Shown here: one piece after another, positions 1 through 32,584 of the stretch
Position numbering within the stretch: the stretch's first letter is position 1
Layout of the letters: every line of letters begins with the position of its first letter
From: a virus
Direction: 5' to 3' (one strand)
Virus record (IMG/VR): IMGVR_UViG_3300037826_000056
Location: 1-32,584 of that record
Length of the DNA: 32,584 nt
Notes under the pieces: model-generated
Told to the model about the DNA's origin: nothing
Seen by the model: only the letters and a program-made list of their open reading frames with translations
The model's database searches: none
Position numbers and translations under genes: made by a program

Positions 1-2
1 AC

Positions 3-194
3 CCCACGGCAAAAGAGTATACTGCAGCAGAACGCCGTATCCTGGATATGTTCGCAAACGGGGCAAGTATGGCAGAAATTGCACGTGAAATCAGCGGAGC
101 AAAGAACGGAAGGCGCTACACGGAAGCTAGCGAGCAGGTGCAGGCCGTGGTGCGTGGTGCGCTGCAAGAACAAGAACGGGAGGCGGGCGCTTGA
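3..194 (+). CDS. Partial small HTH-like protein (5' end outside window)
   Basis: The frame is open from base 3 to a TGA at 192-194, giving at least 63 residues; the start is upstream of the window. The product is charged and helical. The stretch AERRILDMFANGASMAEIAREI reads as a sigma-4/LuxR-like helix-turn-helix, with a regular helix, a Gly turn, then AEIAREI as the second helix, followed by a probable third helix (EQVQAVVRGAL). The two other forward frames lack this pattern, so this is the coding one. The next gene starts inside its stop codon (TTGA overlap), which implies an operon with translational coupling. DNA binding is inferred from the pattern only; no family is recognised. Confidence 0.5.
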   Translation, partial: PTAKEYTAAERRILDMFANGASMAEIAREISGAKNGRRYTEASEQVQAVVRGALQEQEREAGA

Positions 195-355
195 ATCTGG
201 ACCCCTATATCATCGTACTGATCATTGGTCTGATCGCTGGTTTTATGTTGGGCTGGGGTATTGGCCACGGACGCGGCTACACGCAGGGTGTGAATAATGC
301 CGCGAGTCGGGTAAGTGGGGCAATGCGAGGCATTGCGACACGCGAGCGGGAGTGA
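191..355 (+). CDS. Small single-span membrane protein
   Basis: A 54-residue ORF starting with TTG that overlaps the preceding stop (TTGA at 191-194) and ends in TGA at 353-355. Residues about 6-26 form one hydrophobic, Gly-rich segment (IIVLIIGLIAGFMLGWGIG). A basic and polar tail follows, so a single membrane anchor is expected. The next gene overlaps its stop in the form TGATG. The two tandem tiny membrane proteins could be lysis accessory factors or membrane-targeted morons. Nothing in the sequence identifies a holin, and no lysin sits beside them at this end of the window. Confidence 0.5.
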   Translation: MNLDPYIIVLIIGLIAGFMLGWGIGHGRGYTQGVNNAASRVSGAMRGIATRERE

Positions 356-510
356 TGCACCACCTGATCTACATTACTCGCCTGGTCTTCGTAGTCATAG
401 CGGTATTTGCTATCGTGAGTATGAGCCTTCGTAATGGCTCGCCTGCTCACCAGCGGGGTATAGCATTTGCCTGGGCAGTCATAGCAGCAACAATAGCCGC
501 TGCGTGGTGA
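355..510 (+). CDS. Small two-span membrane protein
   Basis: A 51-residue ORF whose ATG at 355 overlaps the stop of the preceding gene by one base. Two hydrophobic segments (about residues 8-24 and 35-51) are separated by a short polar loop (RNGSPAHQRG). The second segment is Ala-rich and runs to the C-terminus, ending in Trp. The topology resembles small class II holins, but the protein is shorter than most and no lysis partner is adjacent. The holin idea is therefore only a possibility. It is the last gene before a promoter and terminator-like region. Confidence 0.5.
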   Translation: MHHLIYITRLVFVVIAVFAIVSMSLRNGSPAHQRGIAFAWAVIAATIAAAW

Positions 511-521
511 TTAGCAGGCTA

Positions 522-530
522 TGCTATAAT
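522..530 (+). promoter_or_regulatory. Extended -10 promoter element
   Basis: TGCTATAAT is a perfect extended -10 with no good -35 hexamer 16-18 bp upstream. Transcription would begin near 537. The same nonamer occurs upstream of tnpB (26,496-26,504) and, on the minus strand, upstream of the capsid module (21,244-21,252). Confidence 0.5.
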
Positions 531-535
531 AGCAC

Positions 536-628
536 CACGGTCGCCCGAAGGACGGGCGGCATCGAGCAAGCAGTGTGTGTAGCACAGGCCCCGCCAGGTC
601 TCATCAACAGGGCGGGGCCTTTGTGTTG
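536..628 (+). ncRNA. Candidate small RNA between promoter and terminator
   Basis: The 511-762 stretch has no convincing gene. A transcript from the extended -10 at 522-530 would be about 90 nt and contain two stem-loops. The first is a GC hairpin at 542-558 (CGCCCG, loop AAGGA, CGGGCG). The second is the terminator-like hairpin at 586-620. Compactness, own promoter and own terminator fit a small RNA. Alternatives are an operon-end terminator beside a chance -10 match, or a leader. No RNA family is recognised. Confidence 0.3.
586..628 (+). terminator. Rho-independent terminator-like hairpin
   Basis: A perfect 10-bp stem (AGGCCCCGCC at 586-595 with GGCGGGGCCT at 611-620) encloses a 15-nt loop and is followed by a mixed T-rich tract (TTGTGTTGT). 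The stem is strong but the U-tract is impure. It would close either the upstream small-gene operon or the candidate small RNA. Confidence 0.55.
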
Positions 629-687
629 TCTGGATAATGCACAGATAGCGGTTTCGTAGCAATCTTCTATCATATCCCCTATACCCC

Positions 688-716
688 TTGACATCTTAGT
701 CACAATCGTGTACACT
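688..716 (+). promoter_or_regulatory. Consensus sigma70-type promoter
   Basis: TTGACA at 688-693 and TACACT at 711-716 are separated by exactly 17 bp. The expected start site is near 723. That lies downstream of the in-frame ATG at 718 and supports the ATG at 763 as the true start of the next gene. It drives the four-gene plus-strand operon to 1,835. Confidence 0.8.
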
Positions 717-762
717 AATGTCAGTGAAGAAACGCAACGATAGTAACACGGGAGACACAACA

Positions 763-1083
763 ATGGAACTGAAGGCAAAAACACTCGCAGGACACATCGG
801 CGTTAATACTCGTGTTCGTACCCGGTACTCTCTGGTGTGCGAAAGTTTGAAAACTGCTGCACAGTTCAATATTGATATTCCCGGTTGGTATGATGTATTC
901 TGGGCTGCTCAGATGCTGGTGCACCTGGTTGCTACAGGCCGTGTGGAACCTGGTGTTGTGTGTAATATCCGCGAGATGAGCGACTACCGTGTCGTTAAAC
1001 TGGTACATCATCTGGCAAGCCGCAAGGCTGAATTTGAACTCGAAAAGGACGCTATCGATATTGTCAATGCGTACGCAGCATGA
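763..1083 (+). CDS. Hypothetical protein, 106 aa
   Basis: The ATG at 763 is preceded by a GGGAG ribosome-binding site and lies about 40 nt after the predicted transcription start. An earlier in-frame ATG at 718 would fall outside the transcript. The product is soluble and mostly helical, with no signal peptide, membrane span or recognisable motif. A central segment rich in Trp, Val and Leu (PGWYDVFWAAQMLVHLVATG) suggests a compact helical core. As first gene behind a consensus promoter it should be well expressed. No function can be assigned. A GC-rich hairpin follows its stop. Confidence 0.7.
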   Translation: MELKAKTLAGHIGVNTRVRTRYSLVCESLKTAAQFNIDIPGWYDVFWAAQMLVHLVATGRVEPGVVCNIREMSDYRVVKLVHHLASRKAEFELEKDAIDIVNAYAA

Positions 1084-1094
1084 CAGCACCACAC

Positions 1095-1112
1095 GGGCGG
1101 CGCAAGCCGCCC
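1095..1112 (+). promoter_or_regulatory. Intercistronic GNRA-loop hairpin
   Basis: GGGCGGC, loop GCAA, GCCGCCC: a perfect 7-bp GC stem closed by a GNRA tetraloop, in the 49-nt gap between two genes of the operon. No T-tract follows, so it is more likely an mRNA-stability or processing element than a terminator. The ribosome-binding site of the next gene (AAGGAG) lies about 9 nt downstream. Confidence 0.5.
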
Positions 1113-1132
1113 ATGGGGACAAGGAGCAACCA

Positions 1133-1375
1133 ATGACAACTTCCTGGACACACGAACAACTCCAGCAGGCGTTTGATAAAGGCGAATCAGTTCTGGCAGC
1201 AGTCAAAAGTACACCGCTGGGCGATGAAGTGGACACTGTGAAAGTTGTGGGCAGCAAACACGATGAAGACAGCGGTTTGATGATTGTCACCGCCGATGGT
1301 GACAACTGGTATTTTGTAAGCCGAATGTGGGTCGTACAAAGACCCTTTCGCTACAGTCGAGCGCGCCCATTATGA
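1133..1375 (+). CDS. Hypothetical protein, 80 aa
   Basis: The ATG at 1133 has an AAGGAG site about 7 nt upstream. The N-terminal third is helical and acidic (HEQLQQAFDKGESVLAAV). It is followed by a likely beta-rich segment with DGDNWYFVSRMWVVQ and a basic tail. The next gene overlaps by 4 bp (ATGA at 1372-1375), so the two are probably translated together. No family is recognised. The long open frame upstream of the ATG, reaching back to 989, overlaps the preceding gene and is not needed. Confidence 0.65.
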   Translation: MTTSWTHEQLQQAFDKGESVLAAVKSTPLGDEVDTVKVVGSKHDEDSGLMIVTADGDNWYFVSRMWVVQRPFRYSRARPL

Positions 1376-1608
1376 GCGACACCCTCACCTACAACGAAGC
1401 CGCCAGCATCCTGGACGTGCGCCCCGACTATGTACGCAGGCTGGTGCAGCGTGGTAGATTACAGGCCACGCCCGTTGTCGGCAACCGAGGACGCGTCACC
1501 CGTGCCTCGGTGGAACGCTATGCCGCTGAGCGAGGGCAGCGGGCGCGGAAACCGCTAGAGGAGCTAAGTGAGCGGCAGCAGTATAGGAGAAGAAAGGAAA
1601 GGGAATGA
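1372..1608 (+). CDS. Excisionase/MerR-type helix-turn-helix DNA-binding protein
   Basis: A 78-residue protein. Residues 4-45 (LTYNEAASILDVRPDYVRRL, then a GRLQATPVVGNRGRV segment) match the HTH_17/excisionase pattern: a helix, a recognition helix beginning at the VRPDYV turn, and a short beta-wing ending in the conserved R-V pair, followed by a helix (ASVERYAAER). The C-terminus is a very basic tail (RQQYRRRKERE). The start overlaps the previous stop as ATGA, with no strong ribosome-binding site of its own, which suggests translational coupling. In phages such proteins act as excisionases or transcription regulators; no integrase is in the window to decide between them. Confidence 0.75.
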   Translation: MSDTLTYNEAASILDVRPDYVRRLVQRGRLQATPVVGNRGRVTRASVERYAAERGQRARKPLEELSERQQYRRRKERE

Positions 1609-1835
1609 TGGATGCATTAAAGGTTATGGCCGAACGCAGAGAACAAGCCCGGCAATTTGTCGGAGACACCGGCATAGTTTGGGAGGGCAATATGACTATA
1701 AACGGATTGCGCGAAGTACGCGGACGGAGCGACATGCGGGATATTTATATTTATCATGACGGCACTGTTCTAGCGTATGTAAATGACGAACTGGTGACGC
1801 AGGAGGCCGCGTCACCCGCACCAACAATGATATGA
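1605..1835 (+). CDS. Hypothetical protein, 76 aa
   Basis: The start is ATG at 1605 or the adjacent ATG at 1608, behind a purine-rich AGGAAAGGG site. It overlaps the preceding stop. The product has an N-terminal basic helix (ALKVMAERREQARQF) and then a probable beta-sheet segment (RDIYIYHDGTVLAYVNDELV). It is the last plus-strand gene of this cluster and ends 5 bp before the convergent stop of the minus-strand virion operon. No terminator hairpin is visible between the two, so opposing transcripts may overlap here. Function unknown. Confidence 0.6.
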   Translation: MMDALKVMAERREQARQFVGDTGIVWEGNMTINGLREVRGRSDMRDIYIYHDGTVLAYVNDELVTQEAASPAPTMI

Positions 1836-1840
1836 GCCGC

Positions 1841-3187
1841 CTACCGTAACTCTCCCCACTCCATTGACGCTCGCACGGTGGCAGTCCCCGTAAAGGACTC
1901 CGCCACCACGTAGAGCGCAATCCCACTACCAGACGCACCTGCTGCGTCCAGCCCCAGCGGCAGGCGGCTATTGATGACATTGGACAGGTTGCCAATGTCG
2001 TTATTGCCGTTGCCGACCAGCAGGAAACCGCTAATGATCTCGATGCCGTCTGATATGGCCGTCGCTGATATGTCGTACTCCATATGACTGTCTGCGTCCG
2101 CCGATACCCACGAAGCACCCGTGACTGACGTTGGATCATACAGCACTGCCCAGCGTATGCCCTGATCTTCTGTCGTGATATTGACGCCATACGGGATTGT
2201 GATGCCTCGATTGACGATGCTGTTAAACGTATCCTTGTGCCGGATGCCAATCACCGGATCAAGCGTGCCCCCGATAGAGCGCCCGGCGGTGCCCGTAGCA
2301 GCACTAAACGGTAGTGCCCGTTCATTCTCAACGCCGCCCTTGCTTTTTACGGCGGCGCAGATCATTTTCATCTCGGCGGCGGCAGCGGTTGTATCATTGA
2401 CAATCTGATAGCGCACCGGCAGCACGCCGGTCTGTGTGAAGCTGGTGGTATTGAGGTTGCTCTGTGGCTCGATATGGCACCAGACCGGCGCGGCGTCCAG
2501 GATAAAGCCGAACGCGACCGCCGCCGTGCCGAGCCAGAGATAGTCAATAATGAAGACCTGGTTTTTGGTCCAGTCAATCGTAACGCCACTTGTGCCGGTG
2601 CCGTCCAATTTGTCAACATTCCAACTCGATTGCCCAACAGGATCGTCAATAGTTGCACCACTACTACTATTGCGGATGACCACACGTTTTTCGGTACTGG
2701 TCTGCTCGAAAAACATGCCATTATCATCGTCAAACATGCCGATGCGCTGTGTCACGTTATCGGTGGCTGTGCCCATCACACCTGTGAACAGGGCGCTGGC
2801 GGTGCGCCCCGGTTGGTAGCGGATGTACTGCCTGCTCTGGCGGGTCACGCTGCCGGTATTCGACCCGCCCAACGTCATTTTGACAAGGCGCTCGTTGCTG
2901 TCAAACGTCGCGACATTGCCAGCACCGGCAGTCGTCTCTTCAATGAGCAGCGGTTGTTTGTCGTATTCGTGCGACACGTCAAACAGGATGGTCGGCTCGA
3001 CCACCTCTAGTTGGCCTGCGAAGTCGAATTGAAAATCGCCCAAGGCATCCTCCACTATGTCATTTGCGATGTTATTTGCGATAGACTGCGCATCCTGGCG
3101 CGCTAAACGCACGGCATTGTCACCGATCTGGATAGAACGCCCCAGGATGCGTCCCATCAGATAATCGGTTCGGGTCTGGTCTGGCAT
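1841..3187 (-). CDS. Virion structural protein, probably tail-tip or fibre-associated
   Basis: A 448-residue protein, last gene of the late operon, starting at a TAATG overlap with the hub gene and preceded by AGGAG. The N-terminal 60 residues are helical (MGRILGRSIQIGDNAVRLARQD) and may dock to the tail tip. The remainder is beta-rich. The central block with WNVDKLDGTGTSGVTIDWTK, then IDYLWLG and WCHIEPQSNLN, resembles a family of virion proteins I recall from many environmental phages. The predicted role is a tail or baseplate appendage, possibly host recognition. This rests on family resemblance recalled from memory plus its position after the hub; no catalytic motif is visible. Confidence 0.65.
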   Translation of the reverse strand: MPDQTRTDYLMGRILGRSIQIGDNAVRLARQDAQSIANNIANDIVEDALGDFQFDFAGQLEVVEPTILFDVSHEYDKQPLLIEETTAGAGNVATFDSNERLVKMTLGGSNTGSVTRQSRQYIRYQPGRTASALFTGVMGTATDNVTQRIGMFDDDNGMFFEQTSTEKRVVIRNSSSGATIDDPVGQSSWNVDKLDGTGTSGVTIDWTKNQVFIIDYLWLGTAAVAFGFILDAAPVWCHIEPQSNLNTTSFTQTGVLPVRYQIVNDTTAAAAEMKMICAAVKSKGGVENERALPFSAATGTAGRSIGGTLDPVIGIRHKDTFNSIVNRGITIPYGVNITTEDQGIRWAVLYDPTSVTGASWVSADADSHMEYDISATAISDGIEIISGFLLVGNGNNDIGNLSNVINSRLPLGLDAAGASGSGIALYVVAESFTGTATVRASMEWGELR

Positions 3188-6100
3188 TATGTTCTCCTGA
3201 TAACTTCCACAAAATCAGCCAGGTTCGCAGCGGTCAGACTGCTGGCATCGATGGTTGTCTCTTCAGTGCCATCCCACAGATACACCGTATCTTTCGCGTT
3301 GTTGAGCGCAGCCACGAGCGAGCGCGTCTGCCGATCCATGCCGATGCGACCAATAGACACACCAGAGGCAGCTATCACGCTGGTGGACGGTGCGCTGAAT
3401 AGATCGCTAATCTCGGCAATGCCCGTCCTTGTAAACCCACTCCCCCCAGCAACGTACACGCGCTCCGCTGCGGTCACGACGGCGCTGGTGCCGGTCGCCG
3501 CACTGATACGCAACGATGGCTGCGTGGTGCGGTAATTCTCAGTTGCCAGGATACGCCCCTGGTTGCCCGTGTCGTTATCAATCGACGGGCATACCAGACG
3601 GTTGCCCGTTGGATACGCGCTGACGTTCAAGTCAAGGTCCTGGCTGCTTGCGGTGCCCGGCCTGATGAGCGACGACCCATCGACATACCAGATGTTGTCA
3701 TCGGCAGACGGCAGCCCCGTCCCGATGACTGGCGTGCCGTCGGCCATGATATCGATACTGTTGGTGGTGACGTTGGCAGCGATACTTGACTCTGTTGCCG
3801 TTGTGCCCTGCGTCGTGCCAACACCACGATAAATTTGCGTTCCGGTCGGGGTCGTCGGGCCGGTTGTAAACCCAAGTACAGAAAAGGCCCAGCCCGAGCC
3901 ACGCCAGGCCAAACTCCCACTGAGAGCCGCACTGGTCGGCACGCTCGCCGCACTGATGGGAACATTACTCCACGTACTGCCATCCCAGCGCCAGAGCACG
4001 CCCGTGCTGCCATCAGAGCCGACCAGGTTGCCGCCGGATACCTGCACATCGGCATCGCTGTTGGTGCCAATGATTGTATACCAGATATCCGGATCGTCCG
4101 GATCGGCAGCAACAGCCAGATGATAGAGCGCCACGGCAGGTAGCCCGGTGCTCCGCAGCGCCCACGAGCCGCCAGTGTATTCGTATACGCCGCCGCCGGA
4201 TAGCCCGACGGTGGGAATAAGGACCGTCTCGGAGGACACAATGGCCGCCCGCAACGGACCGAACCCGACGCGACGCGAAACCCCACTGTCAACCAGTGTG
4301 AGTGTTGCCTCGTCTGCTGCCTGCTTGTATACGCCATTGTCATCAGCAAAAAACACCAATGGCAATTCGCCATCACGGACGGCGCGCTGAATATCTGCCG
4401 GACCGCTGCTCACCAGGCGCGTAACATCGAACTGTGTGGGTGTTACGCTGTTTTGTAGCAGCAGGTAGACATCGCCTATACTGCTGCCAATTTTGTATCC
4501 ATTGCGCAGGAGCAATGGCGTAATGGTTTGGAATTCTTCGCCGCCTGCTGGTGTGTCTGTATAGGCGACGGTGAGTGACGGTTGAACAAAAGAGATGCGC
4601 CGCGCATCAGTTGACGCGCCCGAAAAGACCGCTGCGGTCCCCCAGGGGGCAATAGCAAAATCCTCGGCTATTGCCCCGGCGTCAGCACTGGTAATGATTG
4701 TGTTCCAGGTTGCTCCGCTGTCTGTGCTGCGAAACAGTTTGTTCCCGCCGGCTGCGAAAAACTCCCGATCGTTGTAGGCACTCACCAGTACGCTTGTCAA
4801 GGTTTCGCCGGTTGCCGTTGTTGTTTGCCACGTTGGTTCGTCGCCGGTCGCGTTGCGCGTATAGGCAACAGACTGGCCAATAGCAACAAGCACCGTGTTG
4901 AGTAATTGCTCACTGACGAACGGCTCCCCCACAAAAATATCGACCCCCGACCCGGCCAGGGTGACGATTTCTTCAGGCGGAAGCAGATAGTTTTCAGGAT
5001 CGCGCCGATACACTTTCGTGTTACCCCCGACGGTGAAAATCGCCCAGAGAAAACCCTCCTCGTTGTAGCGAGGCACCGCCACACACGTTTCGCCTGCCGG
5101 GTCAAATACCGCCGCTGCAATATCGGGGTTGTAATCGACATACCATGCATCGTCTAGTTCGTACGTGAGCACGCGTGTAAACACATCGATGGATGGGTCG
5201 TCAAAAAACACGGTGATGGTATCGGTCAGGGTTGCATCGCTGGCATCAGCGACGGTCAACGTAAGTTGCGCATCAGTCAGGCTGCTATAAGTAAAAATGT
5301 CACTGGCCTCGGTGCTACTGGTAGGGCTGCCGTTGGTGCTGCCTGTTGTCGCATCCCAGGAGTATGTCACACCCGCGCCTGCATTAGAGAGCGACCCGGT
5401 GCCGTCTGCAGATACATAATAGATGGCGTTGCCAGCATTATCGCGTTCGTAGTCAATGATATATGTGATGGATGCGATAGGATCGACCCCGGAAATCACA
5501 CCAATCGGCTCCAGTGTGCCACCGTCGCCATTGTCATTGTCGGGCGGCTCAACAGTGGTGTCTGTGGCAACAAGTGATGGCCCGAAATCAATAATAAACG
5601 TAGTGATGCCGCCCGTATTGGCGGTACTTCGCACAATGACCGGCTCAACACTATCAATCCCACTCTCTGGGCAAAAGAGTTTGATGCTTTGCCACGGGAA
5701 AATCTCAGGATTTAGGTTGGCACGAAACGACGCTGATTGCGTTTGTGCGCACGACCTACGCACAATTTGGCGTGCTTTTGCCTCGCACACCTCAGTCGTC
5801 TGGTAGTAAGGAAAATTGTTACCGTCCTCTTTGCCAACACTGAAGAATGATGTACTTACGGTGGCGTTCGGGGTGGCCCCGTCAATCTCTGGCCCGGTTG
5901 CCGTGTATGAGATGATGACTGCCTGCCAATCGGTCCAGAGGCGCTCTGGTCTGTTCAGCCCTAATGTCCCACCTGGTAAGCTGAAATCGTTATCAATGCC
6001 ACTCGAAAACGTTGGCGAGCCATCCTCATTAGGAATACTGACATCTGGCACAACACAGACGGCACCGCCTGCATTGACAAAATACGTCAATCCGGCATGC

Positions 6101-6624
6101 TCAAGGATGCGATCAAACACGTCACGAATGGTGGTGCCTTGCTCAATGGTGATATCTGCGACATTGCCCAGGTTCCAGACGGTGCCGGGATCAAACACAA
6201 ACCCCTGCTCGCTGGCATCCAGTCCCGCGCGCGCAAACAACCCATCAGTGCTGTCTGTCAGCGCATTGACAACTGTTGTGTCACTCCAGGTAATATCCGA
6301 TTGTAATGCAGTATCCATTTTCCAGAGACAATCAATAATGGTGCCCCGGTACAATTGCGGCCCGCCTGCGGTCTGGTCATGCAAAAAATAGCCCGTGACA
6401 AAGCGTTTCCAAATAATACCCCCATCAACAAAGACCCCCACATCAATGCGCGCCGTCTGTGGATTGTTTGACACAGGAACAGCCCGATCAAGCTCAACTG
6501 GACAGGTCGTGCGCTGGCCTAATTCAATGCGCCGCGCCGGGAACGCTGCCAGCTTGTAAGGGACGCCCGCAATCCAACACCGTAGCCGATATTCATAGGT
6601 GTCATTATTGGTAGGCCAGGTCAT
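3187..6624 (-). CDS. Tail-tip hub protein with PKD-like domain and beta-propeller
   Basis: A 1,145-residue protein in the tail-hub position. Residues 1-355 look like a siphovirus hub or tail-associated region (compact beta segments with IRDVFDRILEHAGLTYFV and a long beta-rich middle). A Gly/Asp-rich linker (about 356-370) leads to a PKD/Ig-like domain (about 372-478, with VTYSWDATTGS and LTLTVADAS). Residues about 485-1,145 are repeated beta strands with a clear Asp-box (STDSGATW at 633-640) and further degenerate repeats, consistent with a large beta-propeller. The start ATG at 6,624 has only a weak GTGAGA upstream, possibly because the moron cassette now separates it from the previous tail gene. 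The propeller is the likely receptor- or glycan-binding part; an enzyme activity cannot be shown. Confidence 0.75.
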   Translation of the reverse strand: MTWPTNNDTYEYRLRCWIAGVPYKLAAFPARRIELGQRTTCPVELDRAVPVSNNPQTARIDVGVFVDGGIIWKRFVTGYFLHDQTAGGPQLYRGTIIDCLWKMDTALQSDITWSDTTVVNALTDSTDGLFARAGLDASEQGFVFDPGTVWNLGNVADITIEQGTTIRDVFDRILEHAGLTYFVNAGGAVCVVPDVSIPNEDGSPTFSSGIDNDFSLPGGTLGLNRPERLWTDWQAVIISYTATGPEIDGATPNATVSTSFFSVGKEDGNNFPYYQTTEVCEAKARQIVRRSCAQTQSASFRANLNPEIFPWQSIKLFCPESGIDSVEPVIVRSTANTGGITTFIIDFGPSLVATDTTVEPPDNDNGDGGTLEPIGVISGVDPIASITYIIDYERDNAGNAIYYVSADGTGSLSNAGAGVTYSWDATTGSTNGSPTSSTEASDIFTYSSLTDAQLTLTVADASDATLTDTITVFFDDPSIDVFTRVLTYELDDAWYVDYNPDIAAAVFDPAGETCVAVPRYNEEGFLWAIFTVGGNTKVYRRDPENYLLPPEEIVTLAGSGVDIFVGEPFVSEQLLNTVLVAIGQSVAYTRNATGDEPTWQTTTATGETLTSVLVSAYNDREFFAAGGNKLFRSTDSGATWNTIITSADAGAIAEDFAIAPWGTAAVFSGASTDARRISFVQPSLTVAYTDTPAGGEEFQTITPLLLRNGYKIGSSIGDVYLLLQNSVTPTQFDVTRLVSSGPADIQRAVRDGELPLVFFADDNGVYKQAADEATLTLVDSGVSRRVGFGPLRAAIVSSETVLIPTVGLSGGGVYEYTGGSWALRSTGLPAVALYHLAVAADPDDPDIWYTIIGTNSDADVQVSGGNLVGSDGSTGVLWRWDGSTWSNVPISAASVPTSAALSGSLAWRGSGWAFSVLGFTTGPTTPTGTQIYRGVGTTQGTTATESSIAANVTTNSIDIMADGTPVIGTGLPSADDNIWYVDGSSLIRPGTASSQDLDLNVSAYPTGNRLVCPSIDNDTGNQGRILATENYRTTQPSLRISAATGTSAVVTAAERVYVAGGSGFTRTGIAEISDLFSAPSTSVIAASGVSIGRIGMDRQTRSLVAALNNAKDTVYLWDGTEETTIDASSLTAANLADFVEVIRRT

Positions 6625-6656
6625 AAAAACGTCTCACTATTCCGCATTACAGAGCC

Positions 6657-6685
6657 TTGACAAAGTATCTTGCTTATGGTATGAT
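6657..6685 (+). promoter_or_regulatory. Consensus promoter of the moron cassette
   Basis: TTGACA at 6657-6662 and TATGAT at 6680-6685 with a 17-bp spacer, on the strand opposite to the tail operon. The predicted start near 6,692 precedes the GAAAGGA ribosome-binding site (6714-6720) of the first cassette gene. Confidence 0.85.
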
Positions 6686-6729
6686 TGTAATCAAGTTAGA
6701 CATACACATTACTGAAAGGACACACGACA

Positions 6730-7011
6730 ATGACAAGCTTCAATATCTGCGACGCACGCGACATGGTGACCGATTGGCAGTGGCGGAAAGACAACACCGG
6801 CGAATGGTGGAGTTTTCCCGTCGGGAACAATAGTCGCGGCTCCATTTGGCTGAACAGAGAACAAACAGATGCTATCTGGCGAGAAAACGGATGCCATCGC
6901 GCTAAGGGTAGAAAGGTTGCCGAGGGACAGATGGGGGCTTACGTCGATTGGAAGCTGGAAATCATGCCGAATGGCGCAGGCCAGTTGTGGTTTTTTGAAT
7001 ACAGCAGGTAG
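6730..7011 (+). CDS. Moron-type hypothetical protein, 93 aa
   Basis: The ATG at 6730 lies 9 nt after GAAAGGA and about 40 nt after a consensus promoter. The product is unusually rich in Trp (eight, in motifs such as DWQWRKD, GEWWSF and GQLWFFEYSR) and looks like a small beta-rich globular protein. It has no signal peptide or membrane span. It is followed 3 bp later by a ribbon-helix-helix gene. Opposite orientation to the flanking tail genes plus a private promoter are the hallmarks of a moron, a gene that can be expressed from a silent prophage. Its target or role is not recognisable. Confidence 0.75.
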   Translation: MTSFNICDARDMVTDWQWRKDNTGEWWSFPVGNNSRGSIWLNREQTDAIWRENGCHRAKGRKVAEGQMGAYVDWKLEIMPNGAGQLWFFEYSR

Positions 7012-7014
7012 CCA

Positions 7015-7209
7015 ATGACCAAAAACACCCACGGCGGGCGGCGCAAGAACCAGACAGGCCGTCCGCCCAGACCAGAGGCACGCTACGCGCGCAAAACTGT
7101 CACCCTGCCCCCTGACACCCACGAAGCCATCAAAGCAGCACAGAAGCCGGGTGAGAGCTTCAGCGAGTGTGTTGTCAGGTTGGTTACCCACGCAATCGCC
7201 TCCAGGTGA
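7015..7209 (+). CDS. Ribbon-helix-helix (CopG/Arc-like) DNA-binding protein
   Basis: A 64-residue basic protein. Residues about 1-24 are a Gly/Arg/Pro-rich tail. Residues 25-62 (ARKTVTLPPDTHEAIKAAQ, then a PGESFSECVVRLVTHAI helix) follow the RHH pattern: a short beta-strand, a helix, a turn containing GESFSE, and a second helix. Such proteins bind operators as dimers. The gene sits 3 bp after its partner and its last 26 bp overlap, convergently, the end of the minus-strand tail gene. It may autoregulate the cassette promoter or act on host or phage genes. The small-protein plus RHH layout also resembles toxin-antitoxin pairs, but no known toxin fold is evident. Confidence 0.75.
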   Translation: MTKNTHGGRRKNQTGRPPRPEARYARKTVTLPPDTHEAIKAAQKPGESFSECVVRLVTHAIASR

Positions 7210-7582
7210 TCGTACCGCGCCATACTCCATCACAATCCACACGACGCGGTACGTCGAAGGTGTCAATAATGACACTGGTATAGCTCTCAAGGCTGTTATC
7301 CCACGTGCCCGAAATCTTGCGCACGGCTGCAGTTCGCAAGTTATCATAATTCGACTGGCCTTTGATTTCCACTTGCTGAGTGAGAATGTATTGTATCTGG
7401 TACGCATGGGCGCTCGCTTCAGTTGTGCCGATAAATCGTAGCAGTTCCCACTGTTCTTCATTCTGCCATTCGGCACGGTCCTCCGCAGCGCGCTCGCCAT
7501 AATACGCCCGAACGGTAGAGCCGTCTCCGCTCAAGCTTTCATAGCTGAAACGAATGCTGCCAAAATTGAAACGGTTGCGCAT
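7184..7582 (-). CDS. Distal-tail-position protein, 132 aa
   Basis: A 132-residue protein directly after the tape-measure gene (TAATG overlap at 7,582), where siphoviruses usually carry the distal tail (Dit) or a tail-tip adaptor. It is beta-rich (NFGSIRFSYESLSGDG at the N-terminus, TWDNSLESYTSVIIDTFDV near the C-terminus), with a central charged helix (ERAAEDRAEWQNEEQWELLRFI). It is shorter than typical Dit proteins. The assignment rests on gene order only. Its 3' end overlaps the convergent RHH gene of the moron cassette by 26 bp, so insertion of the cassette may have trimmed or altered its C-terminus. Confidence 0.55.
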   Translation of the reverse strand: MRNRFNFGSIRFSYESLSGDGSTVRAYYGERAAEDRAEWQNEEQWELLRFIGTTEASAHAYQIQYILTQQVEIKGQSNYDNLRTAAVRKISGTWDNSLESYTSVIIDTFDVPRRVDCDGVWRGTITWRRLRG

Positions 7583-10488
7583 TATCGGCTGCTTTCTGCC
7601 CTATTCCAACCAGACAACAGGCTATTGATAACCGTGTTCTCAATGGCCGCTGCAATCTGCTGTGTGGTTGCGCCCATGTCTCCTGATGTGGTGATGTTCA
7701 GGTTTACGACTGGCGCAAATGTGCTGGTATTCGTTGTGTCGGTATTCGGCATCGCAACACGAGGGCTGTCTAATGGCGATACCTCGCCAGTCCCGGTGGG
7801 GGGCGTCATAAGGTACTGCCGTCCTCCAAACGTGAGCAGTTCCGGCCCGACCCCCGGCTCAGTAACCTCGTACAATGCCGATGCCCCGACGGGACCCCCA
7901 CGCGCGCGGGCACCTGCGACGGCAGTCCCGCCACCGCCGCTTGCTGCCGCTCGTTTCTGTGTTTCTGCTTGCTGCTTGATCCGGTGGATCGTGGTCACTT
8001 CACGCGGGATTGTGTTGATATCAGATTGTATACGGGATACATCCTGCGCTGCCGTGCTATCCAGACTGTGTGCGGTTGTCATTTCTGTGGTAAGTTGCAG
8101 GAGTGCATTGTTGGTGCCTTCAACCGACGCGCGCGCTTCGCCAGGTATCTGCTGCAATCGTCGCGCGTATTGCTCTGGTCCTAACTCACCGCGTTGGAAT
8201 GCCTCCGTTGCTTGCCGTGTAAGTTGTTCGATTCTGGCATTGACTTGCTGTTGAGTTGCGGTTGCCGCGCTTTGCACATCGCGCATACTGCCAATATAGC
8301 GATCGGCGTCACCCCCGCCACTGGTTGCCCACTGATCGATCACACGCGTCATATCTCCAAATGATCGCTCGGTGAGTGATTGTTGGACGCCGTATTCATC
8401 TGCAATTTGCGAAGTCATTTCAGCAAGCGCAGTAGCACTCACGCCGTTCATCTCGGCCTGCGCAGTCGCATAGTCTATGAGCATTTGCCCGAGGTGGGCC
8501 ATCTGCTCGGCCTGCTGGCGGGCATATGCCTCAGCAGCAATACGCTCTTGCTCCGCAAACGCCTCCGCTTCGGCTGCTGCTTTCTCGGCATTTGCGGTTT
8601 CCAGGTTTTGCAATTCTTCGGTGTTTGCCTCGCGTGCCTGAATGATCCGCTCATCTATTGCCGCCTGACGCTCGTTGTGCCGGTCGTAGGCTGCCTGACG
8701 CTCAGCCTGGGTTTCAGCCTCGGCCAGCTCCTCAGCCATGCGCGCCTGGTTCTCAGCGGTGTCGCGTTGGAAGCGTTGTTCTGACTCGGCCAGGTCTTGT
8801 TGTACACGGATGCGGCGCTCCTCACCATCTGCAGTGATATCGACCATTCGTTCCCTATGACTGCGATGTGCATCTTCTCGCTCGCTCAGGAAATCTACCT
8901 CGGTCTGCACCGCATCACGGAATGCGCGCAGGCCAGCATCGCGCGCGGCTTCGCGCATGCCCTCCAGTTCTTCATTCGCCTCACTGACCGCACCCCCGAA
9001 TGCATCGACAGCACCAGCGGCGTCTTCGGCAGCAGGGTCGAGGTTTTGTATTTCCGTGACAACATCCTGCAAGGCTGTGGCCTGCACTGTAGCAAATTCC
9101 GCTGCTGAGCGATTAGCCTCGCCAACAACTTCGATCACCGTCCCGGTCGCCTCGGCATACTCACCGCGATACACCGCGAGGGCAGCACGCACCGCCTCCG
9201 GGCCTGACTCATTGTTCATCAGGTCAAGCAGGGGCTTGAGGATAGCATACAGGTCTGTAACTTCTTGCGCAAACGCAGCCGTTTGATTGACCAACTCCGG
9301 GCCATAGGTGCGCACAAACGGGATCAACACATCCCGCGTGAGTTCGGTCATCACCGGCAGCAGTTCCTGGCCGACCTCAATTGCGACACCTTCCACAGCA
9401 CTCTGGAGTTCGGTCATTGCGCCCTGGAATGTCGCCATCTGTTGCCCGGCAAGTGACTCGGCTGCCCCGCCACTTGCTTCAAGCTCTTCTGTGTAGCTGG
9501 CCAATTCATCGCTGCCTTCCGCCAACAGCACATTGAATGCGCCGATCTGCTCAGTGGTAAAGACCGTGCCGAGGGCCGCGCTACGCTGGGCATCGGTCAT
9601 CCCGTCCAGGCGCGTTTCAAACTGTCCAACAATATCAGCAAGCGGCAAGAATTCGCCCTGTGCGTCGGTTACTGCAATGTTCAGGTCTTCTATGGCATTG
9701 CGGGTACTTGCTGTGGGCGCTGACAACGTGAGCATAATGCCACGTAGGGCCGTACCAGCACGCTCGCCCTGGATGCCCGCATCGGAGAGGCGACCAATCG
9801 CGGCGGCTGTCTCCTCAATGCTGATGCCCATATCTGCCGCAATCGGGGCGGTATACGACATTGCCAGGCCGAGTTGCTCAATATTGGTATTGGCGCTGGT
9901 CATCGTGGAGGCCATCACGTCCGAGACGCGGGTCATCTGGTCAGCGTTCAGACGGAAGCCTGACAGGACATTGGAGGCAATGTCCGAGGTGCGCGCCAGG
10001 TCCATCTGGCCAGCAGCAGCGAGGTTCAGCACGCCAGGCATTGCGTCAATGGTTTCATTGACGTCAAATCCGGCCATCGCCAGAAATGACATGCCATCTG
10101 CTGCTTGGCGTGCACTGAACACGGTAGTGCTCCCCATCTCCTTGGCAACAGCTTCGAGTTCTTCAAGTTCTTCTGTTGTTGCACCCGACACGGCCCCAAC
10201 GCGCGTCATCGATTGCTCAAAATCAGCAGCAGCACTGACCGATGCCACACCGATGGCACCTATGCCTGCGGCAATGGCTGTGGTACCAGCAATAACAGCC
10301 CCTGTCGGTATCGCGGACATGGTTGCCGACAGGCCATCAATATCGTCACCACTTCGCTTAGCCGTGCGTGCGGTCGCATTGAGTTCGCCTCGCAGGTCTG
10401 CAACCGCATCATCGGCAGACTCAACCGCCCGGTTAAACCGGCGCGAATCGAGCGCAACGAGCCGGATACCAACCTCTTGCACTGCCAT
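7582..10488 (-). CDS. Tape measure protein (TP901 family)
   Basis: A 968-residue protein. After an N-terminal helical region and a hydrophobic Gly/Ala segment (about 60-88), residues about 85-400 match the TP901 tape-measure core, with FEQSMTRVGAVSGATTEE, SMTSANTNIEQLGLAM and ERAGTALRGIMLTL-type segments. Residues about 520-700 are a long charged coiled coil rich in Glu, Ala and Arg, and the C-terminus is Ala/Gly/Thr-rich. The tape measure sets tail length and is ejected with DNA. At roughly 0.15 nm per residue it would suit a tail near 140-150 nm. It starts 1 bp after the stop of the downstream chaperone frame, behind AAGGAAG. Confidence 0.93.
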   Translation of the reverse strand: MAVQEVGIRLVALDSRRFNRAVESADDAVADLRGELNATARTAKRSGDDIDGLSATMSAIPTGAVIAGTTAIAAGIGAIGVASVSAAADFEQSMTRVGAVSGATTEELEELEAVAKEMGSTTVFSARQAADGMSFLAMAGFDVNETIDAMPGVLNLAAAGQMDLARTSDIASNVLSGFRLNADQMTRVSDVMASTMTSANTNIEQLGLAMSYTAPIAADMGISIEETAAAIGRLSDAGIQGERAGTALRGIMLTLSAPTASTRNAIEDLNIAVTDAQGEFLPLADIVGQFETRLDGMTDAQRSAALGTVFTTEQIGAFNVLLAEGSDELASYTEELEASGGAAESLAGQQMATFQGAMTELQSAVEGVAIEVGQELLPVMTELTRDVLIPFVRTYGPELVNQTAAFAQEVTDLYAILKPLLDLMNNESGPEAVRAALAVYRGEYAEATGTVIEVVGEANRSAAEFATVQATALQDVVTEIQNLDPAAEDAAGAVDAFGGAVSEANEELEGMREAARDAGLRAFRDAVQTEVDFLSEREDAHRSHRERMVDITADGEERRIRVQQDLAESEQRFQRDTAENQARMAEELAEAETQAERQAAYDRHNERQAAIDERIIQAREANTEELQNLETANAEKAAAEAEAFAEQERIAAEAYARQQAEQMAHLGQMLIDYATAQAEMNGVSATALAEMTSQIADEYGVQQSLTERSFGDMTRVIDQWATSGGGDADRYIGSMRDVQSAATATQQQVNARIEQLTRQATEAFQRGELGPEQYARRLQQIPGEARASVEGTNNALLQLTTEMTTAHSLDSTAAQDVSRIQSDINTIPREVTTIHRIKQQAETQKRAAASGGGGTAVAGARARGGPVGASALYEVTEPGVGPELLTFGGRQYLMTPPTGTGEVSPLDSPRVAMPNTDTTNTSTFAPVVNLNITTSGDMGATTQQIAAAIENTVINSLLSGWNRAESSR

Positions 10489-10749
10489 TTAGCGCTTCCT
10501 TCGCCTTCCTGTGTTTCGTGTTGCGTTTCGCTGCCGTTTTGCCTCTGTGGCTTGCTCGTGAGCAAGCACTGCCTGTATTTGATGATAGATGCGATAATGT
10601 GCAATTGCGCGCGCCTGCACGCCTGGGGGTTTTTGGAAAAGCTCTTCTTCGTCCGCATAGCCTTTCCAACGGGCAACTTCCATGAGTTCGTATTCCAGCG
10701 AATATCGGACCGCACTGCGAGGCGTGCGATACTTGAAAATGTCTCTATT
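10489..10749 (-). CDS. Tail assembly chaperone, downstream frame (gpT-like extension)
   Basis: The minus-strand frame is open without a start from about 10,749 to the stop at 10,489-10,491, giving 86 codons. The conceptual product begins NRDIFKYRTPRSAVRYSLEY and continues as a helical, basic protein ending RNTGRRRKR. The first 20 codons after the upstream stop are clean coding sequence with no stop, although an in-frame ATG exists further in at 10,683. This is the normal layout of the second tail-chaperone frame (gpG/gpT of lambda). Joined to the upstream frame it would give about 247 aa. The offset is -2 or +1, not the usual -1. Confidence 0.7.
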   Translation of the reverse strand, partial: NRDIFKYRTPRSAVRYSLEYELMEVARWKGYADEEELFQKPPGVQARAIAHYRIYHQIQAVLAHEQATEAKRQRNATRNTGRRRKR

Positions 10750-10753
10750 TTTG
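10745..10753 (-). other. Probable -2 (or +1) programmed frameshift site
   Basis: On the minus strand the upstream chaperone ends in codons CAA AAA TAG. The downstream coding frame reads AAA AAT AGA from the same bases. A Lys-tRNA stalled at the UAG could slip two bases back onto the same AAA triplet within the five-A run and continue in the observed frame. A +1 slip would have to pair with AAU. Classic -1 heptamers do not lead into the open frame. Confidence 0.55.
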
Positions 10754-11230
10754 TACGTTGGCGCGAAACATCCTGGTAGCTGCTGCTACGTCCTCCTCCG
10801 ATACCTCGCGGTTGCGACGAATACTCATAATGACGCGATTGGCTTCGTCATCAGTGCCGATGCAACAATATTTGATATACGTCAAATACTCTGGTTCATC
10901 AGCAGGCCAGTCAAGCCCCACTGATTGCAAGAGATCAAGGGCCTGCTGTTTGCGCTCCGGCTCCACTTTGACGTCAATGCCATGCAAGAGCATCATGTCA
11001 CGTAGCCGGATGCTTACCTCTCTTTCGTGTTCTTCGAGCGCCTTCAGGTAGTCGGGGTCGTTCGGGTTGGCTTCCTGTTGTGTTGTATCACCATAATCCA
11101 CGTCAACCATGGGCGGCTGTGGCGGCGGGAATGCACGCTCTACCGCCTGCCGGATAAATGGCGACACGGGGCGCAGTGTTGCCACGACGCCCGTGCTAAA
11201 GGTGAATTGGTTGTGTCCATTGTCGCTCAT
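10745..11230 (-). CDS. Tail assembly chaperone, upstream frame (gpG-like)
   Basis: A 161-residue acidic, helical protein between the tail-tube candidate and the tape measure. It has the gene order and size of tail chaperone gpG. The N-terminal part is extended and Pro-rich; residues 60-161 are helical with YLKALEEHEREVSIRLRDMM and VSEEDVAAATRMFRANV. The ribosome-binding site GGAGGG overlaps the upstream stop region. Most ribosomes should stop at UAG (10,745-10,747) to give the short chaperone; a minority would shift frame to make the GT-like fusion that recruits tube subunits to the tape measure. Confidence 0.8.
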   Translation of the reverse strand: MSDNGHNQFTFSTGVVATLRPVSPFIRQAVERAFPPPQPPMVDVDYGDTTQQEANPNDPDYLKALEEHEREVSIRLRDMMLLHGIDVKVEPERKQQALDLLQSVGLDWPADEPEYLTYIKYCCIGTDDEANRVIMSIRRNREVSEEDVAAATRMFRANVQK

Positions 11231-11232
11231 CG

Positions 11233-12762
11233 TTACCCTCCACGCACTGCGGCAATACCCTGCACGATAATGCCATCCGACCCATCGCCAGCAAGCCCCG
11301 CAATAGCAATATTGTTCGCTGATACTCCGGGAATAGCTGCTTGTGGCACGGCAATACGATATCCGTAGTCAAACGTGGGCAGGTTCAGGATACGCCAACC
11401 AGAGCGGGTAATGTCGCGCCCGCCGTTCACCGACCAGTAAATTTGCGCTGTCGGGTCGGTGGTGGCATAACTGAAATAGATGACCTCACTCGTGGCCGCA
11501 ACAATATCGTACACATTGCCGCTGCCTGAGCCGCCGAATGTTTTCTCTGTCCAGGTCTCGCCACCATCAATGGTGTAGTAGATTTCGCCGCCGTCAGTGC
11601 CTGTCCAGATGTAATTTTCGTCAAACACTGCCAGCGCCTGCTGATTATCCGCAGACGGTGTGGCACTCGTGGCTGCGAACGTTTCGCCATTGTTGGTGCT
11701 GATGATGACGGTACCACTCGCCCCACTGGCAACAATGACATTATCGGTGCCATCGATGCGCGCCAGGTTGTTACTGGTAGCGCTGCCGGCGTCCAGAATG
11801 TCCGGTGCCGTCGTGACGTCAGTAAAGAGCCAGATATAGCCGTTTTGCCCACACACGTACACCTCACGAGGCCCACCGAAATAGGCATCAGTGGCATTAT
11901 TCGCAGCCCACGAGGACGGCGTCACCGTGGTGAATGTACCAGGCACGCCCGTTTTTTCATTAATGTCTGCCCAATAGAGGCTTGTGCCGGTGATGACCAC
12001 CAGTTTATCGCCTGCGATACCAATAGCAACCGGGTCCTCTGCAGTCACGGCAGTCTCTGTCCATGTTGCGCCGCCATCGGTGCTATAGATGACCTCGCCA
12101 TTGGTAGCTGAAGGCGTGTTGTATTTGGCGGCGGCATAAATCCATTCGGTGCCATCATTGGGCACGCCACAATCAGCGCACTGGAAACGATCCCCATACG
12201 CAATATCAATGACTTCAACCGTCACCTGCGTTGCGGCCTTTTCTCCAAACCCCAACGCCCCAACCGGATAAATGCCGCCAGTCACGGTCAGGCTTAATTC
12301 GTCAGTCACTGCATCGTCGGTGTCAAACGCAACCCGATCCCCCAGACTGCGGTCCGTCACCTCGCAATCGCTATAGATTTCGAGATAATCCGTGACGCCG
12401 TCGAGAAAAGACGACGGGTCTTTGCAGGTGCCTACCGTGCGGTACAAGTTGAACGGGCATTCCCCTTGAAGCAATTGCCATGGTAGCTGGCCATGGTCTT
12501 CGTACACAGATAATGTAGCACTATCGAAATCGGGTGGGTCCACCGTGCGCCCGACATTAATATACGCTTTGCGGCGACGCGGATCGCCAATCTGGATCGG
12601 GTTGATACCGCCTGACACCGGCGCTGACACACTGGTCAATGCCATCTTCTGGTCATCGACACCACTATAGGTCATTCGGTTTGTGGGGCGCGCGCCGCCG
12701 TCCTGCCGGAAGAGCCGCGCATGCTGATGTGTTACAATCTGATCTTTTGTAAGTTGAGACAT
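11233..12762 (-). CDS. Major tail (tube) protein candidate with C-terminal Asp-box beta-propeller
   Basis: A 509-residue protein in the tail-tube position, between connector and tail chaperones, with a strong AGGAGTAGGAGA ribosome-binding region. Residues about 1-190 form the likely tube domain. Residues about 195-509 are repeated beta blades with Asp-box/BNR signatures: STDGGATW at 227-234, STNNGETF at 355-362, TIDGGETW at 397-404, and a degenerate one near 444. Such repeats are typical of sialidase-like or Ycf48-like propellers. If this is the tube subunit, every ring of the tail would carry propellers on its outside, as other phages carry Ig-like domains. A less abundant tail protein is the alternative, but no other tube candidate is present. 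Confidence 0.65.
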   Translation of the reverse strand: MSQLTKDQIVTHQHARLFRQDGGARPTNRMTYSGVDDQKMALTSVSAPVSGGINPIQIGDPRRRKAYINVGRTVDPPDFDSATLSVYEDHGQLPWQLLQGECPFNLYRTVGTCKDPSSFLDGVTDYLEIYSDCEVTDRSLGDRVAFDTDDAVTDELSLTVTGGIYPVGALGFGEKAATQVTVEVIDIAYGDRFQCADCGVPNDGTEWIYAAAKYNTPSATNGEVIYSTDGGATWTETAVTAEDPVAIGIAGDKLVVITGTSLYWADINEKTGVPGTFTTVTPSSWAANNATDAYFGGPREVYVCGQNGYIWLFTDVTTAPDILDAGSATSNNLARIDGTDNVIVASGASGTVIISTNNGETFAATSATPSADNQQALAVFDENYIWTGTDGGEIYYTIDGGETWTEKTFGGSGSGNVYDIVAATSEVIYFSYATTDPTAQIYWSVNGGRDITRSGWRILNLPTFDYGYRIAVPQAAIPGVSANNIAIAGLAGDGSDGIIVQGIAAVRGG

Positions 12763-12774
12763 TCTCCTACTCCT

Positions 12775-14016
12775 TTAGAATGGAATAACCCCTGCCATAA
12801 TTCGCTCACCTTGCACGCGCTTCCATGCGTCAATATGCCCCAGCCGCGTGCCGAATGGATTGTTCAGGTCCTCGATGCTGATCTGATAAGTTTCATCGTT
12901 ATTCCCAGACGTTGAGGCGCGGTCAAACTGCCAGCGCCAGAGTTCGCGATTGGCATAATCGCACGTACAAATGCGGCGCGCCAATTCAGCCATAGCAAAG
13001 CGGGCCACCACAGGGATAAGCCACGCTGCCATTTTTCGTTTTTCGAGTGGATAGCCTGCATAATAATTGATGGTCACCCGGTCTGGTAGTCGGCTGCCAT
13101 ACAGGCACGACTCTGGACTTGACCAGCTATCCGTATCGGCGTTATAGACTGCCTCAGCAGGTGTCACCAGTCCTGTTCGCGCATCTCGAATACCCACGCG
13201 CGCTGTTGCTGTTGCGATGGCTGCCGGGTCGGTGCTCACGGTTTTTGCCGTGTATGCCCATGGCGGGTACGGCGTCGTTTCCCATGTCAGCGTTGCCTGC
13301 TGATCGCCATCTGTGGTGCGCTGATATACGTCAATCGTGTCAACATAGTTTGTGGCAACAGCCGCATCCAATTCAGCCGGGCTCACCCCCTCATACCGAA
13401 TAGGCTTAACCAGTTGCCATGCCCGCCCGCGTATAGTTGCGGTGCCGCCACTAATGGACACCGACACCGGGCGAATGCGCCAGCGTTCGTTTGCACCCTC
13501 ATCATCCAATCGATCCGCCTCTGCAAAATAGGGTTGTATCTGGTCGGGGTCAGTAATCGTTGTGCTTACGGTGACTGTAAATCTATCATTGAGCCCATCC
13601 CCATTGCTATCGCTATAGGTGACGGTGGGCGTATCAATCAGCGTAAGCTGTTCCGTGCCAAGCGCCTGCACGAAGCCCGCATCAGGCAATTGCACAGCAT
13701 TCCATTTGCCGCGCGGGCTGCCATACGACCCCCGCCAGAGGTTGGGGTTGAGGTAGTCAGGATATGGCAGGGTGATACTGCCATAACGCGGCGCAACACT
13801 ATAATGCAGGTACGTGCGCAGTCGCTCTTCGGCTCGCACAATCGACTCACGAATGTCATCGCGCCCGGCAGCGTCGGCAGCCTGCCACGCATACTCGGTC
13901 ACCACGGGGTTGCAACTCGACTGGATAGGCGCCTTACTGCCTGCCAACCCCCAGAAATGGTATGGGTGGTAGCCGAGATAGGTGCGGAATGTTTCTAATG
14001 CTAGCAAGTTACTCAT
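12775..14016 (-). CDS. Head-tail connector protein with beta-rich insertion
   Basis: A 413-residue protein. The N-terminal helices (RDDIRESIVRAEERLRTYLHY, about 54-74) and the C-terminal helical block (KRKMAAWLIPVVARFAMAEL, then a CDYANRELWRWQFD helix) have the look of the HK97 gp6/SPP1 gp15 connector bundle. Between them lie about 230 residues of beta-rich sequence, including a Ca-binding-like DSNGDGLNDRF loop near 153 and an Ig-like section. Known connectors of this class are about 100-150 aa, so a large insertion domain is inferred. It lies between the head genes and the tail-tube candidate, as expected. AAGGGTG precedes the ATG. Confidence 0.65.
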   Translation of the reverse strand: MSNLLALETFRTYLGYHPYHFWGLAGSKAPIQSSCNPVVTEYAWQAADAAGRDDIRESIVRAEERLRTYLHYSVAPRYGSITLPYPDYLNPNLWRGSYGSPRGKWNAVQLPDAGFVQALGTEQLTLIDTPTVTYSDSNGDGLNDRFTVTVSTTITDPDQIQPYFAEADRLDDEGANERWRIRPVSVSISGGTATIRGRAWQLVKPIRYEGVSPAELDAAVATNYVDTIDVYQRTTDGDQQATLTWETTPYPPWAYTAKTVSTDPAAIATATARVGIRDARTGLVTPAEAVYNADTDSWSSPESCLYGSRLPDRVTINYYAGYPLEKRKMAAWLIPVVARFAMAELARRICTCDYANRELWRWQFDRASTSGNNDETYQISIEDLNNPFGTRLGHIDAWKRVQGERIMAGVIPF

Positions 14017-14025
14017 GGTGCACCC

Positions 14026-14301
14026 TTAATCACAGGCCCCTTCTAGCCAGCGATGAATAATCAACACCCCGCCCGCAACGCCTAGCCATTCCAGGATGCG
14101 GCGTGGAGCAAACAGCATTGGCAATGCAACCCAGAATGACAGACACAATGGGCAACTGATGCCCGCCTCAAGCCACGGCCAGCGCATCGACCGCGCTCGG
14201 ACTCGCAGAAACACGAACCCCGGCCCCTCCTCGTTTGCAATCATATGTGCTACACGATAGGACGCCAGCATAGCGAGGAGTAATTGTTTACTTTCAGGCA
14301 C
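14026..14301 (-). CDS. DUF1360-like small membrane protein
   Basis: A 91-residue protein starting with GTG at 14,301, which overlaps the upstream stop by 8 bp and follows GGAGG. A longer frame reaching back to 14,544 lies inside the upstream gene and is not used. The sequence has the DUF1360 pattern: a helix containing ASYRVAHMIANEEGP, a loop, then the signature SCPLCLSFWVALPML, and a C-terminal hydrophobic helix (LGVAGGVLII). Two or three membrane segments are likely, with the CPLC pair perhaps binding metal. Members recur near phage head genes, but no function is established that I know of. Confidence 0.75.
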   Translation of the reverse strand: MPESKQLLLAMLASYRVAHMIANEEGPGFVFLRVRARSMRWPWLEAGISCPLCLSFWVALPMLFAPRRILEWLGVAGGVLIIHRWLEGACD

Positions 14302-14791
14302 GTTTCGGCCTCCCCCTGCGGCGCGATGCTCGTGTGGTTTCTTCTGGTTCTTCTGGTTCGTCTGGTTCGTCTTCTGTTGTGGGTACGTCATCATCTGGCA
14401 TGACAGCAAAATATTGCTCCATGCCGTGCGGCACATTTTCGTATGCTGTTGTATTTTCCTCACCAGGCTCCGCAACGAGTGCAGGTTTCGGCGGCGGAAC
14501 CGGCTGCGCCCCGCGATGTACAGTCGGGCGAGGGCGGTTGACAACCTTCCATTTTCTCGTGTTGATCATTCGTTCCACATCGTCTTTGTGGACATTGGCA
14601 AAACGGCTTGTCGGATTGGCCCCGCCGCGATACGAGCGCCCGTTTGCGCCTGAAAATGTGACGGCTCCCGTGTTTTTACCTGTGTATTCCATTCGCACAT
14701 ACGTTGTTGTACTGGTATTACTCACGGTTGTGGCCCCTTCCTTGACTGTCTGCGGTGTTGGCTGCTTGCCCTTTCCCCCACAACACGGCAT
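14294..14791 (-). CDS. Nested in-frame small head-region protein from internal start
   Basis: Inside the tri-modular glycosyltransferase gene, an in-frame ATG at 14,791 is preceded by a perfect AGGAGG (14,802-14,807), 10 nt away. It would make a 165-aa protein beginning MPCCGGKGK. Sequences starting with a CCGG-K motif followed by a V-R-x-E-Y-T-G strand are, from memory, found as stand-alone small proteins beside phage capsid genes. The stop codon that would normally end the glycosyltransferase is absent, so the module may be made both fused and free. The C-terminus is acidic then Arg/Lys-rich. Confidence 0.55.
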   Translation of the reverse strand: MPCCGGKGKQPTPQTVKEGATTVSNTSTTTYVRMEYTGKNTGAVTFSGANGRSYRGGANPTSRFANVHKDDVERMINTRKWKVVNRPRPTVHRGAQPVPPPKPALVAEPGEENTTAYENVPHGMEQYFAVMPDDDVPTTEDEPDEPEEPEETTRASRRRGRPKRA

Positions 14792-17062
14792 AATCTCTTT
14801 TCCTCCTGATATATATGGCCTATAGCGCTCTTCCAGGAGTGATTTTAATTCAACCTGGTGTCTGACCGCATACTGGCGACGAGCGCCTTTGCCCGGCTGA
14901 TACCCCAGCAACGGCAGCGCAATACGCTCGCCACAGATGCCATTGATAGCACAGCGCGCAAAGAAATCCCAGTCCTCCCAGGACGGCAAATCCTCATCAA
15001 ATTGAATGGTACGAGCATGGTCAATGTGCATCAGCACCGTAACCGCGTGCCACCCGTGCTCAAGCCATCCTACCTGTGAATATGCTTTACACTGCTGTGG
15101 TGTAATCTTGCCATTATGCCAGGTGAACCAGTCGCTATAGACATAACATGCATCGCTGTTGTGGTAGCCCTCAAAAAACGCCTGCAAGCCAGCAGGTATC
15201 AGGTAGTCGTCGGCATCCAGGAACAGGCACAGCGATGCACGCGCGGCGTCAATCCCGACATTACGCGCGGCCCCGGCTCCTGTTGCCCCGCTGGTGCGCA
15301 AGACACGAGCAAAGGGGTACGGACGTAACAGGTAGGCAGGAATGCCGTCATGGGTATCATCTATAACAATGGCTTCCCAGTCACGGAACGATTGACCGAG
15401 CAGGCTTTCTAAAGCGGTGGGCAAATCGGCAGCATGCCCCGGCCCGACTGGAATAATGACACTGATCTGCGGCTTGCGATAGGAGCGTACACGCGGCTGC
15501 TCACTGGCGGGCGCGCCTGCTGGGTAGTCGCCATCGTATGCCCACGGCAACCAGTCATACACGCCAGTATATTTGTGCTTCAGGCTCTTATGGTCGGGAT
15601 GGCTCCGGTAGTGAAACAGGCCATCAGTCGTGACACGTTGCGCGTCATAGCCAACTGACAGTCCACGCAGCCAGAACTCGTAATCCTCAGCACGTTTGTA
15701 AGTGGAGGTTTGCCCGCCCGCGCGCTCCCACATTTCTCGCCGAAACATTGCAGCGCACGTAATGGCATTGCCCTTGACCTCGCGTTCCCAGGAAAACGGG
15801 GCGCCTGATGACCGCCGCGCGCCGTCTGGGCGCTCCCAGGTAATCCCGCTATAGACGATGCCCAACTGGCGATTAGTGTGCAATGCCGGGCGCAACGTGG
15901 CAACATACGCACGATCAAGCCAGTCGTCAGCATCCAGACAGACAATATACGGCTGTGTGGCGTGGGCAATGCCGCGATTACGGGCGGCTCCTGGCCCTGC
16001 ATTCTCTTGATAGATATATGTCACGGGATAACGTTGGGCAATCTCGCGGGTATTGTCGGTGCTCCCATCGTCAACCACAATAATTTCTGCGGGCTTTTCT
16101 GTCTGCTTGAGACAACTCTGAATGGCATCGCCCAGGAACCGCCCATAGTTGTAGCAGGGAATGACAATACTGACTCCTGTTCGCTCGTGTTCGCGCTGTT
16201 GCAACACGCGTTCGTAAAGTGCTGCATAACGCGGTATGATGCGCGCCCAGTCGTATGCCTGTGCAGTTTCTCTACAGGCGCGGCTTATTTCGGCACGGTG
16301 CTCCATCAGCCAGTGATAGCCCGCAACCAGACCGGCAATGTCACCTTCTTCGACCAGCCATCCCGTGGCTTTATGCGTGACGACCTCTTCCGTTCCACTA
16401 CCAGTGTATCCAAGGATGGGCACCCCGGCAGCCATTGCTTCAAGTGTCCCGACCGCCATGACCTCGCGCGTGGTCGCAATGTACACTCCGGCATCCTGGA
16501 TGATTTGCCGCATGTCTTGAAACGATTGACGACCAATCACACGCGCATTGTCGGGGTGCGTCACATTGTCTGGCAAAAATGTCGACACCACTGGCACACC
16601 CTGAGATGCCAGTTCATAGGCGGGGCGAGGGTCACAAATACGACTACTTCGCGTCTTATTCCACAGAGCGTATGATTGGGTGTTACCCGGTTGCCAGTTT
16701 GCCACCTCGATCCCATTGGGGATAATGTCAGGGTGTAATCGTAAATCGCGCCGCAACACCATCGCACTCCACTCCGATGGTATGGTATGTGCATGCGCCT
16801 CCCGAATGGTGCGCATAAGTTTGCGGTTGACGGCACGGTCGGCAGCAGTATCGCTATCATAATGCAGGCCGTGCAAATGATGCACGTCAATGCGCGGTAC
16901 ATCTCGCTGAGCCGAAATATGCACTGCGATAATGTCTGCTGTGTTCGGATCGTCAACCACGTGCCAACCAAGGCCCGGCAGGTGGCGACGTTGCGCCGCG
17001 ATCACCTGCCCAACGCCACCCACCGCATTATTATCAGCCGATGGCAACCAGACGCGCTTCAT
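14294..17062 (-). CDS. Tri-modular glycosyltransferase (GT4-GT2-GT2) with C-terminal phage head-type domain
   Basis: A 922-residue protein. The ATG at 17,062 overlaps the upstream stop as ATGA and is preceded by GGGGAGAGG; an in-frame upstream start is not needed. Residues 1-295 resemble a GT4 (GT-B) enzyme, with TTREVMAVGTLEAMAAGVPI and a following GSGTEEVV. Residues about 296-520 are a GT2 (GT-A) domain with VVDDGSTDNT and the metal-binding LDADD at 376-380. Residues about 533-755 are a second GT2 domain with VIDDTHDG and LDADD near 615-619. Residues 758-922 begin CCGGKGK, carry a V-R-x-E-Y-T-G beta motif and end in an acidic, then basic tail. That module looks like a separate small head-region protein. 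The enzyme likely builds a short glycan on a virion protein or host polymer. Confidence 0.85.
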   Translation of the reverse strand: MKRVWLPSADNNAVGGVGQVIAAQRRHLPGLGWHVVDDPNTADIIAVHISAQRDVPRIDVHHLHGLHYDSDTAADRAVNRKLMRTIREAHAHTIPSEWSAMVLRRDLRLHPDIIPNGIEVANWQPGNTQSYALWNKTRSSRICDPRPAYELASQGVPVVSTFLPDNVTHPDNARVIGRQSFQDMRQIIQDAGVYIATTREVMAVGTLEAMAAGVPILGYTGSGTEEVVTHKATGWLVEEGDIAGLVAGYHWLMEHRAEISRACRETAQAYDWARIIPRYAALYERVLQQREHERTGVSIVIPCYNYGRFLGDAIQSCLKQTEKPAEIIVVDDGSTDNTREIAQRYPVTYIYQENAGPGAARNRGIAHATQPYIVCLDADDWLDRAYVATLRPALHTNRQLGIVYSGITWERPDGARRSSGAPFSWEREVKGNAITCAAMFRREMWERAGGQTSTYKRAEDYEFWLRGLSVGYDAQRVTTDGLFHYRSHPDHKSLKHKYTGVYDWLPWAYDGDYPAGAPASEQPRVRSYRKPQISVIIPVGPGHAADLPTALESLLGQSFRDWEAIVIDDTHDGIPAYLLRPYPFARVLRTSGATGAGAARNVGIDAARASLCLFLDADDYLIPAGLQAFFEGYHNSDACYVYSDWFTWHNGKITPQQCKAYSQVGWLEHGWHAVTVLMHIDHARTIQFDEDLPSWEDWDFFARCAINGICGERIALPLLGYQPGKGARRQYAVRHQVELKSLLEERYRPYISGGKEIMPCCGGKGKQPTPQTVKEGATTVSNTSTTTYVRMEYTGKNTGAVTFSGANGRSYRGGANPTSRFANVHKDDVERMINTRKWKVVNRPRPTVHRGAQPVPPPKPALVAEPGEENTTAYENVPHGMEQYFAVMPDDDVPTTEDEPDEPEEPEETTRASRRRGRPKRA

Positions 17063-17712
17063 AAGCCTCTCCCCTGCCAACTCCCTGCAACCGGCCCGGC
17101 GTTTCTCCAAAGATGGTCAGGCAGCCCGAACGCCGGAATGAGCGGCGCGGCCAATGTCCCATCGAGACCGAACGACCGACAACGGGCACACCAGGCATTT
17201 TCCGTGTGCCCTATTTTCTTATCCTCTGGATACATCCCAGCAGTGTCGTGAAATCGACGGTGCTTGATATGTGGTGCATCGCTTGCTATATACAGATACT
17301 TGTCGCTCCAGTTCATTCGCCAGTACCCGCGCTCCATGGTGGCGGTGATGGCACGCCCCTTGAAGAGCGTATCAAGCCGTATCCAGGACGATGCCGGCTC
17401 ATCCAATCGCAAGAGCATATCAGAGAGATTGATCGGCTTCTGTAACTGCCGGTCATCCTGCACTTGCAACACAAGCGGCGTCTGTTGCCACGCCGCCCTG
17501 AGTCCTGTGTTTGTGTTTTTTCCCATCCCGCCGCGTTGTGTCACCACCAGTTCGGCACCAAACTGGCGCACAACCTCGTGTGTGTCGTCGGTGCTGCCAT
17601 CATCTGCCACAATCCAGGTAGCTGGTTGCGGGACGAGGTTGCGCCGCAAGCACGCCAGCGTTTCGGCCAGCGTGCTTGCACGGTTATAGGTGATAACAAG
17701 CGCGGCATACAT
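17059..17712 (-). CDS. GT2-family glycosyltransferase
   Basis: A 217-residue GT-A enzyme immediately after the capsid gene. The ATG at 17,712 lies 5 nt after AGGAG; a GTG six bases upstream is less well placed. It has the GT2 opening VITYNRASTLAETL, the nucleotide-sugar motif IVADDGSTDDT and a metal-site-like QVQDDRQL. It also has a Cys pair (WCARC) and lacks membrane spans, so it is probably cytosolic. It overlaps the next glycosyltransferase by 4 bp (ATGA), which indicates co-production. Likely it adds one sugar in the same pathway as the downstream enzyme. Acceptor and donor are unknown. Confidence 0.85.
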   Translation of the reverse strand: MYAALVITYNRASTLAETLACLRRNLVPQPATWIVADDGSTDDTHEVVRQFGAELVVTQRGGMGKNTNTGLRAAWQQTPLVLQVQDDRQLQKPINLSDMLLRLDEPASSWIRLDTLFKGRAITATMERGYWRMNWSDKYLYIASDAPHIKHRRFHDTAGMYPEDKKIGHTENAWCARCRSFGLDGTLAAPLIPAFGLPDHLWRNAGPVAGSWQGRGL

Positions 17713-17720
17713 CGCCACTC

Positions 17721-19169
17721 CTAGCCAGTCGGGTCAAAATACGATGGTGCTGCAAATGTGGTCTGACCGCCATCATAGAAGTAGGTGCCGGTCGGGTCCC
17801 AATCGCGCTCCATAATCAGGCTCGTCCATCCGACATTGGTCATACGGGCAGCGATTTGTGGCGTAAGCAAGACCAGGCGCGGCTTGGCACTGGCGAGCAA
17901 CTGTACACAATAGTTCGTATTTGGCTTGACTGCCCAGAGGAAGCGCCCGCCGTCGCTGGTGTAGAACTGATCGCGGCCTGCCATAATACCCGCCGCCTGC
18001 ATCGCGCCGCCTGGTACGTCAAAATTGAAGTACTCAAGATACGTAACACGTGTGGCCCCCTTGACGGTCATGGGCACGAAATAGATGTCGCTCTCGTGGA
18101 TACCGCCTGCATTCGTGCTGTAGGGAATGGCATCGTCAATAATGACTGGCACCTGCTGCCCATCAATGAGGAGGTATTGCCCGGTGTAGCTGTAGAGATC
18201 GCCGCGCATGCCATCGCGCATACGATTGGCCTCTGCAGTGTCGATATCGACCGAGGCGTTGGTGTTGCTGGTGTTGTTTGCACACCTGAATGTCATGTAC
18301 GAGCAAGGCCAGATGTCTGTTAATGCATAGAAAAGCCCAAACGGCATAGCCAACACCCAGCGCACAGGGTTCAGGTTCATGTGCGCGGCGCGGTGCTGCA
18401 AATGCCGATATATAGCCGTGATACTCCGCACCGCGCCGTCGCCATTCGTGTTGACCGCGTTATCACCAAATGAGTAGATCAGGCTGTCGGCTGCCGGGCA
18501 GGCGGTGCCGGTTTCAGCGTCTATACGGTTGGTGTTAATCAGGATGTCCAGTCCGTTGAAATATTTCCGGCCCGCCGTATTGCTTGCCGGGTTGCCATCA
18601 TAGAGCTCCTGTGCAAAGTCGCGACTCCACGACACCGCCAGTTCAGCCAGGAGCTTGGCGGTATCTCGTTGCGCGGCCATGGCCGGGCTGGCGTTCGGAA
18701 TGGTTGGCGCTACGCCCGTTTCGAACATATCAGCCGGGTTGCCAAAAATCTGGAAATCCATAAACTCGCCACGGTTGACACGCTGCCCAAATTCCCGCAG
18801 GTCGTATGACGGTGTTTGCCGTGCCTGCAACCCAAACGGCAGCGATTGTGTACAGAGCTTCAGCGTCCCGGCGGTGGGCGGGTCGTCACATTGTGCCGTC
18901 GGTTCGTCTCCCGATGTTGCCGTCTGCCCGGTGATGATGCCATACAGCGGGTCGGTATCCTGGCTGGGCCTGGCCGGGAGGCGTGCCTGCAACCCCGCCA
19001 TAGGCAATTGCATGGCGCTGAACAACGGGCGCGACAGGCCAAGTGCAGAGAATAGCCCGCCGGGGCCGTGCGAGTGAATGCCTGTTGGGGGTGTGTCAGC
19101 AGCTTTGTAGCGGCTCTGCTCTGCCATCATCGCAGCCGCAAGCCGCTTGTAATCAATCGGGTTGTGCAT
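17721..19169 (-). CDS. HK97-fold major capsid protein
   Basis: A 482-residue protein directly after the protease/scaffold gene (TAATG overlap, GGAGGG site). Position, size and layout fit a major capsid: an N-terminal flexible region (about 1-120), then a helical and beta core with LAVSWSRDFAQELYDGN, a central domain starting near NLNPVRWVLAMPFGLF, and a C-terminal P-domain-like stretch with IMERDWDPTGTYFYDGG. The family link is by overall pattern rather than a diagnostic motif. The prohead protease upstream suggests cleavage of an N-terminal segment. Its neighbour glycosyltransferases raise the possibility that this abundant protein is glycosylated. Confidence 0.85.
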   Translation of the reverse strand: MHNPIDYKRLAAAMMAEQSRYKAADTPPTGIHSHGPGGLFSALGLSRPLFSAMQLPMAGLQARLPARPSQDTDPLYGIITGQTATSGDEPTAQCDDPPTAGTLKLCTQSLPFGLQARQTPSYDLREFGQRVNRGEFMDFQIFGNPADMFETGVAPTIPNASPAMAAQRDTAKLLAELAVSWSRDFAQELYDGNPASNTAGRKYFNGLDILINTNRIDAETGTACPAADSLIYSFGDNAVNTNGDGAVRSITAIYRHLQHRAAHMNLNPVRWVLAMPFGLFYALTDIWPCSYMTFRCANNTSNTNASVDIDTAEANRMRDGMRGDLYSYTGQYLLIDGQQVPVIIDDAIPYSTNAGGIHESDIYFVPMTVKGATRVTYLEYFNFDVPGGAMQAAGIMAGRDQFYTSDGGRFLWAVKPNTNYCVQLLASAKPRLVLLTPQIAARMTNVGWTSLIMERDWDPTGTYFYDGGQTTFAAPSYFDPTG

Positions 19170-19804
19170 TACCGTTGCCCTCCATTCATACCAAACAGCG
19201 CACCAGTAATCTGACCAAGCACATCCTCGCCTTCCGGTGGCTGCGGTGTCTCTTTGCCTGTGATGGTGTCATCTGCGATGCTGGCGCGATATCCATTCGC
19301 ACGGGGCTGATCGCCTTCCAATTCCTGAAGGCGATGATTGACCTCTTTCAACCCCTGCGCCAATGCGGCGCGCTCTTGTTTCAGGGTTTCTAGTTCCGAC
19401 TTCACCCCATCGGCGGCCTTCATGGAATAACCTTCCATTTTGCGCTCATACTCACCCATCATTTTGCGCATCTTCTCGTCCATGCCGTCTTCGATCTTGC
19501 CGACATACATATTCATCGCTTCCATCATCGCGCTGCGCACCAGCGACGCGAGTTCGTCACGCCCTATCGGCATTGCCATTTTTTCACTCTGCACTGCCGG
19601 TTCGGGCTCTGGCACCACTTCAAAGCTGCCGTCCTTATATCGCCATGTTTGCCCGTCGGGCGTGGTAATGGTGTCGGCGTCCTTGTAGCGCACTCCTGAT
19701 GCTTGCGCGGCCTTGTTGGTCTTCTCGATGTTTTCAAGTACCTCGTTGAATGCACTGCTGTCCCCAAGAAGCGCCTTCAGTGCCTTGATTTTTTCCGTAT
19801 CCAT
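19169..19804 (-). CDS. Nested scaffolding protein from internal start
   Basis: An ATG at 19,804 (codon 448 of the protease gene, start of MDTEKIKALKALLGD) is preceded by GAGGAG only 6 nt away, the best ribosome-binding site in this gene. The resulting 211-aa protein is charged and helical. It has coiled-coil segments (MDEKMRKMMGEYERKMEGY; LETLKQERAALAQGLKE), the composition of a scaffold, and a C-terminus ending FGMNGGQR next to the capsid start. The arrangement matches lambda gene C with nested Nu3: one gene gives a protease-scaffold fusion and free scaffold. Confidence 0.75.
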   Translation of the reverse strand: MDTEKIKALKALLGDSSAFNEVLENIEKTNKAAQASGVRYKDADTITTPDGQTWRYKDGSFEVVPEPEPAVQSEKMAMPIGRDELASLVRSAMMEAMNMYVGKIEDGMDEKMRKMMGEYERKMEGYSMKAADGVKSELETLKQERAALAQGLKEVNHRLQELEGDQPRANGYRASIADDTITGKETPQPPEGEDVLGQITGALFGMNGGQR

Positions 19805-21145
19805 AGACTTCTCCTCTACTGTTGTCAGGCTGGTAAACCGATTGCTTGCCATCTCTTTTGGCAGCAAGCTTGTTTCAAATTTGCGAATATCTTCAAACAC
19901 ACCATCTGGCCCTGGCTCGCTTTCGGCATGACTAAAGCCAATGGATAGCCCTAACGTGTCTTGCTTTGTCGCAACCGATTGCGCGACGCGCTGGTCATCA
20001 AATGTTCCGCTCTCCACGAGGAGCCGGTCATTAGATGAGAGCGCCTGAAAATCAATGTCCCCCAGGTCCGCGCCCTGCATATGCCACCAGCGCAGTACTC
20101 CCCGCTCGCCTGTCTGGTCACCACGCTGCACCACCCCGTGCAGCGCCTTTGTGCTGACAATTTCGTTGTCTCGATCCAGATAGGCGGTGCTACTTACTGC
20201 GACCCAGCGATAGTGGCCGTCTGCCTGCTTGAAGACCGTAAACAAGCCTTTGCTACGCTGAGGATCGGGATCGCTACTGACGTAACTCGGACTGCCGGGG
20301 GTGTTTGGGGCATCGCGTTTGCGTTCAATCAGGCGCTGACGTTCCGCTTCACTGAGCGCTGCTGCTTCCTGGGCCGGGAGGCATTTCGGGTATGCGCGGC
20401 GGTAGTCGTCTTCGCTCATATTGGCCGTATCGCGTCCGCACGGCTCAAACCCGCCGCCATCTTTTGGGCGGCTTATGTCAACCCAACGCTCTGCAAACCA
20501 TTCGTCAAGCGCTTTTTCACTCGTGTACGTGCCCCCCAATCGTTCGTATTCCTGGACAACCTGCCCACTGGCATAGGCACTGGGCCAGGTGCGCACCCGA
20601 TTGCGCACCGTGTTGCGTGCTTGCTGCCAGAGTTCAGGATTGCGCACACCCTCCGGTACATCTGTTTCTTTCGTCTTTGCTGGGTCGTGTGCCCAATTGA
20701 GGAGTGAGATATCACGCTTGCTGTAGTCGCGCCCACCCTGTGTGATGACGGGCTTCCCCTGCTGAGCAGCACTCATTCGACTAATGAAGCTGATGGTACG
20801 GTTCGCCTCGCGTACCTCATCACTTCCCCATTCGTCTTTTGGCGTGCGCAATAGCCGCAGGTTGCGATTGATCGGCGCGCGGCTCAGGCTCGCCATGGTG
20901 CTGGCCTCGGTGTCTGCCCACGCTTCGAGTTCGGATGCGGACATGTTGACCAGATCGTGATACTGAGCAAACGTTTCGTCTATCTCGTCCTGGTCTGCTT
21001 TGGTGCTGTATTCGCTGGCTTCGATGGCGGCAATCTGCGCATACGCCCGCCGCGGGTCCTGATGACAACCGAACACGCGCCCACCAGGGTCGTCTCGCTT
21101 TACAACGCAGTGCATATTATTCCGGTTTTGAACAATGTATGGCAT
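19169..21145 (-). CDS. Prohead protease fused to scaffold, with N-terminal extension
   Basis: A 658-residue protein with three parts. Residues 1-290 form an unusual N-terminal region: a start-proximal segment with QDPRRAYAQIAAIEASE, then a DUF5872-like section with WVDISRPK, GGGFEPCGRD (230-239) and YPKC (252-255). Residues about 300-440 are the serine protease domain. The likely catalytic His is 355 in WWHMQG and the Ser is 401 in LGLSIGF, with LDRDNEIVS and a FETSLLPKEMASNRFTSL ending typical of prohead proteases. Residues 448-658 are the coiled-coil scaffold, which can also start internally. The ATG at 21,145 has no clear ribosome-binding site and lies 8 nt after a terminator T-tract; an internal start at Met11 is possible but equally weak. 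Confidence 0.8.
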   Translation of the reverse strand: MPYIVQNRNNMHCVVKRDDPGGRVFGCHQDPRRAYAQIAAIEASEYSTKADQDEIDETFAQYHDLVNMSASELEAWADTEASTMASLSRAPINRNLRLLRTPKDEWGSDEVREANRTISFISRMSAAQQGKPVITQGGRDYSKRDISLLNWAHDPAKTKETDVPEGVRNPELWQQARNTVRNRVRTWPSAYASGQVVQEYERLGGTYTSEKALDEWFAERWVDISRPKDGGGFEPCGRDTANMSEDDYRRAYPKCLPAQEAAALSEAERQRLIERKRDAPNTPGSPSYVSSDPDPQRSKGLFTVFKQADGHYRWVAVSSTAYLDRDNEIVSTKALHGVVQRGDQTGERGVLRWWHMQGADLGDIDFQALSSNDRLLVESGTFDDQRVAQSVATKQDTLGLSIGFSHAESEPGPDGVFEDIRKFETSLLPKEMASNRFTSLTTVEEKSMDTEKIKALKALLGDSSAFNEVLENIEKTNKAAQASGVRYKDADTITTPDGQTWRYKDGSFEVVPEPEPAVQSEKMAMPIGRDELASLVRSAMMEAMNMYVGKIEDGMDEKMRKMMGEYERKMEGYSMKAADGVKSELETLKQERAALAQGLKEVNHRLQELEGDQPRANGYRASIADDTITGKETPQPPEGEDVLGQITGALFGMNGGQR

Positions 21146-21153
21146 ACGGCAAT

Positions 21154-21192
21154 AAAAAAACGGCGCTCTTCTCCATCAGGAGAAAAACACCG
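21154..21192 (-). terminator. Intrinsic terminator or attenuator before the capsid module
   Basis: On the minus strand a 14-bp stem (three G-U pairs) with a TGAT loop, 21,161-21,192, is followed by seven T residues (21,154-21,160). It is the strongest terminator in the window, yet it sits between a promoter-like -10 and the protease start codon 8 nt later. Confidence 0.8.
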
Positions 21193-21243
21193 CTGCCCTA
21201 CTGTTATTTCGGGGTTGGGTTACATATATATAATTCTGTCTGT

Positions 21244-21252
21244 ATTATAGCA
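21244..21252 (-). promoter_or_regulatory. Extended -10 promoter upstream of the capsid module
   Basis: On the minus strand TGCTATAAT forms an extended -10; the best -35 is weak (TGTAAA, 17 bp away, inside the last codons of the upstream gene). A transcript from near 21,237 would have a leader of about 90 nt containing the terminator hairpin at 21,154-21,192. Confidence 0.55.
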
Positions 21253-21260
21253 CAACCCTG

Positions 21261-21485
21261 CTAGTCTTTACACTCCACAAGCCGCATTTTTCTACTCTGT
21301 TGTGCTCGTGTGGGTACGTTGGGTCGGGTTTGCAGTTCAGCTTCCAATGTCGAGAGCAAGCCCCGCGCCTGCCGTTCGGCCTGACTGCCCGGCTCTACCA
21401 CGTCCAGTAAGCTGAGCAGCGCCGCGCACACCGCATAGCGGCGGCGGGCCTGTTCGCGTTGCAGGTCGTGGTTATGGGCTGTCAT
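21261..21485 (-). CDS. Hypothetical helical protein, 74 aa
   Basis: ATG at 21,485, with the stop of the upstream gene 3 bp away. The product is entirely helical and charged (NHDLQREQARRRYAVCAALL, then ERQARGLLSTLEAELQTR), with a central short loop (VEPGSQA) suggesting a helical hairpin. It is the last gene before the terminator and promoter region that precedes the capsid genes. No family is recognised. Another frame over the same bases also lacks stops but is a shadow, because it overlaps two better-supported genes. Confidence 0.6.
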   Translation of the reverse strand: MTAHNHDLQREQARRRYAVCAALLSLLDVVEPGSQAERQARGLLSTLEAELQTRPNVPTRAQQSRKMRLVECKD

Positions 21486-21488
21486 CGT

Positions 21489-21737
21489 TTAGCCTTTATC
21501 CTCTTTTCGGGTAATCTCCATCCAATGAGTGACCTTCGATGGATTGTGTAGCGATGTGCCGTAGGCGTCAAGTTCCCACCGGCGTTTCTCTCCATCAAAG
21601 CGCGCCTGCTCCCAGGTTTCGCCAATGGGGTTGCCCTCAAAATCATATTCCACTGTCCAGGCCAGCACAGGGTCATAGGTATCAGGGAGGCGCTCAGTGG
21701 CATCTATCCAGACGAAGGTATAATCTGTTGGCCCCAT
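21489..21737 (-). CDS. DUF551-like protein
   Basis: An 82-residue protein with ATG at 21,737 overlapping the preceding stop (TGATG). It has the DUF551 pattern: FVWIDATERLPDTYDPVLAW near the start, a variable middle with EQARFDGEKRRWEL, and the closing VTHWMEI. Families of this kind occur as small phage proteins of unknown function with a W-I-...-LP opening and a V-T-H-W end. A second, split DUF551-like gene lies at 22,630-22,862, so the phage carries two copies of different sequence. Confidence 0.7.
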   Translation of the reverse strand: MGPTDYTFVWIDATERLPDTYDPVLAWTVEYDFEGNPIGETWEQARFDGEKRRWELDAYGTSLHNPSKVTHWMEITRKEDKG

Positions 21738-22054
21738 CACGCACCCCGTTTCACGATCCGATATTCCAGCGGCGGCTGCTTGCTCCGATCCACCGCAATT
21801 ACTACGTATTCTTTCGCCATATCATACTCGCGTACCTTCCGCACCAGTTCAAGCGGCACTATCTCAGCCAAGCGCCTAACAGGCACATACGCAATATGCA
21901 CCGGCTCGCCTATTGTCACCACCACCGCGCCGCGTGTCTCGGCGTGCCCACGAGCGGTGGCGTCCACGTCGCGCATAAATGCCTGCACGCCCTCAATGTG
22001 TTCTGGGCTGTATGGTGTTGGTTGTGCGGATGGCACGCGGCGGCCTCTGGTCAT
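21737..22054 (-). CDS. Hypothetical protein, 105 aa
   Basis: ATG at 22,054, overlapping the methyltransferase stop as ATGA; the open frame further upstream lies inside that gene. The first 20 residues are basic and extended. A helix (EHIEGVQAFMRDVDATARGH) is followed by a probable beta segment (AVVVTIGEPVHIAYVPV) and a second helix-strand section (EYDMAKEYVVIAVDRSKQ). No family or motif is recognised. It lies in a run of four small, tightly overlapping accessory genes between methyltransferase and capsid module. Confidence 0.6.
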   Translation of the reverse strand: MTRGRRVPSAQPTPYSPEHIEGVQAFMRDVDATARGHAETRGAVVVTIGEPVHIAYVPVRRLAEIVPLELVRKVREYDMAKEYVVIAVDRSKQPPLEYRIVKRGA

Positions 22055-22593
22055 TGGGCAGTACCCTTCTTTAACACACGTATTGACTGCACAGACTGCA
22101 CGCATTCCCATCCGTTCTCGCACATCCGATCCACCACCGTTCGCACTCCGACCCATCGGGGTGAGTAGTCGTGAAACACCAGCACGCCACGAGATGAGAG
22201 GAGCGGTGCCCACGCAAGCACATCCGCCTGCACGTCGTGCTTCTGGTGCCCAGCATCGATAAAGACGACATCAAACTGCGGGCCGAACGGTGCAAGTTGC
22301 TGCCCGGTCTGGGCCGTGTCTGCGCAGATTGCGGTAATACGCTCGGCACAATCTGGAAACCGTTCGAGTGTTTCCTGGAATACAGCACAATCACCCTCGC
22401 CAGGCCAATGCCACAGCGACACCGCAAGGACGTACGCTCGTGCTGCCATCAGGATGGTACTCTTCCCAGCCCCAACCCCCAGATCAGCACATCGGTACCC
22501 AGGCCATGCCAGATCATAGAGCAGCCGCATCTCATCAGGTCGCAAAAACGATTGCACCGTTTCTAACTGTTGAACTAGTCGCTTATAGTTCAC
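22051..22593 (-). CDS. SAM-dependent methyltransferase (Methyltransf_24-like)
   Basis: A 180-residue class I methyltransferase starting with GTG at 22,593 behind a GGAG-containing site. Motif I is ADLGVGAGKST (about 36-46). The second signature VVFIDAGHQKHDVQADVLAW (about 109-128), followed by PLLSSRGVLVFHDY, is typical of Methyltransf_24 proteins, many of which sit in glycan clusters. The acidic residue after motif II is less obvious than usual. The substrate is unknown. With the sugar O-methyltransferase-like neighbour two genes upstream, O-methylation of a glycan is a reasonable inference. Confidence 0.8.
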   Translation of the reverse strand: MNYKRLVQQLETVQSFLRPDEMRLLYDLAWPGYRCADLGVGAGKSTILMAARAYVLAVSLWHWPGEGDCAVFQETLERFPDCAERITAICADTAQTGQQLAPFGPQFDVVFIDAGHQKHDVQADVLAWAPLLSSRGVLVFHDYSPRWVGVRTVVDRMCENGWECVQSVQSIRVLKKGTAQ

Positions 22594-22629
22594 AACCTCA
22601 ACTCCATTACAAACGGTCTATAACAGTAG

Positions 22630-22698
22630 TCATGTGTAGGTTTCCCATTCTGGTGGCTTGGGCAGATGTTGCCAGTGTGACACCTGCACGTCAGTCAT
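22630..22698 (-). pseudogene. Detached C-terminal piece of DUF551-like gene
   Basis: A 22-codon frame beginning at an ATG that overlaps the stop of the 55-aa gene (ATGA at 22,695-22,698). It encodes VSHWQHLPKPPEW, which is exactly the closing motif expected of a DUF551 protein and is missing from the upstream piece. The two pieces are in the -1 relation. A single-base indel, a sequencing error or re-initiation could explain it. Confidence 0.5.
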
Positions 22699-22862
22699 TC
22701 CTCCTCGGGGAAGAAGGATACCCAATGATACCCCGTCCAGAGATAGTCTTGTGGACCCGACCCTTTTTGCACACAACGCGCCAGGCTATACCCTTCGACA
22801 CCCCAGGCCAGCACGGTTTCGCCTGGCTCTGGCAAGGCAGCATGTATACTAGTCCATTCCAT
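22695..22862 (-). CDS. DUF551-like N-terminal protein, 55 aa (split gene)
   Basis: ATG at 22,862 with GGAGG 4-8 nt upstream, starting inside the last 14 bp of the sugar methyltransferase gene. The product (opening MEWTSIHAALPEPGETVLAW) matches the start of DUF551 proteins: a conserved Trp, then LP-x-x-GE-x-VL. It ends after WTGYHWVSFFPEEE at a TGA. The expected C-terminal HW-LP motif is encoded just downstream in the -1 frame. The 55-aa piece may fold poorly alone. It is too short to stand out by length, but codons, ribosome-binding site and family pattern support it. Confidence 0.65.
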   Translation of the reverse strand: MEWTSIHAALPEPGETVLAWGVEGYSLARCVQKGSGPQDYLWTGYHWVSFFPEEE

Positions 22863-23652
22863 TACGCCTCCTCCCGAACAAAAATGACCGCTCAGTATGC
22901 CACGTGTGTTCGGGCATTGTTGCTATCCACTCCTGAAACACTGGCCCATTTTGCATCTCTCGAAACCGCCCCTGGTACGCGATGCAAAAATCATCGATGT
23001 CGCGTATCGCTTGCAATAATGGTTGCCGCTGGCGAGCGCTGGTTTCTGAGAGCGCCCACAAACTGACAAACAGGGTATGCCCGGTGATGGTGGCGACACG
23101 ACGTTGCCACGCCTCACGATCATAATAGCACTCAGTTGTTACTCCGGCTTGCGCGGTGTACCAGGATTGCAACGCGGCAAACGCAGGAAGGTCATACAGA
23201 ACATAGCTCCCACGAAACCCCAGGTTATGACACAGTCGCGCAAAACTGCCATAGCCGCCGCCAATCTCGACGATTGTATCATGGGCAGCGATTGGTATGC
23301 CGCGCCATTGTTCGTAGTACGCAGCAGTATGCGCGTGGTGAATAAGCTGGCTACTCGTTCCTACGTCTGGGGTGCTGGCAGGCGGACCCCCAATCCAGTC
23401 CTCTCGCGTGGCGGGATGCCAGCGTTCCTGCCAATCGGGGCGCGACTGCAGCCACGCGTATTCATCCTGCACAAACGACTGATTGCCAACAAACATGGTT
23501 GACCGCACCACCGGGCACTGAATGAAGGATCGGTAGCCGTGCCGTGCTATCCACGCCCGCAGGAGGCCATCACGCTCGTACCACGCCGCCTCCGCCTCAG
23601 TTTCGGGCTGGGGCAACTGTGGCAACATCCCTATATCAATCATCGTGGGCAT
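22849..23652 (-). CDS. Putative sugar O-methyltransferase
   Basis: A 267-residue protein. After a variable N-terminal half, motif I is DTIVEIGGGYGSFARL (about 124-139), followed by SYVLYDLPAFAALQSWY, a pattern I associate with putative sugar O-methyltransferases found in surface-polysaccharide clusters. It also has LFVSLWALSE, matching a beta-4 strand and the following helix. No membrane segment is present. ATG at 23,652 overlaps the stop of the preceding gene by no bases but abuts it; a second Met four codons in is also possible. The likely reaction is SAM-dependent methylation of a sugar hydroxyl; acceptor unknown. It is out of place among neck genes, so probably an accessory insertion. Confidence 0.75.
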   Translation of the reverse strand: MPTMIDIGMLPQLPQPETEAEAAWYERDGLLRAWIARHGYRSFIQCPVVRSTMFVGNQSFVQDEYAWLQSRPDWQERWHPATREDWIGGPPASTPDVGTSSQLIHHAHTAAYYEQWRGIPIAAHDTIVEIGGGYGSFARLCHNLGFRGSYVLYDLPAFAALQSWYTAQAGVTTECYYDREAWQRRVATITGHTLFVSLWALSETSARQRQPLLQAIRDIDDFCIAYQGRFREMQNGPVFQEWIATMPEHTWHTERSFLFGRRRNGMD

Positions 23653-23997
23653 CTAAACTATTTCATCCATTCGAGTCCATCCGTTTTGGATGGCGACGCC
23701 ATATGCGAGTTCGATGAGCGATGGTAGGATCGGGATAATTGCACTGGGAATGAACGGATCAATAACAGGCATACCGATGACCTCTATGTGAAAGGGCGTT
23801 GCCACCATTCCAATGCGCCAACTGTCAAATAAGGGCACATGAATAAACTCATATATGTGCGGTCGGTCATCAGTAAAGCCGATCCGTATGCGTGTGCCAC
23901 TATCGCCATGCTCCGGCTCTTCTACAATACGAAACCCATGTTGCTCAATCGTTTGCCCATGCTCCTGCATATGCATTTCTACCGTAGCCATATCCAT
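23653..23997 (-). CDS. Neck-region hypothetical protein, 114 aa
   Basis: ATG at 23,997, 8 nt after GAAAGG. The product has an N-terminal His/Glu-rich helix (MATVEMHMQEHGQTIEQHG), a beta section (RIRIGFTDDRPHIYEF) and a hydrophobic, Pro/Ile-rich stretch (PFIPSAIIPILPSLIELAYG). That stretch could be a short helix pair rather than a true membrane span. It follows the gp10-like neck protein, where a tail terminator is often coded, but size and pattern do not prove that. Role unassigned. Confidence 0.55.
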   Translation of the reverse strand: MDMATVEMHMQEHGQTIEQHGFRIVEEPEHGDSGTRIRIGFTDDRPHIYEFIHVPLFDSWRIGMVATPFHIEVIGMPVIDPFIPSAIIPILPSLIELAYGVAIQNGWTRMDEIV

Positions 23998-24013
23998 TCT
24001 TTGTGCCTTTCAA

Positions 24014-24487
24014 TCATCGCACCTCGCTATCAATGGCGCGTTGCATAGTGGTTGGGAACGCCCGCCGCCATTTCTCCTGGATGGTCTTATCAAACTCGCG
24101 TGCCTGGGTGCCTGGATGTTGCACGATTTTCGTGTAGACGATTGTATTTCCAACGCCGCCGCGCCCGCTTCGGATTTTGCGCGGCTTTGTCTTTGCTCGA
24201 TACGGCGTCAAAAACGTCAAGACCCGCGCGCGTTTCGGGCGGATAATGTGCGGCCGGGTGCCATCATTTACATAGCCATAGATGCGGTTGCTTGTTGTCA
24301 CGCGGCGGGCTTTGTTTCGCTTTTTGATGCTGAATGTCACATCTGTTTTCCATGTTTGCGTCGTAACATCAAAATCGGCTTTTGCTGCCTGAGCACTGGC
24401 GTCCAACCCATTTTCGATGGCGCGGTTCAAACGCTTCTGGTCAATCGCCAAATCTTTTGGCACAATAACTTTGATTTGCGGTTTCAA
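24014..24487 (-). CDS. HK97 gp10-like neck protein
   Basis: A 157-residue protein. TTG at 24,487 overlaps the upstream stop as TTGA and follows GGAGG by 8 nt, which is better than any ATG further out. It shows the HK97 gp10-like pattern: an N-terminal helix (NRAIENGLDASAQAAKADFD), a basic beta core (YGYVNDGTRPHIIRPKRA with LTFLTPYRAK), and the closing VQHPGTQAREFDKTIQEKW. Proteins of this family form part of the neck or tail-completion ring. It is highly basic. Order after a minor head protein supports the role. Confidence 0.8.
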   Translation of the reverse strand: MKPQIKVIVPKDLAIDQKRLNRAIENGLDASAQAAKADFDVTTQTWKTDVTFSIKKRNKARRVTTSNRIYGYVNDGTRPHIIRPKRARVLTFLTPYRAKTKPRKIRSGRGGVGNTIVYTKIVQHPGTQAREFDKTIQEKWRRAFPTTMQRAIDSEVR

Positions 24488-25029
24488 ATCAACACACCTC
24501 CCCGCACTTGAAGTGGTGACCAGTCTTGCTCGCGAGCAATGCACGTTTGACAACTATCATCTTTCCCGCGTCGCCAGAAGCAATCATAATCCCCGGCCTC
24601 CTCATCGATGGTGACAATATCCCAGATGCACCCACAGTTGGTGAGGCATTGGGTCCCCTCTGCTGGCATGGCTGGCAACGGTAGCAAGCGGGTGCGCCCC
24701 TGCCAATACGGGGTTTTGATGGATTTTGCATACATATCCGCACGGGCATTCCATCCTGCCATATATTCATCGGTGCCCTGGATTTCGATAGCAAAGACGT
24801 CCAGGAACGCGAACTGTGCCTGAACACCCGCAACAAGCTGGCCACGTACTGCAGGAGGAAGGTCATCCGAACCAACACCTGCCATTGACGCTGCTGTGTG
24901 ATAGCGAGCAAGCAGGTCCTCGAACTCTGCCTGCCATACTTCAGGCGAGATGCTGCCTGACTCAAGACGCGCCATCAGAATGCGCACCTCGGTTTCAAAA
25001 CGCGCTATCAGTTCGTCCAGTTCGTCCAT
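24484..25029 (-). CDS. Minor head protein with Cys-rich C-terminus
   Basis: A 181-residue protein with ATG at 25,029, next to the stop of the upstream gene at 25,034. An open frame further upstream is antisense-like low-complexity sequence and was not used. The N-terminal half is helical and acidic (DELDELIARFETEVRILMAR). The C-terminus carries Cys-rich motifs, TQCLTNCGCIWD and SCQTCIAREQDW, resembling the metal-binding end of Mu gpF-like minor head proteins, which are usually longer. The location between portal and neck genes agrees. Confidence 0.7.
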   Translation of the reverse strand: MDELDELIARFETEVRILMARLESGSISPEVWQAEFEDLLARYHTAASMAGVGSDDLPPAVRGQLVAGVQAQFAFLDVFAIEIQGTDEYMAGWNARADMYAKSIKTPYWQGRTRLLPLPAMPAEGTQCLTNCGCIWDIVTIDEEAGDYDCFWRRGKDDSCQTCIAREQDWSPLQVRGGVLI

Positions 25030-25033
25030 GCTG

Positions 25034-25303
25034 TTATCCGAGCCGATTGAGAAGCTGTGTGATATTCGCGCCTGCGGTATCCGTGGCTGCGCCCGCCACA
25101 AGGTTATAGACCGTCTCGCCCTGGCCCACAGCAAGGCCGAACTCGGTTTCCAGGCGGCTATAGTCCGTACCATCAATCATCGTGTCCATCACGTCCTTCA
25201 GTCGGTGCAGGCGCTCATCAAACTGTCCACCGTACACGACCGTCTGCCGCAAGTCCGCGCCGAGGCGCTTCGATATGTCTACTTTGATATAGGTCACCGC
25301 CAT
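25034..25303 (-). CDS. Head-region hypothetical protein, 89 aa
   Basis: ATG at 25,303 behind AAGGAA. The protein opens with a beta-strand (AVTYIKVDISKRLG), then a helix with RQTVVYGGQFDERLHRLKDV and a patterned C-terminal region (EFGLAVGQGETVYNLVAG, ending in ITQLLNRLG). It is soluble and has no Cys. It lies between a lectin-like gene and the minor head gene, all in the same operon. It may be a small decoration or connector component, but no family is recognised. Confidence 0.65.
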   Translation of the reverse strand: MAVTYIKVDISKRLGADLRQTVVYGGQFDERLHRLKDVMDTMIDGTDYSRLETEFGLAVGQGETVYNLVAGAATDTAGANITQLLNRLG

Positions 25304-25318
25304 GGTTCAATTCCTTTC

Positions 25319-26065
25319 TTAACTAAATGGATAACTTAATCCTGAGCCGCTGTTATACAGGTCGCTGATTTCTCCGGATGTGAGCAACCGTTTCCAGATG
25401 CCGACTTCATCAATACGACTACCGTTGGAGATAAAATCTTCAAACCCAGAGAATTGCCTTGCGCCTATTTGAAACTCTGCGCTGCCTACCGTAGCAGGGA
25501 TGATACCTGTTGTTTCGTTGGGGGTGCCATCGTTTACGATAAGTCGTATACGATTGTCACTTGCACGATAATCGGCAACAAGGAAGTACCAGGTATTTGT
25601 TGTTGGGACTGTGCTATCGGGTACACGCCCGCTCCCTTGAACATTGAAAACGAGCTCGTTTGTTAGCTGGTCAATCTGTAGGGTATATTCCCGCGAGCCA
25701 ATGGCATCTTTTCCAACGATCTTCTGCCGTGTTCCGTCCAATACAGCCAGATACACCCAACACGCAATGGTGAAATCGCCATCCATCTGAACATCAGAAT
25801 TGCTTGCCAGGCTGAGAAAGTTGCTCCCATCAAACTCGGCACTTCCCGCACCAACTTTCGGCGTGCCGACCGTCACGCTGCCGTTGTTGGTGAGGTCGTT
25901 GCCACCAACGCTATCCGACCACGTAAGGTCATCAAGTTTCCAGTAGGCGGTAAGGTCGGCGAGCAGGGGCGAGGCTGCGCCGCCGCTCTGGGCAACCTGT
26001 ATGCCCGGCGGAATTGCACCTACGTACAATGGCGCGCCTGCAGAGGCGATACGAATACCGGTCAC
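25319..26065 (-). CDS. LamG/concanavalin A-like virion lectin
   Basis: A 248-residue protein starting with GTG at 26,065 (TAGTG overlap, GGAGA upstream). Residues about 35-248 have the LamG_3-type pattern: LTAYWKLDDLTWSDSVGGND, then GSAEFDGSNFLSLASNSDVQ, FTIACWVYLA, WYFLVADYRASDNRIRLIVN, and IDEVGIWKRLLTSGEISDLY near the end. This jelly-roll fold usually binds carbohydrate or acts as a structural surface domain. The first 35 residues are a Gly/Ala-rich anchor. Position between portal and capsid suggests a head surface (decoration) protein rather than a tail fibre; that is inference. Confidence 0.75.
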   Translation of the reverse strand: MTGIRIASAGAPLYVGAIPPGIQVAQSGGAASPLLADLTAYWKLDDLTWSDSVGGNDLTNNGSVTVGTPKVGAGSAEFDGSNFLSLASNSDVQMDGDFTIACWVYLAVLDGTRQKIVGKDAIGSREYTLQIDQLTNELVFNVQGSGRVPDSTVPTTNTWYFLVADYRASDNRIRLIVNDGTPNETTGIIPATVGSAEFQIGARQFSGFEDFISNGSRIDEVGIWKRLLTSGEISDLYNSGSGLSYPFS

Positions 26066-26406
26066 TAGATTATCTCCAGGACTCGCAAATCAATACTTGC
26101 TTGATCGGCACCGATAGCATAGATTGGGCAATCAGTACTGGCTATGCTGATGCTCTCGTTCTGGGCCAGTGGGAACCCGGTCGCGGTCGTCACATTTTCA
26201 TCGCCAATGTAGACGGTGTCTGATGATGGGTTTTTAATGGCAATATCCACGCGCTCGGCATCTGGCAGGATCGCTGATGTGATTTCGGTGGCGGTACTGC
26301 CAACCGACACAGCGTAAGTGTAGAGCTTCCCATTGGCGTGCGCAATAGGCGTCGCGGTACCGCCTGCCACCAGCGCGTTATCGCATTTGTCATAGGTATA
26401 TGTCAC
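26065..26406 (-). CDS. Beta-rich virion protein, 113 aa
   Basis: The frame begins with GTG at 26,406, right at the left end of the inserted TnpB element. No ribosome-binding site is visible upstream, so the original initiation region was probably displaced by the insertion. The product is beta-rich (KLYTYAVSVGSTATEITSAI, then VDIAIKNPSSDTVYIGDENV and NESISIASTDCPIYAIG) and resembles small virion proteins that report a value plus a bias-like term, common beside phage head genes. It overlaps the LamG gene and may work with it as a decoration pair. Confidence 0.65.
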   Translation of the reverse strand: MTYTYDKCDNALVAGGTATPIAHANGKLYTYAVSVGSTATEITSAILPDAERVDIAIKNPSSDTVYIGDENVTTATGFPLAQNESISIASTDCPIYAIGADQASIDLRVLEII

Positions 26407-26475
26407 AGAAATTCACGCGGTGGAAACCACGCCACTTCAGTGGCAGTGAAGGAAACCGCGCTCCTCCTTTCTTGC

Positions 26476-26504
26476 TTGTAATGATTGAATATCCATGCTA
26501 TAAT
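26476..26504 (+). promoter_or_regulatory. tnpB promoter giving a near-leaderless transcript
   Basis: TTGTAA at 26,476-26,481 and TATAAT at 26,499-26,504 (with an extended TGC) are 17 bp apart. The expected start site is about 26,511, one base before the tnpB ATG. A 7-bp inverted repeat (ATTGAAT at 26,484-26,490, ATTCAAT at 26,503-26,509) brackets the -10 like an operator. Confidence 0.7.
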
Positions 26505-26511
26505 TCAATAT

Positions 26512-27615
26512 ATGAAGATTATAGCACAAATCAAGCTGAACCCCACGCCTGACCAGTACGCAGCCCTGTTGCGCACGTTGGAACAGGCGAATGCTGCCTG
26601 CAACTACATCAGTCAGGTCGCGTGGGATACGCGCACGTTCAAAAAGTTCGACCTGCAAAAGCTGGTCTACCGCGACGTGCGCGAACAGTTTGATTTGTCG
26701 GCGCAAGTGACCGTGCGGATGCTTGCCAAAGTAGGCGATGCCTACAAACTGGACAAGCAGACGCAGCGCACCTTCAAGCCACACGGGTCTATCGCCTACG
26801 ATGACCGCATCCTGTCCTACCAGTTGGACAAGAGCACGGTCAATATCTGGACGCTGGCAGGTCGCCAGCGCATCCCGTTTGTCTGTGGAGAGCGCCAGTG
26901 TGAACTGCTCCAGTTTCGCCAGGGCGAGAGCGACCTCGTGTTGGTCAACAATACGTTCTACCTGCTGGCTGTCTGCAACATTGAAGAACCCACGCCGGAC
27001 GAGATTGAGGGCATCCTGGGCGTTGACCTGGGCATCAACAACATCGCGTCTGACAGCGACGGCAACCACTATTCGGGCGAGCAGGTTGAACAGACCCGCC
27101 AGCGATATCACGGCCTGCGCCAGCGCCTTCAGCGACGCGGCACCAAATCGGCCAAACGCCATCTGAAGAAACTGCGCCAGAAACAGGCGCGGTTCCAAAA
27201 AGACACAAACCACCGGATCAGCAAAGACCTCGTTGCGCGTGCGAAAGACAGCGGGCGCGGCATCGCTCTGGAAGACCTGAGCGACATCCGCGAACGGACA
27301 CGGTTGCGTAAGGCACAACGAGCACGACACAGCAACTGGGCCTTTGCCCAACTGCGCCAGTTCATCAGCTACAAGGCTCGGTTGGCAGGGGTGCCTGTCT
27401 GTATCGTTGACGCGGCCTACACCAGCCAGCGATGCAGTGCATGCGAGCACACCGAACGCGCCAATCGTCCCACGCAAGCCCATTTCTGTTGTGTGTCGTG
27501 CGGTCATACGGCCTCTGCTGATACCAATGCGGCGATAAACATTTCCAGGGCGGCAGTCATACCGCCTATTGTCTCGGAGGCGGCTCTGCCGCCGCGCCAG
27601 GGACAAGCCGCCTGA
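26512..27615 (+). CDS. tnpB: TnpB RNA-guided nuclease
   Basis: A 367-residue TnpB. It has the N-terminal MKIIAQIKLNPTPDQ and ACNYISQVAW of the family, a RuvC nuclease with Asp172 (GVDLGIN), Glu254 (ALEDLSD) and Asp337 (SADTNAAIN), and the target-strand zinc ribbon (Cys308, Cys311, Cys326/327, Cys330). The triad is intact, so the enzyme should be active. TnpB is guided by an omega-RNA from the element's right end to cleave target DNA next to a short TAM, which keeps or spreads the element. No ribosome-binding site precedes the ATG, in line with a leaderless message. The gene runs against the head operon, so operon transcripts cross it in antisense. Confidence 0.95.
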   Translation: MKIIAQIKLNPTPDQYAALLRTLEQANAACNYISQVAWDTRTFKKFDLQKLVYRDVREQFDLSAQVTVRMLAKVGDAYKLDKQTQRTFKPHGSIAYDDRILSYQLDKSTVNIWTLAGRQRIPFVCGERQCELLQFRQGESDLVLVNNTFYLLAVCNIEEPTPDEIEGILGVDLGINNIASDSDGNHYSGEQVEQTRQRYHGLRQRLQRRGTKSAKRHLKKLRQKQARFQKDTNHRISKDLVARAKDSGRGIALEDLSDIRERTRLRKAQRARHSNWAFAQLRQFISYKARLAGVPVCIVDAAYTSQRCSACEHTERANRPTQAHFCCVSCGHTASADTNAAINISRAAVIPPIVSEAALPPRQGQAA

Positions 27616-27630
27616 CTTTAGTCAGTGCGG
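27608..27630 (+). ncRNA. Right-end hairpin, likely 3' part of the omega-RNA scaffold
   Basis: CCGC, CTGAC, loop TTTA, GTCAG, bulged T, GCGG: an imperfect palindrome overlapping the tnpB stop codon. In known TnpB elements the omega-RNA overlaps the end of tnpB and ends at the right border, with the guide copied from flanking DNA. Here the guide would be read from about 27,631-27,660, which is the antisense of the portal gene's 3' end. The RNA's 5' limit is not visible. Confidence 0.5.
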
Positions 27631-27631
27631 T

Positions 27632-29044
27632 TTATGACGAAGTCACCTCCAGAAAGAGAGAGCGCGCGGCTGGGAGTTGTTCATCAATAACCATTGCCGC
27701 GTTGCGCGCCTGTTTTTCGGTTATGTCCGGCGGTGCGGTGTCCGGTTGTGGTTGGTCTGGCTTCTCATCATCCCCCAGGCTCGTGTCCGGGGTTTCATCG
27801 CTAGGAAGGAACTCTTTCGGCAGTTCGTCCCAGTCCACAAGGTATTGCACGGCTTCCTGTGGACTAATCACGCCATTTTTCACGAGGTCCACGACGTATC
27901 CGCCGCGTTTTTTGGTGACATCCGCACGCAAATCCTCATCACGCGCATCACTTTCCGCAAACTCGAATGTCACACTGGCAGGCAGTACATGCTCATTCAG
28001 CATATGCGTCCATGCCTGCCGCCATGCAGCCAGTCCCCGGCCTTTCTCTTTTGCAGCAATGACCAGCGATTGGGCACCAGTCCCCAACGCACGCGATGCC
28101 AGCAAATTAGGGTCCAGGTCTTGCGGGTCGATACCAATGGCGCCAGCCATATGGCGCGCGGCGTCCTGACGCTCCTGTTCCGCGTCAAACCCGTCTGGTA
28201 CTTCTGCGATGGGTACAGTCATAAGTTGCGCAGGGGTATCTCCGAGGACCGGGATCATGACCGCTCCTTTGTACACGACATAGCCCTGGCTGGCGCTCTG
28301 TTGATCGCTCGTGCGAAACGCGTCCTCAAGTTGTTTGCGGCTTACGCCTTGAACGAAATGGAGCGCAGTCGGGCGGTTACCAGTGATTTTCTCAACAAAA
28401 TACCGATCAATGGCTGCTGCCTTCACAATGACTTCATAAGCGCGGCTCGCAGCGCACAGCCCGACGCCCAGGTAATCGTCACCTGGGTTGGGCATATCGG
28501 TGAGACTGATGACCTGGTAGTCTCGCAGTTCGTGCCGTTTGCCTTTCTTGTCGGTGTAAATGACCGGGGCGCGACTGTCTCCCGTTCGCTCGCAGCGCAG
28601 ACTGTCCAGGTGCATCAGCCCGATGATGCGACTCCCGCGCGCTGAGCTTGCGCGTACCACTTCCACAAATGCGCCATTGTCGCACGTCAGGAAATCGCGC
28701 AAATGTTTGGAAAGAAACGACACCCATCCGCCCCCCGCGCCAATGGTATGAAGTAGGTCTTGTGCCCGTCGTACCCGCAACGGTACCGGGCCAGACACTT
28801 CCCATGCAAGGGACGCCATTTTGCTGATGGCAATACTTACGGCATTCGGCCAGGTTGTGCCGTGATGCACCGTGGTTCGCAATCGTGCGTCTCGACTGCG
28901 GCTCCAGTACGCGGGCGGATCGGGCGGCAAGCTGACACTATCAGCATAGCTTCCAAACGGCAGATGAAAATGGTACACGCCGCCATAGTCGGCATCGTCC
29001 CTCGTGACGCTGCGTTTTTTGATTTCGGTTTCAGTAGCCATCAT
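27632..29044 (-). CDS. Portal protein
   Basis: A 470-residue protein following the large terminase (ATGA overlap at 29,041-29,044; GAGGT upstream; Met1 or Met2). It matches HK97-type portals: an N-terminal region with PPAYWSRSRDARLRTTVHHG, the wing region with FLTCDNGAFVEVVRA, a stem containing KGRGLAAWRQAWTHMLNEHV, and a C-terminal section with RADVTKKRGGYVVDLVKNG and ISPQEAVQYLVDWDELP, followed by an acidic Pro/Asp-rich tail. Twelve copies form the DNA gate of the head. The stop codon lies inside the probable right end of the TnpB element, so the last two or three residues and the stop may be supplied by the insertion. Confidence 0.85.
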   Translation of the reverse strand: MMATETEIKKRSVTRDDADYGGVYHFHLPFGSYADSVSLPPDPPAYWSRSRDARLRTTVHHGTTWPNAVSIAISKMASLAWEVSGPVPLRVRRAQDLLHTIGAGGGWVSFLSKHLRDFLTCDNGAFVEVVRASSARGSRIIGLMHLDSLRCERTGDSRAPVIYTDKKGKRHELRDYQVISLTDMPNPGDDYLGVGLCAASRAYEVIVKAAAIDRYFVEKITGNRPTALHFVQGVSRKQLEDAFRTSDQQSASQGYVVYKGAVMIPVLGDTPAQLMTVPIAEVPDGFDAEQERQDAARHMAGAIGIDPQDLDPNLLASRALGTGAQSLVIAAKEKGRGLAAWRQAWTHMLNEHVLPASVTFEFAESDARDEDLRADVTKKRGGYVVDLVKNGVISPQEAVQYLVDWDELPKEFLPSDETPDTSLGDDEKPDQPQPDTAPPDITEKQARNAAMVIDEQLPAARSLFLEVTSS

Positions 29045-30282
29045 ACCTCGTATCGCAATGCGTGCGTGAGATACCGCAAGGCGTCCAGACAGTGATCGTG
29101 CTGCTTGTATGGCGTGCCAGTCGCCGGGTTCCGTACATAGCTTATCGCCTCATTGCGCAGATGCTTGCAGCGCGGATGCACCAGGATGCGTCGCCAGTTG
29201 TTCGTATCGGGGGCAAGCCAGCGGCGCGTCTCTTTGATGCTTTCCTCCACACTGATCGGCTTGCTCTTGACTGGCGTGCCAGTGTCAAGGATGCGGCGTT
29301 TTAGCTCGCTTGCACTACTATCAACAGCAGCATACGCTGGCATGGGATACCCTAACGCCATCACCTGCTGTAAATGACTATCGCTGAGTGTTTTGACGGT
29401 CAGGTGCTCAGCAAACACACAGAGCCGCCCATTGCTTCGTAACTGCGCAAGAACGAATGCGCGGGGGTGACTGTCTGCCGTGTAGAGCCCGGTGCGCGGG
29501 TCGACCTGGCCGCTATAGCCATCGTCAACCCCCCAGTACACATCGCCTGCACCTGGTTGATACTCAGCATCCTCACTGACATTCTCATCGCTCCACACGT
29601 CGTACACGAGCCCACTGGATTGCACCCACTGACCAAGCCGCAACCGATGATATTCAGCACCAGTCAGGCTGTCCAGAATGGCGAGGTACTCTTTCCCTTC
29701 TTCTGTCCACTCGCCATGCTGGTAGAGGCGCGGGTTGTCCTCGTGGCGACTATTCAGGAGCGTGGCGCGCCCACTCATACATCGCTGGTATAACCAGTGC
29801 GTTGGTGCTGATGGATTACAGTCTGCCATCATCTGCTGAAATGGCAGTGCGTGGTTGCGAAGACGCGTGAGGAGTGCCTGCCAGTCCTGTTCGTCAAGTT
29901 CCGTAGCTTCCTGGACAAATATTATATCATACTCAGTAGACATAATTTTCGATGGCTTATCCATCCCACCAATGACGATCTCCGCACCGTTGGGGTATTG
30001 GTAGACCTGTCGAATGCGACGTTTGGGTTTACCATCGATAATCATCGGGTGATCGCGTCCAAGGACATATTGTTCATAGGTAAACAATCCGGTTTCACTC
30101 AGGCTTTCGCGCGTCTTGCGCACGATCAGGCCACGAAAGCGAGGGCACTGCTGTGCATACACGTGCATCTTTTCCAGGCAGGCCCGACTCTTGCCCGTGC
30201 CAGCCGGGCCGCTTATGACGATCTCTGTAGCATGATTGGCCTGGAGTTCCGCAGCAGGACCGCGTGGGATGTACACAGGCAC
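29041..30282 (-). CDS. Terminase large subunit
   Basis: A 413-residue protein. GTG at 30,282, 4 bp after the small-subunit stop, gives a protein beginning VPVYIPRGPAAEL; an open frame further upstream lies inside the small-subunit gene. The ATPase domain has Walker A GPAGTGKS (25-32) and Walker B with IIFVQEA (120-126, Glu125), followed by ADCNPSAPTHW. The nuclease domain has Asp residues in GVDDGYSG, AAVDSSASE and CLDALRYL near the C-terminus. It cuts and pumps phage DNA into the head with the portal. Its end overlaps the portal start by 4 bp. Confidence 0.93.
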   Translation of the reverse strand: MPVYIPRGPAAELQANHATEIVISGPAGTGKSRACLEKMHVYAQQCPRFRGLIVRKTRESLSETGLFTYEQYVLGRDHPMIIDGKPKRRIRQVYQYPNGAEIVIGGMDKPSKIMSTEYDIIFVQEATELDEQDWQALLTRLRNHALPFQQMMADCNPSAPTHWLYQRCMSGRATLLNSRHEDNPRLYQHGEWTEEGKEYLAILDSLTGAEYHRLRLGQWVQSSGLVYDVWSDENVSEDAEYQPGAGDVYWGVDDGYSGQVDPRTGLYTADSHPRAFVLAQLRSNGRLCVFAEHLTVKTLSDSHLQQVMALGYPMPAYAAVDSSASELKRRILDTGTPVKSKPISVEESIKETRRWLAPDTNNWRRILVHPRCKHLRNEAISYVRNPATGTPYKQHDHCLDALRYLTHALRYEV

Positions 30283-30286
30283 GCTC

Positions 30287-30727
30287 TCACTCGTGGCCTG
30301 TGGTACGGTGCTGTTCGTTAGCGGCAATAATGGCAGCAATGGTTTCCCCCGGCAGGAGCTTGTGGAGGAGTTCGATTGATTTGGTAACGCTATCAAAGTC
30401 ATCAGGGTTTACGCTTTGTTCATCCAGGAATGTGTACAGACGTTCGACATACTTTTCAACGATGCCCATATACAGAGTTGCTGCCCGCTCTCCCTGCCCA
30501 AGCAGGTTGTCAATATCCCACGCGGTTGCGCGATCATTCCAGTGATGCGACATGCTATCGTTGTACCACTGACTGGTAGCGGTATCTGATTTTCTTTTAT
30601 TTTCTCTAGTAGCGGCCTGGTATGCCTTGTCAATCGTCCGTGTCGGCCCCAAGTTACGGTACGCCAAAAACCGCGCATAGGCCGCGTTGCTCTCATTGTC
30701 AAGTTGTTCCCACGGTTTGCGTGCCAC
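30287..30727 (-). CDS. Terminase small subunit
   Basis: A 146-residue protein immediately before the large terminase. GTG at 30,727 follows GGGGT in the end of the upstream regulator gene. The N-terminal WEQLDNESNAAYARFLAYRNLG and the next helices (IDKAYQAATREN, NDRATAWDIDNLLGQGERA) look like the helix-turn-helix DNA-recognition part. A long helical middle (MGIVEKYVERLYTFLDE) and KSIELLHKLLPGE follow. Small subunits recognise the packaging site. The family link is by pattern (W..LP/LD-E-S-x-x-AY-x-x-F) and position. Confidence 0.8.
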   Translation of the reverse strand: MARKPWEQLDNESNAAYARFLAYRNLGPTRTIDKAYQAATRENKRKSDTATSQWYNDSMSHHWNDRATAWDIDNLLGQGERAATLYMGIVEKYVERLYTFLDEQSVNPDDFDSVTKSIELLHKLLPGETIAAIIAANEQHRTTGHE

Positions 30728-30733
30728 ACCAGG

Positions 30734-31951
30734 TTACCCCATAAACGAAAACAAAGTGGTTTGTTCTACCATTGCGTTCAAATTAAATTCCCACCCTTTG
30801 CAAGCAAGGGTCAAGCGATGATACGGGATATGCTTGGGCCATGTCTGAACGACACGCCCAAGAACCTCCGGAAGAACGAAAAACCAATCTTTGTACTTCA
30901 CGGCTCCGCCCACCTTTACCGCCCCGAGCGGTGCGTGATTGCGCAAAAACGTTTCTGCGTTGTCAGGTTCGTCTGTGTTAAAAAACCGCACAGGTTGCGA
31001 AAATTCACCCAATGGCAGTTTGCCGTGATGCTCTCGGATACGTTTGTATGGGGTGGGGCCACTAAACCTACCAATACATATCAATTCATAGCCGCGATTG
31101 TAATGGTGTTCGAAGTAGGTAATATGCGGAGCAAGCATTTTAGGCGGGTCTTTCAACTCCTCGATAGCCAGGCGTGCAATGTACACACCACCTGAATAAT
31201 GCCTTGCCACTTCAATGCGTTCTGCGCCTTCCAGGGTTTGCTCAATGTTCATAAACCGTTGGTCCATATTCATAAACCGTTGGTCCATCTTGTGGTCCAT
31301 CTTGACGACCGTGCCGTGAATATCGTTTATCTGTTGCACCACGGGCGGTGTGATGGGCTGCTGCTGCATTGGCTGCTGCTGCGCTTGCATCTCAAGTTCA
31401 TTCATACGGCGGATGATCGCCCACTTGAACTGATCTGCCTTTGCGCCTGTGAAACCCATAGCCGTGAAAGTAAAACCATCTCTGGTGAGCAGGTAGCAGG
31501 GCTGTTGCTTGTTCTGTTCATTGATATAGGAGGACTCCCCAAAATTGGGGAGAGCTTCTTCGTCTGCCCTTGAAATAATCTCTTGAATGTCCCGCAACAC
31601 ATGATCATGCCGCTTGTCAAACATAGCCGCAACATCCCGGCTGTTAATCATCGGCTTGCCGTCTACCATTTGCACCGCCTGTTCTGCGGTTATCGGCGGC
31701 GTTGTTTCTTCAGGGGCGGTGTATGTGGCCAGTGGCGCATTATCCGGCTGCTGCTGCTGCGTGTTCTGAGCAGCGCGTTTTGCCTTGAATTCCCGTTCAT
31801 AGGAACGTTGGCACGGGCGGCAATACCGCTGCAAGCCATCGCGCTTTGACTTATTCGGCCCGAACTCCGATACAGGCCGCATCGGGTCGCGGCCTTCTTT
31901 TTCGCAGCGAAGACATAGTTTTTTCTCAGTTTCTTGTGTTACACTAGACAT
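30734..31951 (-). CDS. Rha-type phage regulatory protein with zinc ribbon and GIY-YIG/T5orf172-like C-terminus
   Basis: A 405-residue protein. ATG at 31,951 has GGAG 9 nt upstream; an in-frame ATG at 31,966 overlaps that site and is less likely. Residues 10-50 are a zinc ribbon (Cys13, 16, 44, 47) with a DGLQRYCRPC pattern. Residues about 97-188 are a Rha domain: INSRDVAAMFDKRHDHVLRD, then YLLTRDGFTFTAMGFTG and KWAIIRRMNELE. A Gln/Pro-rich linker and a duplicated MDQRFMN heptad (222-235) form a coiled coil. Residues about 250-375 resemble T5orf172/MUG113 DNA-binding domains: YELICIGRFSGPTPYKRI, then ETFLRNH and DWFFV. Rha proteins act as regulators or antirepressors. Being first in the late operon, it may control its own transcription. 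Confidence 0.8.
   Translation of the reverse strand: MSSVTQETEKKLCLRCEKEGRDPMRPVSEFGPNKSKRDGLQRYCRPCQRSYEREFKAKRAAQNTQQQQPDNAPLATYTAPEETTPPITAEQAVQMVDGKPMINSRDVAAMFDKRHDHVLRDIQEIISRADEEALPNFGESSYINEQNKQQPCYLLTRDGFTFTAMGFTGAKADQFKWAIIRRMNELEMQAQQQPMQQQPITPPVVQQINDIHGTVVKMDHKMDQRFMNMDQRFMNIEQTLEGAERIEVARHYSGGVYIARLAIEELKDPPKMLAPHITYFEHHYNRGYELICIGRFSGPTPYKRIREHHGKLPLGEFSQPVRFFNTDEPDNAETFLRNHAPLGAVKVGGAVKYKDWFFVLPEVLGRVVQTWPKHIPYHRLTLACKGWEFNLNAMVEQTTLFSFMG
31250..31288 (-). repeat. 21-nt tandem duplication in rha
   Basis: An 18-bp unit (CATAAACCGTTGGTCCAT) occurs at 31,250-31,267 and again, identical, at 31,271-31,288, a 21-nt period. In the protein it duplicates the heptad MDQRFMN (residues 222-228 and 229-235). 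The heptad period suits a coiled-coil linker. Confidence 0.85.
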
Positions 31952-31981
31952 GACTTGGTGCTCCATTCACCGAGTTGCAAA

Positions 31982-32021
31982 GCTTGCTTGTGGCGGCACT
32001 GGAAAACCGCCACAAGCAAGC
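31982..32021 (-). promoter_or_regulatory. 15-bp perfect leader hairpin upstream of rha
   Basis: GCTTGCTTGTGGCGG and its exact complement flank a 10-nt loop. The hairpin lies in the predicted 5' leader of the rha message, between promoter and start codon. Only three T residues follow on the minus strand, so it is not a standard terminator. It could be an operator for a dimeric protein or an RNA control element. Confidence 0.65.
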
Positions 32022-32040
32022 GACAAATAGAACTACAACA

Positions 32041-32070
32041 AGCATAGCACAAACGCTCATGCACTTGCAA
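32041..32070 (-). promoter_or_regulatory. Promoter of the rha-terminase operon
   Basis: On the minus strand TTGCAA (32,065-32,070), an 18-bp spacer and TATGCT (32,041-32,046) with an extended TGC. The predicted start is near 32,034, about 80 nt ahead of the rha ATG. It is the best promoter candidate for the whole packaging operon. Confidence 0.6.
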
Positions 32071-32205
32071 GCACCCCATACTCGATATGCTCATCTACTG
32101 GCACTGGTCGCCACACATCACGCGGCCCCATACGAAACTCGATTATCACAATCAAGCACGCCACAATGCGCCCCAGGGCGAAGCAATGGCGATTGTTTCA
32201 GTTTC

Positions 32206-32584
32206 TCAAGCATTGCTTAACCTTTCTGCCCAAGTCGCCACCTTCTCGGCATAGTCCGGGTCGGTGGCCCAGGTCCCGGTCAGCCCGGCCAGGGTCGGCG
32301 CGCAGCCGTGCAGGTGGGTTGGTAGTGGTCGGTAGTCCATTGCCACATCGACCAGGGCGTGCTGTGCAGCGCTACGCTGGTCTGGCGGAGTGACATAGGC
32401 GACCAGCCGCCCGACGTGCGCGGGGATAGCGTGCCGTGCCCAGGTCGGAAACGCGATTCCCGCGCCTGGTGCTCCTGTCACCCCGATGCCCGCCGGGTTG
32501 CGACGGGGCCGGGCTGCCCACCACGAGGTGAGGTTGCCCGTCTCGTGGCACATCTGAGCAATGGCGAGCAGCGGGTCAATGCCG
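32206..32584 (-). CDS. Glucosaminidase-type phage lysin, C-terminal part (5' end outside window)
   Basis: The minus-strand frame is open from the window edge to a TGA at 32,206, at least 125 residues. It reads IDPLLAIAQMCHETGN, with the probable catalytic Glu in CHETG, then RRNPAGIGVTG, a W-A-x-x-A-x-x-AHVGRL motif, YRPLP and APTLAGLTGTWATDPDYAEK. This is the pattern of the glucosaminidase (PF01832-like) fold that cuts peptidoglycan between GlcNAc and MurNAc. The segment looks more GC-rich than the neighbouring genes. It ends about 140 bp upstream of the rha promoter. Between 32,071 and 32,205 I see no convincing gene. Confidence 0.8.
   Translation of the reverse strand, partial: GIDPLLAIAQMCHETGNLTSWWAARPRRNPAGIGVTGAPGAGIAFPTWARHAIPAHVGRLVAYVTPPDQRSAAQHALVDVAMDYRPLPTHLHGCAPTLAGLTGTWATDPDYAEKVATWAERLSNA

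Follow-up and report, generated by a model that had tools for sequence, protein, structure and literature searches.

A glycosyltransferase fused to a head/neck-module protein and encoded between capsid and neck genes suggests that a lineage of tailed phages sugar-coats its own particles

The stretch of DNA analysed here, hereafter the window, is the whole 32,584-base IMG/VR record IMGVR_UViG_3300037826_000056, a tailed-phage fragment whose late genes lie on the minus strand. These genes are arranged in the order of a Rha-type regulator, terminase, portal, a LamG protein, small genes, two methyltransferases, a protease/scaffold-like protein, the major capsid protein (MCP), a GT2 glycosyltransferase (GT), a GT4-GT2-GT2 enzyme, a DUF1360-like membrane protein, an adaptor, a beta-propeller-like protein, the tape measure protein and two further proteins. 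The MCP (17721–19169, minus strand) matches no Pfam or PHROG family and was recognized by its position and its conservation in the lineage. The protease/scaffold-like gene (19169–21145, minus strand) is assigned by its position upstream of the MCP, where it is kept in the mapped relatives, and its family matches are of unknown function only. The head-tail adaptor (12775–14016, minus strand) was identified through its homologues, 3 of 13 of which match phrog_442 (best E=1.5e-4), while the window copy itself gives no match. The small DUF1360-like membrane protein matches PF07098 just under the cut-off (E=7e-4) and phrog_781 with E=4.8e-6; its open reading frame spans 14026–14544, with a likely GTG start at 14301 (gene 14026–14301, minus strand). 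The LamG domain (25319–26065; PF13385, E=2.6e-16) is real, and the beta-propeller-like protein (11233–12762) has BNR/Vps10 matches only near or under the cut-offs. On the opposite strand, between the portal and the next gene, lies an ORF that reads as TnpB/IS605 OrfB-like (26485–27615, plus strand). The portal directly abuts the next gene in the related records L003 and L004, so this ORF looks like a recent insertion.

The GT4-GT2-GT2 gene (14294–17062, minus strand) encodes 922 amino acids. The mechanical ORF extends to 17110, and the start is more likely at 17062, because an ATGA overlap with the stop of the preceding GT2 gene is found there. PF00535 matches the protein twice (whole-protein E=1.9e-49), and the GT4-type family PF00534 matches once (E=2e-13). 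Over 22 homologues, E216 and E224 are conserved with the E-x7-E spacing of GT4 enzymes, as are acidic, DxD-type motifs in the two GT2 domains (LDAD at residues 392–395 and LDxDD at 631–635). The AF2 model of the protein has a pLDDT of 81. In Foldseek comparisons of this model with the PDB, the tandem GT2 part is closest to chondroitin polymerase and heparosan synthase (E=5.6e-26), and the best folds for the GT4 part are BshA and SenB. The final 165 residues form a separate domain, fused in frame to the C-terminus, that is not a GT. Between the MCP and this gene lies the single-domain GT2 (17059–17718, minus strand; PF00535, E=1.2e-12), which is present at the same site in L003/L004 and L009; elsewhere, other sugar genes replace it.

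The two methyltransferases lie upstream of the protease/scaffold-like gene. MT2 (22051–22593, minus strand) belongs to the Methyltransf_24 family (PF13578, E=2.5e-16). MT1 (22849–23652, minus strand) is a putative sugar O-methyltransferase without a Pfam match; its similarity to TIGR04371 is under the cut-off (E=8.8e-6, 25.5 bits against a cut-off of 44), and it has a homologue in L008 (E=1e-8). Thus, the four enzymes that the first-pass annotation had placed inside the head genes are all present near the positions it gave and on the minus strand, MT1 by its weak profile match and the others by Pfam, and the structure prediction it had proposed, run on the GT4-GT2-GT2 protein, returned GT-type folds. 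Their location among the head genes also stands, with more precise sites: the methyltransferases are just upstream of the protease/scaffold-like gene, and the GTs are between the capsid and adaptor genes.

We named the C-terminal domain of the GT4-GT2-GT2 protein CC, after its two conserved cysteines. This Cys pair is missing from a few of the fused genes (L129, L146, L157 and L160). AF2 predicts a confident small beta fold in CC (residues 30–85, pLDDT about 96). In the window, an internal ATG at 14791 opens a putative separate product of 165 amino acids (14294–14791, minus strand), and it is preceded by the Shine-Dalgarno (SD) sequence AGGAGG at 14802–14807 (TATCAGGAGGAAAAGAGATT-ATG). The SD duplex energy at this start is −10.3 kcal/mol, as compared to a median of −2.3 kcal/mol for the other internal Met codons. 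All 27 mapped fusions carry an in-frame start codon (25 ATG, one GTG and one TTG) behind an SD just before the Cys motif, with a median energy of −9.1 kcal/mol, against −2.3 kcal/mol for 421 other internal Met codons. In the wider set, an internal start with an SD was found in 75 of 83 loci, a scan that took start codons only near the Cys motif, so that its codon tally is not independent. In a synonymous-codon control on the mapped fusions, the observed mean was −8.8 kcal/mol and the expected mean −6.2 kcal/mol (combined p about 8e-6, over sequences that are not independent of one another); part of the SD signal thus comes from the encoded amino acids, for which SD-like codons are likely in any case. 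From the position of this start inside the GT gene, we infer that free CC may be made, in addition to the fusion, from one nested gene.

CC weakly matches phrog_748, a head-tail connector family. The small domain of CC aligns over most of the profile, with weak scores: E=0.003 for the window CC, and matches at E≤1 for 4 of 24 CC members. Across 31 whole records, phrog_748 gave five matches, every one of them in CC, with weak per-record E values from 2.7e-5 to 0.007; none was found in the eight isolate phages examined. CC differs from phrog_748 in its two N-terminal cysteines, its low-complexity tail and its usual fusion to a GT. Foldseek of CC against the PDB gave no match under E 0.001, and the best match in BFVD had an E of 0.017. 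No small protein of Thermobifida phage P1312, Dagobah or Krili matched CC significantly.

We then looked at how constantly these genes are linked, using three IMG/VR searches seeded with the capsid, the GT and the adaptor. The search with the MCP only found 32 contigs. A GT profile matches 30 of 34 whole records from the MCP-based set, three of them partially (G022, G027 and G028), as these contigs end before the full GT; in the four records without a match, the contig ends shortly after or within the MCP. All 24 mapped records that reach the adaptor carry the GT::CC fusion, one of them in a one-domain form. Searching with the GT only gave at least 275 matching stretches. Among the 83 GT4-GT2-GT2 loci examined, the MCP is upstream in 65, DUF1360 downstream in 75 and the adaptor downstream in 77, and every one of the 83 has the MCP upstream and/or the adaptor downstream. 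Given that this arrangement recurs in all of the loci found with the GT as the query, it is far beyond chance, and the co-occurrence with capsid genes that the first-pass annotation had proposed to look for is borne out for the GT. GT distances correlate with MCP distances with r=0.74, as compared to 0.85 for the protease, 0.82 for the portal and 0.81 for the adaptor; the GT tracks the MCP nearly as well as these genes do, indicating that it is inherited with the head.

The lineage is one of uncultured phages. The MCP, CC and adaptor have no relatives among 50,697 isolate phages, and an MCP scan of the GTDB genomes found none. A GT scan of 84,980 bacterial and archaeal genomes returned only three real relatives, each of them located on a phage-like contig. 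Among these, two are the same match in MAGs of different phyla: L164 and L165 share their coordinates, scores and gene order, yet one MAG is assigned to Proteobacteria and the other to Gemmatimonadetes, which points to misbinning of a phage contig. Some relatives have features of their own. Group I introns (Rfam RF00028) interrupt the MCP gene at L007:4966–5152 (E=5.5e-15) and L034:10658–10840 (E=3.2e-14). In the 60-kb relative G001, a phage gene set at L253:10131–14113 resembles type IV CRISPR effectors; its Csf2/Cas7 match (TIGR03115, E=8.2e-22) is under the cut-off and adjoins a CysH-like gene, and the record also has PAPS-reductase, Cas6 and RAMP matches.

The search seeded with the adaptor revealed a graded series at the same site. 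CC stands alone between the MCP and DUF1360/adaptor in L279, L284 and L285. A group of loci has a GT2::CC protein of about 350 amino acids, three loci (L263, L287 and L292) have GT2-GT2::CC of about 680 amino acids, and the remaining loci have GT4-GT2-GT2::CC. In the records with CC alone, the GT profile either matches CC only or gives no match, and neither a GT2 nor an epimerase match is present in any part of the record. The DUF1360-like gene is kept between CC and the adaptor in 75 of the 83 GT loci, and also where CC stands alone. The presence of CC by itself in records without a GT2 or epimerase match indicates that, within the head/neck module, CC is the part that stays constant, while the GT and the sugar genes are gained or lost jointly.

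The interval between the MCP and the GT varies from 12 bases to about 20 kb among the records. In a Pfam scan of the 133 ORFs in these intervals, in which one protein may match several families, we counted 26 NAD-epimerase/RmlD, 24 GT2, nine Methyltransf_24, eight Methyltransf_23, eight DegT aminotransferase, three sulfotransferase, two hexapeptide transferase and two GT10 matches. The window cassette is among the simplest, with a single GT2 between the MCP and the GT and the two methyltransferases upstream of the protease. Of the 33 mapped records, about half have a relative of MT2, in several cases between the MCP and the GT, and about a fifth have one of MT1, implying that methylation is an accessory decoration. 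The first-pass annotation had read the four enzymes as building a short, O-methylated glycan; the glycosylation module is supported, while O-methylation becomes an optional part of it.

Taken together, these arrangements suggest that the module probably glycosylates the phage's own particle, with CC being a head/neck protein through which the GT is tethered to the virion as it assembles. CC would be a constant small head/neck component, encoded between the capsid and the adaptor, and in most members of the lineage a GT with one to three catalytic domains is joined to its N-terminus. The internal start would yield free CC as well, so that when CC is assembled into the procapsid or neck, a minority of the copies would bear a GT and keep it beside the capsid subunits. 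There, the GT domains would draw on cytosolic nucleotide sugars, host-made or remodelled by the cassette enzymes, to assemble a short glycan on one of the virion proteins. The outer groups of this glycan would differ through the action of accessory methyl-, sulfo- or acyltransferases. We put forward only tentatively, at somewhat less than even chances, the fuller proposal that a head/neck protein has repeatedly been recruited as a GT carrier, that one gene gives both free CC and CC bearing one to three GT domains, and that the few enzyme-tagged copies built into each particle glycosylate it during assembly.

The idea of a virion acceptor, already favoured by the first-pass annotation, is strengthened by the lineage-wide linkage of the GT to the head, the fusion to a domain of the head/neck module, the loci with CC alone, the lack of GtrA and Wzx described below and the Corndogvirus precedent; the glycan on a virion protein itself is what these genes would predict. 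Its further suggestion that the LamG and beta-propeller proteins could bind such glycans, or those of the host, is not supported, as loci without the GT also encode the beta-propeller protein, and LamG was seen in no record beyond the window and its near relatives. In most GT-bearing phages, the C-terminus of the MCP (window 17724–17800) forms a Ser/Thr/Tyr-rich tail after a GG motif. In the GT-less relatives, this tail is missing in L284 and shortened in L285, and L279 has a different long extension. We set the tail aside as the acceptor, since the cases are too few and L279 differs, and keep it as a weak lead to where a glycan might be attached.

A different target for the same enzymes would be the host surface: late in infection, they would change a glycan of its envelope, so that superinfection or the re-adsorption of progeny is blocked, and their site among the head genes would merely reflect late expression. 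The PHROG matches of the GTs name GtrB-like O-antigen conversion, and the tandem GT2 domains resemble the capsule polymerases K4CP and heparosan synthase. The small DUF1360 membrane protein that follows the GT in most loci fits as well, but its retention where the GT is absent argues against such a role. As compared to the GtrABC serotype-conversion systems, to which the window GT2 domains are weakly similar through GtrB, the lineage is placed in a head operon, has neither GtrA (PF04138) nor a Wzx flippase in any of 21 related whole records, which are possibly fragments, and carries a tyrosine integrase in only four of them. Modification of the host surface also leaves unexplained why the GT shares a reading frame with a head/neck-module protein, one that is found alone elsewhere. 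We tried this explanation, as well as DNA modification (see below), through marker genes and rank both low; a host-surface target appears unlikely.

The fusion itself might reflect nothing beyond translation coupling. CC would then be made from the internal start, while the long protein would be a free cytosolic GT, its CC tail having no targeting role and its substrate being any phage or host molecule. The SD and internal start seen in every mapped case fit such coupling, as does L159, in which a stop codon separates the GT from CC, and L150, in which an HNH-like ORF (12367–12900) is inserted right after the GT, where the CC fusion is expected. However, coupled genes need no common frame, and the fusion stays in frame whether the GT has one, two or three domains, and in nearly all of the 83 loci; nor would coupling account for sugar cassettes specifically between the MCP and the fusion. 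We therefore regard coupling alone as quite improbable, and favour a virion-tethered enzyme.

Phage GTs that glycosylate DNA are known from the literature cited in PMC12619734, and the non-structural ORFs in the 60-kb relative include two N6/N4 DNA methylase matches. Hypermodification of the phage DNA by the window GTs is nevertheless very unlikely, as a thymidylate-synthase/hydroxymethylase-type gene (PF00303) occurs in none of the 21 records, possibly incomplete, the cassette genes serve to make sugars and not modified bases, and the GT is constantly tied to head genes. Equally remote is the idea that GT-CC travels as an enzyme in the virion and, once brought or injected into the next host, modifies a target there: the resemblance of CC to a connector family means that the fused enzyme could be packaged, but GTs need cytosolic nucleotide sugars, and the adjacent sugar-synthesis genes point to action in the producing cell.

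If particle glycosylation by a tethered GT is correct, virion glycosylation, known in tailed phages so far from a few mycobacteriophages, would be a core trait in a widespread uncultured lineage and nearly universal within it; the lineage would also have a defined route by which the enzyme reaches the particle, and a locus at which sugar chemistry is exchanged. Natural GT-minus comparisons are available in the loci where CC stands by itself.

Among known enzymes, the E. coli K4 chondroitin polymerase (K4CP) and the Pasteurella heparosan synthase 2 likewise have a tandem GT2 pair, with acidic residues that are conserved in the window GT. To our knowledge, both are bacterial capsule polymerases without an added GT4 or phage CC domain. 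Among phages, virion glycosylation itself is already known. The mycobacteriophages Che8, Corndog and Myrna are reported to use GTs of their own to glycosylate their capsid and tail-tube proteins (PMC12363180), with the glycans at the C-termini of the capsid and tail-tube subunits (PMC12619734), and a further paper names Rita along with Che8 (PMC11256854). What appears to be undescribed is the GT::CC fusion, since we found no description of a GT fused to a head-tail connector in the open-licence literature. Che8 resembles the window lineage in having several phage GTs (gp108–gp110) and glycosylated capsid and tail-tube C-termini (PMC12619734, PMC12363180), whereas its GTs are encoded at the right end of the genome, away from the head genes. 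Che8 gp110 gave no meaningful BLASTP alignment with the window GT2 or GT4-GT2-GT2, and gp108 aligned with the window GT only in a patch of 23% identity (E=0.024). The Corndogvirus phages differ in that their GTs are separate single genes upstream of the MCP, none of them annotated as a head-protein fusion, and the window capsid and adaptor have no detectable relative among isolates. In gene order, they are similar: Corndogvirus Krili encodes the portal, an O-methyltransferase, three GTs, the protease and the MCP in this order. Corndog-type virions are reported to be glycosylated (PMC12363180), and the Krili arrangement is a direct precedent for the module that the first-pass annotation proposed.
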